DNA of 64,000 nucleotides from Desulfatibacillum alkenivorans DSM 16219 (GCF_900142135.1 NZ_FQZU01000020.1:1-64000); one strand, 5' to 3'. Positions 1 through 64,000 are shown, counted from the first letter of the stretch. Translations and numbers: made by a program. The notes: generated from the sequence alone by a model not told the origin.

Positions 1-315
1 GGGGTGTGACGCCAAGAAATTTGGGGAGGCCGTTCGCAATCATTGGGGCATAGAAAATTCGGTCCATTGGGTCCTGGACATTGCATTCCGGGAGGATGAA
101 AGCCGGATCAGGGCTGGGCACGCCCCTGAAAACTTGGCGGCGCTAAGACATATCGCCCTGAATTTGCTGAAAAAAGACAAATCCTTTAAAGGAAGTATAA
201 AAACCAAGAGGCTGAATGCGGCAATGGACGTTGAGTATTTACAAGAGGTTGTGTTTTCGTAAAATTCACTGAACACGAAACGCCACACGCGGATTCTTTA
301 CTTGCGTTGGCCCTG
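1..315 (+). mobile_element. ISAs1-family insertion sequence, 3' end
   Basis: The window opens inside an insertion sequence. It contains the end of a DDE transposase (positions 2-262) and what looks like its right terminal repeat. The bases up to 315 read, on the reverse strand, as an end beginning CAGGGCCAACGCAAG, and ISAs1-type ends typically begin with CAGGG. The left end and any target duplication lie outside the window. The outer edge at 315 is inferred from the terminal repeat only. Confidence 0.7.
2..262 (+). CDS. ISAs1-family transposase, C-terminal fragment (5' end outside window)
   Basis: This open frame runs in from the left edge and ends at TAA 260-262, giving 86 residues. It shows the C-terminal signature of ISAs1-type DDE transposases: NHWGIENSVHWVLDIAF, then FREDESRIR, then GHAPENLAALRHIALNLL, and a closing KTKRLNAAMD segment. 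The glutamate in HWGIEN matches the third acidic residue of the catalytic triad in this family. The protein would catalyse cut-and-paste type transposition of its own element. Whether the full-length gene is intact cannot be seen here. The visible part has no stop or frameshift, so the copy may be recent and active. Confidence 0.85.
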   Translation, partial: GCDAKKFGEAVRNHWGIENSVHWVLDIAFREDESRIRAGHAPENLAALRHIALNLLKKDKSFKGSIKTKRLNAAMDVEYLQEVVFS

Positions 316-322
316 ATTTTCG

Positions 323-351
323 TTGACAATCGTATTGCTAATCTGTAACTT
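323..351 (+). promoter_or_regulatory. candidate sigma70-type promoter for the hdrA operon, beside the IS end
   Basis: A perfect -35 TTGACA (323-328) is followed after 17 bp by TAACTT (346-351), a weak -10. It lies 8 bp outside the insertion sequence end and about 200 bp upstream of hdrA. No other gene-like feature occupies 316-551, apart from the ribosome binding site AAGGAGAG just before the hdrA start at 552. A long 5' leader would result. The assignment is tentative because the -10 matches only three of six consensus bases. Confidence 0.4.
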
Positions 352-551
352 TTCCTACGTTTTGCAAGAAATCCTGGAGACGATTTTTAATCAATGCAAA
401 ACATTGAGTGTTTACAAGCGGTTGGCGGCATGAGGGAGGGGCCTGCGAACGATTCGGCGCCCCCGGTTCCGGGCCGGGCGTCAGGCTGCGTGTTTTCCGT
501 CTTCCATATGAACATACCTTTTAATAGATCATCTTTAAGGAGAGAGTATCC

Positions 552-3500
552 ATGCCTAAAGACGTCATTGGTTCAGTAATGGTAGTGGGCGGGGGTATAG
601 CCGGCATGCAGTCGGCCCTCGACCTTGCCGAGTCCGGGTATTACGTGTACCTGGTGGAGAAAGGGCCGTCCATCGGCGGTGTGATGGCTCAGTTGGATAA
701 GACCTTTCCCACGAACGATTGCGCGATGTGAATTATCTCGCCCAAACTGGTCGAGGTCGGCCGGCATCTGAACATCGAATTGTTGACAAAAACCGAAATT
801 GAAAGCATTTCCGGCGAGGTTGGAAATTTTTCCGTCAACCTCACCAAGCAGCCGCGGTATGTGGATCAGGATCTTTGCGTGGGTTGCGGCGCATGCGCTG
901 AAAAATGCCCCAAAAAGATTCCTGACGACTACAATACGGGGCTATCCAAACGTAAGGCCATTTACGTGGAATACGCCCAGGCGGTGCCTCTAAAATACGC
1001 CATTGACGACAGATACTGCATCAAACTCCAAAAGGATAAATGCGGAAACTGCGAAAAGGTGTGTCCTGCAGGGGCCATTCGTTATGACCAAAAGCCTGAG
1101 CAGGTAACCCTGGAAGTTGGTTCCGTGGTTCTGGCCCCCGGCTTCAAGCCCTTTGATCCCCAGGGCCTGGACTCTTACAAGTACTCCGAGTACAAGAATG
1201 TGGTCACTTCCCTGGAATTCGAGCGCATTCTTTCGGCCTCCGGCCCCACGCACGGCCATGTGACCAGGCCTTCCGACGGGGAAGAGCCCACCAAAATCGC
1301 GTGGCTCCAGTGCATCGGCTCCCGCGACATGAACAAGTGCGACAACCCATACTGCTCCGCCGTGTGCTGCATGTACGCCATCAAGGAGGCGGTCATCGCC
1401 AAGGAGCACCAGGGGGACAGCCTGGAAGCCTCGATCTTTTTCATGGACATGAGAACCCATGGAAAGGATTTTGAAACCTTCTACGACAACGCCCGCAACA
1501 AGGCGGGAGTCCGTTTTGTGAGAAGCCGGGTTCATACCATCACGGAGGATCCTGAAACCAAGGATCTGGAAATGCGGTATGTGACGGAGGACGGCAAGAT
1601 CGAAGTGGAAAAATTCCACATGGTCGTCCTTTCCGTGGGCCTGGACATCTCTCCGGAGCTGGTGGAACTGGCCGGCAAGCTGGATGTGACTCTGGGCGCC
1701 AACCGGTTCGCCGATACGGACAGCTTCAGCCCGGTGGCCACTTCCCGGGAAGGCATTTACGTCTGCGGCGCCTTTGCAGGCCCCAAGGACATTCCCCAGG
1801 CGGTTGTGGACTCCAGCGCGGCGGCTTCCTGCGCCGGTCAGGTGCTGGCTTCCGCCAGGAACACCTGCATCAAGTCCAAGGAAAAAATCGAGGAAAAGGC
1901 CATCAAGGGCGAGCCGCCCAGGATCGGCGTGTTCGTCTGCAAGTGCGGCATCAACATCGCCGGCGTCGTGGACGTGCCCTCGGTGGTGGAATACGCCAAG
2001 ACATTGCCTTTTGTGGAATACGCCTCCGAGAACCTGTACTCCTGCTCCCAGGACACCCAGGACGGCATGGCGGAACTGATCAAGGAAAAAAACCTGAACC
2101 GGATCGTGGTGGCGGCCTGTACGCCCAAGACCCACGAACCCCTGTTCCAGGAGACCCTGATCAACGCAGGTTTGAACAAATACCTGTTTGAAATGACCAA
2201 TATCAGGAATCACGATTCCTGGGTTCATAAAGCAACGCCCGACCTGGCCACGGAAAAAGCCAGGGACCTGGTGCGCATGGCCGTGCAAAAGGCCGCGCTC
2301 ATCGCCCCCCTGGCCGAGGCCGAGCTTTCGGTCAACCCCAACGGACTGGTCATCGGCGGCGGCGTGGCCGGCATGGCGGCGGCCCTGGGCCTGGCCAAGC
2401 AAGGCTATCCCACGCATTTGATTGAAAAGTCCTCCCAACTGGGCGGCAAGGCTCTGGCCCTGCACAAAACCTGGAAGGGCGAGGACATTCAGGAAAATGT
2501 GGCCAAGATGATCAAGGAAGTGGAAGATAACGAGAACATCACCGTCTACATGGAAACCGAACTGGCCAGCGTGGACGGCTTTGTGGGCAACTTCACTTCC
2601 ACCCTCAAGGGCAAGGACAAGGAAACCACCCTGGAATACGGCGTGGCTGTGGTGGCCACCGGCGCGGATGAATCCAAACCCACCGAATACCTGTACGGAC
2701 AGGACGAGCGGGTCAGGACCAGCCTGGAAATGGACAAGCTGTTCAAGGAGAACGACCCGGCCCTGGACAAAATCCAATCCGCGGCTTTCATCCAGTGCGT
2801 CGGCTCCCGCGAGCCCGGGCGTCCGTACTGCAGCCGCGTGTGCTGCACCCACTCCGTGGACAGCGCCATCGCCCTGAAGGAAAGAAACCCGGACGCCAAC
2901 GTTTACATCCTGTACCGGGACATCCGCACATACGGCGAAAGAGAGCTTTTGTACAAGAAAGCCCGGGAAGCCGGAGTGCTGTTTATCAGATACAGCGTTG
3001 ACAACAAGCCCATAGTTAGCGTAAACGATGGGAATTTGACGGTTCAGGTCAAGGACCACGTGTTGCAGCAAACCGTGGAAATCCCCTTGGACGCCTTGAC
3101 GCTGGCAACGGCCATCACGCCTCCTGACAACAGCAAGATGGCTCAATTTTACAAGGTCCCGCTCAATGACTCGGGATATTACGTGGAGCGCCACGCCAAG
3201 CTAGGGCCTTCGGAGTTCGCCACGGACGGCGTTTTCCTGTGCGGCCTGGCCCACTATCCCAAGCCCATTGACGAGTCCGTAGCCCAGGCCCAGGCGGCCG
3301 CGTCCCGCGCCGTGACCCTGCTGGCCAGGGAGAAAATTTTCACCAGCGGCACCGTGGCCGTCACTTCGCCCGCCAATTGCAGCGAGTGCGGGGTGTGCGT
3401 GTCGCTGTGCCCGTATTCCGCGCCTTCCTTCACCACGGAAGGGCCTTTTGCGGGCAAGGCGAGCATCAATCCCGTTCTTTGCAAAGGCTGCGGCCTGTGC

Positions 3501-3581
3501 GTGGCTTCCTGCAGAAGCGGGGCCATACACTTGAACGGATTTGATAACAATCAAATTCTCGCGATGATTGACGCATTATAG
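552..3581 (+). CDS. hdrA: HdrA, double-length heterodisulfide-reductase-type flavoprotein; selenoprotein (Sec at codon 60)
   Basis: This FAD and iron-sulfur protein of 1009 residues is the electron-bifurcating core of Hdr/Flx complexes. ATG 552 follows AAGGAGAG. The N-terminal FAD motif GGGIAGM is near residue 13. The stretch TFPTNDCAM is followed by in-frame TGA (729-731) and IISPKL; the family has Cys at that position, so I read Sec60. Ferredoxin-type clusters lie near residues 107-120 and 163-175. From about residue 456 ([12 protein letters not shown]) a second, canonical HdrA unit begins, with GGGVAGM near 601 and two C-terminal [4Fe-4S] motifs ([12 protein letters not shown] near 942, then [11 protein letters not shown]). 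The protein is thus a tandem of two HdrA-like FAD modules. It is the first gene of the hdrA-mvhD-flxCBA-apbE operon. HdrB and HdrC are not nearby. A routine caller would start it wrongly at 780. Confidence 0.9.
747..764 (+). promoter_or_regulatory. bacterial SECIS-like hairpin in hdrA
   Basis: CTGGTC (747-752) can pair with GGCCGG (759-764) over six pairs, two of them G-U, leaving the loop GAGGTC. The first loop base is G at 753, 22 nt after the UGA codon. Bacterial SECIS elements are known to need a G among the first two loop bases, roughly 16-37 nt after UGA, and this hairpin satisfies both. It supports Sec insertion in place of termination. I did not compute folding energy. Confidence 0.65.
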
Positions 3582-3595
3582 CAACTTATATTATG

Positions 3596-3615
3596 GTCGG
3601 GGCTTAGGCCCCGAC
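3596..3615 (+). other. 8-bp perfect hairpin between hdrA and mvhD
   Basis: GTCGGGGC (3596-3603), loop TTAG, GCCCCGAC (3608-3615). No T-run follows, so it is not a typical intrinsic terminator. It may protect or separate transcript segments between the two selenoprotein genes; that role is inference. Confidence 0.6.
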
Positions 3616-3642
3616 TTATACAGACTTAAAAGGAGATAACGC

Positions 3643-4074
3643 ATGGCCGATTGGGAACCCAAAATCGTAGCTTTTTTATGCAACTGGTGCAGCTACGGTG
3701 CGGCGGACTTGGCCGGTGTCAGCCGGATGCAATATCCAGCTAACATCCGTGTGGTTCGCATTCCGTGCACTGGTAGAATGAGCCCGAAGTTTGCGCTGGC
3801 AGCTTTTAGAAAAGGGGCGGACGCCGTCTGGGTGTCCGGGTGACATCCGGGTGAATGCCATTACCTGGAAGGTAATTTTTATGCACGTCGGAAATTCGCC
3901 CTTTTTACAAACCTGCTGGAGCACATGGGGATTGAGCCCGGAAGAATTCATTTTTCCTGGATCTCCTCTGCGGAATCCACAAAATTCGTTGACGTGGTCA
4001 CCCGCGTCACCGAGGAAGTTCGCGCCCTAGGCCCAGCGAAACATTTCATCAAGGAAAAGGTTGAGGTAGCCTGA
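3643..4074 (+). CDS. mvhD: MvhD/FlxD-type [2Fe-2S] electron-transfer subunit; selenoprotein (Sec at codon 67)
   Basis: MvhD-family proteins pass electrons to HdrA. The frame from ATG 3643 reads [15 protein letters not shown], then IPCTGRM, then ADAVWVSG, meets TGA at 3841-3843, and continues [16 protein letters not shown] to the stop at 4072-4074 (143 residues). Relatives read VWVSGCHPGDCHY, so the TGA replaces a conserved cluster cysteine. The sequence after TGA stays homologous to the family to its end, which argues against decay. A hairpin at 3860-3876 fits a SECIS. AGGAG at 3631-3635 precedes the start. The gene ends one base before flxC. A routine caller would stop at residue 66. In methanogens the HdrA and VhuD equivalents can likewise be selenoproteins, which is family knowledge. 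Confidence 0.9.
3860..3876 (+). promoter_or_regulatory. bacterial SECIS-like hairpin in mvhD
   Basis: ATTACC (3860-3865) and GGTAAT (3871-3876) form a perfect six-bp stem with loop TGGAA. The second loop base, G3867, is 24 nt after the UGA. This matches the bacterial SECIS rule of a G in the first two loop bases within about 16-37 nt. An outer GTG/CAC pairing (3851-3853 with 3884-3886) could lengthen the stem beyond an internal loop. Confidence 0.75.
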
Positions 4075-4075
4075 G

Positions 4076-5023
4076 ATGTCAGAATATGCTGAGAAAATCA
4101 GGGGGATTGCCAAAAAACTCCTTGATGACGGCACGGTGGACATGGTCATTGGGTTCAGGAAAGGAACCATGCCTTTGATCAATGAGCCGTGTTTTGTCAA
4201 GGATGCGGCCAAGGTTGACGCTCTTGTCTGGGATTCCAGTTGCGGGGTGAACCTGGCCAACTACTTGCCGAAGCGCAAGGAGAAAATTGGCGTGGTGGCG
4301 AAGGGATGCGACTCCCGCAACATCGTCACGCATATTGTGGAAAACCAAATCACCAGGGAGCAGCTGTACATCATAGGCGTTCCCTGCACCGGCATGGTCG
4401 ACCGCCGCAAGATCCGGCTTGCCGTGGGCAAGGAAATCCTTTCCGTTTCCGAAGCTGACGGTAAAATCACGGTAACCGGCGACGGGTACGAAGAAGTTCT
4501 GGACAAGCAGGAAATGCTCCAGGACAACTGCGCCATCTGCATTCACAGGAATCCTGTGATCTCCGATGAAGTGATCGCCGACCCGGTGGAAGAACAGACC
4601 GATGTAGACCGTTACGCAGACGTCAAGGCGGTGGAAGCCATGGACCCCGAGGCCCGTTGGAACCACTTCGAGCAGTTGCTTGACGGATGCATCCGTTGCT
4701 ATGCATGCCGAAATGCATGTCCTTTGTGTTACTGTCCCACCTGCTTTGTGGACGAAAGCCAGCCCCAGTGGGTCGGCAAAAGCGTCGACAAGACGGACAC
4801 CCGCACATTCCACTTTTTGAGGGCCTACCACTGCGCCGGCCGCTGCACGGACTGCGGCGCCTGCGAGCGGGCCTGCCCGGTGGGCATTCCCGTCCGCCAG
4901 TTCACCAAAAAACTGGAAAAGGACTGTAAGGAACTCTTTGACTGGGAAGCCGGCATGAGCCTGGACGTACGTCCTCCGCTGGATACTTACCGTCCAGAGG
5001 ACCCGGATGAGTTTATCAAATAG
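4076..5023 (+). CDS. flxC: FlxC-like iron-sulfur protein of the Hdr-Flx complex
   Basis: A 315-residue soluble protein, likely an electron-transfer subunit of the Flx module. The N-terminal part resembles the FrhB/FdhB-type flavin-binding family (GVVAKGCDSRNI near residue 80, GVPCTGMVD near 103, NCAICIHRNP near 150). The C-terminal part holds two cysteine clusters: CIRCYACRNACPLC near 206 and CTDCGACERACPVG near 260. It starts two bases after the mvhD stop, so the genes are translationally coupled. The flxC name follows the Flx/Flox clusters of sulfate reducers and rests on gene order and domains. A second possible name would be a generic 4Fe-4S ferredoxin or F420-hydrogenase beta-like subunit. 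Confidence 0.75.
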   Translation: MSEYAEKIRGIAKKLLDDGTVDMVIGFRKGTMPLINEPCFVKDAAKVDALVWDSSCGVNLANYLPKRKEKIGVVAKGCDSRNIVTHIVENQITREQLYIIGVPCTGMVDRRKIRLAVGKEILSVSEADGKITVTGDGYEEVLDKQEMLQDNCAICIHRNPVISDEVIADPVEEQTDVDRYADVKAVEAMDPEARWNHFEQLLDGCIRCYACRNACPLCYCPTCFVDESQPQWVGKSVDKTDTRTFHFLRAYHCAGRCTDCGACERACPVGIPVRQFTKKLEKDCKELFDWEAGMSLDVRPPLDTYRPEDPDEFIK

Positions 5024-5046
5024 ATTCGATAATAAGGGGCAAGCAT

Positions 5047-6102
5047 ATGCGTGTCATTAAAATTGACAAAAAAGACTGGGAGTCGGGCGTTGAAAAACTC
5101 TCCGGAGATTACAGCCTGTACGGACCGGTCAAGCAGGGGGCTTTTCATAATTTCGCGCCCTTGGAAAAGGGCCAGATGCCGGATTTGGACTACGTGAATA
5201 CGCGTCTGTCTCCCAAATCCGTGGTGTACCCCCAATGCGAGACCATGTTCGAGTACACCCTGGATGAAAACCAGCCCGACCATCATGTGAACAAGGAAAT
5301 CCCCAAGGATTACAGCCCCCGGGCCATCCTGGGCATCAGGCCTTGCGACGTCAAGGCCATCGACCTTGTAAACATCAACTTCGACAATCCCCAATACCAG
5401 GATCCCTGGTGGGTGCAGCGCCGCGCCGCCCTCACCACCGTCGCCCTGGCCTGCAACAACCCGTGCAGCACCTGCTTTTGCACCACCGCAGGAACCGGTC
5501 CTTTCGACGATTCCTCCGCGGACGTGCTTCTGGCGGACATGGGCGATTACTACCTGGCCAAAGTGATGACGGAAAAGGGCGAGGCCCTGGTGGGCAAAGC
5601 GGGCTTCGACCAGGACGGATCCGCCGAAGCCGGCGCCATTGACGACGCCGCCAAGGCCGCGGAAGCAAAAATCACGTCCAAAATCGAAACCGGCAAGCTG
5701 GGCGACAAGGTCACCACGGAACTCTACGACGCGGATTTCTGGGAAGACATAGCCTTTGCGTGCATCAACTGCGGCACCTGTACCTATCTCTGCCCCACAT
5801 GCTGGTGCTTCGACATCCAGGATGAGGTTCAGGGATCCGACGGCTGCCGGATGCGCAACTGGGACACCTGCATGTCCGCCCTGTTCACCCTGCATGGCAC
5901 CGGCCACAACCCCAGGCCCAACAAAACGGCCAGGGTGCGCCAGCGCTTTATGCACAAGCTGAAGTACTATGTGGACAAGTACGAGAACGGGATCGCCTGC
6001 GTGGGATGCGGAAGATGCGTCCAGCAGTGCCCGGTAAACATAGACATCCGCAGGGTTTGTGATCTGATGAACCGGTTTGAACCCGGCAAAGAATGCGCAT
6101 AA
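5047..6102 (+). CDS. flxB: FlxB-like [4Fe-4S] subunit (AsrA/HydB family)
   Basis: A 351-residue soluble iron-sulfur protein. Relatives are anaerobic sulfite reductase subunit A and sulfhydrogenase beta subunits, which pass electrons from a flavoprotein partner to downstream clusters. Signature segments include AILGIRPCDVKA near residue 97, ACNNPCSTCFCTT near 135, CINCGTCTYLCPTCWC near 239 and CVGCGRCVQQCPVNID near 318. The two last motifs should bind [4Fe-4S] clusters. AAGGGG precedes ATG 5047. It lies between flxC and flxA in the same orientation with short gaps, so it should be part of the same complex. Confidence 0.8.
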   Translation: MRVIKIDKKDWESGVEKLSGDYSLYGPVKQGAFHNFAPLEKGQMPDLDYVNTRLSPKSVVYPQCETMFEYTLDENQPDHHVNKEIPKDYSPRAILGIRPCDVKAIDLVNINFDNPQYQDPWWVQRRAALTTVALACNNPCSTCFCTTAGTGPFDDSSADVLLADMGDYYLAKVMTEKGEALVGKAGFDQDGSAEAGAIDDAAKAAEAKITSKIETGKLGDKVTTELYDADFWEDIAFACINCGTCTYLCPTCWCFDIQDEVQGSDGCRMRNWDTCMSALFTLHGTGHNPRPNKTARVRQRFMHKLKYYVDKYENGIACVGCGRCVQQCPVNIDIRRVCDLMNRFEPGKECA

Positions 6103-6115
6103 AGGGGGATTAACG

Positions 6116-6961
6116 GTGCAAAATCCATATCTGCCAATCCCGGTCCGGATAGACAAAGCCACTATCGAGACTGAGGACAGAAACCTTAAGACATTTAAAT
6201 TCGTCTACGTGAATCCTGAAGACGAGGCAAAATTCCAGTACAAGGCCGGTCAGTTCGGCGAACTGTCGGTCACCGGAAAAGGCGAAATCCCCATCGGAAT
6301 CGCCTCCTCTCCCACGGAAAAAGGCTACGTGATGTTCACCGTCAACAAGGTGGGGCTCGTCTCCTCCGCCCTTCATAACATGAAGGAAGGCGACATCATG
6401 GGCATCCGCGGCCCCTTGGGCAACTGGTATCCCTGGGAACGCATGGAAGGCAAAAACATCGTCATCATCGGCGGCGGCTTTGCTTTCACCACCCTGCGCT
6501 CCAGCATCGTCATGCTTCTGGATCCGGAAAACCGGAAAAAGTTCGGGGACATCCACGTAGTGTACGGCGCCCGGTCGCCCGGCATGCTTCTGTATCGCGA
6601 CGAACTTGCCGAATGGGAAGCCCGGGACGACATCAACATGCATATCACCGTGGACGGCACGGACGATCCGGACTGGAAGTACAACGTGGGCTTCGTCCCG
6701 GCCATCACCGAGGAAAAGGCCCCCAAGGGCGATGACGACACCTTCGCCATCGTGTGCGGACCTCCGATCATGATCAAATTCACCCAGCCCGTGCTGGATA
6801 AATTGGGCTATAAGCACGATCATATCATCATGTCCTTGGAAAACAGAATGAAATGCGGTATAGGCATGTGCGGCCGTTGCAATATCGGCAAAGAGTTTGT
6901 CTGCAAAGACGGCCCTGTATTCACCCTTGAGGAGCTCAACAGCATCCCCAAGGAGTATTAA
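6116..6961 (+). CDS. flxA: FlxA-like FAD/NAD(P)-binding oxidoreductase
   Basis: A 281-residue ferredoxin-reductase-like flavoprotein and the likely NAD(P)H entry point of the complex. I choose GTG 6116 as the start because AGGGGG lies 7 nt upstream and the preceding gene ends at 6102. The N-terminal barrel (about residues 8-100) should bind FAD. VIIGGGFAFTTLRS near 118 begins the NAD(P)-binding part. MKCGIGMCGRCNIG near 245, followed by a further cysteine, resembles the [2Fe-2S] segment of dihydroorotate dehydrogenase electron-transfer subunits and AsrB. Its stop shares one base with an ATG at 6961, but apbE more probably begins at 6988. Confidence 0.85.
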   Translation: MQNPYLPIPVRIDKATIETEDRNLKTFKFVYVNPEDEAKFQYKAGQFGELSVTGKGEIPIGIASSPTEKGYVMFTVNKVGLVSSALHNMKEGDIMGIRGPLGNWYPWERMEGKNIVIIGGGFAFTTLRSSIVMLLDPENRKKFGDIHVVYGARSPGMLLYRDELAEWEARDDINMHITVDGTDDPDWKYNVGFVPAITEEKAPKGDDDTFAIVCGPPIMIKFTQPVLDKLGYKHDHIIMSLENRMKCGIGMCGRCNIGKEFVCKDGPVFTLEELNSIPKEY

Positions 6962-6987
6962 TGCCAAGGCATTTCAGGGAGGAAGTG

Positions 6988-8049
6988 ATGTTTGAACCTT
7001 TTGACAGGAAAGTGGACCGCCGGAATTTCCTGAAGATCTCCGGCATGCTCGGCGTTGGAGTAGCCGCAACCACGGTTATGCCTGTTTCCGAAGCACTGGC
7101 CTTTGATAAAGGCCTGCATAAAGTAACGCGCACCAAAAACACCATGGGAACCCTGGTGGCCATCACGGTCATGCATCCGTCCGTCGATCAGGCGGACGCA
7201 GCCATTGAAAAGGCCTACGCTGAAATGGAACGGGTGACCAAACTTCTGGACCGCTTTGACTCCGCATCCCCCGTGGCCGCGCTCAACCGCGACGGCAAAA
7301 TCGACGGAATGCCCGAGGAAATGGCTCAGGTGCTGACGGCTGCAAATTACTACCACAGGATTTCGGGCGGAACCTTTGACGTGACCGTCAAACCCGTGGT
7401 GGATCTGTATCAGGAAACCTATCGCAAGACCGGCAAGGTCCCCGCGACCAAGGCTATTGAAGACGCCGTGGCCCTGGTTGACGGCGGCATGCTGCAACTG
7501 GACGTCCAGGACGGCAAACTGGTGCAGCGCCGCTCCGCCAGGCTCATGAAGCCCGGCATGGGCGTTACTCTGGACGGCATCGCCAAAGGCTATGTCATCG
7601 ACGCCGGCGCCAAAGCCCTGGAGCAGGAAAACATCGCCCACGCCCTCATCAACGCGGGCGGCGATATCCGCGCCATCGGCGGGAAAGGCTCTGACCGCGC
7701 CTGGACCGTGGCCGTCCGCCACCCGGATAAAGACATCGCCTATGCGGATAAAATCCGCATGCAAAACGGCGCCGTCGCAACCTCCGGCAACTACGAAATC
7801 TATTTTGACAAGGAAAGACTGTACCATCACATCGTCAAACCCACCGACGGCATGAGCCCCCATGAGTTGGCCTCCGCTTCGGTCTGGGCCAAAGACGTGA
7901 CCACAGCCGACGCCTTGTCCACCGCGGTGTTTGTCATGGGCTCCCACAAGGGAACCCGTTTTATTGAATCCCTGCCCGATTGCGAAGCCCTCGTCATCAG
8001 CAGGATCAATAAAAAGACCGCCACCAAAGGCTGGGTCAGCGCCGCATAA
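6988..8049 (+). CDS. apbE: ApbE-family FAD:protein FMN transferase, Tat-exported
   Basis: A 353-residue enzyme that attaches FMN from FAD to threonine or serine of target flavoproteins outside the cytoplasm. I choose ATG 6988 because AGGGAGG lies 5 nt upstream. The N-terminus has a twin-arginine signal (DRRNFLKISGML), and GVAATTVMPVSEALA forms the hydrophobic region and cleavage end. MGTLVAITV, then GVTLDGIAKGYVIDAG, and NAGGDIRAIGG are ApbE signatures. It is the last gene of the hdr-flx operon. The location is odd because ApbE works outside the cytoplasm while Hdr-Flx is soluble inside. None of the adjacent proteins has an obvious flavinylation motif, so the target is unknown. Confidence 0.85.
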   Translation: MFEPFDRKVDRRNFLKISGMLGVGVAATTVMPVSEALAFDKGLHKVTRTKNTMGTLVAITVMHPSVDQADAAIEKAYAEMERVTKLLDRFDSASPVAALNRDGKIDGMPEEMAQVLTAANYYHRISGGTFDVTVKPVVDLYQETYRKTGKVPATKAIEDAVALVDGGMLQLDVQDGKLVQRRSARLMKPGMGVTLDGIAKGYVIDAGAKALEQENIAHALINAGGDIRAIGGKGSDRAWTVAVRHPDKDIAYADKIRMQNGAVATSGNYEIYFDKERLYHHIVKPTDGMSPHELASASVWAKDVTTADALSTAVFVMGSHKGTRFIESLPDCEALVISRINKKTATKGWVSAA

Positions 8050-8114
8050 TATACTGCGACGTGTAAAAGGCGATTGACCAGTCATCGCCCCGCCCGCCTG
8101 CATAGATGCCAATT

Positions 8115-8155
8115 AAAAAACCCCTGGATTTTAAAAATCCAGGGGTTTTTGTTTC
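8115..8155 (+). terminator. intrinsic terminator after apbE
   Basis: AAAAACCCCTGGATTTT pairs with AAAATCCAGGGGTTTTT, giving a long stem that ends in a T-run (8146-8150). It closes the hdr-flx-apbE operon and would work in both directions. Confidence 0.85.
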
Positions 8156-8216
8156 GATGGATTGATAACGCCCACCCAAGCCAATACGGAATTATCCAAA
8201 ATATCATTCACCATCG

Positions 8217-8270
8217 AGGCCAGCCCAGGCATGCAATGCCAAAAGCCGGCAAGCCAATAAGGGGACGCCT
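8217..8270 (+). repeat. dispersed repeat, copy 1 (copy 2 at 39397-39448)
   Basis: The core CATGCAATGCC is followed by a GCCGGCAAGCCAATAAGG-like stretch. The same order of words recurs at 39397-39448 (CATGCAATGCC, then GGCCGATAGGCCGATAAGG). Similarity is clear but imperfect, as in an ageing non-coding repeat family. Confidence 0.6.
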
Positions 8271-8362
8271 GCTTAAAACCTTGTCTCCACGCCACGCATC
8301 CGTCCGCAGAAAAGATTGGGAATTCAAGTGGCTTGAAGGGTCGCACCTTGTGTACTGACGCA

Positions 8363-8389
8363 CCCAGGCAGCAAACTGCGCTGCCTGGG
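8363..8389. repeat. 10-bp perfect stem-loop (CCCAGGCAGC type)
   Basis: CCCAGGCAGC (8363-8372), loop AAACTGC, GCTGCCTGGG (8380-8389). A closely related stem-loop lies at 8608-8634, which marks it as a repeat family member and not a gene-specific terminator. Confidence 0.7.
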
Positions 8390-8432
8390 CCACCCAAGAC
8401 GATTGATGCACCTTGGGCTGCATTCTGCCTGG

Positions 8433-8508
8433 TTGCCTGCCGAACACTCTACTTTGTTTTGAATGCGCATGGCGCATCCCTTTGCAGGCGCGGGGGCCTG
8501 CAACTACA
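8433..8508 (+). repeat. direct repeat A (partner at 9014-9091)
   Basis: This unit shares with 9014-9091 the words TTGCCTGCC, ATGCGC..GGCGCAT, and CAGGCGCGGGGGCCTGC followed by AACTACA. It contains two small hairpins, ATGCGC/GCGCAT and GCAGGC/GCCTGC. Confidence 0.65.
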
Positions 8509-8607
8509 CATCATGGGCGGAGGCTTCTTTATACAGCCTACACGGCATCAAAATCCAGTGTAGCGGCGCCCCCCCTGTCCCACTATTACACCCATTCAGA
8601 TGGGCGG

Positions 8608-8634
8608 CCCAGGCAAGGCAGTTTCTTGCCTGGG
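8608..8634. repeat. 10-bp perfect stem-loop (CCCAGGCAAG type)
   Basis: CCCAGGCAAG (8608-8617), loop GCAGTTT, CTTGCCTGGG (8625-8634). It is a relative of the stem-loop at 8363-8389. Confidence 0.7.
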
Positions 8635-8710
8635 GCCGGCAGGCCGAAAGGCGCGGCCGGGACAGACAGAAGGAATTGAGGATGGTCGGCGGGCGGAAGG
8701 CATGGGTCAA

Positions 8711-8747
8711 GACCTCGTTCCCATGCTCCAGCGTGGGAATGCATATG
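8711..8747 (+). repeat. inverted repeat pair, arm 1 (arm 2 at 8924-8956)
   Basis: The words CTCGTTCCCATG and GTGGGAATGCATA form a small hairpin. The same words occur on the opposite strand at 8924-8956 (TATGCATTCCCAC, then CATGGGAACGAG). Confidence 0.6.
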
Positions 8748-8923
8748 GGAGTTGCTTAAGGTCCATCAGGCTGCCCATACAGAGTTGATATTTTATTCCC
8801 AGGCAGCATGAGTTTTTAGAATTCTTCTAAGTCTGCGGGCGAACAGTCTTGCTATACTCCTTGCTTTTTGGGTTTTGACGCATGCCTCCGAAGCCTTCAT
8901 CTTCAATGGTTGTGGATGCCGCA

Positions 8924-8956
8924 GTATGCATTCCCACGGGGACCATGGGAACGAGC
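8924..8956 (-). repeat. inverted repeat pair, arm 2
   Basis: On the minus strand this reads CTCGTTCCCATGG, then CCGTGGGAATGCATA, matching 8711-8747. The 175 bp between the arms holds no gene that I can support. Confidence 0.6.
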
Positions 8957-9013
8957 GCAATGGCACTGCATAGGCTACCCTGGACGGAGAGCCGTTGGGT
9001 AGCACTTTGCTCG

Positions 9014-9091
9014 ATTGCCTGCCCGAACGGATTACTTCGCTTGGGATGCGCGTGGCGCATACCAGACAGGCGCGGGGGCCTGCAACTACAA
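9014..9091 (+). repeat. direct repeat B (partner at 8433-8508)
   Basis: This is the second copy of the unit described for 8433-8508. The best-conserved part is the last 25 or so bases, with GGCGCGGGGGCCTGC then AACTACA. Confidence 0.65.
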
Positions 9092-9253
9092 ATCTTAAAC
9101 CAGCGATCTCCATTATTGAAGATGCAGCCGGATATGCATTGTAGATTCGCCCCTTGGGGCGCCTATTTCAAGCGCGCAGGGCGCGCTTTTGCAGGGCAAG
9201 CCCTGACGCTACATTGCTCTAAGAAAAAACGAGTTGTTCATGTACTTTCCGCC

Positions 9254-9304
9254 TTGACATCGAAACAATGTTTCGATATTTTGAAACGAACGAAACATTG
9301 TTTT
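9254..9304 (+). promoter_or_regulatory. promoter with operator palindrome filling the spacer
   Basis: TTGACA (9254-9259) and TATTTT (9277-9282) are separated by exactly 17 bp, and those 17 bp are the perfect palindrome TCGAAACAATGTTTCGA (one central base). A second, imperfect site with the same words (CGAAACATTGTTT, 9291-9303) lies just after the -10. A repressor bound here would block RNA polymerase at the maoC-acs operon. The regulator is unknown; a TetR-type protein is plausible from the operator form. Confidence 0.8.
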
Positions 9305-9319
9305 TTATAGCGAGGAGCC

Positions 9320-10201
9320 ATGCAACTTTCATCCAAGTACACGGGAACAAAACTGAAGCCCTATAAAACCGCCATCACTCAGCGTCAGACGACCAACTAC
9401 GCCGCCGCCCTGGGGGACGCCCTGCCCTGCTATCTGGACGATTCCAGGGAGGGCGGAGTCATCGCCCATCCGGTGTTTCCGGTGGCGGTCACCTGGCCTT
9501 TGTGCACCAACATGGGGGGAGACCTGGAAGCCACGGACTTCCCCAAGGAGGCGCTCCTGATGCAAGTGCATCACACCGAGCACATTCGGCTGCACAAGCC
9601 TATAACTCCGGGCCTGGATTTGACCATTTACGGCGTGGTGGCCGCCATGCTGCCCCACAGGGCGGGAACCAGGATCATTATGCGCTATGAGGCGGTGGAC
9701 GCAGAGGGCGAGCCCGTGTTCACGGAGCATATCGGCGGCATGCTGCGGGGCGTGGAATGCGAGGATCAGGGCGCCAGCCTGGAAGGCGTTCCAAAGGATT
9801 TTGACGGTCCAAAGGAGCAGGCGCCCCTTCAAACCGGCGAGGTCTTTGCAAGCGAGGTGCTGCCGTATATCTACGACGGGTGCAGCGACATTGTCTTTCC
9901 CATTCACACATCGCCTGCATTTGCTGCCAGCGTGGGCCTGCCCGGGATTATCGTCCAGGGGACGGCGACTCTGGCATTGTCCATCAGCAAATTACTGGAG
10001 ATGGACGGGGAGGCCTGGCCGGAAGAGGTCCTGGAGATCGGCTGCCGATTTTCCGGGATGGTTCTCCCGGGATCTACAATAACCGTGCGGCTCCTGGACA
10101 AAAAGGCCGCTGACAATGGAATGAATTATTATTTTGACGTCCTGGGGGAGGCCGGAAAGCCGGCGCTTCGCAACGGGTTGATGGTTTGCAAAAACCAATG
10201 A
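9320..10201 (+). CDS. MaoC-like hot-dog fold dehydratase/hydratase-type protein
   Basis: A 293-residue protein resembling double hot-dog MaoC-type enoyl-CoA hydratases. GAGGAG precedes ATG 9320. The C-terminal half has YIYDGCSDIVFPIHTSPAFA followed by GLPGIIVQGTA, which corresponds to the MaoC hydratase motif with its Asp and His. The usual Asp-x-Asn-Pro spacing is changed, so activity on a standard substrate is uncertain. It is followed 16 bp later by an acyl-CoA synthetase, which suggests that both act on the same acyl-CoA. The operon is under the palindromic operator at 9254-9304. Confidence 0.7.
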   Translation: MQLSSKYTGTKLKPYKTAITQRQTTNYAAALGDALPCYLDDSREGGVIAHPVFPVAVTWPLCTNMGGDLEATDFPKEALLMQVHHTEHIRLHKPITPGLDLTIYGVVAAMLPHRAGTRIIMRYEAVDAEGEPVFTEHIGGMLRGVECEDQGASLEGVPKDFDGPKEQAPLQTGEVFASEVLPYIYDGCSDIVFPIHTSPAFAASVGLPGIIVQGTATLALSISKLLEMDGEAWPEEVLEIGCRFSGMVLPGSTITVRLLDKKAADNGMNYYFDVLGEAGKPALRNGLMVCKNQ

Positions 10202-10217
10202 CAAAGGGGGATGAGCC

Positions 10218-11921
10218 ATGAGCGAAAATTTTATCCGTTTGCCGCTTCTCAATGACTATGTGGATCACTGGGCCGCAAAAAAGCCCGAAGCCGAGGTGAT
10301 GATCCAGCACGAGACGGGCCGAAAAGTCACTTACGCCCAATTCAAGGAGCTGTCTGACGCTTTGGCTCTGCAATTGCTGGCCATGGGTGTGAAGGCCGGA
10401 GACCGTGTGGCCGCCATGATGCTTCTGAGTCCGGAGCATATGGCCCTGATGTACGCCTGCTCGCGCATCGGCGCCATTTGCGCGCCTTTGGACGTGCGTT
10501 TGCAGGATCAGGAAGTGGTGCGGGACCTTGGCAAAATCGATCCCTGCATATTTTTCATCCTGGGCAAGACCCCGTTGCGGGACTTCACCACGGCCGCCAA
10601 GGCCGCCCTGGACAATTGCCCTTCCATCAACCATCTGGTGCAGGTCCCGCTCGGCTTTGGGGACGACGAGATTATGGAAGGCGCCAAAACCCTGCCCCAG
10701 TTGCTGGATCCCGAAGCCGTCGCGGCCCTGGTGGAGGCGAACAAGCAAACCCTGGCCCTGGAAGAGGCGTGGCAGGCGGTCACTCCGTTGACGCCCACCC
10801 TCATCATATTCACCACGGGCACCACGGGAGCGCCCAAGCCGGCCTTGCTCACCCATGAGTGCATCATCGTGCAGAACGAAGTGCTGGCCCGGGGCGTCAA
10901 TTGTTCTTTGGACGATGACAACCGCATTTTGATCAATCTGCCCCCCAGCCATGTGGCCTGCGTGACGGAATGCTTCATGACCATCCTGGCCTTGGGCGGC
11001 TGCGCGGTCTGCCTCATGATTTTCGATCCCAAGACCACCCTGGACGCTGTCCAGGCCCATAAAGTGAATTTCATGGGCATGATTCCCACTCAGTTCCGTA
11101 TGGTCTGGGCGGTTCCGGGATACGACGATTACGACCTCTCCAGCCTGAAACGGGTGGTGTACGCGGGCGCTGCGGCGGACCTGCCTTTCTTGCAAAGACT
11201 GGCGCAAATGGCGCCGGATTTTTACACGGGCATCGGCATGACGGAAAACGCCGGATTCGCCACCATGACGCCCAAGGGCATATCCCCTGAGGAAATGGCG
11301 GGACAGGTGGGTCAGGCCTTTCCGGACCTTGCCGAGGTGAGCATTCGCAAGTCCATGAACGAGGACGGAACGGCCGGGGAGGCTCTTCCCGACGGCGAAA
11401 TGGGTGAAATCTGCTACCATCCGCCCATTGTTTTTGCGGGATACTACAACATGCCGGAAGAAACCGCTAAGACGGTCTCCAGGGAAGGCATTTTGTACAC
11501 GGGCGACCTGGGATTCTTCCAGGACAAGGGATCATACCGGGCCTTGTGCCTGGCCGGCCGGAAGAAGTTCATCGTCAAGCAAAAGGGATACAACGTATTT
11601 CCCGACGAGGTGGAGGACCACATCGCCCGACTGGACAAGGTGGCCGCGGCCCAGGTGGTGGGCGCGCCCCACGAAATGTTTGACGAGGGGTTGCTGGCCT
11701 TTGTCCAGCCCAAGCCGGGGACGGATCTTGTTGCGGAAGAGGTCATGGAGCATTGCAAGGGAATCGCTTCGTATAAACGGCCCCAGCACGTGGTCATCTG
11801 GCCTGAGGACGAGCCCTTTCCCATCACCCGCACCGCCAAGGTAGATAAAATGGCCTTGAAGGCCAACGCCCTGGAAGTGATCAAAGATCTTCGCGCTCAG
11901 GGCGGATGGGACAAGGCCTGA
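10218..11921 (+). CDS. AMP-forming acyl-CoA synthetase
   Basis: A 567-residue member of the adenylate-forming superfamily that activates a carboxylic acid with ATP and CoA. The phosphate-binding motif is TTGTTGAPKPALLTHE near residue 196. GMTENAGFAT near 342, YTGDLGFF near 424 and KGYNVFPDEVED near 458 match the usual core motifs. The catalytic lysine near the C-terminus is probably in RTAKVDKMAL near 540. AAAGGGGG precedes ATG 10218. The acid substrate cannot be named from the sequence; the MaoC-like partner suggests a fatty or aromatic acid. Confidence 0.85.
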   Translation: MSENFIRLPLLNDYVDHWAAKKPEAEVMIQHETGRKVTYAQFKELSDALALQLLAMGVKAGDRVAAMMLLSPEHMALMYACSRIGAICAPLDVRLQDQEVVRDLGKIDPCIFFILGKTPLRDFTTAAKAALDNCPSINHLVQVPLGFGDDEIMEGAKTLPQLLDPEAVAALVEANKQTLALEEAWQAVTPLTPTLIIFTTGTTGAPKPALLTHECIIVQNEVLARGVNCSLDDDNRILINLPPSHVACVTECFMTILALGGCAVCLMIFDPKTTLDAVQAHKVNFMGMIPTQFRMVWAVPGYDDYDLSSLKRVVYAGAAADLPFLQRLAQMAPDFYTGIGMTENAGFATMTPKGISPEEMAGQVGQAFPDLAEVSIRKSMNEDGTAGEALPDGEMGEICYHPPIVFAGYYNMPEETAKTVSREGILYTGDLGFFQDKGSYRALCLAGRKKFIVKQKGYNVFPDEVEDHIARLDKVAAAQVVGAPHEMFDEGLLAFVQPKPGTDLVAEEVMEHCKGIASYKRPQHVVIWPEDEPFPITRTAKVDKMALKANALEVIKDLRAQGGWDKA

Positions 11922-11944
11922 TTCTCTCAATTACAGCGGATTGA

Positions 11945-11977
11945 AGCCCGGCGGAATTTCCGCCGGGCCTTTTTTTA
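11945..11977. terminator. intrinsic terminator between convergent genes
   Basis: AGCCCGGCGGAA pairs with TTCCGCCGGGCT, followed by TTTTTTT. The plus-strand T-run serves the acyl-CoA synthetase gene. The stop codon of the convergent beta-helix gene lies in its tail. Confidence 0.85.
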
Positions 11978-13963
11978 TTGCAGGCTTTGCAGCACATAAA
12001 GAGCTTCCGTAAGAGAGACGGCGCCGTCTCCGTCTACGTCCGCGTAGCGTTCTTTAGCGGCATACGGCTTATTCACAAGATCCTGGACGGCGAGGACGGC
12101 GTCCTCCATGGAAAGCATGCCGTCTGCGTTGACGTCCCCGGATTTTCTGGCTGCGGAGGTTTCCCCCAGATCCATCCTGCCGTTATGGTTGGCGTCCTCG
12201 GCGCCGTCGTCCACGCCGTCTCCATCGGAATCCTGAACCAGGGGATTGGTGGCGGTTTCCGGGTCCATGTCCGGCTGAAAAAACGCCAAGTCCGTGGAGG
12301 CTTCCACATCGTCCAGGGTGAGCCCCAATTCCGTACCGTCCTGGACGCCGTCATTGTCCGAATCCGGGTTATGGGGGTCTGTCTCGCCCGGATCGATCTC
12401 TCCGTCCCTGTCCTTGTCTTCATCTTTGTCAAAAAGGCCGTCATTGTCTGAGTCGGCAAAAACAAAGGTCGCCGTGATGGTTTTCTCCAAGCCAATGGAA
12501 GGAATGTAGCAGGACGCTTCGTTTGATCCGTCTCCCGTCAGGACTCCGTTCTGAGCCTGGCCTTTGTCCCAGAATGCGACGCAATACGGGTCGGCTGAAG
12601 CCGTTGCGGTGACAACGCCTGAGGGAAACACGCCGGCGGTGGAATTGGAGTCGGGATAGGAAAAGGATATTCCGGCGGGATTGGTGGAAAGGCTTCCCGA
12701 GCCCGCACCGGCCGCCTTGACAACAAGCTGGTTTCCGAACTCATAGGCGCCCATGTCCGCACCGCTCCCCAGGGTGCGGGCGTACCCCTGGCCGCGCTGG
12801 TCCCAGGCCAGGGACAGCTCATTGAAACCCGCGTCAATGGCCGGGCTGGAGGAAAGCAGGGCGTGCGTCATAGTGGGGCCGCCGTTTTCGGCCAGGGCGG
12901 CCAGTTCCGGTGCATGGCCCACAATATTTCCGTTCACGCCGTCCGTGACCGTGTAGGTGTCCACGCTTTCCACCAGAGAATGGGAAAGCGTAACCGGATA
13001 GGTCTGGATATCGCCTGTCACCCAATGGATGTCAACGCCCTCGTTGTCGGCGATAATCGTGCTGGTGATTGCGCAGGAGGAACTGAGGTTGGATATGGCG
13101 CCTACGCCCTGGCCTCCCGCAGTTATGGTCGAGTTGTAAATTTGGATTTCGCTGAAATGGTTTCGCAGTGCGCTGGCAAAAACGTTATTGGAATTGCTGT
13201 TGCCCGATAGTGTGGAATTGATGATTTTGGTTGTGGAGGCGTAGCTTCTCACCGCCCCGCCTCCGCCGCCGCTTTGATTGCCCTGCAACAGGGAATTGGT
13301 CAATATCAGGTTGGAACTGCCCGCGTATATCCCCCCGCCTCCGTTCGCCGTATTTCCGGTGAATGTGCATTGGTTGACGGTATAGGTGCATTGGTTGGAC
13401 AAAGCCATGCCCCCGCCGTTGGAGGAGCCCAGGGCGTGATTATTGGAAAACAGGGAGTTGGAGACGGCGCCAACGCCGTAGTAGACATGCAGTCCGCCGC
13501 CGTCCAGGGAGGACTGGTTTCCGGAAAAGGTGCAGTCCTCCACCGTAAGGCGCTCCATACAATACACCCCGGCGCCGTAATCGGCGCTGCCGTTGATGAT
13601 CTGCAAGCCCTTCAGGCTGACGCTGACAAAATGGGTTTCCGTGCTGTAGGAGATGTAAAGCACCCTGGAGGCGTTGTTCCCGTCCAGGGTCACTCGCCCG
13701 TCTCCGTCAATGGTCAAGGCTTTGTCAATGGACAGCTGGCCGCTGCTTAAAAGAATAACGCCGGTTTGAGCGTCCGGAAAGGCGGCGGCGTCAAAGGTGA
13801 TCACATCGCCGGAGGCGGCGTCGGCAATGGCCTGCCGCAAGGACCCCGCCCCGGAGTCGTTGGCGTTAGTTACCGTGATTGTGGCGGCATAACCATTTAC
13901 GGCGCAAAGAAAAAGGATGCCTGGCAGCAACATGATGAGAAAAAGTCGTCCGAACCGTTTCAT
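11975..13963 (-). CDS. secreted beta-helix protein with calcium-binding repeats and a dockerin-like C-terminus
   Basis: A 662-residue exported protein. I choose the ATG at 13963, preceded by AGGAGA; an upstream in-frame ATG lacks a ribosome site. Residues 1-26 are a signal peptide (RLFLIMLLPGILFLCAVNGYA). About residues 60-420 are Gly/Asn/Ser-rich right-handed beta-helix repeats (LTVEDCTFSGN, YTVNQCTFTGN, LILTNSLLQGN, KIINSTLSGN). The segment ending LGSGADMGAYE resembles the close of choice-of-anchor Q proteins. DSDNDGLFDKDED, DSDNDGVQDG and DSDGDGVDDG are thrombospondin type 3-like calcium sites. GDVNADGMLSMEDAV and ADVDGDGAVSLTEAL form a dockerin-type pair of calcium loops. It may bind a surface polymer or cohesin; no partner is visible nearby. 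Confidence 0.8.
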   Translation of the reverse strand: MKRFGRLFLIMLLPGILFLCAVNGYAATITVTNANDSGAGSLRQAIADAASGDVITFDAAAFPDAQTGVILLSSGQLSIDKALTIDGDGRVTLDGNNASRVLYISYSTETHFVSVSLKGLQIINGSADYGAGVYCMERLTVEDCTFSGNQSSLDGGGLHVYYGVGAVSNSLFSNNHALGSSNGGGMALSNQCTYTVNQCTFTGNTANGGGGIYAGSSNLILTNSLLQGNQSGGGGGAVRSYASTTKIINSTLSGNSNSNNVFASALRNHFSEIQIYNSTITAGGQGVGAISNLSSSCAITSTIIADNEGVDIHWVTGDIQTYPVTLSHSLVESVDTYTVTDGVNGNIVGHAPELAALAENGGPTMTHALLSSSPAIDAGFNELSLAWDQRGQGYARTLGSGADMGAYEFGNQLVVKAAGAGSGSLSTNPAGISFSYPDSNSTAGVFPSGVVTATASADPYCVAFWDKGQAQNGVLTGDGSNEASCYIPSIGLEKTITATFVFADSDNDGLFDKDEDKDRDGEIDPGETDPHNPDSDNDGVQDGTELGLTLDDVEASTDLAFFQPDMDPETATNPLVQDSDGDGVDDGAEDANHNGRMDLGETSAARKSGDVNADGMLSMEDAVLAVQDLVNKPYAAKERYADVDGDGAVSLTEALYVLQSLQ

Positions 13964-14252
13964 GTAATCTCCTGTCCTGGGGTGATAATGAAGTTTATAA
14001 AACAGCATGCGAATTTTAGGCCAAAATGCTTTGTTAATCTTGGATTGCGGCCTGACCTGTCCTCTATCCGGTTTTGAGGCTGGAATCCGGCCCCGGGTAA
14101 AAAACACATCTCAGTAAGGTGGACACCATCCCAAAATCATGGTAGCTCATTCTTATACAGTTCCCCATCTTTTCGGACCGTCCGGTCCGAGTCGGGACAT
14201 GCCGCAGACAGCCCTTTTGGATAGCCGGGAGACAAAACCAAGGAGGCGGAAC

Positions 14253-15203
14253 ATGGCGGTTCAGTTAAATGAAGTGGATAAAGTCGTTATAACCACCCTG
14301 GAAGACAACTTTGTGGATCTGTTGTCCATGGACAACAGCGAAGTCGTCAGCAGAGCCATGCCCATCAAGGGGACGGTTTTTTCCAATTCCGTGCTGGCGG
14401 AACACGGATTTGCATCCGTGGTGAACACGTTCCGGGGGGAGGAAAAGAGCTCCGTGCTCTTTGACTTTGGACTGAGCGAAGACGTGGCGGCCAGAAACGC
14501 CCAGGCCGTCAATTGCGACCTCTCTGGTATACAGGTCGCTTGTCTCTCCCACGGGCATATGGACCATTTCGGCGGCATGAGAGCCATGGCCGGGCTGATC
14601 GGCGACAAAGGCCTGGACCTGGTGCTTCATCCCGAGGCCTTTCAGACCAGCCGGTTTGTCATGCCCATGCCGGAACTCAAGATCACCTTGCCGGTGCTCA
14701 CCAGGGACTATGTAAAGGACTCCGGGTTCAATGCGGTGGAAAGCGCCGGCCCCATGTCTTTGGTTTCCGGCGACGTGCTTTTTCTGGGCCAGGTTCCCAG
14801 GGTGACGGATTTTGAAAAAGGCTCCCCCATGTATTACGAAAAAAATGGGGAGGACCTGCTGGATCCTCTGGAAGACGATACGGCCCTGGTCATGAACCTC
14901 AAAGGCAAAGGCCTGGTGGTTCTGACCGGTTGCGCCCACTCCGGGGTGATCAACACGGTCAAACACGCCATAGACGTAACCGGCGTGAGCAAGGTGCATT
15001 GCGTCATGGGCGGATTTCATCTTTCCGGCCCGGCCGGAGCGCCGTTGATCGATCCCACCATCCAGGCCATGAAGGAGTTCAGCCCGGATTACGTGATCCC
15101 GACCCATTGCACGGGCAGGAACGCGGCCATGGCTTTTGAAAAGGAAATGCCCCAGGCATATATTACCAACATGGCAGGCACCGTGCTGACTTTTTCGGCG
15201 TAA
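14253..15203 (+). CDS. MBL-fold metallohydrolase (COG1237-like)
   Basis: A 316-residue metallo-beta-lactamase-fold protein. I choose ATG 14253 because AGGAGG lies 6 nt upstream. The metal motif SHGHMDHFGG is near residue 104 and GCAHSGVINT near 228. This layout matches the family annotated as 7,8-dihydropterin-6-yl-methyl-4-(beta-D-ribofuranosyl)aminobenzene-5'-phosphate synthases, although many bacterial members have no tested substrate. It is flanked by a REP-like inverted repeat directly downstream and is probably transcribed alone. Confidence 0.75.
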   Translation: MAVQLNEVDKVVITTLEDNFVDLLSMDNSEVVSRAMPIKGTVFSNSVLAEHGFASVVNTFRGEEKSSVLFDFGLSEDVAARNAQAVNCDLSGIQVACLSHGHMDHFGGMRAMAGLIGDKGLDLVLHPEAFQTSRFVMPMPELKITLPVLTRDYVKDSGFNAVESAGPMSLVSGDVLFLGQVPRVTDFEKGSPMYYEKNGEDLLDPLEDDTALVMNLKGKGLVVLTGCAHSGVINTVKHAIDVTGVSKVHCVMGGFHLSGPAGAPLIDPTIQAMKEFSPDYVIPTHCTGRNAAMAFEKEMPQAYITNMAGTVLTFSA

Positions 15204-15209
15204 CGCAAT

Positions 15210-15279
15210 GGGGTCAAGTCTACGTTTGACGTTTGAGCGCTTATTCGAAGTCTCAAACGTCAAACGTAGACTTGACCCC
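15210..15279. repeat. REP-like element: perfect 28-bp inverted repeat
   Basis: The arm at 15210-15237 begins GGGGTCAAGTCTACG and is repeated perfectly in inverse at 15252-15279, with a 14-bp loop between. A 27/28 match to a single arm occurs at 39268-39295. Such arms resemble REP sequences mobilised by Y1-type (RAYT) transposases; no such transposase is in the window. Confidence 0.85.
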
Positions 15280-15311
15280 CTACCTAACGGAAGGAATGAA
15301 TATACTAAACA

Positions 15312-15848
15312 ATGAGCGGCCCGACCCAGATTAACGTCCGATACGATCCCGCGGAAGACCGGTTGTTGCTCCGCATGAATGCATCCACGCCCGAAGGGGC
15401 GGCGGAATACCGCCTGTGGCTTACCCGCCGTTTTGTCCAGCTAATGTGGCAAGGGCTGGAAAAAGCCATGAAGGCGGATCAGGAGTTCGACCCGGCGGTA
15501 CAGCCTTCCCAACAGGAGGCTGTACGCCAGTTCAAAGAGGAAGCGGCGCTGTCATCTGCGGATTTCTCCACGCCGTACCGGAACGAGGAAAAAACGGTCA
15601 TGCCTTTGGGCGAAAACCCGGTCCTGATAACCAAAATGCAGATCAAGAGGGCTGAGGACGGGAAAAAGGTCCTGATTATGCAAGGCGAGGAAGGCCCGGC
15701 GGTCACTTTGGCTTTGGCGGAGAACATGCTTCATTCAGTGCGCAAGCTCATCGCCGACGCGGCGGACCGGGCTGGCTGGGGCTTGTCCCTCAAGCTGCTC
15801 TCCCAGGCGGACGTCACGCCCCCCGCAGAACCGCGCATGATGAATTAG
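15312..15848 (+). CDS. conserved hypothetical protein
   Basis: A 178-residue soluble protein that I do not assign to a function. It opens with QINVRYDPAEDRLLLRMN, followed by EYRLWLTRRFVQLMW, and has an acidic and hydrophilic middle. The N-terminus looks like a short beta-sheet unit followed by a helix. No signal peptide, membrane segment or metal motif is visible. It stands alone between the REP-like element and a hairpin at 15857-15888. Similar short proteins exist in other proteobacteria, from memory of the opening motif only. Confidence 0.6.
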   Translation: MSGPTQINVRYDPAEDRLLLRMNASTPEGAAEYRLWLTRRFVQLMWQGLEKAMKADQEFDPAVQPSQQEAVRQFKEEAALSSADFSTPYRNEEKTVMPLGENPVLITKMQIKRAEDGKKVLIMQGEEGPAVTLALAENMLHSVRKLIADAADRAGWGLSLKLLSQADVTPPAEPRMMN

Positions 15849-15856
15849 ACGCATTG

Positions 15857-15888
15857 AAGAGGGGAAAGGCTTTGGGCCTTCCCCTCTA
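15857..15888. terminator. stem-loop between convergent genes
   Basis: AGAGGGGAAAGGC pairs with GCCTTCCCCTCT, with one bulged A. No strong T-run follows, so it is a weak or factor-assisted terminator for the 178-residue protein gene and perhaps for the convergent gene. Confidence 0.55.
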
Positions 15889-15930
15889 TAGCCGTTAAGA
15901 CGCACAACGTCTTCCAACCCGCCAGCTTGT

Positions 15931-18585
15931 TTAAGCCTGAAATTGCGCGTTAAGCTGCTTGAATTCAGCGGCCAGTTCATCCTGAATATCGTCCGTGAGG
16001 CAATCGATCAAACGCTCCAGGTTGAGTTCAACGAACATCTCGGAGCATTCCGAGCCAGGGTCCGGCTTGACCACGCTCCTGGCCAGCCCTTTGCGATCAA
16101 ACAAGGAGGGGGATTCCACAATCCGGCTTTTGTCTATTTCGGGGATTTCGCCGAGGGAATCCACAACAATGCCGATAAGCTGCTTTTTGTCATTTTCATC
16201 CGTGTATTGCACAACTATAACGCTTGAGCGTGATTCATCAGCGGGTTTGGCGGCCCTGAGTTCGGAATGGATAAGGAGCACGGGAATTACATGATTATTG
16301 TACAACATTTTACCTCGAACAATCGGATGGGCGCCGGGAATGGCTGAGACGCCTTTAAAATTGACGGCTTCCACAACGCACTGGGCGTTGACTCCCAGCC
16401 ATTTGGCGCCAATATAAAAAGTGGCCATTTCAACGCAGTCCAGTCCTCCTGTGCGCGCGCGGCCGATGTCCATCCCAAACTCTCTCCTCAACCCGATTGG
16501 GGCTTTTTGCTCCTGAACCTTAGCCAAGGGCGCAAAAACCAAGCCGATGATGTCGTTCCGGTAGCTGTCGCTGACTTTGTACTCGCGATATCCGAAACTA
16601 GTGCAGGCGCCGACCGCATAGTACTGCCCCCGGTATTCTATGATGCGGGAGGTTTTTTCGCCGTTAGGCAGGGAGAAGAATTCCGCTCCGATGTTCAGCT
16701 TTTCTCCGACTGGGTGGGCCGGGTCCGTGGAGCTGATAATGGTTTGATTGCGATCGGCGAAGATGCCGAAACAGCCTTCGCTGACCTCATCCTTATTGTT
16801 TCTGGGCAGGGAATCCTTGAGCATGGCTTCAAACTGCGGCTCGCTGTCAAAAACAATGCCGATTCCGCCTAGCACGCGGGAAGAGTCCCTGACATCCGTG
16901 ATGGACGCTCCGTAAATATAGGTGTGGCGCCCGTTGTAGAGGTTTGATTTTTCAAAAGGGGACACGCTGTATCGCTGGCTGTCCCGCAACGCCAGGGTTT
17001 GCGAAACCCATCTTTCATTGATTATCGCGCCGACGATTTCCTCCTCCGCCGGATTGGAGACGGCGAGGATTTCGCCTTTGGCGTTATAAACGAAAAGGTT
17101 GGTGTAGACGGTGTACAATCCATTGATGTATTGCAGGATATCCGTGATTTTCCTTCTATCCCCGGCGGAAACCGTTTCTTGAGCAAGCAAGCGGCGAAAG
17201 GCGGAGGTCAGCGCCCACCACCTGCAATCGTTGGCCCGCTCGTAGAGGTTGCGGTCCATGATGTCGACGCCCAGGGCCGCCTGGAACTCCACGTCCCCGA
17301 GAATGGCCGAAACCACGGTTTCATGCAGGTTGCCGATGGACTCTTCAAACACCGCTTTTGTGCGGGAGCCGGCGCGTGAGATGTTCCAGAGAAGCACTTT
17401 TGAAGAGGCGTCGCTTTCGCACACATTGCCGTTCCACACGGTCCGCTCCAGCTCCGACTGAATCTGGTCAGCCTGGATGGGAATGCCGCGGAGCTCCTGG
17501 GAAAACAGCTGGGGGTCGCTCATTACGGCCTCAAGAATGGTTTCTTCCACGCGCTGTTTCAAGTCCGAATCGCCGGACTGGTCAAAAGCGTGGTCAAGGG
17601 GAAGCATGACATGCCCCAGCCAGCCAAGCCCAAAGAATCCCTCATATCCGGTTGTTTTGCAGGTTTTCGCCAGATACTCCCTGCCGGCGAAGCGGACCAC
17701 GCGATATTCGGCGTCCAGGGCCAGCTCCATCTTAGCGCCGATGGGGACGTGATATTCATCGGAACTGGCTATGACCTCGCCGTCTTTATTCAGAAGCGTC
17801 ATAACCGCCCAGTCATCCTCGCTTTTCAGGTTTCTGAAAACGCCGTCCATTTCGTTTTGAAATCGAAAGCAGAGCGCCAGCACGCCGAGGGGGCGCGACG
17901 ACGGGTCATTGTTTTGCGTAACCCGGTACGCATAAACAAGGGAGTCCCCGGCGTTGGGAAGCAGGTCCGTTTCACGGAAAATCTCCACGTACTCCCCCCG
18001 GGTGGCAAGCGCCTCCCGAATGAGGGGATCCTTTGATTGTTCCAGAGGCTGCTTATCATCCAGACGGGCGGCCACATGGCCTTCCGGATCCATCAAAACA
18101 ATATCAAAATAAACGGAGTACTTGGCGACGTACTCCCGAAAACGTTTTACCATTGCGGCGGTGAGCCTCCGCCGGTCATGGCCGGCGCCCTCGTCCTCTG
18201 CTTTATACATCTTGATTTCGTTTAGAAAATCCCGAATATCATCGTCCGTTGCCAGAAAGCCGATGTCCGCCGTTCTTTCAAATAAGTTGCGGATGACGAT
18301 ATCCACCACAACCTGCGCTTTAGCGCTGATGTCCTGAACCGTCTTTTTAAGCGACTCCAGGCCGAGCTGGCTAAGCAATTCGGCGGTGAGGCCCTGAAAT
18401 CCCATGCGAGTGCCGGTCATGTCAGTGCGGGTTCCGCCCATCTGCCCCAAAATAGTCAGCAAATCCCACTGACTTCCCAACTTGCCCAGTTCTTCGCGGC
18501 AGCTTTCAACGTCAGCCATGCAATTGATGACGCCCTGCAGTCTTTTCGGAAGAATAACATCTTTGTAAACAAAAGTTTCCGTCAT
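15931..18585 (-). CDS. double Cache-like sensor protein with C-terminal CheW domain
   Basis: An 884-residue protein. I choose ATG 18585 (MTETFVYKD), preceded by GAGGAG; in-frame ATGs further upstream lack a ribosome site. About residues 735-870 form a CheW-like domain (FYIGAKWLGVNAQCVVEAVN, then IPGAHPIVRGKMLYNNHVIP, then IVVDSLGEIP). Two Cache/PDC-like regions precede it: one around FDIVLMDPEGHVAARLDD and one around LFVYNAKGEILAVSN. I see no clear transmembrane segment or signal peptide and no methyl-accepting domain. CheW normally links receptors to CheA, but no che gene is nearby. The protein may be a cytoplasmic ligand sensor that plugs into a chemosensory array. Confidence 0.7.
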   Translation of the reverse strand: MTETFVYKDVILPKRLQGVINCMADVESCREELGKLGSQWDLLTILGQMGGTRTDMTGTRMGFQGLTAELLSQLGLESLKKTVQDISAKAQVVVDIVIRNLFERTADIGFLATDDDIRDFLNEIKMYKAEDEGAGHDRRRLTAAMVKRFREYVAKYSVYFDIVLMDPEGHVAARLDDKQPLEQSKDPLIREALATRGEYVEIFRETDLLPNAGDSLVYAYRVTQNNDPSSRPLGVLALCFRFQNEMDGVFRNLKSEDDWAVMTLLNKDGEVIASSDEYHVPIGAKMELALDAEYRVVRFAGREYLAKTCKTTGYEGFFGLGWLGHVMLPLDHAFDQSGDSDLKQRVEETILEAVMSDPQLFSQELRGIPIQADQIQSELERTVWNGNVCESDASSKVLLWNISRAGSRTKAVFEESIGNLHETVVSAILGDVEFQAALGVDIMDRNLYERANDCRWWALTSAFRRLLAQETVSAGDRRKITDILQYINGLYTVYTNLFVYNAKGEILAVSNPAEEEIVGAIINERWVSQTLALRDSQRYSVSPFEKSNLYNGRHTYIYGASITDVRDSSRVLGGIGIVFDSEPQFEAMLKDSLPRNNKDEVSEGCFGIFADRNQTIISSTDPAHPVGEKLNIGAEFFSLPNGEKTSRIIEYRGQYYAVGACTSFGYREYKVSDSYRNDIIGLVFAPLAKVQEQKAPIGLRREFGMDIGRARTGGLDCVEMATFYIGAKWLGVNAQCVVEAVNFKGVSAIPGAHPIVRGKMLYNNHVIPVLLIHSELRAAKPADESRSSVIVVQYTDENDKKQLIGIVVDSLGEIPEIDKSRIVESPSLFDRKGLARSVVKPDPGSECSEMFVELNLERLIDCLTDDIQDELAAEFKQLNAQFQA

Positions 18586-18959
18586 CTTTTTCTCCTCACC
18601 TGTCATTCGTCGCCAAAATTTCAATTCAAGTTTCGTAGCAAAACTTCAACGGACACCGCTCTCCGCCCTAACCTCGCCGAAAGGGATGACTTAACTGCAA
18701 GACTACATGAGAGGTTTCGTGTGTATTAACACGGGATCATTGGGGACCTTGCTTAGGCGATGCCGGGCGGAGCGCCTCCCTGACTTCCGCGGAGAAAAGA
18801 TGCAATATGCGCGCCACAATTGAGTACAAAAATGTAGAAAGTTAAAATTAATTATTCAAAAATGCAATTATTCACAGGAAGCAAGACTATCGCGAAGAAA
18901 AATAACACTCCCCCAAAATACTTATAAATTTCCATAACTTCTATGGATTACCCAGCCGA
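18586..18959. other. intergenic region, no gene seen
   Basis: 374 bp, notably AT-rich from 18820 to 18950. It must contain the promoter of the divergent-facing Cache-CheW gene (minus strand). I could not define a convincing promoter, RNA or terminator in it. Confidence 0.4.
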
Positions 18960-19754
18960 TCAGCATTCCAAAGGCGTGGCGTGCTGCAAATCCACCCGCC
19001 TGTTGAGGATGAGCTGGGCCGTCTTGGCGAACTGAGCGGTGACGTCGGAAACGTGAAATATGGACTCGCCTCCTTTTGACAAGCCTTGCATCACCTGGGG
19101 GTTGTCGTCCAGGTAGCGCTTCAGGCTGATGCTCACGGCCTCGGAGGAGTCCACAATCTTCACCCGTTTGCCGATCTTGCGGGCGATGAGCTGCTTAAGG
19201 ATAGGGTAGTGGGTGCAGCCCAGGATCAGGGACTGGATTTGCTGCGCCTTGAGGGGGTGGAGATACTTTTTGACGATCATGCGGGTTTCGGGTTTTTTCA
19301 TCCACCCTTCCTCCACCAGGGATACCAGCAAGGGGCAGGGTTCGCTGAAAACCTTGCGCTCAGGATCGCGCTCCTTGATCAGCCTTTCGTAAATGCCGCT
19401 GTTGATGGTTCCCCGGGTGCCGATCACGCCGATGCGTTTGGCTTTGGCAAGGGAAAGGGCCATATCCACGGCCGGAGAAATCACCTCAAAAATCGGAACG
19501 TCGAATCGCTCCCGCAGCGTGGGTACGGCCACGGCGGAGGCCGTGTTGCAGGCTACCACGATGATCTTGGCCCCTTGATCCAACAGGAAGCCGGTGTTTT
19601 CCACGGCGTAGCGGGTCACCGTATCCTTGCTTTTGGTTCCATAAGGGGTGCGCGCCGTATCCCCGAAATAACAGATGTTAAGATGGGGAAAGAGCTCCAT
19701 GACGGCCCTGGCCACGGTCAGGCCGCCGATTCCTGAGTCGAATATGCCGATCAA
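18960..19754 (-). CDS. murI: glutamate racemase
   Basis: A 264-residue cytoplasmic enzyme converting L- to D-glutamate for peptidoglycan. GIFDSGIGGLTVARA opens the protein, and the two catalytic cysteines sit in VACNTASA near residue 71 and GCTHYP near 180. The start codon is TTG at 19754, placed 7 nt after AAGGAG. The ribosome site lies in a small hairpin (CTCCT/AGGAG). The gene is monocistronic as far as visible; the divergent neighbour begins at 19892. Confidence 0.93.
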   Translation of the reverse strand: MIGIFDSGIGGLTVARAVMELFPHLNICYFGDTARTPYGTKSKDTVTRYAVENTGFLLDQGAKIIVVACNTASAVAVPTLRERFDVPIFEVISPAVDMALSLAKAKRIGVIGTRGTINSGIYERLIKERDPERKVFSEPCPLLVSLVEEGWMKKPETRMIVKKYLHPLKAQQIQSLILGCTHYPILKQLIARKIGKRVKIVDSSEAVSISLKRYLDDNPQVMQGLSKGGESIFHVSDVTAQFAKTAQLILNRRVDLQHATPLEC

Positions 19755-19891
19755 TCAAAGGCTCCTTTCAGGAGTTTATTAAAAAAAATCATGACATAAG
19801 CCGAAAAATGTATAATAGTTGCCAGGAAGCAAGTCAAGAACCGTCATTGAACCATCATTCTCTTTTTTGGATGCATTGCAGGAGGTTTTAT

Positions 19892-20167
19892 ATGGATTCC
19901 GGAAACAGTTCCCGCACCATGGACCAGCGGATTTTTTCCCTGGATTTGCCGGTGGAGGCTGTCTCCCTGTATTTGTTGTGCTGCGGCCTGGTGGATGGAG
20001 GCGCCACCGTTTCCGCAAAAAACATACTCGGAATGTGGAACGGAACGCCCGACGAATTGGCCAACGCGCACAAGATTCTGGAAGCAAAAAACATCGTAAT
20101 AAAAATCCTGTCCGACGGCGAAGGGCATGACATGTACCGGGTCATGGAAGCGGATGAATGGGAATGA
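19892..20167 (+). CDS. small hypothetical protein coupled to a phosphatase
   Basis: A 91-residue protein. I choose ATG 19892 because AGGAGG lies 6 nt upstream. The sequence (SLDLPVEAVSLYLLCCGLVD, later ANAHKILEAKNIVIKI) suggests a small helical, winged-helix-like fold, possibly a regulator or scaffold. This is a guess from secondary structure only. Its stop overlaps the start of the next gene, so the two are likely translated together and may act as a pair. Confidence 0.6.
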   Translation: MDSGNSSRTMDQRIFSLDLPVEAVSLYLLCCGLVDGGATVSAKNILGMWNGTPDELANAHKILEAKNIVIKILSDGEGHDMYRVMEADEWE

Positions 20168-20637
20168 TTCGCCAGCCCCATCCATTGCTGGATCAAATTC
20201 TGTTCGGTTTTTTGGAGCCTTATCCCATAGCCGGCATGGGCGAGCCCTGGAAATCCAAAATTCAGGACACATTGGCCGCCTTGAGGGAAAAAGGCGTCGG
20301 CGCCATACTCACGCTCACCGAAGAAGACTATCTGGGCCTGGAATACACTGCGGCCGAATTTCTCCATCTGCACGCGCCCATTGACGATTACGAAGCCCCA
20401 GGCAGGAAAACCCTGGAACTGGCCGTGGACTTCATGGACCACTGCCTGGATCAGGGCGTGGGCGTCGCCGCCCATTGCCTGGAAGGCCGCGGCCGCACAG
20501 GAACGGTCCTGGCCGCCTGGCTGGCCCGCAAGGAAAACCTGGACGGCGAGGCCGCCATCCGGCGGGTTCGGTCCCTCCGGCCCATCACCGCCCTGTCCCC
20601 CGCGCAAAAACAATTCCTGTTGGACTATTTGGGATAA
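20158..20637 (+). CDS. dual-specificity-type protein phosphatase
   Basis: A 159-residue cysteine-dependent phosphatase. The P-loop HCLEGRGRTGT near residue 104 has the HCxxGxxRT pattern, with Asp in APIDDY near 76 as the likely general acid. Two starts are possible: ATG 20158 overlapping the previous gene, or ATG 20164, which makes a classic ATGA overlap with the previous stop. Substrates may be phosphoproteins or phosphorylated small molecules. No kinase is encoded nearby. Confidence 0.8.
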   Translation: MGMIRQPHPLLDQILFGFLEPYPIAGMGEPWKSKIQDTLAALREKGVGAILTLTEEDYLGLEYTAAEFLHLHAPIDDYEAPGRKTLELAVDFMDHCLDQGVGVAAHCLEGRGRTGTVLAAWLARKENLDGEAAIRRVRSLRPITALSPAQKQFLLDYLG

Positions 20638-20642
20638 ACCAG

Positions 20643-21230
20643 CTAATCGCCGGAAACGGCTCTCCAGAACAAATCGAAAAAACGGGGAATGGCGTCCACC
20701 AGCTTCCACTTACGGCCGTGAAAATACCATTTGTGGATCTGGCGGTAACAGAACATGTAATACAGGTCCAGGGCCTGGGAGGCCGTGACGTCGGGCAGGA
20801 TTTCGCCCCGGGCTTTTCCGTGTTCGATAATTTGCGTGATGATGTCCTTGGTGGATTCGCTGCGGTACCCCGGGGTCTGCATCCAGGTGCGCATGGGCAC
20901 GGTGATGAAGGCCGTGACGGCCACGCCGGGATTGTTATCATAAAAGTCAAAGGTGATCCAAAAGCTCTTACGGATCATCTCCCGGGCGCTTTCCAGCCCC
21001 TTGATATGCTCCTGCACGCCGTCGCTGATCAAGGAGATCTTGTCTTCCAGAATGGCGAAGACCATGGCCTCCTTGGACCGGTAGTAGCGGTACAGGGTGC
21101 TGGAGCTCAGCCCGGTGCGGCGGCTGATTTCCCGCATGTTCACCTGGTGGAAGTCCTGGGAGGAAAACAGGTCCAGAACCACGGGATAAAGCCGTTCTTT
21201 TATTTTCTCAGGAACCTGGGTTTCTGGCAT
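20643..21230 (-). CDS. TetR-family transcriptional regulator
   Basis: A protein of about 195 residues from the preferred ATG at 21230; in-frame ATGs at 21260 and 21302 would add 10 or 24 residues. The N-terminal helix-turn-helix reads MREISRRTGLSSSTLYRYYRSKEAM. The C-terminal half would form the ligand pocket and contains an unusual aromatic run (YYMFCYRQIHKWYF). No direct target is obvious; nearby genes on the same strand are two secreted paralogues. It is one of two TetR proteins in the window that could bind the operator at 9254-9304. Confidence 0.8.
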   Translation of the reverse strand: MPETQVPEKIKERLYPVVLDLFSSQDFHQVNMREISRRTGLSSSTLYRYYRSKEAMVFAILEDKISLISDGVQEHIKGLESAREMIRKSFWITFDFYDNNPGVAVTAFITVPMRTWMQTPGYRSESTKDIITQIIEHGKARGEILPDVTASQALDLYYMFCYRQIHKWYFHGRKWKLVDAIPRFFDLFWRAVSGD

Positions 21231-21314
21231 ATGGACGTCTCTAACAGGCGCATGAACCATTTTCAACGCCTGACAATGAACGGCGATTGAGGCCGGGCGC
21301 ATGCCGGCCTTGCA

Positions 21315-22052
21315 TTAATACTCTTCAAAGCCTTTGGGATTCAGATTAATTTTAGGCAAAACTCTCCCTATTTTATACTCGCCGGCTCCGCATGGGATGA
21401 CCGCCCGCCACTGTTTTCCAACCAGGACTTCCTCAGGCGCCTCATCGTCTCCCATACCTTGCGTCCAAACCCTTCGAGCTTTGGCCTCTAACTCTTCCAA
21501 CGTATAACAATCGGTGAGATTAAGAAGCGAGCCGGGAGGAAGCGAATCTTCAGCCCCTGCATCCTGAGGATCCTGCCGATTAAAGGGAAAATCCCGTAAA
21601 GCATCGCCTCCATCTTGCTGCTCATGAGCGGCATGAGGCTTTTCTTCCGCTTTTTTAACGGAGGGAAAATCTATGTCGGAATAGCTGCGGACCTTCTTTT
21701 TTTCGTTCAAATCAAGCCCGGCAAGGGTCTGTTCCATTTTGACTACTGCAGCTTCATCGTCTGCGCCCTGCTGCGCATCCTGGTCCGCGTCCTCCGCTTG
21801 CTTTGCCGCTTTTTCGGCGGCCCATTTTTCGCAGCGGGCGCGGGCCATGGCCTTTTCACGCTCCAGCCTGGCGGCCTCGGCCTCCTCCCGGCTCACCCTC
21901 CGCTGTTCCCTGATGATTCGGACTATGTCGTAATAGTCCTTTTCCGAAACCTGATTTCCGTAAGGATCAAAATAAAAACCTTGTCCGGCGTTCGCAACAA
22001 AAACCAAACATATGCCCAGGATAAACATAAGGGCGAAAATTCTAACCTTCAT
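21315..22052 (-). CDS. secreted coiled-coil protein, paralogue 1
   Basis: A 245-residue exported protein with an N-terminal signal peptide (RIFALMFILGICLVFVANA). AAGGAG precedes ATG 22052. The mature protein opens with GQGFYFDPYGNQVSEKDY, then has a charged Glu/Arg/Ala-rich helix (about residues 45-110), and ends with a domain around DCYTLEELEAKARRVW and VIPCGAGEYKIGRVLP. Two cysteines there may form a disulfide. It is related to the next protein (22188-22817) in the same order of elements. I do not recognise the family, so no function is claimed. Confidence 0.7.
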   Translation of the reverse strand: MKVRIFALMFILGICLVFVANAGQGFYFDPYGNQVSEKDYYDIVRIIREQRRVSREEAEAARLEREKAMARARCEKWAAEKAAKQAEDADQDAQQGADDEAAVVKMEQTLAGLDLNEKKKVRSYSDIDFPSVKKAEEKPHAAHEQQDGGDALRDFPFNRQDPQDAGAEDSLPPGSLLNLTDCYTLEELEAKARRVWTQGMGDDEAPEEVLVGKQWRAVIPCGAGEYKIGRVLPKINLNPKGFEEY

Positions 22053-22187
22053 GGCGCTCCTTTCTGAACAGCTGCAACAGAATCCACGTGAAATGCGGAT
22101 CGCCTATGCCGGATGGGCTGCAACAGGCAGCCCAATCCATCTATATATTTGATAATAAAACAGATCGATATTCAATAACGTCTCGGG

Positions 22188-22817
22188 CTAATCGCCCTTA
22201 TGGCCGCCGGTTTTTTTGTCGGGATTAAGTTTGTTGTGGCTCCATTGAATGTCTTTGAGATTGGGAAGGCGCTGGCCCACCCTAAAGCCTCCGTCTCCGC
22301 ACGGCTCCACATTGCGCCAGACGCCGTTCATAAGGACTTTTTGAATCACGGATCTCCCGGAAATAAATTCCACATACATGTCTTCCGCCTGGGCGTACAT
22401 TTCGCTGTATGTATAGCAGTCGAAGGTATTCAAAGCGGATTGGCCGGGCGCGGAAACGCCCGCCCCGGTGTTCTGGCGTGAAATAATCTGATCCAGGGAG
22501 GAGGCAGCGGCGCCGGAATTGGCTTTGGCCCCCTGTTTTTCAGCCTGGGCGGCCTGTTGGGCCTTCTTTTTCGCCTCCTTGGCGGCCCATTTTTCCTGGC
22601 GTTTGCGCGCCTTGGCCTTTTCACGCTCCATCTGGTCCCTGCGGACTTCTTCCAGATGCGCCGCCTGCCTGGCCCGGTTGGACTCCTGTTGCTTTTTATA
22701 TTCCCGTTCGGTTATGGGATTTCCGTTGGCGTCAAAAAACATGCTTTGGCCGGCGTAGGCGGAAAAGCAAAACGCCAGAGTTGCGAGCAGCGTTAAAACA
22801 AAGAACCTTGTTTTCAT
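22188..22817 (-). CDS. secreted coiled-coil protein, paralogue 2
   Basis: A 209-residue exported protein. I choose ATG 22817 because GGGAGG lies upstream. The signal peptide (FFVLTLLATLAFCFSAYA) is followed by GQSMFFDANGNPITEREY, which matches paralogue 1. A long basic/acidic coiled coil full of Lys, Arg, Ala and Gln spans about residues 40-110. The C-terminal part has DCYTYSEMYAQAEDMYVEF and VEPCGDGGFRVGQRLP, again matching paralogue 1 in the Cys positions. The two genes are tandem duplicates separated by 135 bp. Confidence 0.7.
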   Translation of the reverse strand: MKTRFFVLTLLATLAFCFSAYAGQSMFFDANGNPITEREYKKQQESNRARQAAHLEEVRRDQMEREKAKARKRQEKWAAKEAKKKAQQAAQAEKQGAKANSGAAASSLDQIISRQNTGAGVSAPGQSALNTFDCYTYSEMYAQAEDMYVEFISGRSVIQKVLMNGVWRNVEPCGDGGFRVGQRLPNLKDIQWSHNKLNPDKKTGGHKGD

Positions 22818-22849
22818 AATGCACCTCCCGAACAAGAACATTTTTCCGT

Positions 22850-22883
22850 GTAAAAACAAAGCCGGGAATCAACTCCCGGCTCT
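22850..22883 (-). terminator. intrinsic terminator after rdgB
   Basis: On the minus strand AGCCGGGAG, loop TTGAT, then TCCCGGCT is followed by TTGTTTTT. It lies just below the rdgB stop and separates rdgB from the secreted paralogues. Confidence 0.8.
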
Positions 22884-22888
22884 GTAGC

Positions 22889-23551
22889 TTACTCACCGCT
22901 AAGGCACTGCCCCCCTTGGCCGGGGGTGTTTCGCAACTGCTGATCAATCCAAATCAGAACCTTGTCAAACTCGGCGGCCATTTCGCTTAGGGCCTTGCCG
23001 CGGTGGCTGACCTGATTTTTTTCCTCGGAGGTCGATTGGGCGAATGTCTTGCCAAAGGGTTCATAATAGAAAACCGGATCGTAGCCAAACCCGTTGTCGC
23101 CGGCTTTGTTTTCCGTGATGACCCCTTCCACCCTGCCCTCGTAGGTCAGAGCGGCGCCCGTGGGCACGGCCAGGGATATGACGCACTCAAAGGCTGCGGA
23201 GCGGTCTTCCTTGCCTTCCAACTCCTTTAAAATCAAATCGCAACGGCCTGCGTCGTCCAGGTCCTCTCCGCCGTAGCGGGCGCTGTAAACGCCGGGAGCG
23301 CCGTTCAAGGCGTTCACCACCAGGCCGGAGTCGTCGGCCAGGGCGGGGAATCCCAGCATCCGCGCGGTGATGCTGGCCTTTTTGTATGCGTTGTCGTCAA
23401 AGGTTTCGCCGTCTTCCTCCACTTCCGGAATGGGGCCGAAATCGTCCAGATTCTTAATGGTTACCGGGTATCCTTTCAGGATTTCCATGATTTCCCGGGT
23501 TTTTCCTTTATTGCGCGTGGCAAGAACCAAAGTCGTCTTGGGGGTGGTCAT
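22889..23551 (-). CDS. rdgB: RdgB/HAM1-type XTP/dITP pyrophosphatase
   Basis: A 220-residue house-cleaning enzyme that hydrolyses inosine and xanthosine triphosphates to monophosphates. LVLATRNKGKTREIMEIL opens the protein, and FPALADDSGLVVNAL (with GAPGVYSARYGGE) and NGFGYDPVFYY are family signatures for phosphate and metal binding. The gene has its own terminator and faces iorA divergently. The ribosome binding site GGAGGCAGCAC precedes the start on the minus strand. Confidence 0.92.
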   Translation of the reverse strand: MTTPKTTLVLATRNKGKTREIMEILKGYPVTIKNLDDFGPIPEVEEDGETFDDNAYKKASITARMLGFPALADDSGLVVNALNGAPGVYSARYGGEDLDDAGRCDLILKELEGKEDRSAAFECVISLAVPTGAALTYEGRVEGVITENKAGDNGFGYDPVFYYEPFGKTFAQSTSEEKNQVSHRGKALSEMAAEFDKVLIWIDQQLRNTPGQGGQCLSGE

Positions 23552-23886
23552 GTGCTGCCTCCTTACAATGAATCTTAAAATATCCTTTTGAGTTACACCA
23601 TTTGGAGCTTTTAGGCAATATTTGGCCGCAATCGAAGTCCCTCAGGCCTTATAGCCGCGAGTTTTTTAACGCCCGGCGTTTTTTTTGCGGCTCGCCCCGC
23701 CGGAGCCTGCTCATGGAAAAGCCTTTACAGGCTGTATATCCTCGTATATGAAAATAAGGTTTAAATCAACGCGCACCATGCTCTGGCGCGTGAGGATTTT
23801 CCGTAAATATGCCTGGGGTTAAGGTCCGGGCGTCAAATATCGTCTTATGAAATGAAAAACCAACAAACCTTAAAAAGGAATCTGCC
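23552..23886. other. intergenic region upstream of rdgB and iorA
   Basis: 335 bp between divergent genes. It holds AAAAAGGAATCTGCC as the iorA ribosome site and must hold the promoters of both genes. I could not identify clear -35/-10 pairs, an RNA or an operator. Confidence 0.4.
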
Positions 23887-25740
23887 ATGCACAAGCTGTT
23901 GTTAGACCAACCAGGAAAGGAAATGCTTGTTCTGGGAAACGAGGCCATCGCCAGAGGCGCGGTGGAGGCCGGTGTGGCCTGCGCCACAACCTATCCGGGC
24001 ACGCCTTCTTCGGAACTTTCCCTGGCCTTTTTTCAGATGTCCAAGGAAAGCGACCTGTATTTTGAATACTCCACCAACGAAAAGGTGGCTCTGGAAGTAG
24101 CGGCCGCAGCCGCAAACGCGGGCATCCGCAGCATGTGCGTAATGAAGCACGTTGGGGTGAATGTGGCGGCCGACGCTCTCATGACCCTGGCGTACATCGG
24201 CGTCAAAGCCGGCATGGTGCTCTTGACGGCGGACGATCCTTTTATGTTTTCCAGCCAGAACGAGCAGGACAACCGGTATTACGGCAAGATGGCCGGATTG
24301 TGCGTATTGGAGCCCTCTTCCCTGCCCGAAGCCAAAGCAATGGCCACCTACGCCTTTGAGCTTTCCGAAAAGCTGGGCGAGCCCGTGATTCTGCGCACCA
24401 CCACGCGCATCAATCACTCCACGGGCGCCATCACCCTGGGCGAGCTTGTCAAGCCCAACATCAAGGGCTCCTTTACCAAGGATCCTTTTAACCTGGTGGC
24501 CATCCCGGCGGTTTCCCGCAGGCTTCACACCCGTTTGCTCCAACGGCTGACGGAAGCGGAAAAGATCACGGACCAGTCCGATTACAACTATGTTCAGGGC
24601 GGCGGCGCCTGGGGCATTGTGTGCAACGGCGTGAGTTACAATTACGTGTGCGACGCTTTGAACGATCTGGGCGTCACGGACAAAGTCAGCATTTTGAGGA
24701 TCGGCTTTTCCAATCCCATGCCGGTTGCAAAGGTAACCGAATTTTTGAAGGGCAAGGAAAAGATCCTGGTTGCGGAAGAAGGCGAACCTTTTATGGAAGA
24801 AGCCGTCCGCTCCATGGCCCAGGAAGTTGGCTGCACCATTCCGATCAAGGGCAAAGGCCCCGAGCTTTTCTCCCGGGAAGGGGAATTCGACCCCGCGGGC
24901 GTGAGAAAGGCCATCGCCGGGTTCTTTGGCGTGGATCTGGCGCCGGCTGCGGTCTTGGATCTTTCGGACGTTCCGGAAATTCCGGCCAGGCCGCCCAACC
25001 TGTGCGCCGGCTGCACCCACCGCGCCGTGTTCTACGAAGTCAAAAAGGCCGCTGAAAACATGGAAATCATGCATCCCACAGACATCGGATGCTACACTCT
25101 GGGGGTTTTGCCTCCCCTTTCCTCGGCGGACTTCCTGATCTGCATGGGCTCCTCCATCAGCACGGGCTGCGGATTCTCCAAGTTCATCGACCAGAAGGTG
25201 GTCACCTACATCGGCGACTCCACGTTCTTCCATTCCGGCGTCCCCGGCCTGATCAACGCGGTGCATAACAACCACAACGTGACCATGGTCATCCTGGACA
25301 ACGGAACAACGGCCATGACCGGGCATCAACCCAATCCCGGCGTGGACCGCGACGCCATGGGCCAGGAAGGCTACAACCGGATTTCCATTGAAAACGTGGT
25401 GAAAGGCCTGGGCGTGGAAAGCGTGACGGTGATCAAGCCGTACAAGGTGCAAAAAAGCGTGGACGCCATCAAGGAAGCCCTGGCCTACCAGGGCGTTTCC
25501 GTCATCATCGCCCAGGAGCTTTGCCCCCTGTACGCCAAGGCGCTCAAGCGGCCGGTCAAGAAGCCTTTCCGCATCGATATGGAAAAATGCAAGGACCACA
25601 GGCTGTGCGTGGACGCCCTTGGCTGTCCGGCCATGTACGTGGAAAACAACAAGGTGGCCATCAATGCGGAGCAATGCATCGGCTGCGCGGTTTGCGCCCA
25701 GGTTTGCCCGGAACACGCAATCGTTCCCATCAGGGATTAA
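23887..25740 (+). CDS. iorA: indolepyruvate:ferredoxin oxidoreductase, alpha subunit
   Basis: A 617-residue TPP-dependent subunit that oxidatively decarboxylates aryl pyruvates to acyl-CoA, reducing ferredoxin. The N-terminal part has GNEAIARGAVEAG and TYPGTPSSEL. The TPP-binding half shows CAGCTHRAVFY, then IGCYTLGV, and GDSTFFHSG with LDNGTTAMTGHQPNPG. The C-terminal ferredoxin motifs are MEKCKDHRLC and CIGCAVCAQVCPEHA. It pairs with iorB downstream. The genes would serve aromatic amino-acid use, or the reverse reaction in an anaerobe. Confidence 0.93.
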   Translation: MHKLLLDQPGKEMLVLGNEAIARGAVEAGVACATTYPGTPSSELSLAFFQMSKESDLYFEYSTNEKVALEVAAAAANAGIRSMCVMKHVGVNVAADALMTLAYIGVKAGMVLLTADDPFMFSSQNEQDNRYYGKMAGLCVLEPSSLPEAKAMATYAFELSEKLGEPVILRTTTRINHSTGAITLGELVKPNIKGSFTKDPFNLVAIPAVSRRLHTRLLQRLTEAEKITDQSDYNYVQGGGAWGIVCNGVSYNYVCDALNDLGVTDKVSILRIGFSNPMPVAKVTEFLKGKEKILVAEEGEPFMEEAVRSMAQEVGCTIPIKGKGPELFSREGEFDPAGVRKAIAGFFGVDLAPAAVLDLSDVPEIPARPPNLCAGCTHRAVFYEVKKAAENMEIMHPTDIGCYTLGVLPPLSSADFLICMGSSISTGCGFSKFIDQKVVTYIGDSTFFHSGVPGLINAVHNNHNVTMVILDNGTTAMTGHQPNPGVDRDAMGQEGYNRISIENVVKGLGVESVTVIKPYKVQKSVDAIKEALAYQGVSVIIAQELCPLYAKALKRPVKKPFRIDMEKCKDHRLCVDALGCPAMYVENNKVAINAEQCIGCAVCAQVCPEHAIVPIRD

Positions 25741-25799
25741 TGAATTATAAGGGAGCGCCTTTTGCGGGGCGCTTTCCCTCATAAGAAAGGATATAAGAC

Positions 25800-26387
25800 A
25801 TGGACCCTGTAAGACTGATCATAGTGGCCGTGGGAGGACAAGGCAACCTGCTTACCGCTCGCGTCCTGGGCGAGGCGGCCCTGGCATCGGGCATCCCCGT
25901 TCATATGAGCGAGATCCACGGCATGGCCCAGAGGGGCGGTGTGGTGGAGTCTTCCATTGTATTCGGCGACGCCCAAAGCTCCATCATTTCCGACTCCGAG
26001 GCGGACGTCCTTTTGGGATTTGAGCCCGCCGAAACGCTTCGCGCCTTGAACCGGTGCAACAAGAATACGGCGGTGATCACCAACACCAGCCCCCTGCCCC
26101 CGTTCACTGCGGCCATCGGCAAGGGCGTGTATCCGCCCTTGAATCAGATGCTGGACCTGATTTCCGCCAAAACCGCCAGCCTCAAGGCTTTTGACGCGCT
26201 CAAGCTGGCCCACGAAGCCAACAACCCCCTGGGATTGAACATGGTGCTGCTGGGCGCCCTGATCCGCTCGGGGATCATTCCCATTTCGGCGGACACGGCC
26301 AAGCAGGCCATCAAGGACAACACCAAACAAGCGTTTTTGGAATCCAACCTCAAGGCCTTTGATTTGGGCTTCGAAGCCGCTGCTTAG
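25800..26387 (+). CDS. iorB: indolepyruvate:ferredoxin oxidoreductase, beta subunit
   Basis: A 195-residue gamma-domain-type subunit of the IOR complex. VGGQGNLLTARVLGEAAL opens it, then MSEIHGMAQRGGVVES, a conserved segment of 2-oxoacid oxidoreductase gamma subunits. It lies 59 bp after iorA on the same strand. AAAGGATATAAGAC precedes ATG 25800. The alpha and beta subunits together make the active enzyme. Confidence 0.93.
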   Translation: MDPVRLIIVAVGGQGNLLTARVLGEAALASGIPVHMSEIHGMAQRGGVVESSIVFGDAQSSIISDSEADVLLGFEPAETLRALNRCNKNTAVITNTSPLPPFTAAIGKGVYPPLNQMLDLISAKTASLKAFDALKLAHEANNPLGLNMVLLGALIRSGIIPISADTAKQAIKDNTKQAFLESNLKAFDLGFEAAA

Positions 26388-26415
26388 AGAAAGGCTTGGG
26401 TAGAGCAACTTTGTA

Positions 26416-27216
26416 ATGCGTATTTTTGACAGCCACTGTCACATTGACGACAAGTCCTACGACGACGATTTCCAGGAAACCCTGGATCGCGCCAAAGATA
26501 ACAGGGTGATCGCCTGCATGATTGTGGGCATCACTCTGAAAACCTGCCGCAAGGCCGTGCCCTTGTGCGAGGCCTCGGCAAACTGCTTTACTTCGGTGGG
26601 GGTGCATCCTCACGACGCCAAGTCGTGCAGCGAAAAGGTCCTGGAAAAACTGAGGGAGCTGGCCAAAAGCCCCAAGGTCAAGGCCTGGGGGGAGACCGGA
26701 CTGGACTTCAACCGCATGTTTTCACCCCAGGACGTCCAGGAAAAATGGTTCATCCGCCAGATTCAAATGGCCCGTGAAACCGGCCTGCCCCTGATCATCC
26801 ATGAGCGGGACACCAACGGCAGGCTGTTGGAAATCCTTCGGGCTGAATTGCAGCCGGGCCAGGGCGGGGTGGTGCATTGCTTCTCCGGAACCAGGGACGA
26901 AATGCACGTCTATCTGGACATGGGATTCCATATTGGCATCACCGGAGTAATCACCCATAAGGCCCGGGGCAAGGAATTGCGGGCCATGGCGCCGGAAATC
27001 CCGGACGACCGGATTCTTGTGGAGACCGACGCGCCTTATTTGACGCCTTCGCCGGAAAGAAACAAATTCCGTCGCAACGAGCCGGCCTTTGTCAGGCGAG
27101 TGCTGGAAAAAACCGCGGAAGTCCGGTCCCAGGACGTGGACGCCCTGGCGGATCTGGTCTTCAACAATACTTGCCGGCTATACGGCATCAGCCCGGACGA
27201 GTTGGAGCTAAGCTAA
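26416..27216 (+). CDS. tatD: TatD-family metal-dependent DNase/hydrolase
   Basis: A 266-residue TIM-barrel hydrolase. The metal motif is FDSHCHIDD near residue 4; GETGLDFNR near 95, HCFSGTRDE near 155 and ETDAPYLTPSPE near 203 complete the active site pattern. It ends in a TAATG overlap with the next gene, so translation is coupled. Family members act as 3'-5' nucleases; the true substrate here is not shown. Confidence 0.88.
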   Translation: MRIFDSHCHIDDKSYDDDFQETLDRAKDNRVIACMIVGITLKTCRKAVPLCEASANCFTSVGVHPHDAKSCSEKVLEKLRELAKSPKVKAWGETGLDFNRMFSPQDVQEKWFIRQIQMARETGLPLIIHERDTNGRLLEILRAELQPGQGGVVHCFSGTRDEMHVYLDMGFHIGITGVITHKARGKELRAMAPEIPDDRILVETDAPYLTPSPERNKFRRNEPAFVRRVLEKTAEVRSQDVDALADLVFNNTCRLYGISPDELELS

Positions 27217-27800
27217 TGGATAAGGGCCGCGCTCAAAAAATCGCCCGATTCCTGTACGAAGCAGGACAGTTGAGGAGAGTGGACCGCTCAGGCTGGTGGG
27301 TGGCGGGCGTGGATGCTCCGGAAAGCGTGGCCGAGCACAGCTTTCGCACCGCCGTTCTGGCGGGCATGCTGGCTAAAATCATTGGCGCCAACCGGGAAAA
27401 GGTCCTGACCATGGCCTTGTACCACGACATCCCCGAGGCCCGCATCAACGACCTCCACAAAGTCGCCCAGCGTTACTTTGACTGCCCCACGGCCAATGTC
27501 AGGGCCGCCGAAGACCAGGCGGACAGCCTTCCTTCGGAATTGGGAAAGGAAATGGCTGATCTGGCCAGGGAGCTTTACGACGAATCCAGCCTGGAGGCTA
27601 AAATTGTCGCGGACGCCGATCATCTGGAATGCCTGCTGACGGCAAAAGAATACTTGCAGCGTGGGTTTCCGGTCCAGGATTGGATAGAAAACAACCTGGC
27701 CGGGCTTCACACGGAGGCGGCCCGCGAAATCGCACAGGCTGCGATGGACGCCGCCCCTTCCGACTGGTGGAAGGGCCTGAAAATATCCCATAAACAGTAA
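27216..27800 (+). CDS. HD-domain hydrolase (YfbR-like)
   Basis: A 194-residue protein starting at ATG 27216, which overlaps the tatD stop (TAATG). The HD motif is set by AEHSFRTAVLAG near residue 34 and YHDIPEARINDLHK near 68, then DADHLECLL near 130. This resembles 5'-deoxynucleotidase YfbR-like and related HD hydrolases. The coupling to tatD suggests a shared nucleic-acid or nucleotide turnover role, which is inference. Confidence 0.8.
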   Translation: MDKGRAQKIARFLYEAGQLRRVDRSGWWVAGVDAPESVAEHSFRTAVLAGMLAKIIGANREKVLTMALYHDIPEARINDLHKVAQRYFDCPTANVRAAEDQADSLPSELGKEMADLARELYDESSLEAKIVADADHLECLLTAKEYLQRGFPVQDWIENNLAGLHTEAAREIAQAAMDAAPSDWWKGLKISHKQ

Positions 27801-27907
27801 AGCCGGATCCTGGACATTTGACAACCGTTGAAGGGGACAGTAAGATGGGGGACTCCAAAAGGCGGAGGCAATCCACGAACAGAGTGGCCAAAAACAAGGG
27901 GGAACAC

Positions 27908-28588
27908 ATGTCCGAACAGGAGCAGCAGCACATGGACGATCAATTCAAAGCAAAGTCGCCTGAAGAGCAATTCATGGAAGCGGAGCCCGTGGAAAGCGGC
28001 TTCTCCAACCCGGGTTTTACCGAAGAAGCCAAAACCGAGGACGAATGGGAGGAGGATGAATCCTTTCTGGAAGACAGCACAGGCCGCCAAATGCTTTACT
28101 GGATCGGCGGAGCTGTGGGGGTTCTGGTGATTATCGCCGTCCTGTTCTTTTTCCTGGGCGGCGGCTCCGAGCCCACGGGCGACTACTCCGGAGTTTCCAA
28201 GCAGGTGAAGGACATAGAAAGCCGCCTGACCAAATTGGAATCCAATTTAGCCGCCTGGAACATTAAGCTGGACCGCATCGATCAAAACGCGCAGACCGCC
28301 GTGGAAGAAAGCATGAAACTTTCGGCCAAGATTGAGGAGATTAGAAGACAGGCAAGCTCCCGGCCCGCACCAGCCGTATCGCGTCCGGCCCCGGCGCCTG
28401 CGCCGGCGCCAACCCGGACTGCGGCCCCCGCAAAGAGCGCTGACCGAAAATACCACGTGGTTCAGGCCGGCGACACCTTGTACAGCATCCACAAAAGATA
28501 CGGGGTTTCCCTGGACACCCTGCGCAAGCTGAACAACCTGAAAGAGCATGAACCCATCTACTCCGGAGACAAGATCTACGTGGAGTAG
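27908..28588 (+). CDS. single-pass membrane protein with C-terminal LysM domain
   Basis: A 226-residue protein. I prefer ATG 27908, preceded by AAGGGGGAAC; an in-frame ATG at 27845 is possible and would add 21 residues. The acidic N-terminus (about 1-60) is followed by a membrane segment (YWIGGAVGVLVIIAVLFFF), a coiled-coil region, a Pro/Ala-rich linker and a LysM domain (YHVVQAGDTLYSIHKRYGV, ending SGDKIYVE). LysM binds peptidoglycan or chitin-like glycans, so the C-terminus should lie in the periplasm. The gene is probably in one transcript with tatD and the HD gene. Confidence 0.82.
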   Translation: MSEQEQQHMDDQFKAKSPEEQFMEAEPVESGFSNPGFTEEAKTEDEWEEDESFLEDSTGRQMLYWIGGAVGVLVIIAVLFFFLGGGSEPTGDYSGVSKQVKDIESRLTKLESNLAAWNIKLDRIDQNAQTAVEESMKLSAKIEEIRRQASSRPAPAVSRPAPAPAPAPTRTAAPAKSADRKYHVVQAGDTLYSIHKRYGVSLDTLRKLNNLKEHEPIYSGDKIYVE

Positions 28589-28632
28589 CTTGCCTTGCAC
28601 ATTTGCAGGATCTAAAACAATTTCGAATAATT

Positions 28633-28665
28633 AAAAAGGCGGCCCGTTCTCTGGCCGCCTTTTTT
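28633..28665 (+). terminator. intrinsic terminator after the LysM gene
   Basis: AAAAAGGCGGCC, an 8-base loop, then GGCCGCCTTTTTT. The run of T ends the tatD-HD-LysM unit. Confidence 0.88.
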
Positions 28666-28813
28666 GCGTTTTTGTATCTTGTGACGCCGTAAATTTTGTT
28701 GATTAATTTTGTTGAGGGCTGTACAGGGCGATTTTTACAGCCGGAAACGCCATGGCCAGCCGGGCTGCGTTCTTCGGCGCCCATTTCTTTTTAGGCAAAA
28801 AAGGACGCCTGCA

Positions 28814-30379
28814 ATGAAAGAAAAACGCCTGAAAATAACCACCCGCCGTTGGCGCGAGTCGGACATTCCCCAGATCATCGAATGCAGCCGGGCCATCTAC
28901 AGCGACTATCCGCCTGAATTCATCTACAGCCAGCGGCAATACGAAATGCAGTTCAAGGCCTTTCCGGACGGCCAGTTCGTAGCCGTCCACAAAGACCGCA
29001 TTGTGGGATATTGCACGGCCATCATCGTCAACATCGACGACGACTTCTGGTACGACGTGGACGAAATCACGGGCGCGGGGACCTTCAGCACCCATAATCA
29101 GGACGGAGACACGCTCTACGGCGCGGACATCGGGGTGCATCCCGACTATCGCAGAAAAGGCGTGGCCATGCTTTTGTATCAACGCAGGAGGGCCTTGCTT
29201 AAGCGCTATAATCTGCGCCGCATGATCGCCTACGGCCGCATTCCCGGATACCAGGAGCACGCGGGCAAAATGAGCGCCGAGCAATACGTGCAAAAAGTGG
29301 TGAAGGGAGACCTGCGGGATCAGGCCCTGAACGCCCATCTTAAGGCCGGCTATCAGGTTAAAAAGGTTCAGCTGGACATCACCATCGACAAGGCCAGCCT
29401 CAATTACAGCACCTATCTGGAAATGCCCAACCCGGATTTCAACGAGGCGAAAAAGCGCATAGCCTCCTCCTTCTCGGTCAAGCATCCGGCGCGGCGCATC
29501 CGCGTGTGCGCGGCTCAATACGCCATGAAGCCCGTGGCGTCCTGGGAGGAGATTGAGAGGAACGTGGGCTTTTTCGCCGACTTCAGCAGCTCCTATCATT
29601 GCCATTTTCTGGTCTTTCCCGAGTATTTCACCTTTCAGATGTTCAGTTGCATGAAGGAAACGACTTACGGAGACATGGTGCGCAAGCTCACCGAGTATAC
29701 GGACAGGTACGTGGAAATGTTCCAAGGGCTGGCCAGGAAATACAACCTCTATATCGTAGGCGGCTCCCAACCCGTCCGGGACGGCGACTCCATATACAAC
29801 ACAGCCCATTTGTTCACGCCCACGGGCCATGTTTACACCCAGGAGAAGCTGCACATCACCCCGGCGGAAAGGGAGGAGGCCAACATCCAGCCGGGCCGGG
29901 CCATCCGTCTTTTTCAAACGCCGTACGCCAGGGTGGCCATCCAGATTTGCTACGACATCGAGTTTCCCGAGACCTCCAGGCTGCTGACATTGGCAGGCGC
30001 CGAAGTCTTTTTCGTGCCCTATTATACGGAGGAGAAAAAGGCGTATTTTCGCGTGCGTTTATGCTCCCAGGCCAGGGCTGTGGAGAATTTCGCCTACGTG
30101 GTCATGACCGGCAACGTGGGGAATATGCAGACCCGGGCGGGATCGTTCCTGAACTACAGCCAGTCCGCCATCTTAACGCCCAGCGATTTTTCCTTTCCGG
30201 AAAAAGGCGTGGAAGGCGAGGCCGATCCCAACGTGGAGGCGGCGGTGGTTTCGGAACTGACTCTGTCCGCCCTGGCCCAGCAAAGGCATGTGGCCACGGT
30301 CCGGCCCCTGCACGACCGCCGGCCGGACCTCTACAACCTGAACGCCGTCTCCAAGGTGGAAATCATCAGGACGGAGTAA
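28814..30379 (+). CDS. GNAT acetyltransferase fused to a nitrilase-superfamily amidohydrolase
   Basis: A 521-residue fusion. I choose ATG 28814 (MKEKRLKITTRRW). The N-terminal 215 residues are a GNAT fold (YGADIGVHPDYRRKGVAMLL carries the acetyl-CoA motif). The C-terminal 280 residues form a carbon-nitrogen hydrolase: catalytic Glu in FPEYFTF, Lys in EKLHITPAE and Cys in QICYDIEFPE. Such fusions are known in several bacteria and in yeast-like relatives. The substrate is an amide or amino compound, otherwise unknown. It ends at TAA 30377-30379, immediately before a long A/G homopolymer. Confidence 0.85.
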   Translation: MKEKRLKITTRRWRESDIPQIIECSRAIYSDYPPEFIYSQRQYEMQFKAFPDGQFVAVHKDRIVGYCTAIIVNIDDDFWYDVDEITGAGTFSTHNQDGDTLYGADIGVHPDYRRKGVAMLLYQRRRALLKRYNLRRMIAYGRIPGYQEHAGKMSAEQYVQKVVKGDLRDQALNAHLKAGYQVKKVQLDITIDKASLNYSTYLEMPNPDFNEAKKRIASSFSVKHPARRIRVCAAQYAMKPVASWEEIERNVGFFADFSSSYHCHFLVFPEYFTFQMFSCMKETTYGDMVRKLTEYTDRYVEMFQGLARKYNLYIVGGSQPVRDGDSIYNTAHLFTPTGHVYTQEKLHITPAEREEANIQPGRAIRLFQTPYARVAIQICYDIEFPETSRLLTLAGAEVFFVPYYTEEKKAYFRVRLCSQARAVENFAYVVMTGNVGNMQTRAGSFLNYSQSAILTPSDFSFPEKGVEGEADPNVEAAVVSELTLSALAQQRHVATVRPLHDRRPDLYNLNAVSKVEIIRTE

Positions 30380-30402
30380 AAAAAAAGGGGGGGGGGGGGG
30401 GG
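30378..30402 (+). repeat. A9G16 double homopolymer
   Basis: Nine A (30378-30386, the last two bases of the stop codon included) followed by 16 G (30387-30402). It lies between the ends of convergent genes, three bases before the stop codon of the Fic gene. Runs of this length are prone to slippage and could fold as a G-quadruplex. Confidence 0.9.
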
Positions 30403-30404
30403 CG

Positions 30405-31880
30405 CTAAAGGCTGCGTTTCCATTGGGCAAGGCCGTAAAGAAGGGCCTGATCGAGCCATTTCTCAAAGGAAGAGATGATTTGTGACAATTCCTGATTATA
30501 CGAAAACTGAAAAGGGTCTGGGCAAATAATGACAGGCCCTTGTACATCAATCTCTCCGTTTTCTCCAAATTCCCGTTGATCCAAAAATGCAGCACAAGCC
30601 AGCACGCCGGCAAACTCTGAGCCCAAAGAATGGAAGGATAAAACAAACCGGGTCTCCGGCTTGTCATCAATCAGCAACCGCACCCAGGCGTGATAACTTA
30701 AAGTATCGGCGGTATACTCAAGTTCTTCCGCCGCCTTAGCAACCTGATTTCTAAAAATGTTGTTGACGCTGGGCTTGCTGGGAAGCACGGAAACAGGGAC
30801 ATCCTTTGCCGAATCGGCCAATATTGCGGATAGTCTGTCCCGCAATTCCACAAACTTCTCATTAGCAATCGACTCCAATTTTTTGGAATACTCAAAAACT
30901 ATCAACTTTTCGTTTTCTTCCATGGAAGGGGCCTGTGAGCGCTCTTGCAATTTATCGGATATGGACTGAAGCATGGCGTCCATGGTCGTTTTTTCCGTCA
31001 ACACGTCCTCGGAAACGCCTAAGGCCTTGATGAAGGCTTTCCTTTGTATTCGGGCGAACATATTCACAAGCGGGGAAAGATCTCCTGCATCCGCCTGTTC
31101 CAGGGCTTCAATATACTCTGTCCTATGCTCTTCGCTGATAAGAACTAACGGGAACCACCCCGCCCTGATAAAGACCAGAGAAGCCAAAGCCCGGGCGACT
31201 CGCCCGTTGCCATCCTGAAAGGGATGAATCTGCGTGAAGCGATGGTGCAGCCAGGCTGCTTCAATTTCGGGCGGCACATTCAATACGCTATGCTGATGGT
31301 GCAAAGAAACAAGCCGGTCCATTTCCGCCGCTGTGTGCTCCGGCGGGCAGTATTGGTGAAGGCTGCCGTTAGGCCTTGACGGATTATTTTCCAGGGTTTT
31401 CCATTCGCCTTTAAGAAGTTTCATGCGGATGGGAGAGCCGAGAGAATCCATTCCGTCCACGTAGTCTTGGTGAACAGTTAGGGCTTGATGTATCTGCTTG
31501 ATATATGAAGTTGACAAGCGGCGTTTTTGGGAGACGAAATCAAAAAGCCCCTCCACAACGTTTTCCTGATCCTTGATTAAAGGCACTACCTCTGAAACGG
31601 GCTTATTCATGCTGCCATGAGGAATCAAGCTAGCCTTGATGCCCTTTTCGATCAGCACCTGGGTGACGCCTCTATCAATGGTATAAAGGCCTTCTATAAT
31701 CCCTGTTTCTATGGCCCATTGACGAATTAATTTCTTGTTAAATAGGTCGAACGTCTTGGAGTCCGCCAATCTAACCTTTCGTTCCGCCCATATAGGGGAA
31801 AAGGCAGCAAGTTCATGCGAAGCGAGTTCCTGCCAGTTGTCCTGCAAGTCCTCAATAGGCTTCCACTTGTGGTTGCTCAT
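30405..31880 (-). CDS. Fic-domain protein (probable AMPylase with N-terminal inhibitory motif)
   Basis: A 491-residue protein. The Fic catalytic motif HPFQDGNGR is at residues 219-227. The N-terminal sequence TGIIEG (59-64) fits the (S/T)xxxE(G/N) inhibitory motif, so this is a class II Fic protein whose own N-terminus restrains it. The C-terminal 230 residues are helical and without a recognised domain. The family transfers AMP to hydroxyl side chains of target proteins. No toxin-antitoxin partner is beside it; the downstream neighbour at 31939 is a YkgJ-like gene. Confidence 0.85.
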   Translation of the reverse strand: MSNHKWKPIEDLQDNWQELASHELAAFSPIWAERKVRLADSKTFDLFNKKLIRQWAIETGIIEGLYTIDRGVTQVLIEKGIKASLIPHGSMNKPVSEVVPLIKDQENVVEGLFDFVSQKRRLSTSYIKQIHQALTVHQDYVDGMDSLGSPIRMKLLKGEWKTLENNPSRPNGSLHQYCPPEHTAAEMDRLVSLHHQHSVLNVPPEIEAAWLHHRFTQIHPFQDGNGRVARALASLVFIRAGWFPLVLISEEHRTEYIEALEQADAGDLSPLVNMFARIQRKAFIKALGVSEDVLTEKTTMDAMLQSISDKLQERSQAPSMEENEKLIVFEYSKKLESIANEKFVELRDRLSAILADSAKDVPVSVLPSKPSVNNIFRNQVAKAAEELEYTADTLSYHAWVRLLIDDKPETRFVLSFHSLGSEFAGVLACAAFLDQREFGENGEIDVQGPVIICPDPFQFSYNQELSQIISSFEKWLDQALLYGLAQWKRSL

Positions 31881-31938
31881 GGCCTTCTCCTCTTAATTTT
31901 TTCTTTTGATGCGGATACCAGATCTTCTTTTACCCCGG

Positions 31939-32580
31939 TTATTGCTGCGCGTCAAACTCCATCATCTTGCGGGCGAGGCTGGCCCAATTGAGATTTTGCA
32001 TGTCCTTGGCCATGTTGTGCATGAGGCCGTTTTCCACCACATGGCGCTTTTGAGCCCGGTCCGTCACCCCGTAAAACGGCATCATAACGGAAAACGCCTT
32101 GTTGGTGTATTTTTTGATGGGGTTCATCACGTCCTTGCGGCGGGTGTAATAGGCGTCCTCGTCCTTTTCGCAAGGCTTGTTGAATACGTTGAACTGCCGG
32201 CACGCCATGGGCCGCAACGGGTGGATGGAGCAAACCCCGTCGATCAGAAAAGCGCAGGCGTCGCCGTGCTTGTGCTCCATAAGCTGGGCCAGCAAGGGAG
32301 TGCGGAAAGGCTCCTCCAGCTTTTCCGTGCAATACCAGGTGATGCCGATCAGCTCCAGAGGATAGGCGGGAATGGACCTGTGCGTGGCGCAGCAGTGCGA
32401 GCACCCCTTGGCGCAGGCCAGTTTCGCGCCCTGCTTTTCCATGAGTTCAATGCCTTTGGCCACACCCTGGTCCGTTATGAAGTAGCCTTCCAGCAGAAGG
32501 GAAAGCCAGTCGTGTTTTTGTTCGTCTTGGGGAAATACCAGTCGGGAGGTTGGTCCGGGGGATTTCTTCTTTTTCGGCAT
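31939..32580 (-). CDS. YkgJ-family cysteine-cluster protein
   Basis: A 213-residue protein with the zinc/iron-binding cysteine pattern of the YkgJ family: CAKGCSHCC near residue 57, a single Cys near 78, CAFLIDGVCSIHPLRPMAC near 108, then Cys in NKPCEKDE. The N-terminus is basic (MPKKKKSPGP). No function has been shown for most relatives. It lies upstream of the Fic gene on the same strand, 58 bp away, so co-transcription is possible. Confidence 0.75.
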   Translation of the reverse strand: MPKKKKSPGPTSRLVFPQDEQKHDWLSLLLEGYFITDQGVAKGIELMEKQGAKLACAKGCSHCCATHRSIPAYPLELIGITWYCTEKLEEPFRTPLLAQLMEHKHGDACAFLIDGVCSIHPLRPMACRQFNVFNKPCEKDEDAYYTRRKDVMNPIKKYTNKAFSVMMPFYGVTDRAQKRHVVENGLMHNMAKDMQNLNWASLARKMMEFDAQQ

Positions 32581-32956
32581 TTAAAACTCTCTTGTCTATT
32601 CCTTTCAAAAAAGGCGTTAAAAGTGCGCAGGTCCATGCTGCATCCTAAGTCATGCCGAAAAAATTTCCGATCTGCAAGGACTTATTGGAAAAACTTCCTC
32701 CAATGCCCGTAGTTTGCCAAAATTCAAGGCCGAAATAAGGCCTCCCGGACATATTGAAAAGCTAAAAAAACACTTTATCTCCGCCCTCCGAAAAAGAGAA
32801 ACTGATGGGTAAATCAGTCAAAAAAGAATGGATGCGGCCAGCAGGCGCCCCCATGGAAGCGATTACAGGTTACGGGCGCATTTGGCCTTAACTCAATATT
32901 TTATCAGTTAAAATTAAATTTAAAATGATTTTTATGAAAAAATCTTGAAATTCATC
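32581..32956. other. intergenic region, no gene seen
   Basis: 376 bp, AT-rich near its right end. It should hold the promoter of the minus-strand YkgJ gene. I find no convincing gene, RNA or terminator. Confidence 0.4.
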
Positions 32957-32996
32957 TTGACATCATTATAATCAGGAATATATTCTTAAATAAGAA
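32957..32996 (+). promoter_or_regulatory. perR-katG promoter with overlapping palindromes
   Basis: TTGACA (32957-32962) and TATATT (32979-32984) with a 16-bp spacer. The perfect palindrome GAATATATTC (32976-32985) covers the -10 and TTCTTAAATAAGAA (32983-32996) follows at once. The AT-rich palindromes fit a PerR/Fur-type operator, giving autoregulation and peroxide-induced katG expression. Confidence 0.75.
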
Positions 32997-33024
32997 CGAT
33001 TGTCAATAACATAAGGATTTCAAT

Positions 33025-35711
<2,687 letters not shown>

Positions 35712-35782
35712 TAATCGGCTGGATGTTTTTTTTTCGGCTTTCCCCATAGAAACAGATAGAAAAAGCCAGCCTCAGAAATAAT

Positions 35783-35816
35783 CGAGCGGCGTTTCCTTAA
35801 CCGGAAGCGCCGCTCG
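35783..35816 (+). terminator. stem-loop after katG
   Basis: CGAGCGGCGTTTCC pairs with GGAAGCGCCGCTCG over about 14 bp. It is followed by TTGCGTTTT, a weak T-run. The 269 bp from here to the VWA gene hold nothing I can name apart from its ribosome site. Confidence 0.7.
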
Positions 35817-36085
35817 TTGCGTTTTGCAAGGTCTCTCATATCACAAAAAAGGGCTTGCCTTTGTTTAAAATATCTGAATTAATTCCCGATCATTGAGTAA
35901 AAGACACCGATTAAAAATTCATCTTCGGCTTACATCATCAGGCCGTTTTAACTGCCATTTGTCGGCAGGCTTGATTTGAGGGGATCGGGATTTCCTGGCT
36001 AGCGTTCAGGCTTGATTAGCGCAATGGGCGGGCTTTATGCTGCGTGTTGCTTGGGACAAGAATTTTTACTGTCGGAAAGGTTCTC

Positions 36086-38260
36086 ATGCGTATGAAAAAT
36101 TCCTTAAAGAGCTTAATTTTATTGGTTTTATTACTAATTGCGGTTTCTTCTACAGGGTTATGTTCGGCGAACGCCGCAGCTCCGGGAAGCAATCTCGTAT
36201 TGATTTTTGACGCTTCGGGCAGCATGTGGGGGCAAATTGACGGCGAGGCGAAAATCACCATCGCCAAAGAAGTCATGGAAGGCATAATCAAGGATTTGCC
36301 GGATGATATTAATGTAGGGCTTACGGTCTACGGCCACCGCCGCAAGGGGGACTGCGATGACCTGGAGACCATCATCCCGCTTGGCCCCATAAACAAACAG
36401 GCCTTTATTGAAAAGATCAAGGCCATCAATCCCAAGGGCAAAACGCCCATGCTGCGGTCCATCCGCCTGACCGCGGAATCCATCAAGCATCTGGAAGACG
36501 AGACGACCATCCTGCTTGTTTCCGACGGCAAGGAAACCTGCGATCCCGAACCCTGCGCCTTTGTGGCGGAACTGAAAGCCTTGGGCATTAACTTTGTCAT
36601 GCATGTGGTGGGCTTTGACGTGGGAGGCGAAACCGAGGAGGAGCTGAAGTGCATGGCCGATGCAGGGGAAGGGGAGTATTTTCCGGCTTCCAATGCTGAC
36701 AAGCTCAAAGAGGCCCTGACCACGGTCATTGAAAAGACCGTGGAAAAAAACCTCAAAGTTTCCGCCTTGCTCAACGGAAAGCCGCTGGCTGTGCAAGTGG
36801 TGATTCTCAATCCGCAGAATGGCGAGGAAGTTAAGATAGGCCAGTCCACGGAAAAGCGCCCGGCGAGTTTTGGGCTGCCGCCCGGAATGTACGACGTCAA
36901 AGTCATTGATGCATGGGTTCAGGACTCCCACCCACACAAGATGTTCAAGGCCGTGGAGGTCACGAAAAATGACGTCACGGAAATCACGGCGAAATTCGGC
37001 GCCGGCAGGCTGGAGATTTCCCCCATCAAGGAGGGCAAGCTGTTTAGCGCCGCCGTGGAGGTTAAAAATTCCAACGGCCGGGAATTCCGCGATAACAGCA
37101 CGGAGACAAGAACGGCCTCTTTCGACCTGGAAGAAGGCGCCTACACGGTCACGGTAAGGGACGCATGGGGAAGCGACGCCGTTATTGACCTGGGCGAAGT
37201 CGCGATCCTCCCGGGCCAGACGGTCAAAAAGGAAGCGGTCTTCCAGTCCGGCTTCCTGCAAGTTTTCCCAATGAAGCAGGGCAAACTGTTTAGCGCGGCT
37301 GTGGTCATCAAGACTCCGCAAGGGGAAGAAAAAAGCGACAACAGCACGGAAAGCAGGCCCGCCAAGTTTGAACAACTTCCCGGAAAATATTCCGTCAAAG
37401 TGCGGGACGCATGGGGATCCGACGCCGTTATTGACCTGGGCGAGATCGAAATTCTCGACGGCCGGACAACCAAAAAAGAGGTTTCCTTTGAATCCGGCAT
37501 TCTTGAAGTCTCCCCCATTAGAAACGGCAAGCTCTTTTACGCCGCCGTGGAGTTGACAAAGCCTGACGGAGAAGTCGTCCGGGATGACAGTACGGAAAAC
37601 GCGCCGTCCCAGTTTGAAGTCATGCCGGGATTCTATTCCGTGGAAATACGGGACGATTGGGGCGACAAATCCAAAAGAACCTTCAAGGTGGAAATCAAGG
37701 CCGATGAAACCATACGCAAGACCGTGGATTTTGACGCGCCCCAGGCCCAGAGCATGGCGCAACCGCAGGCGGCGGCGGATCAATTGAAGCAATCCGGCGT
37801 TGTTCCCCAGGAATCGCCCGCCCAGGCCGTGGACCAGCCAAACACAACCTTTACCGGGGCTGGAGTCCCGCCTGACGTAAAGACGGGCGTGCAGTCCGGA
37901 ACGCAGGTGGGCGCCCGGATCGACGAAGACATGATCGGCGCTCACGTCGCGGGCGAGGATGAGGAAGATCCCCCTCTTGCGAAGATGCCTTACAATCGGG
38001 ATGAATGGACCCTGGGCCGCGTCTACCCCCTGCAGGCCAGGCGCAACTCCGACACCCTGAATCGCCGCCTCAATTCTTGCGAAGAGCAGGCCGGAAAGCA
38101 AAATCGCCCGGACCTCCTGCCCCGAATCCAGGCGGCGCGGAGCCAGGTGGAGGCCCTGAACAAACTGCTGAAAAAAAAGGCGTCCAAGGAAGCCATCCAG
38201 GAGGCCCTTTATAACCTGGCTGAGGAAGTCATGGATATCCACAATGCCCTGGCCATCTAA
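36086..38260 (+). CDS. secreted VWA-domain protein with four internal repeats
   Basis: A 724-residue exported protein. I choose ATG 36086, with GGAAAGG upstream. A signal peptide (LKSLILLVLLLIAVSSTG) is followed by a von Willebrand factor A domain (VLIFDASGSMWG near residue 40 is the metal site, plus TTILLVSDGKETCDP). Then four repeats of about 84 residues follow; each has a GKLFSAAV- or GKPLAVQV-like opening, a STE-type turn, a GxYxVxVRDAW segment and a GxxxxxxF ending (about residues 230-560). The C-terminal 160 residues hold a Pro/Gln/Ala-rich linker and a helical tail. The protein should sit in the periplasm or outside. No partner gene is evident. Confidence 0.8.
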   Translation: MRMKNSLKSLILLVLLLIAVSSTGLCSANAAAPGSNLVLIFDASGSMWGQIDGEAKITIAKEVMEGIIKDLPDDINVGLTVYGHRRKGDCDDLETIIPLGPINKQAFIEKIKAINPKGKTPMLRSIRLTAESIKHLEDETTILLVSDGKETCDPEPCAFVAELKALGINFVMHVVGFDVGGETEEELKCMADAGEGEYFPASNADKLKEALTTVIEKTVEKNLKVSALLNGKPLAVQVVILNPQNGEEVKIGQSTEKRPASFGLPPGMYDVKVIDAWVQDSHPHKMFKAVEVTKNDVTEITAKFGAGRLEISPIKEGKLFSAAVEVKNSNGREFRDNSTETRTASFDLEEGAYTVTVRDAWGSDAVIDLGEVAILPGQTVKKEAVFQSGFLQVFPMKQGKLFSAAVVIKTPQGEEKSDNSTESRPAKFEQLPGKYSVKVRDAWGSDAVIDLGEIEILDGRTTKKEVSFESGILEVSPIRNGKLFYAAVELTKPDGEVVRDDSTENAPSQFEVMPGFYSVEIRDDWGDKSKRTFKVEIKADETIRKTVDFDAPQAQSMAQPQAAADQLKQSGVVPQESPAQAVDQPNTTFTGAGVPPDVKTGVQSGTQVGARIDEDMIGAHVAGEDEEDPPLAKMPYNRDEWTLGRVYPLQARRNSDTLNRRLNSCEEQAGKQNRPDLLPRIQAARSQVEALNKLLKKKASKEAIQEALYNLAEEVMDIHNALAI

Positions 38261-38279
38261 GAACCTGTAATAATTTTAA

Positions 38280-38311
38280 TCCCCGGGCGGCCATGCCGTC
38301 CGGGGATTCTT
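38280..38311. terminator. stem-loop between convergent genes
   Basis: TCCCCGGGCGGC pairs with GCCGTCCGGGGA (12 pairs, one G-U) with loop CAT, followed by TTCTT. It lies between the VWA gene and the convergent SDR gene. Confidence 0.7.
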
Positions 38312-38337
38312 ATGCAGCAATAAAAACGTATCTATCC

Positions 38338-39114
38338 TCACAGAGAGCTGCCGCCGTCAATGGGGACGATCTGGCCGGTCATATAGGCCCCGGCCCTGCT
38401 GCAAAGCATGACGGCTACCCCGGCGATGTCCTCGGCGCTTCCCCAGCGGTGGAGCGGAATTTCCTTGCACTCGGCCGCGTAGGCCGCTTGGTCCTTGCTG
38501 ACGTATTCGGTCATTTTGGAGAAAAACCGGCCCGGCGCAATGGCGTTGACCCGGATGTGGTCGTCCGCCAGATCCTTGGCCAGGTTCCGCGTCAATTGGT
38601 GGATGGCGGCCTTACTCGGCCCGTAGCTGTAGCTGGAAAGGCTGGCGCCCACAATCCCGGCGATGGAGCCGATATTGACGACGCTGGCGGTGTTTTCCGG
38701 GCTTTTTCCCTTTCTGAGCATGTTCAAAAAAGCCTGGGTCATGAAAAAAGGCGATTTGACGTTCAGGTCCATCACCTTGTCCCACCCTTTTTCCGGAAAG
38801 GCGTCAATGGGAGCGCCCCAGGCCGCGCCGGCATTATTGACCAGCACGTCCAGGCTGTCTTCTTTTTCGGATATCCGGGCGGCCAGAGCCTGGATGCCTT
38901 CCAGCCCGCCCACGTCTCCGGGGATGGCGATGCACTCGCCGAATTTGGAGAGTTCCTCCGCCGCCTCCAGGCAGGCAGGCGCTTTTCTGGCCGTAATATA
39001 CACGCGGGCGGCCCCGGCTTCCAAAAATCCCTGAGCCATGTAATAGCCGAGCCCCCTGGACCCGCCGGTGACCAGACAGACCTTGCCTTTCATGGAAAAC
39101 AACGTATCAATCAT
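38338..39114 (-). CDS. short-chain dehydrogenase/reductase
   Basis: A 258-residue NAD(P)-dependent SDR. The cofactor motif TGGSRGLGYYMAQGF is near residue 17, the catalytic Ser/Tyr/Lys in SLSSYSYGPSKAAIH near 158, and VNNAGAAWG near 91. The start is ATG 39114. No clear pathway partner; the neighbour upstream is a stretch of repeats. Oxidation of an alcohol or reduction of a ketone is the likely chemistry. Confidence 0.88.
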   Translation of the reverse strand: MIDTLFSMKGKVCLVTGGSRGLGYYMAQGFLEAGAARVYITARKAPACLEAAEELSKFGECIAIPGDVGGLEGIQALAARISEKEDSLDVLVNNAGAAWGAPIDAFPEKGWDKVMDLNVKSPFFMTQAFLNMLRKGKSPENTASVVNIGSIAGIVGASLSSYSYGPSKAAIHQLTRNLAKDLADDHIRVNAIAPGRFFSKMTEYVSKDQAAYAAECKEIPLHRWGSAEDIAGVAVMLCSRAGAYMTGQIVPIDGGSSL

Positions 39115-39447
39115 TTTTTCCCTCCTATTTTTTTAACCGCAGAAGAACCGGGCTGCATTGTCCTATTCCTCCAATCGTCGCCCCAAGACTCGCCCTCTTT
39201 ACACGATCGTAAAAATTAATTCTGTCCTGTTTGAATATCCCTGTCAAGGGCAAGTTCGAATAAACATGGGGTCAAATCTACGTTTGACGTTTGAGGATTT
39301 GCTAAACAATACAGGTCAGGGCTTGCTCTGCGTTTTTTTTGAGGAGGGGCGGCGCCGGCGCGGCGTCAGTATGAGTTGCCATGGAATTACCACTCCAGGT
39401 CGGCCCCAGCATGCAATGCCGAGGGCCGATAGGCCGATAAGGCCTCC
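39115..39447. other. gene-free stretch with two dispersed repeats
   Basis: This 333-bp region has no supported gene. It contains a single arm of the 28-bp REP-like element (39268-39295) and the second copy of the repeat seen at 8217-8270 (39397-39448). The promoter of the SDR gene should lie in its left part. Confidence 0.6.
39268..39295 (+). repeat. single arm of the 28-bp REP-like element
   Basis: It matches 15210-15237 in 27 of 28 positions (the words GGGGTCAA.TCTACG and GTTTGACGTTTGAG). The opposite arm is absent here, so this is a solo or decayed copy. Confidence 0.8.
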
Positions 39448-39448
39448 C
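39397..39448 (+). repeat. dispersed repeat, copy 2
   Basis: Matches 8217-8270 in word order, with CATGCAATGCC conserved in full. It ends at the stop codon of the phosphatase gene. Confidence 0.6.
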
Positions 39449-41376
39449 TACTCCGGCGTGTATCGGAGGGCCAGCATGGTGATGTCGTCGGCCTGGGGGG
39501 CGGTGTCCGCGAATGAATGCACCTCTTGCATGATATGCTTGACAAGATCGCCCACCTTCATGCGGCCGTGCTCTTTGAGAACGGCTTCCAAACGCTCTTC
39601 GGAGAACAGGTCGTTCTGGGGGTCCATGGCTTCGGTGACGCCGTCGGTGTACAGGAAAAGCATGTCTCCCCGGCTGAGCGTAACCTTGGCCGCGGAGTAC
39701 TGGGCCTCCTCCCGGATGCCCAGGGCCATGCCTTTGGTGGACGGCATCATTTCCAGGTCGCCGTTGGCGCGGACGATGTAGGGCGGATTGTGTCCTGCAA
39801 TGACGTAATCCAGGTCTCCGGTCTTCACGTTGAAAATTCCGAAGAACATGGTCACGAACATGAAGGAGGGGTTTTCCTGGGCCAGGTCGTGGTTCACCCA
39901 GGCAATCACTTCGCCGGCGGTAAGATTTTGGGTGGCCCGGGTTTTGATGAGGGTCTGGGTGATGGTCATGAAGAGCGCTGCGGGCACGCCCTTGCCGGAC
40001 ACGTCTCCCAGGGTGACGCACAGGCGCTCCTCGTCGATGAAAAAGAAATCGTACAAGTCGCCGCCCACTTCCTTGGCGGGCTCCACATCGGCGTAGAGGG
40101 CGAAGTCGTCCCGCTCCGGGAAGGGCGGAAAGACCTTGGGCAGGATGCCCATTTGGATATCCCTTGCGATCTGAAGTTCGCTTTCGATTCTTTCCTTGGC
40201 GGCGGTAAGGTCCGTGAGGTCCCGGATGTAATCCTTGAGGGAGGTTTTCATGTTATCCAGGGAGTGGGCCAGACTGGCCACCTCGTCCCGGGATTTGACT
40301 TCGGGCATTTCCGCGTCCAGGTTTCCGGTGGCCACGTCCTCGGCCACTCTGGTCAAGGCCCTGAGGGGGCGCGTAATGGTTCCTGAAATGGCGGCGATGA
40401 TAAACATGACCAGAATGAAGCCTGCCGCGCCCAGGCCTATGACGATTTTATTCAGGCGGAACACGTCGGCCATGAGCTCTTCTTTGGGAAACATGACCCC
40501 CAGGGACCATTCATTGGAAGACAAGGGATTGTATACCATCCAGCAGGGTTGGCCTGAAAATTCGCAGTCCAGGGACACGAACCCGGTCTCGCCTGCAATC
40601 ATGCGCCGGCCGATCTCGCGCAGCCGCGCATCGTCTTTGGCCTCGGCCAGGCTGAATATGGTTTCGTTCATGATCAGGCGAGAGTTCGGATGCGTGACAA
40701 AGGTTCCGTTTTTAGTGATGAGAAAGCCGTATCCGGTCTCTCCGATTTGAATTGCCTGGACGATTTCCTGGAGCCAGGCCAGGGAGATGTCCGCCGTGGT
40801 AATGCCCCATAATTTCTTTTCAGGGGCGTTCAGGTCGTAAAAGGGAACCGAGTAGGTGGACATGAGGATATTTCCGGCCCCCTCATCAAAGTAGGGCTCG
40901 CTCCACACCGGCTCGTCCAGTTCTTTGGGAATCTGGTACCAATCTTCATAGATGTAGTCATAGGGGATGTATGTGAACTCGACTTTGTCGTCCCTGCCCT
41001 TGAAGTAATAAGGGGCGAAGTACCGAATGTTCGTACTGTACTCCCAGGGTTCGAAAGCCACGGTAGCGCCGTAGATTTCCGGGCTGCGCTTGATGGTTTC
41101 CTGAATCAGGCCCGTAAAAGCTCCGCTTTGGGGACGAAACTGCTCCATGGCGACGGCTATGTTTTCCGGGGTTTTTTCCACGGAAAGCAAAACGGCGTCA
41201 ATATCCTCGGAGGTGGCACGGGCCAAATCAAAAGCGCTTTGCTCGATTTTCGCGATGAGCATGTCCCGCGTGAACAAATACGTGTAGGTGAATATGACCG
41301 CGAAAATCAGGGTCACACTCGTCAGAATCCACAAATTGAGTTTAAAGGCAATGCCCCTATTGGTGACTTTCATCAT
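39448..41376 (-). CDS. Cache-HAMP-SpoIIE (PP2C-type) sensor phosphatase
   Basis: A membrane sensor of about 642 residues. ATG 41376 (MMKVTNRG) is preferred; ATG 41397 is possible. One membrane segment (ILTSVTLIFAVIFTYTYLF) is followed by a periplasmic Cache domain of about 260 residues, a second membrane segment (IVIGLGAAGFILVMFIIAAI) and HAMP. The C-terminal SpoIIE/RsbU-type PP2C domain shows KEVGGDLYDFFFID, GDVSGKGVPAALFM, TDGVTEAMDP and QADDITMLAL, with the metal-binding aspartates present. It would dephosphorylate an anti-sigma-factor antagonist in response to the ligand. Its start overlaps the end of the upstream binding-protein gene, so the pair is co-translated. No anti-sigma gene is nearby. 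Confidence 0.85.
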   Translation of the reverse strand: MMKVTNRGIAFKLNLWILTSVTLIFAVIFTYTYLFTRDMLIAKIEQSAFDLARATSEDIDAVLLSVEKTPENIAVAMEQFRPQSGAFTGLIQETIKRSPEIYGATVAFEPWEYSTNIRYFAPYYFKGRDDKVEFTYIPYDYIYEDWYQIPKELDEPVWSEPYFDEGAGNILMSTYSVPFYDLNAPEKKLWGITTADISLAWLQEIVQAIQIGETGYGFLITKNGTFVTHPNSRLIMNETIFSLAEAKDDARLREIGRRMIAGETGFVSLDCEFSGQPCWMVYNPLSSNEWSLGVMFPKEELMADVFRLNKIVIGLGAAGFILVMFIIAAISGTITRPLRALTRVAEDVATGNLDAEMPEVKSRDEVASLAHSLDNMKTSLKDYIRDLTDLTAAKERIESELQIARDIQMGILPKVFPPFPERDDFALYADVEPAKEVGGDLYDFFFIDEERLCVTLGDVSGKGVPAALFMTITQTLIKTRATQNLTAGEVIAWVNHDLAQENPSFMFVTMFFGIFNVKTGDLDYVIAGHNPPYIVRANGDLEMMPSTKGMALGIREEAQYSAAKVTLSRGDMLFLYTDGVTEAMDPQNDLFSEERLEAVLKEHGRMKVGDLVKHIMQEVHSFADTAPQADDITMLALRYTPE

Positions 41377-42340
41377 AACACTTCCGGTAAAAGGCATTAT
41401 ACTCCGGGATGGAGTTTATCAGGCCGAAATCCTTTAAGGAATACGCCACCCTGGCAAAGTCGTCGTATTTCAGGGCGCCGGATATGCCCCCCCCGCTTAG
41501 GGGATGCATGAGGTCCTTCATCCGATCCAGCATCCACCTTTGATGGACCCGGGTGGCGGGAATGTGCTCATCCTCCAGGTTGGCCATGACCAAGTCTATG
41601 GTTTCCTCGGGATGGGCGAAGGCGTATTCCCAGCCTTCAATGGAGGCGGCCACGAACGCCTTGCACAGGTCCGGATCCTGGTTAAAGGTGTCTTCCAGGA
41701 CGTAAATGCCGTCTTCGGGAAAATTCAGGCCGTGGTCGTAAAAAAAGAAGGTGACCAGTTCGTCGGGATTCAGGCCGGCGTTCAAGATGGTATGGTATTC
41801 GTTATACCACATGGCCGAGGCCACATCCACGCCCCCCCTCAAGAACAGATTGACGGAATAGGACTGGCGAATCGTTGTCACGTCCAGGCCGTATTTTTCG
41901 ATAAAGGCCGAAGGCTGAATCTGAAAAACCGGCTCCCAAAGCCCGATCTTTTTTCCGTTCATGTCCTGGGGGGAAATGATGCCGCTGCTCTTTTTGGCCA
42001 CCAGCATGAGCGCGCTGCGGCGAACCATCTGGGCGATGTTCACCACGGGCACGGCGTGGTCCCGCATTTGTATTCCCGAGGCCAGCCACAAGGTGGCGAA
42101 TTCCGCCTGTCCCGAAGCCAGATACTCGGAAGACTGCCTTAACGGCCCCCCGGCGATAATCGTCAGGTCAATGCCCCTTTTTTTATAAGAGCCCTTTTTC
42201 AGGCCCATATAATATCCGGCGAATTGAGCCTGCGGAACCCACTGGGGAATGAGCCGAACCTCTTTGGCGAGCACGGCGGGAGCCGCAAAGGCTCCCGCAC
42301 ACGCCATAATAGCCAAAGCCAGGATCACAAACCCCGGCAT
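41357..42340 (-). CDS. periplasmic substrate-binding protein (NMT1/THI5-like)
   Basis: A 327-residue exported binding protein. I choose the ATG at 42340 (MPGFVILALAIMACAGAFA...), which gives a signal peptide; the upstream ATG overlaps the previous gene. Sequence marks include PQWVPQAQFAGYYMGLKKG, a stretch GKKIGLWEPVF, and LRGGVDVASAMWYNEY, as in pyrimidine precursor-binding NMT1/THI5-like proteins. No permease or ATPase gene lies beside it. It is sandwiched between a rubredoxin-DUF2231 gene and a sensor phosphatase, so it may pass its ligand signal to the phosphatase. Confidence 0.8.
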   Translation of the reverse strand: MPGFVILALAIMACAGAFAAPAVLAKEVRLIPQWVPQAQFAGYYMGLKKGSYKKRGIDLTIIAGGPLRQSSEYLASGQAEFATLWLASGIQMRDHAVPVVNIAQMVRRSALMLVAKKSSGIISPQDMNGKKIGLWEPVFQIQPSAFIEKYGLDVTTIRQSYSVNLFLRGGVDVASAMWYNEYHTILNAGLNPDELVTFFFYDHGLNFPEDGIYVLEDTFNQDPDLCKAFVAASIEGWEYAFAHPEETIDLVMANLEDEHIPATRVHQRWMLDRMKDLMHPLSGGGISGALKYDDFARVAYSLKDFGLINSIPEYNAFYRKCYDESHQ

Positions 42341-42350
42341 TCTTAATCGC

Positions 42351-43385
42351 CTATTTGTTGAAAACCAGCTTGCCGCCCTGGAATCCGGCATATCCTGCAG
42401 CCCCCACCATTATGAAATTAAGAAGCGCAAAGAAAAAACGGCCGGAGGCGCCAGGCATGAGAATGTCAGGCTGGAACAGTCTCCAGACCACTACAATGAA
42501 AGCGATGGCCGCTACGATCAGGCCGCACACTATTTTCGAATTAAACACCGACGTGCTGGCCCCGTTGTACACCCTCTGCCAATCCACATACCCGGTGAAA
42601 AGCACCCAGGGCATGGCCAGAAGCACGGCGACCATGTTGTAAAAATAGGCCTGACCCAGGGATTGGGAGTGGAACAGCATGGACAGCACCATGAAAATTA
42701 CGGCGATGGGAACCAGACCGTTGGGAATATGCACGGCAATGGGGTGAGCGTGGTGCCGGGTCAGCAGGGACAGCCATGCATCGTATTTTTCAATAAAGGA
42801 CAAAGGCTCGGGCTCCGGAGTCGAGGCGCCGCCCGCGGGCTCCTCCACCTTATAGGTTTCCTTAGCCTCTTCCGCCGGCTTGTCTTCCGCTGCGGGAGCG
42901 GCTTTTTTCTTCCTGGAAGGGATTTCGTCTCCGTCCTTGAATTCCACGAACTTGCTCTTGTCCGCGCCGCAAACCGGGCAGATTTCAGGCGGCTCAGGGC
43001 CTTCATGGATATAATTGCAAACCGTGCAGCGCCATTTTTTAACCGGCGCCTCTTCCGCAGGAGCCTCCAGGGCGGCTTCCTCCGCCTTGGGAGCTTCCTC
43101 CTCCGGGGCGGGTTCTATAGAGGCCTCTTCTTCCTTAGCCTCTTCGACGGCCGCTTCTTCAGCCGCAGGTTCTTCCACCATAGCTTCTTCAGGTTCAGCT
43201 TCTTCATCGGGTTCAGCCTCAGCAGGCGCTTCCTCTGCTTCTTGAACGGGAGCTTCTTCAGCCGGGGCATCCTCTTCGATCACTTCCTCAAATTGGCTGG
43301 CGTCTGCGCCGCAAACCGGGCATTTCTCAGGCGGTTCATCGCCTTCATGGATGTATCCGCAAACCAGGCATTTCCACTTTTTCAT
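42351..43385 (-). CDS. double rubredoxin-type protein fused to a DUF2231 membrane domain
   Basis: A 344-residue fusion. Residues 1-30 form a rubredoxin-type iron site (CLVCGY, later CPVCGAD). A Glu/Ala-rich linker of about 80 residues follows, then a second rubredoxin-type site near 115-150 ([10 protein letters not shown], then CPVCGAD). After another charged linker, the last 135 residues form four membrane segments of the DUF2231 type, beginning [18 protein letters not shown]. The rubredoxin domains would face the cytoplasm and accept electrons; the conserved histidines of the membrane domain might bind heme. It heads the cluster with the binding protein and the phosphatase. Confidence 0.8.
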
Positions 43386-43425
43386 TCAGGTCCTCCACGG
43401 GTTGTTAACGTATTTTTTTGTTTAA

Positions 43426-44376
43426 TTACCTATTTGAAAGAGCTTGCTTGGCGGCTTCAAACTCCGCAACAAGCCTCTTGACCAATTCCGCCACGGGAAC
43501 CACGTCCTTGACCATCCCCGAAGACTGACCGGCCTGAAACGCGCCTTCGGCCAAATCCCCGTCCACGGCTGCGGCCCGGTTTCTGTTAAATTCGTTTCCG
43601 ATAACCTTAAGCAGGCCCTCCTTGTCGGCGCCCTGCTTTTCCGCGTCTTCGATCCGTTGGGCGAAATCATTGCGGATCACCCGCAAAAGCGAGAGCTTGC
43701 GCCCGATAATGCATGTGCCGGTGTCAGGCGTGTCCACGATGAGATCTTTATATTTGGCGTGGGCGTTGCACTCGGCGGTGGCGATGAAGCGGGTGCCCAG
43801 TTGGGCGCCGTCCGCGCCCAATGCCATGACCGCGGCGATTCCCCTGCCGTCGGCTATGCCGCCCGCGGCGACCACGGGTATGTTGACGGCGTCGGCCACC
43901 TGGGGAGTGAGGGCCAGGGTGGTGGTTTCGTAAGGGCTGTTATGGCCTCCCGCCTCGTAGCCTTCGCATACGATGGCGTCCACCCCCGTCTCCTGGGCCT
44001 TGACGGCGCCGCGCACCGAAGGAACCACATGAATGAGCAAGGTGTCGTCCCGCTTCAGGACGGGTACGATCTTTGCCGGGTTGCCGGCCGAGGTGATGAG
44101 AATTTTCACGCCCATGTCCAGGGCGATTTGACCGATTTCCACGGCGTCGGGCCGCAGCATGGGAATGTTCACGGCAAAGGGCTTATCCGTGTTTTCCTGC
44201 ATTTGGGTTATGTTTTCCTTAACCTCATCCAAAGACATGGACCCGCTGCCCAAAGTCCCAAGGATGCCCGCGTTGGAACAGGCCGCCGCCAATTGCCAGT
44301 GGGAAACCCAAACCATGCCGCCCTGAATTATTGGATATTCAATTCCCAGGAGTTCGCCAAGACGTCCCCGTTGCAT
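43426..44376 (-). CDS. nitronate monooxygenase / enoyl-ACP reductase II-like flavoprotein
   Basis: A 316-residue FMN-dependent TIM-barrel protein. GIEYPIIQGGMVWVS opens the protein; EGYEAGGHNSPYE near residue 140, VVAAGGIADGRG near 165 and ADGAQLGTRFIA near 185 are flavin-binding signatures. The family includes nitronate monooxygenases and FabK. In an anaerobe a reductase role is more plausible. AAGGAG precedes ATG 44376. It lies 41 bp upstream of the rubredoxin gene on the same strand, and could be co-transcribed. Confidence 0.85.
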   Translation of the reverse strand: MQRGRLGELLGIEYPIIQGGMVWVSHWQLAAACSNAGILGTLGSGSMSLDEVKENITQMQENTDKPFAVNIPMLRPDAVEIGQIALDMGVKILITSAGNPAKIVPVLKRDDTLLIHVVPSVRGAVKAQETGVDAIVCEGYEAGGHNSPYETTTLALTPQVADAVNIPVVAAGGIADGRGIAAVMALGADGAQLGTRFIATAECNAHAKYKDLIVDTPDTGTCIIGRKLSLLRVIRNDFAQRIEDAEKQGADKEGLLKVIGNEFNRNRAAAVDGDLAEGAFQAGQSSGMVKDVVPVAELVKRLVAEFEAAKQALSNR

Positions 44377-44852
44377 TGCATTCTCCTTTTGTCATGCGTA
44401 AGTGATAGAGCGGATCGGCTGCTCCAAAATTGATGAAGCGCCGCCGAACAAGCCGGTATGTATATATCATGCGGAATCATTATACAGAGGACGGGGGGAC
44501 ATGTCCACCTCAGCGAAAAAACAGGGCAAAGTCTTGGGGATGACCAGCTTTCCCCTGAAAAAGCGAGAACGCCTCTAAATGGCCGCGGATCGGGGCTTTC
44601 AGAGGCCTTTCGGATGTCGCCTATACCTTATGAAACTGAAATATCCTTATGGTTGATCGGGTAGTCTCGAATCTTTATTTGCGGCAAATACTGGATTTAT
44701 GCTATTTTTTATCAGTATTTGCCTGACTGGCGTTAATTATTGCTTTCGGCCCCGGCCCGGATTCCCATGCCGTCATGGTAAAGTCGCCGCTCGAGCAGAG
44801 CCTGCGCATTAGTTCACAAGCAAACCGCCCTACAAAGAAGGAAAGTCACACA
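44377..44852. other. intergenic region with an 11-bp inverted repeat
   Basis: 476 bp between divergent genes. Apart from the inverted repeat listed separately and the ribosome site AAGGAAAG of the RCC1 gene, I see no gene or RNA. The region must contain promoters for both neighbours. Confidence 0.5.
44683..44723. promoter_or_regulatory. 11-bp perfect inverted repeat upstream of the RCC1 gene
   Basis: GGCAAATACTG (44683-44693) and CAGTATTTGCC (44713-44723) are perfect inverse arms separated by 19 bp. It lies 130 bp before the RCC1-repeat gene and could be an operator or a transcript stem-loop. The regulator is unknown. Confidence 0.6.
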
Positions 44853-46166
44853 ATGCTTAGATCCATGGTCCCCTCCGAACGCTCCCTGAAGCCCGCCCTT
44901 TTTGCGGCGATAGTCATGACTGTCCTGCTTATGAGTTGTCTGGCGTGCACTTCCAGTCTGCCGCGTCTCGCCAAGGAAACCCGAACCAGCGCCCCGCACC
45001 GAAACACGCCTTCCCCTGTTTGGGGCATTGCAGCGGGGGGAGGATATCACTCCCTGGTTGCTAAAAGCGACGGAACCGTATGGGCCTGGGGCGCCAATCC
45101 CTCGGGCCAGCTTGGGATCGGAACGAACAAGGCCTCTCACTCACCCGTCCAGGTGATGCATAAATCCGGCGCTCCTTTAAACGGCGTTGTAAAGGTTGCG
45201 GCGGGAGAGCGTCACTCATTGGCCCTGACATCCCAAGGAGAGGTATGGACCTGGGGCGACAACTCCAGGGGCCAACTGGGGGACGGTTTTTTTTACGAAC
45301 GCCGGTCCCCCGTCAAGGTAAGGCATATAAGGACCAATCCGCTCATCAATGTCCTGGATGCAGCATGCGGAGGAAAGCATTCCCTGGCGGTTACTTCCGA
45401 TGGAACTGTTTGGGCTTGGGGCGCCAATAATGACGGCCAGATTGGAGACGGAACCCTGAAAAACAGGCAAAACCCAAGACAAGTGATGAGATTCGGAAAG
45501 CCCTTGGACGGCGTTAAGGCCGTTGCAGCGGGTTTCGCCCACTCCCTGGCCTTGGGCGTGGACGGAACCGTGTGGGCGTGGGGAGACAACGAATTCGGCC
45601 AGTTGGGGGACTGCAGCGATTATGATCGCAAGGCCCCCGTGCAGGTAATGCAATCCGTTGACAAGCCCCTGGATAATGTCGTCGCCATTGCAGCCGGGCG
45701 CGCCTTTTCTCTGGCTCTGACCAGGGATGGAGAAGTGTGGGCGTGGGGAAATAATGACGTGGGGCAACTGGGCATGGGGCCGAACAATAGTTTTATACGA
45801 GATCCATTGCCGGTCAGGGCGGCCAACGGCGTCCCGTTAAAAGGAGTCAGGGCCGTTACGGCAAACGGCCGCCACTCCCTGGCCCTTATGAACGACGGCT
45901 CCGTCCTCGCCTGGGGAGCCGGCGATCGCGGACAACTTGGACAAGGCGCCCAAAATCATGAAGACCATCCGGCCCTGGCATCCCTCCACAGCGTGATCTG
46001 CCTGGCTGCGGGGCGTTGCCACTCCCTGGCGGTGACCGAAAACGGCGCGGTCCTGGCCTGGGGCGACAACCAAGAGGGCCAATTGGGCATTGGGAAGGCC
46101 GATAAGAATCTTCACGCACTCCCGGAAAAAACCTTGCTCTCGGGGAGCCCGTTTATCAGCCGCTAA
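44853..46166 (+). CDS. RCC1-repeat lipoprotein
   Basis: A 437-residue protein. I choose ATG 44853, with AAGGAAAG upstream. The N-terminus carries a hydrophobic signal and a cysteine (VMTVLLMSCLAC), a likely lipoprotein site. About seven RCC1 repeats follow, each with a HSLAL/HSLAV word and a WAWGDN- or WAWGAN-like word with GQLG. These build a seven-bladed beta-propeller, usually for protein binding. It should face the periplasm or outer surface. Its 3' end overlaps the convergent aminotransferase gene by four bases. Confidence 0.85.
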   Translation: MLRSMVPSERSLKPALFAAIVMTVLLMSCLACTSSLPRLAKETRTSAPHRNTPSPVWGIAAGGGYHSLVAKSDGTVWAWGANPSGQLGIGTNKASHSPVQVMHKSGAPLNGVVKVAAGERHSLALTSQGEVWTWGDNSRGQLGDGFFYERRSPVKVRHIRTNPLINVLDAACGGKHSLAVTSDGTVWAWGANNDGQIGDGTLKNRQNPRQVMRFGKPLDGVKAVAAGFAHSLALGVDGTVWAWGDNEFGQLGDCSDYDRKAPVQVMQSVDKPLDNVVAIAAGRAFSLALTRDGEVWAWGNNDVGQLGMGPNNSFIRDPLPVRAANGVPLKGVRAVTANGRHSLALMNDGSVLAWGAGDRGQLGQGAQNHEDHPALASLHSVICLAAGRCHSLAVTENGAVLAWGDNQEGQLGIGKADKNLHALPEKTLLSGSPFISR

Positions 46167-47278
46167 CCTACGGCTGCAAGGTATGACGAAAAGACCTCAA
46201 GAACTTTGGGAAAATCCCTGCGGCCTATCCCCATGCGTACGTGATGGTCGCCGAATCGGAACATGGTTGACGGAACCAGCATGACGCCGGTGTCCCTGAC
46301 CAGGTTCTCGCAAAAAGCCTGGGCGCTGTCCGTAAAAGTCAGCCGGGGAAAGCACATGGAGCCTCCCTTGGGAGGAACGCACCGGATGCGGGCTTCATGC
46401 TCCTTCAAGAACATCTCCAGGATTTCCAGGTTTTCCCGGATCAGCCTTGTTTGCCGGTCAAGGATGGCCTCCCTGTTCTCCAGGGCGATGATTCCCAGAA
46501 TCTCGCTGGGCGCGCTGTGGCAGATGGTGGTGTAATCCTTGAGCCGGCTCATCCCTTCCAGCAAATCCATGTCTTGCGTCGCCAGCCAGCCTAAACGCAG
46601 CCCTGGCAGGCCGAATGCTTTGGAAAGCCCGCCAAGGGTAACGGCCCGGGGATAATCCCCGCACGCCGGGTTGGGGGGATGGGCCTGGTCATGATATAAA
46701 AACCGGTACATCTCGTCCGAAAGCAAATAGGTTCCCCGGGCATCCAACAGGGCGTACAGGGCATCCAGAAAATCCCGGCTGGCCGCGGCGCCCGTGGGGT
46801 TGTGGGGAAAGTTGATCACCACCAGCCGGGTTTCCGGCCGGAGCAATTTTTCCAAATCCGCCAAATCCGGCGCCCAGTCTTTTTGTTCGTCCAGAACCCA
46901 ATCCGAAACCTCGCAGCCAATGGCTCGGGCCACCTCATGCAGGGACTGATAAGCCGGGCTGATGCACACCACATGGTCGCCCGCCTCAAGCAGGGTGTTC
47001 ATGAACAAAAAGACGCCCTCCTCCGGCGCGGCGACCAGAGTGTTATCAGCCGCCAGGCCCGGGTAAAGGTCGGCAATAGCCCGCCTTAAAGCAGGATGCC
47101 CCATGGTTTCGGTATACCCAAGCTCCAGCCCGTCCCAAAGAGGCCGGGCGGCCTCCGAGGCCATGGCGGCCAGTTCGTGCATGGGCATGGTCTGGCAGTC
47201 GGAACAGGATAAAAGGTATTTTGTTGAAAACTCGTACTGGGCGAAATAGCGTTCCAGGGCAAAAACCGGGATCTTCAT
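46163..47278 (-). CDS. PLP-dependent aminotransferase, class I/II
   Basis: A 371-residue fold-type I aminotransferase. The substrate region has FPHNPTGAAASRDF near residue 165, SDEMYRFLY near 193 and LGGLSKAFGLPGLRLGW near 218, where the lysine of SKAF binds the cofactor. The specific amino donor is unknown. It overlaps the RCC1 gene at its end and is followed at 47301 by an EamA transporter on the same strand, which suggests a shared transcript. Confidence 0.88.
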   Translation of the reverse strand: MKIPVFALERYFAQYEFSTKYLLSCSDCQTMPMHELAAMASEAARPLWDGLELGYTETMGHPALRRAIADLYPGLAADNTLVAAPEEGVFLFMNTLLEAGDHVVCISPAYQSLHEVARAIGCEVSDWVLDEQKDWAPDLADLEKLLRPETRLVVINFPHNPTGAAASRDFLDALYALLDARGTYLLSDEMYRFLYHDQAHPPNPACGDYPRAVTLGGLSKAFGLPGLRLGWLATQDMDLLEGMSRLKDYTTICHSAPSEILGIIALENREAILDRQTRLIRENLEILEMFLKEHEARIRCVPPKGGSMCFPRLTFTDSAQAFCENLVRDTGVMLVPSTMFRFGDHHVRMGIGRRDFPKVLEVFSSYLAAVG

Positions 47279-47300
47279 GACAGTCCTTTCCGGGGTATTC

Positions 47301-48146
47301 CTATCCCATGGAAATCAAGGCCAAGGCGGCCAAAGTCGTAGCCATGCCCACCCATTGGCCGCCGGACATGCGTTCCTTTAATATGCGCCAGGCCAATAAC
47401 ACCGTGGACGCAGGATACAAGGACGCCAGGACGGAGGCAAGGTCCAGCCTGCCGGTCTGGGACGCCAGGATGAACAAGCCGTTGCCTGCCACATCCAATA
47501 TGCCCGCCCACAAAATCCACCTCCAGGGCGTATGTCCCAGGGGCTGTCCTCGGAGCTTAAAGCCCAATACCAGGGATAAAACGGTGAGCCCCACAATTTT
47601 GGCGGACAGCAAGGGCCAGGCGAACCCGCTGTATCCGGCGTAATGAATCCCCACAAAAAAGCCGCCGAAGCCCATCCCGGCCAGGACAGGCAATAGCATG
47701 TCCTCCTGTCTTATCTGCACGGATTGCCTTGTCCAGGAAACCAGGCAGATGGAAACCAAAGCCAGGATGAATCCGGCGATCTGCAACGCTGGGGGAAGCC
47801 CGTGCAGGATGATTGCAACCAACACCGGCAGCAAAGCCGTCACCACCGCGGAGACGGGCGCCACCACGGCCATGGGGCTTCTTGCCAGCCCCTTATACAA
47901 ACAGATGAGGCCCAACGCCCCGGAAAGGCCGGCCAACCCGCCGTATATCAAAGTTGAAAGGCCCGGATATTCCTCGCCGGTGGCGCCCAATAAAGCCAAT
48001 ATGAAAAACAGGCCCACAAACTGGGAAAACAATACCACGGCATAGACGTTTCCCCGTTTGGAAGCCATGCCTCCGCTGAAATCCGCCGCCCCCCAGGTGA
48101 GGGCCGAACCCACCCCGTAGGCTATGGCCAATACTTCCGATCCCAT
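47301..48146 (-). CDS. EamA-type drug/metabolite transporter
   Basis: A 281-residue inner-membrane protein with ten predicted hydrophobic segments in two EamA repeats. I choose ATG 48146, preceded by GGAGGAG; an upstream in-frame ATG lacks a ribosome site. AYGVGSALTWGAADFSGG opens the first repeat and GIHYAGYSGFAWPL is early in the second. It faces a divergent LysR regulator 142 bp away, which suggests that the regulator controls it, possibly as an amino-acid exporter. Confidence 0.85.
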   Translation of the reverse strand: MGSEVLAIAYGVGSALTWGAADFSGGMASKRGNVYAVVLFSQFVGLFFILALLGATGEEYPGLSTLIYGGLAGLSGALGLICLYKGLARSPMAVVAPVSAVVTALLPVLVAIILHGLPPALQIAGFILALVSICLVSWTRQSVQIRQEDMLLPVLAGMGFGGFFVGIHYAGYSGFAWPLLSAKIVGLTVLSLVLGFKLRGQPLGHTPWRWILWAGILDVAGNGLFILASQTGRLDLASVLASLYPASTVLLAWRILKERMSGGQWVGMATTLAALALISMG

Positions 48147-48287
48147 GATGCTCCTCCAAAATCGTTCTGAGTATTTCAACCGGTTGCGGGGCTAAAATAG
48201 AGCCGGACGTTGCAAAAGTAAAATTAATTGTTTTTAATGATCATAAATTCTGCTAATAATCGGGAGACATAAAGCAGGAGCGTAAAA

Positions 48288-49184
48288 ATGCTGGATTATA
48301 AATTGCTGGAGGCTTTGGCCGCGGTGGTTCAGGAAGGCGGTTTTGAAAAAGCGGCGGCCAGGCTGCACATCACCCAGTCTGCGGTATCGCAGCGGGTTAA
48401 GCTGCTGGAGGATCAAGCAGGTCAGGTGCTGATGGTGCGGACGACTCCGCCCCGGGCCACGCCCGCGGGGCGGCAGATGATCAAGCATTATCTGCAAGTG
48501 AACCGGTTGGAAGAGGATTTGAAGGAGTCGCTGGATCTTTCCGGCCAGGATATATTTACGACTTTAGCTTTGGGCATCAACGGAGACAGCCTGTCCACCT
48601 GGTTTTTGCCGGCGGTGCGCGACTTTTTGATCACGGAGCGCCTGCTTCTGGATCTTCGGGGGGACGATCAGGACGAAACTCACAAGATGCTGCGGGACGG
48701 CGAGGTTATCGGGTGCATCAGCGTGCAGGATCGCCCCATGCAAGGATGCCTGATGGAGTATCTGGGCCGGATGGATTATAGGCTGATCGCCTCGCCGGAG
48801 TACGCCGCCAAATGGTTTCCTGAAGGAATGAACCTGGAGTCGGCTTCCAAGGCGCCGTTTTTCATATTCAACAGAAAGGATCACCTGCACTATAAGATGT
48901 TCCCCCTGGCCTTGGGGGAAGTGCCTAACCCCCTGCCCGCCCATTACCTGCCGTCCTCCGAGCAGTTTGTCTCGTTCATAGAAGCGGGCTTGGGATACGG
49001 AATGCTGCCGGACCAGCAAAGCAAGGAGCTTTTGGCAGCCGGCCTGCTGGTTGACCTGGCGCCTTCCCACATTGTGCCGGTGCATTTGTATTGGCATTGC
49101 TGGAACTTGTCCTCAGCCCTGCTGGAGCGATTCACCCGGCACCTGGTGCGGGAGGCCAGGAAGATTTTGCAGCAGGAGGAATAG
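48288..49184 (+). CDS. LysR-family regulator, ArgP/IciA-like
   Basis: A 298-residue regulator. The N-terminal helix-turn-helix is EKAAARLHITQSAVSQRVK, close to the ArgP/IciA type. The C-terminal half binds an effector, perhaps a basic amino acid as in ArgP. The divergent placement beside an EamA transporter resembles ArgP control of an arginine/lysine exporter; the exporter family here differs. CAGGAG precedes ATG 48288. Confidence 0.85.
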   Translation: MLDYKLLEALAAVVQEGGFEKAAARLHITQSAVSQRVKLLEDQAGQVLMVRTTPPRATPAGRQMIKHYLQVNRLEEDLKESLDLSGQDIFTTLALGINGDSLSTWFLPAVRDFLITERLLLDLRGDDQDETHKMLRDGEVIGCISVQDRPMQGCLMEYLGRMDYRLIASPEYAAKWFPEGMNLESASKAPFFIFNRKDHLHYKMFPLALGEVPNPLPAHYLPSSEQFVSFIEAGLGYGMLPDQQSKELLAAGLLVDLAPSHIVPVHLYWHCWNLSSALLERFTRHLVREARKILQQEE

Positions 49185-49433
49185 AAACGGATTTTGTTAG
49201 GAGATCCAGGGAATCAGGCGGGAAAACGCTGGGTCCCCGCTTGCGGACGATCCTGAAAAACAGATCGCCCTTGCGGGGATGACGGTCCGTAATGGCTGGC
49301 GGTAGTTCAAGGGGCGATGGTTGAGCTTCCGGCCGGATCAGAAGAATTCTTTTAAGGCAGGGAGACACGACGCTTATCCAAATGACCCTATATAAAAGTC
49401 ATGCCCCCCTGTAATCAATTTCCAACACTGTGA

Positions 49434-50267
49434 TTACCGCCCAAAGGGCAAGCCCCGCTTCCAGCCTTGTTTAAAGGCCCAAACGTAAAACGAGGGCGAC
49501 AGCCTGTGTAATAAATATTGGGGCCAGGCGTGAAGCGGCGTGGGCATGATGCTGATTTTCCGGCGCAAGGCCCGCAGCCCGTCCCGGGCGACGATGTCGG
49601 GCGAAACCCCTTTGGTCGCATAAAACTTCACGGCTTCCTCCGCCTTGCTGGCGCCTTTGCCGTCCCGCAGGTCGATTTTTCCGTCCCTGACGATGTTTGT
49701 GTTGATATACCCCGGGCATATGGCGCTAACAGTGATGTTATGGGCCGCCAGTTCGGACGAAAGGGATTCCGTCAGCCCCACCAGGGCGAACTTGCTGGTG
49801 CAATAGGGCGCCATGCCGGGTATGGGCGTGATTCCGGCCAGGCTGGAGGTGATCAGGATTTTTCCGCTTTGGCGTTTGATCATTTCCGGCGTGAAAAAGT
49901 GCAGCATGTAAATGACGCCCCACAGGTTGACGCCCAAAACCCACTCCCAGTCCTCCAGGGTTATGCGCTCCAAAGGCGCGCTGTGCCCCACCCCGGCGTT
50001 CAGGCACATGACGTCCGGGCAACCGTGCTCTTTAATGAAGCGGTCGGCGAACTTTTTAACCGCTTCCTTGTCGCTGTGATCCACGGCAATGCCCCAGGCG
50101 TCCTTGCCCATGCCCCGAATCTCGCCGGCCACCTCATTGGCTCTTTGCTCGTTAACATCCGTGACTGCCACGCTGGCGCCTTGTTTCGCCAGGGCCAGGG
50201 CGAGGGAGCGGCCTATGCCGGAGCCCCCGCCCGTTACAATAGCCAAATTCTTATCAAATGCTTTCAT
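49434..50267 (-). CDS. short-chain dehydrogenase/reductase
   Basis: A 277-residue NAD(P)-dependent SDR. TGGGSGIGRSLALAL is the cofactor motif near residue 13, LNAGVGH near 90, and the catalytic Ser, Tyr and Lys lie in SSLAGITPIPGMAPYCTSK near 146. It starts three bases after the stop of the TPP-enzyme gene, so the two are co-transcribed. The pair could work on the same hydroxyacyl or acyloin compound. No substrate can be inferred. Confidence 0.88.
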   Translation of the reverse strand: MKAFDKNLAIVTGGGSGIGRSLALALAKQGASVAVTDVNEQRANEVAGEIRGMGKDAWGIAVDHSDKEAVKKFADRFIKEHGCPDVMCLNAGVGHSAPLERITLEDWEWVLGVNLWGVIYMLHFFTPEMIKRQSGKILITSSLAGITPIPGMAPYCTSKFALVGLTESLSSELAAHNITVSAICPGYINTNIVRDGKIDLRDGKGASKAEEAVKFYATKGVSPDIVARDGLRALRRKISIMPTPLHAWPQYLLHRLSPSFYVWAFKQGWKRGLPFGR

Positions 50268-50270
50268 TTC

Positions 50271-51938
50271 CTATTCCATCTTTAAAGATTCCGAGAAAAG
50301 CAAGGTGGCCGGACTGGTCACGCACGGATCGGTCAGGGCGTTGATGCAGGCGGGCTTGCCCGACTCCAGGGCGCGCTGGACGGCCGGGATGATCTGGTCG
50401 TCCTTGTCCACAAACTCGCCGTATCCGCCCAGGGCCATGGCCACCTGCTCGTAATGGACCACGCCCAGCTCGGAGCCGATAATGCGTTCTCCGCCGTAGC
50501 AGATTTCCTGTCCGTGCTTGATCATGCCCCATGCCTGATCGTTGTTTACCACGCACAAAACGGGCAGGTCGTGGCGTTTGAAGGTGTCGAACTCCATGGC
50601 GTTGAAGCCGAAAGAGCCGTCGCCGTTAAAAACCACCACCTTTTTGTGAGGAAGCGCGGCCTTGGCGCCCATGGCGAAAGGCAGGCCCGTGCCCAGGCAT
50701 CCCAGCAATCCGCCGGAAGCGGCCAATACATGGGCGCGTTGGGTCGCCTTAAACGAGGTCAGGCCGAAATAGGCCGTGTCGCCGCCGTCCATGATGTATA
50801 TGGCGTCGTCCCCGACCGCCTGGCGCACCTGATAAGCCAGGCGTGCGGGGTGGATGGGATCGGACGCCGTGGTTCTGGCGGCTTCTTCCGCTGCGTCCAG
50901 GGGCAGATAGGAATCTTTCAACTCGCCAAGCCACTGGGAGCGGTCCTTGTTTTCCACCAGGGGCAAAAGGGCTTTCAGGGTCATTTCCATATCCCCGGCC
51001 AGCCCTACGTCGCAGGCGCGGTTTCTACTCAATTCCGAGCTGTCGATATCCGCCCGAATGACGCAAGCCTGGGGGAATCCCTCGCCGAATAAAAGCAGCC
51101 AGTTGAATCGGATGCCCAGGGCGATGACCAGATCCGCCTGGGGCATGACGGCCATCAAGCCCATCTGGCCGCCGTCCCACAAGGAAAGAGGATTCAAGTC
51201 GCTCACCGCCCCTCTTCCGTTGTTGGTGAGGCCGCAGGGAATGCCCGCCTTTTCCACCAGTTCGGTCAGGAGCTCGGCCGCCTGATCCGTGGCGATTCCC
51301 GAGCCTGCCAGGAGCATGGGCTTTTTCGCCTGATTGATCATTTCCGCCGCCTTGGCCACGGCCGCGGGATCGGGGCCGGATTTGTAAACAGCCGCTCCGC
51401 TGCCCGCCGGGACGATTTCGTTTTCCGGGGCGCTGACGTTCAAAACGTCCGGCGGCAGTTCCAAAAAGACCGGCCCGGGACGCCCTGAGACGGCATGCCG
51501 AATGGCGGCGGAGATATACTCGGGCACGCGCTTCACATCATGGCAGGTTGCCGCCCATTTGACAAAGGGCCTGACCATGGCGGTCTGCTCCATTTCCTGA
51601 AGTGCCCCCTTTTGCCAGTCGCGAATCGCCGTAGCGCCGGAAATAAGCACCAACGGCGCGTTTTCCAAGGCTGCGTTCACCAGGCCCGTGAGCGTATTGG
51701 TAAAGCCAGGGCCGGCCGTTGCGATGCATATCCCGGGTTTGCCCGTGAAGATGGACCACGCGTGGGCGGCCATGGCTGCGGCCTGCTCATGGCGCACGTC
51801 TATCAGCCTGACGCCGTACTCCAAAAATCCATCGTAAATCCGGTCGATATGTCCCCCGGACAATGAAAAAACCGTGTCAATCCCCTCAGTCTCCCTTAGG
51901 TGCCTTGCGACCAGATGCCCGCCGTAGATGCCTTGCAT
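50271..51938 (-). CDS. thiamine-pyrophosphate enzyme (acetolactate synthase/2-hydroxyacyl-CoA lyase-like)
   Basis: A 555-residue TPP-dependent enzyme. I choose ATG 51938, preceded by AAGGAGG. The N-terminal domain has HEQAAAMAAHAW near residue 48, including the glutamate that activates TPP, and ATAGPGFTNTLTG near 75. The TPP-binding motif is GDGSFGFNAMEFDTF, followed by VVNNDQAWG, near 460-490. The family contains acetolactate synthases, oxalyl-CoA decarboxylase and 2-hydroxyacyl-CoA lyase; with an SDR as partner, acyloin or 2-hydroxyacyl metabolism is plausible. A TetR regulator is divergent. Confidence 0.82.
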   Translation of the reverse strand: MQGIYGGHLVARHLRETEGIDTVFSLSGGHIDRIYDGFLEYGVRLIDVRHEQAAAMAAHAWSIFTGKPGICIATAGPGFTNTLTGLVNAALENAPLVLISGATAIRDWQKGALQEMEQTAMVRPFVKWAATCHDVKRVPEYISAAIRHAVSGRPGPVFLELPPDVLNVSAPENEIVPAGSGAAVYKSGPDPAAVAKAAEMINQAKKPMLLAGSGIATDQAAELLTELVEKAGIPCGLTNNGRGAVSDLNPLSLWDGGQMGLMAVMPQADLVIALGIRFNWLLLFGEGFPQACVIRADIDSSELSRNRACDVGLAGDMEMTLKALLPLVENKDRSQWLGELKDSYLPLDAAEEAARTTASDPIHPARLAYQVRQAVGDDAIYIMDGGDTAYFGLTSFKATQRAHVLAASGGLLGCLGTGLPFAMGAKAALPHKKVVVFNGDGSFGFNAMEFDTFKRHDLPVLCVVNNDQAWGMIKHGQEICYGGERIIGSELGVVHYEQVAMALGGYGEFVDKDDQIIPAVQRALESGKPACINALTDPCVTSPATLLFSESLKME

Positions 51939-52270
51939 GACTGCCTCCTTATTTGGTTCCGGTTTTGGGATGAATCCTCCTGACGAAGGTTCTATGGATG
52001 CGTCGGCCCGCATGCTTTATGCAGGCTGCTTTTTATGGCTGATGCAGAAATTCAAGGGGCCGGGAATCGCCCCGCACAGCGGAAAAAAATCAAGGCCGTT
52101 TTCCCGTTGCGTTTTGATATTGGGAAAAGCCGGGCGCGTTTGGCGAGTGTTGCGGCCAGCGTTTTTTTGATTGAATAATCATTCAATAAATGCAATGTAA
52201 AGGGATCGGATAGGCTTGTCAAGGCATTTAAACGGGAAACGGCGAAAATTGCACAAGGATATTTTTAAAG
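51939..52270. promoter_or_regulatory. divergent control region of the TPP-enzyme and TetR genes
   Basis: 332 bp between divergent start codons. The inverted repeat TTGAAT..ATTCAA (52171-52186) is the only clear operator candidate. The left part has no recognisable gene. Confidence 0.6.
52171..52186. promoter_or_regulatory. candidate TetR operator
   Basis: TTGAAT, spacer AATC, ATTCAA: perfect six-base arms, about 90 bp upstream of the TetR gene. The words resemble operators of fatty-acid-responsive TetR proteins (TGAATGA...TCATTCA type), which is family knowledge. Confidence 0.6.
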
Positions 52271-52879
52271 GTGGGCCGAGACAGAAAAAGCAATGAAGAA
52301 AGAAGAAAGGCCACGCGCCAGAAGATTGTCCAGGCGACCCTGGACCTGTGCGCAGAGCGGGGGTATCACATGGTTTCCCCAAAGGATATATCCCAGGAAG
52401 CCGGGGTTTCCGTAGGCATCCTGTACCATTATTTCAAGAACAAGAAGGAGATCGCCGTTCATCTTATAGAGACCCTGGGCGCCGCTTTGGTGGAGGAAGT
52501 GGAAAAAGGCTTTTACCACGCTCCCACCTACAAGGAGAGCGTAAAGCAGGGTTACGGCATGTTGTTTGATTACGTGGAGCAAAACAAAGCCGGCTTCACG
52601 GCCATGATTCGGGAAATCGGCAACGAGGAGTTGAAGGAGCATATAGACGGGCTGATCGACAGGTTGGTTCTGGATTCGGCCCGGAGAATCGGCGAGCAGC
52701 AGGATCTGGGGATTTTGCGTAAGGACGTGCATGGGGAAATTGCCGCGGCTTTGATTCAGGACATGGCCTTTTCGGCGGTCAGGATGTATTTGGAGGGCCG
52801 CTTTTCCTGCAAGGACATTCTGGATGTATTAATCAAGATTCAGGTGCAGGGTTTGGAGGATCGGCAGGCGCTTGGCTAA
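52271..52879 (+). CDS. TetR-family transcriptional regulator
   Basis: A 202-residue regulator beginning at GTG 52271. The helix-turn-helix reads SPKDISQEAGVSVGILYHYF. The C-terminal ligand domain is helical (DYVEQNKAGFTAMIREIG). It is divergent to the TPP-enzyme/SDR operon and probably controls it through the operator at 52171-52186. Its stop overlaps the convergent histidine-kinase gene by four bases. Confidence 0.88.
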   Translation: MGRDRKSNEERRKATRQKIVQATLDLCAERGYHMVSPKDISQEAGVSVGILYHYFKNKKEIAVHLIETLGAALVEEVEKGFYHAPTYKESVKQGYGMLFDYVEQNKAGFTAMIREIGNEELKEHIDGLIDRLVLDSARRIGEQQDLGILRKDVHGEIAAALIQDMAFSAVRMYLEGRFSCKDILDVLIKIQVQGLEDRQALG

Positions 52880-55800
52880 TTGACTCCGGAAGAGCTCAAG
52901 GCGTGCGCCGAGGGAGGCTTCAGGGGAAGTCGAATGATGAACCGGGCGCCCTGGCCGGGTTTTGAGTCCACGGACATGGCGCCGCCGTGGTCTTCCGTAA
53001 TGATGAAGTAGGAGACGGACAGGCCGAGGCCGGTGCCTGCGCCCACGTTTTTTGTGGTGAAGAAGGGTTCAAAAACCCTTTTTCTTGTTTTTTCATTCAT
53101 GCCGGGGCCGTTGTCCTCCACTTCAATGCGGACCATGCGGCTTTGCTGGGCCGTCCTCAGCGTGATCGCGGGGGCGGCGTTGCTTGGGTCTTCAGCCATG
53201 GCGTAGGCGGCGTTGCGCAACAGGTTTAGAACAACCTGCTGAATTTTGCTGGCCTGGCACCAGGCTTCGGGATTGGACGAATCGTACTCCCTGACAATTT
53301 TAATCCGCTTGAAGTCGAATTTCTTTTTCAGGTCGTAATCGCTGGAAGCCAGTTCCACGGTCTTTTCCAGGATTTCGTTAATGGGCTGCACGGCCCCGTC
53401 CGCTTCGCTTTTTCTGCTGAAGCTAAGCATGTTGGCCACAATCTGGCCCGCCCTCACCCCGGAGCTATGGATGGAATCGATCATCCGCACCAGATTGCGT
53501 TTTTCCATATAACTGCGGATAACGTCCATGGTGACGCCGCATTCTTCCGCCGCCTGCTGGTTTTTCGGCGTTAGTTCAATGGTTCTGTTTTTCAGGACCT
53601 GGGCGTTTTGAATAATGCCGGCTAAAGGGTTGTTGATTTCATGCGCCATGCCGGCGGCAAGGCCTCCCACGGAAAGCATTTTTTCGGACTGAATCATCAT
53701 CTCTTCGATGCGGACGCGATCGGTTACATCGTCTACGCGGATGACCGCGCCCTGGATTCCGTTTGCTACAAGCGGAAAAACCGTCACATCGGAATAGCGC
53801 ACCTCGCCCTCCACCTGGCCGGTGGGTATACGGGCTTCCGTTTTAGGGGCTCTTTGGGCTATGGCCTGCCGAACCTTGCCCATTTCACGGGCCAATTGGG
53901 GGAACACATCCATGAGAAGCCGGTTTTGGGCCTGCTCTGCGCTGATGCCGGTGACCCTTTCGGCCTCCATGTTCCATTGGGTGACCTTTCCCTCCAGATC
54001 CACTCCAACAAGCACGGAAGGCATGGAGTTTACAATATTGGCCAGGAGGTTCCGCAAACGCCTGACTTCTTCCTGCGCTTTCTCCTGCTCCCGCATGTCG
54101 CTCAGCATCAGCAGCAAATGGGGCTTTTCCTCCATGACAAAGGGAACCAACTGGGCGTCCATTATAAACTTTTTTCCGAAAGTGGAGACGCCGATCATGG
54201 TGTGGCGCATAGGAATTCTATCCTTCACCACTTTTAAAGCCACCTGGTACAGGCCGGTCTCTTTCCAGGACGCGATTTTGTGGTAATTCAAAGACAGCAC
54301 TTGCTCCAGAGAGGCGCCCACCAGATCGGCCGCGGCCTGATTGGCGGTAATGCACTGTCCGCCGGGGTCGTACAAAAGGATTCCAACAGGAGATTCATAG
54401 ACAATTTTCTCATTAAAAGCCAAGGCGTTGGCCAGCTTCCTTTCATTAGCCTTTTGCTCGGTCAAATCAATGATAATGCCGCGAAACCCGGCGGGAGCCC
54501 CGTTTTTGATGACACGGGAGGAATGGATCATGATAGGCGCCCGGTCCCCGTTTTTCTTTATGGCCGCGTACTCCTGCCCGCCGATATACTCCCCGGACAA
54601 AACTCTTTGTATATTTGCTGCGGCCCGCTCTCTGTCTTCCGGCGCCAAAAAGTTCAAGGCTTGAACTCCGGAATTGGCCTCCTCCTGGGCGTACCCCAAA
54701 ACCTGGCTGACATTTTTATTGATGAAGGTCAGTGTGCCGTCCAAGTCAGCCTCAAAAACAATTTGCGGCAGGGAGTCGGCAAGGTCGCGGAATCGCTCCT
54801 CACTGGAGCGCAAAGCCCGCTCCGTTTTCCGTTGTTGTTCAATCTGCTGCTGCAGGTTTCTGATCAAGGCCCTCAACTGACTGGTCATGCTGTTGAACGC
54901 GTTGGCCAGAACGCTGATTTCATCATCGCCCTCAATGGCGACGACAGAGTCCAGGTCGCCATTGGAAATGGCATTGGCGTTGGCGCTCAACTTGTTGATG
55001 GCCCGTATGGGGCGCTTCATGGCCAAAAATATCAGGACGATGTTCGCCAGGACGCCCACAAGAATCAATCCGGCCAGATAGTATTCCATGAGCCGAAGTG
55101 GAGCAAAAGCCTCTTTGGCGGGCAGTTCCACGACAACCGCCCATTTCGTCCCCGGAATGGACGTGTATTCCCCGACCACTCTCTCTCCGTCCAGTCCGTG
55201 GTAAACGGGCTCCGGGCCTTGCGTATATTGGAGGAGTCCCAAATAGTTGGCCACGGGAGGAAAAGAACTGAGGTCCCGTCCGTGCTGCTCCAGTATTCGA
55301 GCCGGGTTCTGGTGAGCCACCAGGCGCCCCTTGGAGTTTACAATATAGGCGTATCCTGTCCCGCCAATCTCAACCTGGGAAATCTCCTGCCAAAGCCGGG
55401 CGGCGTTCAAATCCCCCAGCAAAATGTTCTTCACTTTCCCATTGATGGATTTAAGGGGGATGGCTATGGGAATGGACAAACGGCCGCTGCCTTTGGATTC
55501 GTGAAAGGAACCGATATACGCATCTCCGGTTTTCACCGCCCCGAACATCTCCGTTCTGGAAAGATCGCCCAGTTCATCATGCAAGTAGGTGTAGGTCTTG
55601 GAGACCTTGACGATTTCCAGCCCCTCGCTGTCCAGGAGCGTCAGCTCGTTAAAGGCCCCGGGCCGGTTTATCAGGATGTATTCCAGGGCGCGTTTTTGCT
55701 GTTGACGATCTATTTCACGGAGGGAAACCAGATCCGCATAAAAAAACAAATTGGAGACGGCATCCTCCACGTGCTCGGAAATCAGCCTGGCAACCTCTTT

Positions 55801-55986
55801 GGCATTGCGCATCTGCAATTCCCGGATAAGGCGCTTCTGGTTGTCCTGGGCTATATAAACCAGCCCCGCTCCCATGGCTACCATGGTTATCGCCATGGCC
55901 AGAGAGAGCGCCCATCCCAGTTTGGTCCCGAGCCGTTTATGCCAGGGGATGGTCCGGGATGTTGTTTGGCTTTGGAATGTCACCAA
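52876..55986 (-). CDS. Cache-HAMP-PAS sensor histidine kinase
   Basis: A 1036-residue membrane kinase starting at TTG 55986 (or GTG 55983), after GGAGAAGGGGAG. A membrane segment (LSLAMAITMVAMGAGLVYIA near residue 28) is followed by a periplasmic double Cache domain, a second membrane segment (AGLILVGVLANIVLIFL near 315), HAMP, and three PAS domains (about 400-520, 530-650, 660-775). HEINNPLAGI near 780 holds the phosphorylated histidine, and DNGPGMNEKTRKRVFEPFFT with GTGLGLSV forms the ATP-binding part. No receiver domain or response regulator is adjacent. It follows two paralogous binding proteins on the same strand. Confidence 0.9.
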   Translation of the reverse strand: MVTFQSQTTSRTIPWHKRLGTKLGWALSLAMAITMVAMGAGLVYIAQDNQKRLIRELQMRNAKEVARLISEHVEDAVSNLFFYADLVSLREIDRQQQKRALEYILINRPGAFNELTLLDSEGLEIVKVSKTYTYLHDELGDLSRTEMFGAVKTGDAYIGSFHESKGSGRLSIPIAIPLKSINGKVKNILLGDLNAARLWQEISQVEIGGTGYAYIVNSKGRLVAHQNPARILEQHGRDLSSFPPVANYLGLLQYTQGPEPVYHGLDGERVVGEYTSIPGTKWAVVVELPAKEAFAPLRLMEYYLAGLILVGVLANIVLIFLAMKRPIRAINKLSANANAISNGDLDSVVAIEGDDEISVLANAFNSMTSQLRALIRNLQQQIEQQRKTERALRSSEERFRDLADSLPQIVFEADLDGTLTFINKNVSQVLGYAQEEANSGVQALNFLAPEDRERAAANIQRVLSGEYIGGQEYAAIKKNGDRAPIMIHSSRVIKNGAPAGFRGIIIDLTEQKANERKLANALAFNEKIVYESPVGILLYDPGGQCITANQAAADLVGASLEQVLSLNYHKIASWKETGLYQVALKVVKDRIPMRHTMIGVSTFGKKFIMDAQLVPFVMEEKPHLLLMLSDMREQEKAQEEVRRLRNLLANIVNSMPSVLVGVDLEGKVTQWNMEAERVTGISAEQAQNRLLMDVFPQLAREMGKVRQAIAQRAPKTEARIPTGQVEGEVRYSDVTVFPLVANGIQGAVIRVDDVTDRVRIEEMMIQSEKMLSVGGLAAGMAHEINNPLAGIIQNAQVLKNRTIELTPKNQQAAEECGVTMDVIRSYMEKRNLVRMIDSIHSSGVRAGQIVANMLSFSRKSEADGAVQPINEILEKTVELASSDYDLKKKFDFKRIKIVREYDSSNPEAWCQASKIQQVVLNLLRNAAYAMAEDPSNAAPAITLRTAQQSRMVRIEVEDNGPGMNEKTRKRVFEPFFTTKNVGAGTGLGLSVSYFIITEDHGGAMSVDSKPGQGARFIIRLPLKPPSAHALSSSGVN

Positions 55987-56005
55987 GAGGCTCCCCTTCT
56001 CCTTT

Positions 56006-57289
56006 TCAATTAGCGCCTTCTTTGGGGCGCCCGCCCCCGTCCGCCCCTGAAAAAGCCGTCCAGTCTATCACCTCGGCCTGGGCAAAATTCTCCGGCCATA
56101 CAGGAATGCGCCGCCCCTGGATTATTTGCAGGATAAGCAAATTGTAGTAGATGTTTTGACCGGTCGAATCAAAGGATAGGCGAGGGGCCGGAAGGATCAT
56201 GTTTTCGCCGAAGGGCATGTCCGTTTCGGATAGGGCCTTTCTTAAGCGTTTTTTATTAAGGGACCCGGCCCGTTCCAAGGCGTCTTGGAGAACAAAAATG
56301 CACTGATAAGCCAAAATGCCGTCTCCCGTCAGGTCCCTGTGATAACGTTCGGAAAAGGCCTCATAAATGTTTCGGCCTTCAGGCAGAAACTCGGAGTGCT
56401 CCGTCAATGTGAAAAAGCCGTTCGCGTCCGGTCCAAGAGCTTTTATGAATTGATTGGAAACCATGCCGCCCGCAGCGCCTATCACTGGAATGTCCGCCCC
56501 TGCCTGCCTTAGGGCTTTAGCGATAAGAATACTGTCGTCAATGTAGGCTGCCGTCAAAATCGCATCCGGTTTCGCCGCAAGAACCTTTGCAACAATGGGG
56601 GTCATGTCCTTGACTGAATCATAACGATAGCTTTCCTCCGCCGCCAGAATCACGCCGGCGTTTTGCAAGGCCCGCTTTTGGGCCAGAGCCGACGAGGTGC
56701 CGTAGGCGGAATTTTCATGAATTAAAGCCGCCCTACGAACAGAATAGCCAATGAGCCTGTTCAGGTCCAGCAGAAAACGGACCTGATCCCTTCCGTAGTA
56801 TCGGGCTTTGGGGCTTATGCGGAAAGTATACAAAAACCCCCTTTCGGTCAGGCTGTCGGCAATGCCCGAACTCAGCAATACAGGCGTTTCCAATCTTTCG
56901 GCCGCCTCCGTAACCCTCTGGCCCACATTGCTGTGGTACACTCCGATGACGGCGCACACGCCCTCCTGGGTTATGAGCCTCTCCGCCTCCCTGGCGCCGA
57001 TCCGGGGGTCGCTCCGGGTGTCTCCGTACACCAGTTCCAGAGTGCATCCTCCCAAGGATTGCACGCCTCCGGCTGCATTTATCTTTTCCGCCGCATAGGC
57101 GGCCGCATCGCGGCATACGATCCCTGTCTCGGCGGAGGGGCCGGTAAGGGGAAAAAGAACTCCCACCCGCGCCCTTGCAGGAAGCGGGGATTGGAGGTCA
57201 CGAAAAAGCAATGCCGACATACATGCCGCGAAAACCCCGACAACCAGAATCCATGCTAAATGCCATTTCGCCTTTTGCCTGAATTGCAT
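56006..57289 (-). CDS. branched-chain-type periplasmic binding protein, paralogue 2
   Basis: A 427-residue protein with an N-terminal membrane anchor or signal (LAWILVVGVFAACMSALLF). I choose ATG 57289, preceded by AAAGGAG. The Peripla_BP_6 fold shows RVGVLFPLTGPSAETG, then AAYAAEKINAAGGVQ, then ELVYGDTRSDPRIGA. It is closely related to the next protein in order and motifs. It ends 20 bp before the kinase gene, so all three genes form one transcript. There are no liv-type permease genes, which argues for a sensory role. Confidence 0.85.
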   Translation of the reverse strand: MQFRQKAKWHLAWILVVGVFAACMSALLFRDLQSPLPARARVGVLFPLTGPSAETGIVCRDAAAYAAEKINAAGGVQSLGGCTLELVYGDTRSDPRIGAREAERLITQEGVCAVIGVYHSNVGQRVTEAAERLETPVLLSSGIADSLTERGFLYTFRISPKARYYGRDQVRFLLDLNRLIGYSVRRAALIHENSAYGTSSALAQKRALQNAGVILAAEESYRYDSVKDMTPIVAKVLAAKPDAILTAAYIDDSILIAKALRQAGADIPVIGAAGGMVSNQFIKALGPDANGFFTLTEHSEFLPEGRNIYEAFSERYHRDLTGDGILAYQCIFVLQDALERAGSLNKKRLRKALSETDMPFGENMILPAPRLSFDSTGQNIYYNLLILQIIQGRRIPVWPENFAQAEVIDWTAFSGADGGGRPKEGAN

Positions 57290-57305
57290 AATAATCAAAA
57301 CTCCT

Positions 57306-58565
57306 TTAGTGAACGCCGCCCGGCGTCTCCTCGCTGCTTGTAAAAAAGAGGCTCCTTCCCTTCCACCGTACTCCCAGCAGGGTATATTCCGGCGGCCAGA
57401 CAGGCGCCGTCTCGCCATCCTGCACCTGTACGACAAAGGAGCCCGAGTGGGCGGCCTGCCCGCTGGGTTCAAAAAAGAGCGCCGGGGCTGATAGGATCAT
57501 GTCAGGTCCGGGGAGCATATAAGTCGCGGCCAGGGCGTCCCGAATTTGCTTCTTGTCGGCTGTTCCGATTCGCTCCAGGGCGTCCTTGATAACCCAAACG
57601 CTTTGATAGGCCAATGCGCATTCTCCGGGCAATTCCTTGTGGAATCGGGCCTTAAACTCCTGATTGATCTCCCTGGCGTACGGGGCCAGCTTGGAGTAAT
57701 CCGTCATGCCGAAATATTTTTCCACGGCAGGCCCCAGTTCCTCGACAAATTGGCGGGAAATCATTGTAGCCCCCATGTTGACAAGGGGGATGTCCATCCC
57801 GCTCGCCTCCATGGCCCGGGCGGCCAACAGGCTGTCGTGGTCGTACATGGCCGTCAGGATGGCGTCCGGTTTGGCGTCCAGCGCCTTTTCGACCTCCTGG
57901 GTCATATCAACGACCCCGGCGGCGCGGTAGCTCACTTCCCCGGCAATTTCCAGGTCCGTGCTTGTCAGGTGCTTTTTCAGGGCAAAGGCGCATGCAGTGC
58001 CATAGGCCGTGTTTTCGTACAGCAGCGCCGTTTTGTGTAAGGAACGGTTTGTCAAGCGGGAAAAATCCAAGAGAAATGACACCATATCGCGGCCGAAATG
58101 CTCCGCCTTCGCCATAAGCCTGAAGGTGTATTGGAATCCTCGATCCGTAATGATGTCAGCCATGCCCGAGCTTATAATTATGGGCGCGCCCAGCCTCTCG
58201 CAAACCTTGGCCGCCGCCTCGGCCGCGCTGCTTTGATAGGCTCCTATAATGACCAAAACCCCTTCTTCACTAATCAGGCGTTCGGCCTCCCGGGCGGCTA
58301 TCAGGCTTTGCCCCCGGGTGTCGCCGTAAACCAACTCCAGGGGCTGCCCGCCCATGGACCGGACGCCTCCGCCGGAGTTTATCTTTTCAACGGCCAGGCG
58401 AATGGCCTGAAGATTGGAAAGCCCCGCCTCTTCCAGGGAGCCGCTCATGGGAAAAAGCACGCCGATTCGCAAGGGGTTTTCTACAACATTTTTCCGATTG
58501 CACGCCAGCGGCTGAAATAAAAGCATGACGACGACGAACGCACAAAATCTTTGGAATCCGGTCAT
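57306..58565 (-). CDS. branched-chain-type periplasmic binding lipoprotein, paralogue 1
   Basis: A 419-residue protein. I choose ATG 58565, preceded by GGAAGGAG. The signal ends with a lipobox-like PLAC (VVMLLFQPLACNRK). The Peripla_BP_6 region has RIGVLFPMSGSLEEAG, then RLAVEKINSGGGVRSMGG and ELVYGDTRGQSLIAAREAERL. It shares with paralogue 2 most motifs in the same order. The gap to paralogue 2 is 16 bp. A regulatory pair with the histidine kinase downstream is likely. Confidence 0.85.
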   Translation of the reverse strand: MTGFQRFCAFVVVMLLFQPLACNRKNVVENPLRIGVLFPMSGSLEEAGLSNLQAIRLAVEKINSGGGVRSMGGQPLELVYGDTRGQSLIAAREAERLISEEGVLVIIGAYQSSAAEAAAKVCERLGAPIIISSGMADIITDRGFQYTFRLMAKAEHFGRDMVSFLLDFSRLTNRSLHKTALLYENTAYGTACAFALKKHLTSTDLEIAGEVSYRAAGVVDMTQEVEKALDAKPDAILTAMYDHDSLLAARAMEASGMDIPLVNMGATMISRQFVEELGPAVEKYFGMTDYSKLAPYAREINQEFKARFHKELPGECALAYQSVWVIKDALERIGTADKKQIRDALAATYMLPGPDMILSAPALFFEPSGQAAHSGSFVVQVQDGETAPVWPPEYTLLGVRWKGRSLFFTSSEETPGGVH

Positions 58566-58786
58566 GGGTTCACTCCTTCCGCCTTTTGAGTCAGGCCCTT
58601 TGGGTGCAGTATGAATTATGCAAAATGCATGCACAATCAGACTGAGACGCCGCCAGGGAAAGCGCGAGGGCCTTTTCAGGGATTGCGTTTTTGAGGTGGA
58701 TACGCTGTTGATTTTCCGGCTGTTTTGGGTAATGTTGTTTTGTTTCCAGTCAGAGGGAGACCTTACCACATAACGGAGGTTTATAC

Positions 58787-59608
58787 ATGACCGTATACAA
58801 AGAGCAAGTGGAACAGGCGGCGGCCTGGATCCGGGAGCGATTCGGCCGCGCCCCGGCTTTTGGATTCATCTTCGGGACGGGCCTTGGGGCCAGCGTGCAA
58901 ACCCTGAAAGTGGAGACAAGCCTGGACTACGCCGACATTCCGAATTTTCCCGTGTCCACGGTCCAGAGCCATGAGGGGCGCCTTTTATGCGGGACCGCGG
59001 GGGACCAGGCCTTTGTCGCCCTCCAGGGGCGTTTCCACTTGTATGAAGGATATTCCGCCAAGCAAATCACCTTTCCCATCCGGGTCATGCAGGAGCTTGG
59101 GGTGAAAACCCTGATATTCGCCAGTGCGGTGGGCGGCCTCAATCCGGAATTCACTCCCGGAGACATAATGATTGTGGAGGACCACATCAATCTGTCGGGG
59201 GAAAACCCCTTAGTGGGCGAAAATGTCGACTCCTGGGGGGTTCGCTTTCCCGAAATGTTTGAGGCCTATGATAACGGGCTTATCCAAAAAGCGCAAAGCG
59301 CTTCGGAAAAGCTGGACATTCCGTTGCGCCGGGGAGTCTACGTGGGTTTGAAGGGCCCCTCTTTGGAAACCCCCGCGGAAATGCGCTTTTTACGCGCCAT
59401 CGGAGCGGACGCCGTGGGTCTTTCCACCGTCAACGAGGTGATAGCCGCAGTGCACGGAGGCATGAAAGTCCTGGGCTTTGCCATCATCACCAACGTCAAT
59501 GTGCCCGGCATGCTCACCCCGGCATCCATTGATGAAATCGTAGCCGTGGCGGACGCCGCCTCCCCCCGGGTGGGGGCGATAATCAACCGGGTCCTGCAAA
59601 ATCTCTAG
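58787..59608 (+). CDS. purine nucleoside phosphorylase
   Basis: A 273-residue enzyme of the trimeric PNP type. FIFGTGLGASVQTL near residue 25 binds phosphate; GRFHLYEGYSAKQITFP near 84, GLKGPSLETPAEMRFL near 188 and GLSTVNEVIAAVHGGM near 208 are family signatures. The base-contacting residue after the last is Asn in FAIITN, as in enzymes that use 6-oxopurines such as hypoxanthine and guanine. GGAGG precedes ATG 58787. It lies 35 bp before a deaminase gene, which would supply a 6-oxopurine nucleoside. Confidence 0.88.
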   Translation: MTVYKEQVEQAAAWIRERFGRAPAFGFIFGTGLGASVQTLKVETSLDYADIPNFPVSTVQSHEGRLLCGTAGDQAFVALQGRFHLYEGYSAKQITFPIRVMQELGVKTLIFASAVGGLNPEFTPGDIMIVEDHINLSGENPLVGENVDSWGVRFPEMFEAYDNGLIQKAQSASEKLDIPLRRGVYVGLKGPSLETPAEMRFLRAIGADAVGLSTVNEVIAAVHGGMKVLGFAIITNVNVPGMLTPASIDEIVAVADAASPRVGAIINRVLQNL

Positions 59609-59643
59609 CAGATGCGAAAAATAAGCCTTTAAGGAAGGATGCC

Positions 59644-60945
59644 ATGAACGCGGATATTCTTATAAAAAATGGAATCGTACTGACCATGGATGAAAATGGC
59701 GCCGTTGTGGACAAAGGCGCGGTCGTCGTCAAAGACTCCCTCATCGCCTGGATCGGGCCGGACGACCAGGCCGGCGATATTCAGGCGGAAAAGGTTCTGG
59801 ATGCGGAAGGCGGAATCATCATGCCGGGCCTCATCAACGCCCATACCCACGCCTCCATGACCTGCTTCAGGGGGCTTGCTGACGACCTGCCTCTCATGAC
59901 GTGGCTGAACGATCATATTTTTCCCGCGGAAGCCAAGCTGACCGAGGACATGGTTTACAAGGGCGCCATACTGGCCTGCGCCGAAATGATTCTTTCCGGG
60001 ACCACCAGCTTTTGCGACATGTACCTGTTTGAGGGCGCCGTGGCAAAGGCCGCCCATGACGCGGGAATGCGGGCCGTTGTGGGCGAAGTGCTGTACGACT
60101 TCCCCTCCCCCAATTACGGTCCTCTGGAAAACGGATTCGCCTACACCCGGGACTTGTTGGAGGAGTACAAGGGGAACGACCGGGTCCGTATTGCGGTGGA
60201 GCCTCATTCCCCTTATCTTTGCGCTCCGGATTTATTAAAGAAAGCCCGGGAAATTGCCGAGGAGTGGAACGCGCCTTTGGTGATTCACGCATCCGAATCG
60301 GAAAACGAAGTCGCACAGATTAAGGAAAAGTACGGCTGTACGCCTATTGAGCATCTGGCCAAAATCGGCTTTTTATGCCCCAGGCTTATGGCGGACCATT
60401 GCGTGGTTCTGACCGACAACGACATCAGCTTGCTGGCGAAAAATGAGGTGAAGGCGGTGCACAACCCGGAAAGCAATATGAAGCTGGCTTCCGGCATTGC
60501 TCCGGTTCCGGCCCTCCTGGAAGCGGGAGTATGCGTTTCCCTGGGTACGGACGGATGCGCCAGCAACAACAATCTGGACATGATGGCGGAAATGGATGCA
60601 GCGGCGAAAATCCACAAGGCGGCGGCCTTGGATCCGACGGTCATGGATGCAAAGACGGTTTTGACGATGGCCACCCAAAACGGCGCCTCCGCTTTAGGGC
60701 TGGACGGACGGTGTGGAGCCATCGAGCAGGGCAAACTGGCGGATGTCATTATTCTTGACGTCAACCGGCCCCACCTCGTACCCATGTACAATCCCATGTC
60801 TCATGTGGTGTATTCGGCGCGGGGAGGCGACGTGCGCCATTCCATCATCCATGGAAAACTGGTTATGGAGGACCGCCGGGTCCTGACCATTGATGTAAAA
60901 CAAGCCATGGCCCACGTCCGTGAGCTGGCCAAGGCCATCGCCTGA
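59644..60945 (+). CDS. mtaD: MTA/SAH deaminase-like amidohydrolase
   Basis: A 433-residue metal-dependent amidohydrolase. The metal site begins with NAHTHASMTCF near residue 66; HASESENEV near 217, DHCVVL near 247 and GTDGCASNNNLDM near 301 give the remaining ligands. The family deaminates 5'-methylthioadenosine, S-adenosylhomocysteine or adenosine to the inosine form. Paired with a phosphorylase of 6-oxopurine type, it may start a route that clears MTA via methylthioinosine. The gene symbol is tentative. Confidence 0.82.
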   Translation: MNADILIKNGIVLTMDENGAVVDKGAVVVKDSLIAWIGPDDQAGDIQAEKVLDAEGGIIMPGLINAHTHASMTCFRGLADDLPLMTWLNDHIFPAEAKLTEDMVYKGAILACAEMILSGTTSFCDMYLFEGAVAKAAHDAGMRAVVGEVLYDFPSPNYGPLENGFAYTRDLLEEYKGNDRVRIAVEPHSPYLCAPDLLKKAREIAEEWNAPLVIHASESENEVAQIKEKYGCTPIEHLAKIGFLCPRLMADHCVVLTDNDISLLAKNEVKAVHNPESNMKLASGIAPVPALLEAGVCVSLGTDGCASNNNLDMMAEMDAAAKIHKAAALDPTVMDAKTVLTMATQNGASALGLDGRCGAIEQGKLADVIILDVNRPHLVPMYNPMSHVVYSARGGDVRHSIIHGKLVMEDRRVLTIDVKQAMAHVRELAKAIA

Positions 60946-60965
60946 TTAGTCCGGAGCCCTGTAAC

Positions 60966-61850
60966 ATGACATTTAAGCAGCAACTGGAGTGCGCGACGCA
61001 GGATGGCGGAGGCGCCTATGCATGGGCCTGGAACGTTCTGCTGATTACCGTAGGCAGCCTGGTGGTGGCCATGGGATTGAAGGCCATTGCCTTGCCCCAC
61101 AATTTCGTCTCCGGGGGCATTTTCGGCACGGCCCTTTTGTTTGATTACGCAACGGGCCTGCTTTCCCCCGGCTACGGATACTTCTTGTTGAACATCCCCT
61201 TGTTCATTCTTGGCTGGCTGTACGTCAGCCGCCGATTCATATTCTATACGATATACGCGGTTGTGGTCGCCACCCTGGCCTTTGAGTTTATGCCCTGGAA
61301 TTTTCATATCAAGCAGCAGATATACGCCGCCATTGCCTGCGGAGGCATTAACGGCGCCGGATGCGGATTGGTGTTGCGCAGCCTGGGCTCCAACGGCGGG
61401 CTGGACATCATGGCCGTCATCCTGAACCAAAAATTCAACCTGGGCATCGGCAAGTTTTATTTTGCATTCAACCTGGTGCTCTTCAGCGCGGCCTCCATAT
61501 TTCTGGACATCGACCAGGTCATCGCCAGCCTCATCGTCGTCTTTGTGACCTCCGTGGTCCTGGATTATGTGCTTTCCCTCTTTAACCAGAGGAAGCTGGT
61601 TCTCATTATCTCGGAGCAAAACGAGCAAATCGCCGAAACCGTCATGAGCCTTGGCCTTGGAGCCACCTACCTGAAAGGCAAAGGCGCCTACACCGGGCAG
61701 GAAAAAGACATCCTGATGACCATCACCAATAACGTGAGGCTGAAAAGGCTGGAGGAAATCGTTTTTTGTGCGGACCCGGACGCCATTTTTATTGTGGAAA
61801 ACACCTTCAACGTTTTGGGCTCCGGTTTTTCCAAACGAAAAATCTACTGA
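60966..61850 (+). CDS. YitT-family membrane protein
   Basis: A 294-residue protein. At least five membrane segments (VLLITVGSLVVAMGLKAIAL, then LFILGWLYVSRRFIFYTIYA, and so on) precede a soluble C-terminal domain of the DUF2179 type (LGLGATYLKGKGAYTGQEKD). Relatives are found in many bacteria and are of unproven function. It follows the PNP/mtaD pair by 20 bp and shares their orientation, so it may move a purine or sulfur compound. Confidence 0.82.
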   Translation: MTFKQQLECATQDGGGAYAWAWNVLLITVGSLVVAMGLKAIALPHNFVSGGIFGTALLFDYATGLLSPGYGYFLLNIPLFILGWLYVSRRFIFYTIYAVVVATLAFEFMPWNFHIKQQIYAAIACGGINGAGCGLVLRSLGSNGGLDIMAVILNQKFNLGIGKFYFAFNLVLFSAASIFLDIDQVIASLIVVFVTSVVLDYVLSLFNQRKLVLIISEQNEQIAETVMSLGLGATYLKGKGAYTGQEKDILMTITNNVRLKRLEEIVFCADPDAIFIVENTFNVLGSGFSKRKIY

Positions 61851-61880
61851 CCCCTCAAAAAACATACGCAAGCCAAAGAA

Positions 61881-61925
61881 AAAGCCCCTGAGCCGCCTGA
61901 TATTTTGAGCGCAGGGGTTTTTTTT
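61881..61925 (+). terminator. intrinsic terminator after the YitT gene
   Basis: AAAGCCCCTG pairs with CAGGGGTTT after a 21-base loop, followed by TTTTT. It ends the PNP-mtaD-yitT unit. Confidence 0.8.
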
Positions 61926-62266
61926 AGGTCCAGAGATAAAAAAGACTTGGAAAAAAACTTGATCATACAAAGCCCCGGAGAGTATCCTGCCCTTTCTAAC
62001 GACGAATACCCCTGAGTGCGACTACACAAACCGGGCGATTTGGTTCGCAAAGCCAGTCGAACACAAAGCCAATCGGTTACTGAAGAACGAAGATAGCATG
62101 GCGGAAATAGCACAAAAAGCAACTTTGGAAACTACACTATACGTTTTAAAGCCCCCGGGATATCCATTTTCGTTAAACTTTCCCCGCGTTGCTGTTGAAA
62201 ACCGCCCGGGCTGCAAATCGCCCTCAGCCGGCATAAACCCTTTGCCCCCGCCAAAGAGACGCGACC
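61926..62266. other. intergenic region before the PAS-protein gene
   Basis: 341 bp. No gene, RNA or repeat is clear. A promoter for the downstream PAS gene should be here, but I could not define it. Confidence 0.4.
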
Positions 62267-63745
62267 ATGCCTGAAAAGCCTTGTTACAAAGAGCCAGATG
62301 AAAACCTACGTCTGTTAAAAAAGCCGCCGGCCAGGAGGAGCAGTTCCTATGATGACGGCGAAGAAGACAGGATCAAGTACAAAAACCTGTTCGAGGACGC
62401 GCCTATCGGCATCGGCGCCGTGGAGAAAGAAAACCGCATAACCTCCGCCAACCCATGCCTTTGCCGTCTGTTGGGCCGCCGAAAGGACGAATTGGTCGGA
62501 CTGCGATTCGAAGACATCGCCCATCCGGACGACTACCAACAAATCAAGGATTTCGTGGAGGCAAAAGCGGCAAAAGGGCTCCCATTAAGCAGTATTCGCC
62601 GCGAAGTCCGCCTCCTTAAAAAAGACGGCCAATACGTGTGGACCGAACTGGTCACGTCGGCGATGGAATATGAGGACGGCCAACTGTCCTTCGGCATGGG
62701 CATGATTGTGGATTTGAGCGAACGCAAACACACGGAACAGGCCCTGAAGCAGAGTGAAAAGAGATACCGCTCCATCTACTCCCAATCGCCCATAGCCATA
62801 GAACTTTTTGACCGGAACGGGGTGTTGCTTGACGTCAATCAGGCCTGTCTGGATATTTTCGGCGTCCAATCCATTGAAAGCGTTCAGGAGCACAATCTTT
62901 TCGACGCTCGAAGCATTCCCCCCGAGCAACAAGAAATTCTGCAATGCGGCGAGCCGGTGCGATTTCAAACCATTTTTGACTTTGAAGTCGTTAAGAAGCA
63001 TCATTTATACCCAACCTCCAAAAACGGCAAAATCTGGCTGGATGTCTTCATCACGCCCACCGGCCCTCCCAACTTTGAATATTTACTTCAAATTCAAGAT
63101 ATTACTTTAAGAAAACTCACCGAGATCAAGCTACAGGAAAGCGAGAGCCGCTGGAAGTTCGCCCTGGAAGGCGCCGGGGACGGCGTGTGGGACTGGAACG
63201 TACAAACCAGTGAAGTGTATTTTTCGAACCAGTGGAAAGCCATGTTAGGCTATAATGACGAAGACATCGGCCCCACCCTGGAGGAATGGGAAAAGCGGGT
63301 CCATCCTGAAGATCGGAAGGAAACCTTGGAGGATGTGCGCGATCATTTATCCGGAAAAACCCGGGTCTATCAAAACGAACACAGGGTGCTGTGCAAGGAC
63401 GGCTCTTACAAGTGGGTATTGGACCGGGGGAAAACTGTGGAAAGGAGCGGGGACGGGACTCCCTTAAGGGTAATCGGAACCCACAGCGACATCTCTGATC
63501 GTAAGGAATGGGAGCTTGAAAGAGAGCATCTCATTCAAGAGTTGAGGCAAACCCTGGACCAGGTGAAAACCTTGAGCGGGCTGCTTCCCATTTGCTCATT
63601 TTGCAAAAAGATACGGAACGACGAAGGATCGTGGGATAAACTGGAGTCCTATATTCAAAAGCACTCCGAAGCCACGTTCAGCCATGGCGTGTGTAAAGAA
63701 TGCGCAAAAATCCATTATCCTGAATTGAAACTTTATGAAGAATAG
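62267..63745 (+). CDS. multi-PAS protein with C-terminal cysteine motif, no output domain
   Basis: A 492-residue soluble protein. Three PAS domains occur at about 38-150, 165-275 and 295-415 (for example RYRSIYSQSPIAIELFDRNG opens the second, WKFALEGAGDGVWDWNVQT opens the third). Each is followed by a PAC-like word (GMGMIVDLSERKH; VIGTHSDISDRKE). After a coiled coil, the C-terminus has PICSFCKKIRNDEGSWDK and FSHGVCKECAKIHYP, a CxxC pair motif common in sensor proteins of sulfate reducers, probably binding zinc. There is no kinase, GGDEF or phosphatase domain. The protein may relay its state through protein contacts. Confidence 0.8.
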   Translation: MPEKPCYKEPDENLRLLKKPPARRSSSYDDGEEDRIKYKNLFEDAPIGIGAVEKENRITSANPCLCRLLGRRKDELVGLRFEDIAHPDDYQQIKDFVEAKAAKGLPLSSIRREVRLLKKDGQYVWTELVTSAMEYEDGQLSFGMGMIVDLSERKHTEQALKQSEKRYRSIYSQSPIAIELFDRNGVLLDVNQACLDIFGVQSIESVQEHNLFDARSIPPEQQEILQCGEPVRFQTIFDFEVVKKHHLYPTSKNGKIWLDVFITPTGPPNFEYLLQIQDITLRKLTEIKLQESESRWKFALEGAGDGVWDWNVQTSEVYFSNQWKAMLGYNDEDIGPTLEEWEKRVHPEDRKETLEDVRDHLSGKTRVYQNEHRVLCKDGSYKWVLDRGKTVERSGDGTPLRVIGTHSDISDRKEWELEREHLIQELRQTLDQVKTLSGLLPICSFCKKIRNDEGSWDKLESYIQKHSEATFSHGVCKECAKIHYPELKLYEE

Positions 63746-63880
63746 AGGCATTACGGATTGATCTGCCGCTTAAGGCCTTGATATCCTTATGCCGGGCTTC
63801 CTGAGCTTCGCATTCGCGTCCGTCCAAGGAGAGGTTTGGACGCCCAGCCAAGTCGAGATTGAAGAAAACAGCTCCGAAAC

Positions 63881-64000
63881 ATGAAAAAAAATTTTCCATG
63901 TCCTGTCCCTGGCGGGCGTTTCCGCAGTTTTTGCTTTTTGGGTTATAGACATCCTGAAACAGGATTACGGCGACCTATTTCCATACACAGCCCTCCATGA
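63881..64000 (+). CDS. start of a membrane protein, apparently frameshifted at an A8 tract
   Basis: ATG 63881 is followed by eight A (63884-63891). The frame directly after the ATG gives nothing recognisable. The frame read after skipping one A continues to the window end as FHVLSLAGVSAVFAFWVIDI, then LKQDYGDLF, a typical N-terminal membrane segment. This suggests either a slippage site, a sequence error, or a start elsewhere. The gene is cut by the window edge, so the product is unknown. Confidence 0.35.
   Translation: MKKNFPCPVPGGRFRSFCFLGYRHPETGLRRPISIHSPP

Follow-up and report, generated by a model that had tools for sequence, protein, structure and literature searches.

Three adjacent genes of Desulfatibacillum alkenivorans probably encode a chemical sensor of the LuxPQ/TorTS style, in which two ligand-loaded binding proteins (SBP1 and SBP2) would dock on the dCache domain of a sensor histidine kinase and switch its activity. 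We assign this reading a probability of roughly 0.77. The type of mechanism is already known. The two proteins belong to a small clade of SBPs whose genes have a receptor gene with the same type of dCache domain directly downstream in 12/12 loci, the one described here included.

Within the window, that is, the whole 64-kb stretch of DNA that was analysed, the genes are arranged in tandem on the minus strand in the order SBP1, SBP2 and kinase, and their coordinates were confirmed as first read. SBP1 (57306..58565; 419 aa) and SBP2 (56006..57289; 427 aa) were assigned by ORF and Pfam analysis to the Peripla_BP_6 binding proteins, and both start with ATG, that of SBP1 lying within a longer frame opened by GTG. 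The sensor histidine kinase (52876..55986; 1036 aa), which was identified in the same way and is devoid of a receiver domain, starts with TTG or, alternatively, with GTG at 55983. SBP1 and SBP2 are separated by 16 bp (57305-57290), SBP2 and the kinase gene by 19 bp (56005-55987). No transporter gene adjoins the three genes, which are flanked by a convergent TetR gene (52271-52879) sharing 4 bp with the kinase end and, on the other side, by a divergent gene for a PNP/MTAP-type phosphorylase (58787-59608). The transporter-free tandem with its 16- and 19-bp gaps, as described in the first-pass annotation, was thereby borne out by ORFs and Pfam. The divergent intergenic region 5' of SBP1 (58566..58786, minus strand) contains the candidate promoter TTGTGCATGCATTTTGCAT, which is partly conserved in the sister species and weakly sigma-54-like, with TG replacing GG. 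Promoter and terminator scans of the locus gave a yield no higher than that of shuffled sequence. PADLOC gave no match at the locus that would point to a defence system, and no NCBIfam equivalog scored above its own cut-off for the proteins of the locus. A receiver-domain profile applied to the entire window detected no response regulator near the kinase, and a neighbouring regulator is also missing for most close paralogues of its core.

Pfam resolved the kinase into the order TM-dCache_1-TM-HAMP-PAS repeats (three)-HisKA-HATPase_c. The Cache domain already ascribed to it in the first reading corresponds to a periplasmic dCache_1 domain (residues 49-287; 55126..55842; Pfam and model), flanked by two hydrophobic segments that were read from the sequence (residues ~25-46 and 303-324). 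It is followed, likewise on the minus strand and as assigned by Pfam, by the HAMP domain (residues 327-373; 54868..55008), the PAS repeats (residues 393-759; 53710..54810) and an AtoS/NtrB-like core (residues 775-1023; 52918..53664) composed of HisKA (775-860) and HATPase_c (912-1023). The core is intact, with the H-box HEINNP and the N and G boxes present, and the periplasmic domain lies between two membrane segments. Thirteen paralogues of the core, 45-61% identical to it, are encoded in the same genome (family of 14). Among all dCache_1 matches of this genome, only that of the window kinase has a Peripla_BP_6 gene within 5 kb. As a counterpoint to the docking reading, the kinase's own Cache domain might suffice.

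The same three genes with the same neighbours were found in a second Desulfatibacillum (sister genome G109, locus L061), which shares with the window 79% identity in the kinase core, 61% in the Cache domain and 56% in the SBPs. A contig scan with the SBP sequence alone as query returned 37 loci of two kinds. Those of the first kind form the SBP clade, which was defined by tree and not by an identity cut; its SBPs are at least 37% identical to the window's, and the transporter-linked SBP of L088 falls outside at 38%. Besides the window and L061, the clade comprises ten loci from two Deltaproteobacteria/Myxococcota MAGs (L080, L082), a Desulfosudis-like MAG (L081/L062), Desulfocarbo indianensis (L085), a Myxococcota MAG (L086), a Spirochaetes MAG (L084), a Methanomicrobiales MAG (L083), Methanospirillum (L089, L090) and a short contig labelled Bacteroidetes (L087), and thus spans Thermodesulfobacteriota, Myxococcota, Methanospirillum, a Spirochaete MAG and others. 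SBP and receptor genes are separated by a few bp to 67 bp or have overlapping frames. Among the 25 non-clade loci, none adjoins such a dCache receptor and 23 adjoin LivHM permeases. In a profile search of 395 genomes of the phylum, the three known clade members were the sole matches above 600 bits; none of the next ~22 SBP genes (270-366 bits) adjoins a dCache receptor and at least 17 adjoin LivHM permeases. Altogether, about 45 related SBPs outside the clade were inspected, none of which is encoded upstream of such a receptor. In the tree, the signalling SBPs were placed in a clade separate from the transporter SBPs (support 100/99). The clade is rare, and several of its members are MAGs. Because L061 carries the same set and ten further loci show the same SBP-dCache order, the arrangement is not a matter of chance, and the linkage in 12 loci ruled out a chance neighbourhood. 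The co-occurrence analysis suggested at the outset thus found SBP and dCache receptor genes side by side throughout the clade. A literature search, mostly of open-access journals, yielded no paper describing such an SBP-dCache family.

The cytoplasmic halves of the receptors differ, which identifies the SBP together with the dCache domain as the conserved unit. The output consists of three PAS domains and a kinase in the window, of PAS or GAF, kinase and receiver domains in L062, L080, L082, L084, L085 and L086, and of PAS and HATPase domains, with no HisKA detected, in Methanospirillum; in L062, the receptor gene is followed by a gene for an HD-GYP response regulator. The window kinase core shares only 33-39% identity with the cores of SBP-dCache receptors from outside Desulfatibacillum and is thus nearer to the kinases of its own genome, which indicates that the output was exchanged while SBP and dCache stayed together. 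The identity matrices of SBP and Cache were correlated (12 pairs; r 0.75-0.77, p 0.0002 by permutation); the coefficient for SBP and kinase core was 0.44, or 0.82 when L061 was omitted. For the seven pairs with a comparable core, again without L061, the coefficients were 0.91 (SBP-Cache), 0.82 (SBP-kinase) and 0.67 (Cache-kinase). Shared ancestry contributes to the SBP-Cache correlation, which therefore supports but does not prove contact. Judged from these comparisons, SBP and sensor domain are inherited together. The functional link between binding proteins and kinase that had been proposed for the locus finds good support in its conservation in several phyla, in co-inheritance and in the lack of an unserved LivHM pair (see below), docking being its conjectural part.

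Both binding proteins matched Peripla_BP_6 over their full length (E 5.6e-50 for SBP1, 1.8e-52 for SBP2) and are 47% identical over 371 aa. SBP1 starts with a signal peptide and a lipobox-like sequence (PLAC|N), SBP2 with a hydrophobic anchor and a weak lipobox (FAAC|M); the model of SBP2 contains a helix at residues 2-32, so that its anchor may stay uncleaved. Among the 13 complete SBPs of the clade, 11-12 showed a lipobox-like site in a pattern test, compared with about one transporter SBP of the same genome, as would be expected if the clade SBPs were tethered partners. The four Desulfatibacillum SBPs form one group in the tree (100/99), within which the SBP1 orthologues and the SBP2 orthologues are paired (100/99 and 99/97), indicating that the two proteins arose by a duplication within this lineage that preceded the split of the two species. 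By sequence, SBP1 is the derived copy: of the positions conserved to at least 85%, 25 are altered in both SBP1 orthologues and 9 in the SBP2 orthologues. The changes in SBP1 include the ligand loop 271-275 (DTAGG to N[MT]G[AS]T), which corresponds in the alignment to the Asp/Glu226 region of LivJ-type proteins and whose clade-typical AGG is kept in SBP2. With one loop altered and the other ancestral, the kinase is probably responsive to two ligands, or to two ranges of ligands. The first-pass suggestion of two different ligands is thus plausible in view of the divergence of SBP1, which makes a difference in ligand likely.

The model of SBP2 (pLDDT 85) adopts a type I PBP fold, in agreement with the family profile, and its closest solved structure is 8wch, SAR11_0655 with L-pyroglutamate (Z 45.5, rmsd 3.0 over 377 residues; profile match E 2.8e-76). 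We take Ser79, Thr102 and Asp/Glu226 (LivJ numbering) to be the ligand anchors of amino-acid-binding SBPs. In the alignment, the Ser79 equivalent (S120) is invariant across the clade, whereas the Thr102 equivalent (position 143) is I/M/L in 13/13 clade SBPs and the Asp/Glu226 equivalent (position 274) is G/A/S. Two of three anchors being replaced, the proteins do not qualify as branched-chain or alpha-amino-acid SBPs; a classical alpha-amino acid is an unlikely ligand, and a carboxylate lacking a charged amine would be a sensible candidate. The Cache model (pLDDT 84) has a dCache fold related to KinD (Z 19.1) and PctA (Z 18.1). LuxQ was not among the fold matches listed for it, which has no bearing either way. 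D146 is part of the amino-acid motif of PctA, which is known to include R126, W128, Y129, Y144 and D173 (PMC10104139). In a profile alignment, R126, W128, Y129 and D146 were found to be missing from the window Cache, which retains, in part, only Y144 and, at D173, an acidic residue, and does not classify as a dCache_1AA amino-acid sensor. Amino acids, the ligands implied by the screens that had been proposed, are therefore supported by neither the binding proteins nor the Cache domain. One candidate for a natural SBP-dCache fusion, the structure 5ere (Dret_0059), was rejected; its dCache part matched, but there was no sequence match to SBP2.

Several other explanations were weighed against a sensor in which the SBPs switch the kinase. 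SBP1 and SBP2 could be orphans that serve a distant LivHMGF transporter, their adjacency to the kinase being incidental or due to co-regulation. They do fall within the Peripla_BP_6/HAAT family, and transporters can share several SBPs, as illustrated by locus L235 with three tandem SBPs after LivG/LivF-like genes. A transporter of this kind had been named as the finding that would speak against a sensor, and it was sought across the whole genome (6.47 Mb, 102 contigs, rated 100% complete), which contains 20 Peripla_BP_6 matches and 30 matches to LivH/LivM-type permeases, corresponding to 15 pairs. Judged by coordinates, 15/15 pairs have a binding-protein gene of their own within ~4 kb. The Peripla_BP_6 matches left over are SBP1, SBP2, an orphan on contig 88, an LpoA-type TPR-PBP6 protein and one weak partial match. 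Every LivHM pair is thus already served, which makes SBP1 and SBP2 surplus to transporters and argues against a missing partner transporter. By gene content, they would fall outside the HAAT/Liv ABC transporters, with no permease adjoining them or any of the other loci that show the dCache linkage. The separation of the clade from transporter SBPs and the N-termini of the tethered type argue in the same direction, rendering the orphan explanation very improbable.

It is also conceivable that the dCache domain senses a ligand of its own, with the SBPs merely concentrating or handing over the ligand or providing a second, independent input instead of acting as the switch. The dCache fold is intact in the model, its structural neighbours directly bind amino acids, pyruvate or dicarboxylates, and the strong conservation of the clade-specific Cache residues G122, E124, E138, G168 and S171 could mark either a pocket or a docking face. 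Yet R126, W128, Y129 and D146 of PctA are absent at the aligned positions and a self-sufficient Cache would need no SBP gene alongside in every locus, so that we regard direct sensing as unlikely. Finally, SBP1 and SBP2 may be redundant, with the same ligand, the duplication serving to tune dose or affinity, which would otherwise be compatible with the sensor explanation. Their level of identity, common origin in the genus and membership in one family agree with such redundancy, but both copies have been kept in two species since before their split, and the many altered positions of SBP1, including the loop, contrast with the few in SBP2. We consider redundancy a genuine, if not the favoured, possibility.

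According to the preferred mechanism, the products of the three genes would form a chemical sensor in their own right. Exported, membrane-tethered and feeding no transporter, SBP1 and SBP2 would each bind a small extracellular ligand and close around it. The closed SBP would then dock on the periplasmic dCache domain and alter both the relay through HAMP, PAS and HisKA and kinase autophosphorylation, comparable to LuxP on LuxQ and TorT on TorS. We infer the docking, the direction of the switch and the identities of the ligands; the response regulator would be encoded elsewhere. The sensing unit of SBP and dCache appears to have been joined to different kinase outputs in different lineages, and its binding protein to have been duplicated in Desulfatibacillum, with SBP2 keeping the ancestral ligand-loop motif. 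More speculatively, and with the odds against it, lipoprotein SBP and dCache may form a portable module of bacteria and archaea, whose duplicated SBPs in Desulfatibacillum bind different ligands and compete for the kinase, so that the output would reflect two compounds or their ratio. The compact, transporter-free family, which also occurs in the cultured Methanospirillum stamsii and Desulfocarbo indianensis, provides a means to ask whether a dCache without the known amino-acid motif can serve as a platform for docking, and in what way two sister SBPs are read by a single kinase.

Among known systems, TorT-TorS, XylFII-LytS and BctC-BctE have SBP families and sensor domains other than those of the window, and BctC additionally serves a transporter. 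In these three, which belong to about ten characterised cases of SBPs that stimulate sensor kinases, the ligand-loaded SBP activates the kinase (PMC9602780). The window conforms to this type in that an SBP gene without a transporter of its own lies beside a kinase gene. Its SBPs share fold and Pfam family with HAAT/Liv SBPs (LivJ, Atu2422, SAR11_0655), from which they differ by the missing transporter, the replaced Thr102 and Asp/Glu226 equivalents and the lipobox-like anchor. Similarly, its Cache shares the dCache fold with PctA, Mlp24/37 and the KinD sensor (Z ~17-19) but lacks the amino-acid motif, and dCache receptors of its type always have an SBP gene upstream. Two binding proteins are also reported to act on one receptor in AibA/AibB-TlpB (AI-2 chemotaxis of Helicobacter), where TlpB is a chemoreceptor and AibA and AibB are not known to be paralogues or to be encoded with it. 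PMC8694187 lists the Cache of LuxQ as one that binds no ligand. As in the window, LuxP-LuxQ, the AI-2 sensor of Vibrio, pairs a periplasmic SBP with a double-Cache-like kinase encoded together with it, and sensing needs no transporter. LuxP and LuxQ belong to Pfam families other than Peripla_BP_6 and dCache_1, and the proteins of the window, which matched the latter two and not the LuxP/LuxQ families, fall outside the LuxPQ family. LuxP, moreover, is a single soluble protein, whereas the window encodes two tethered Peripla_BP_6 paralogues together with a dCache_1 kinase.

Among the 14 kinases of the D. alkenivorans genome that share the HisKA and HATPase_c core of the window kinase, a binding-protein module is present in four when the kinases tied to NMT1-type binding proteins are included. 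A second orphan Peripla_BP_6 gene, in which the canonical STNP motif is retained, is located 48 bp upstream of a kinase on contig C88 (L078:5721-9143; about 78.7-82.1 kb), whose core matches that of the window kinase at 59% and which is devoid of a dCache domain. NMT1-type binding proteins are associated with two further same-core kinases on contig C26 (L251:12760-15866 and L255:5274-7598), one being encoded by a separate gene 59 bp upstream and the other fused to the N-terminus of the kinase.

In the Desulfosudis-like relative, an HD-GYP response regulator is encoded immediately downstream of the hybrid kinase of the SBP-dCache pair (L062:3337-4419), so that this kinase may have c-di-GMP turnover as its output. 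At five loci (L146, L147, L149, L152 and L153), kinases that are more distant but carry a related dCache domain directly adjoin complete SBP-LivHM transporter operons, possibly representing an evolutionary half-way state. At another locus (L235:3251-7112), LivG/LivF-like genes are followed by three Peripla_BP_6 genes in tandem, which probably provide several substrate inputs into one transporter. The SBP-dCache pair on a 4.8-kb contig labelled Bacteroidetes (L087; MWDJ01000093.1) groups with Methanospirillum, and the contig is possibly a misbinned archaeal one.

Upstream of SBP1, both Desulfatibacillum species share the sequence TTGTGCA..AT.TTGCAT (about 58605-58635 in the window and about 9850 in L061, the second species), which weakly resembles a sigma-54 -24/-12 element with TG replacing GG.
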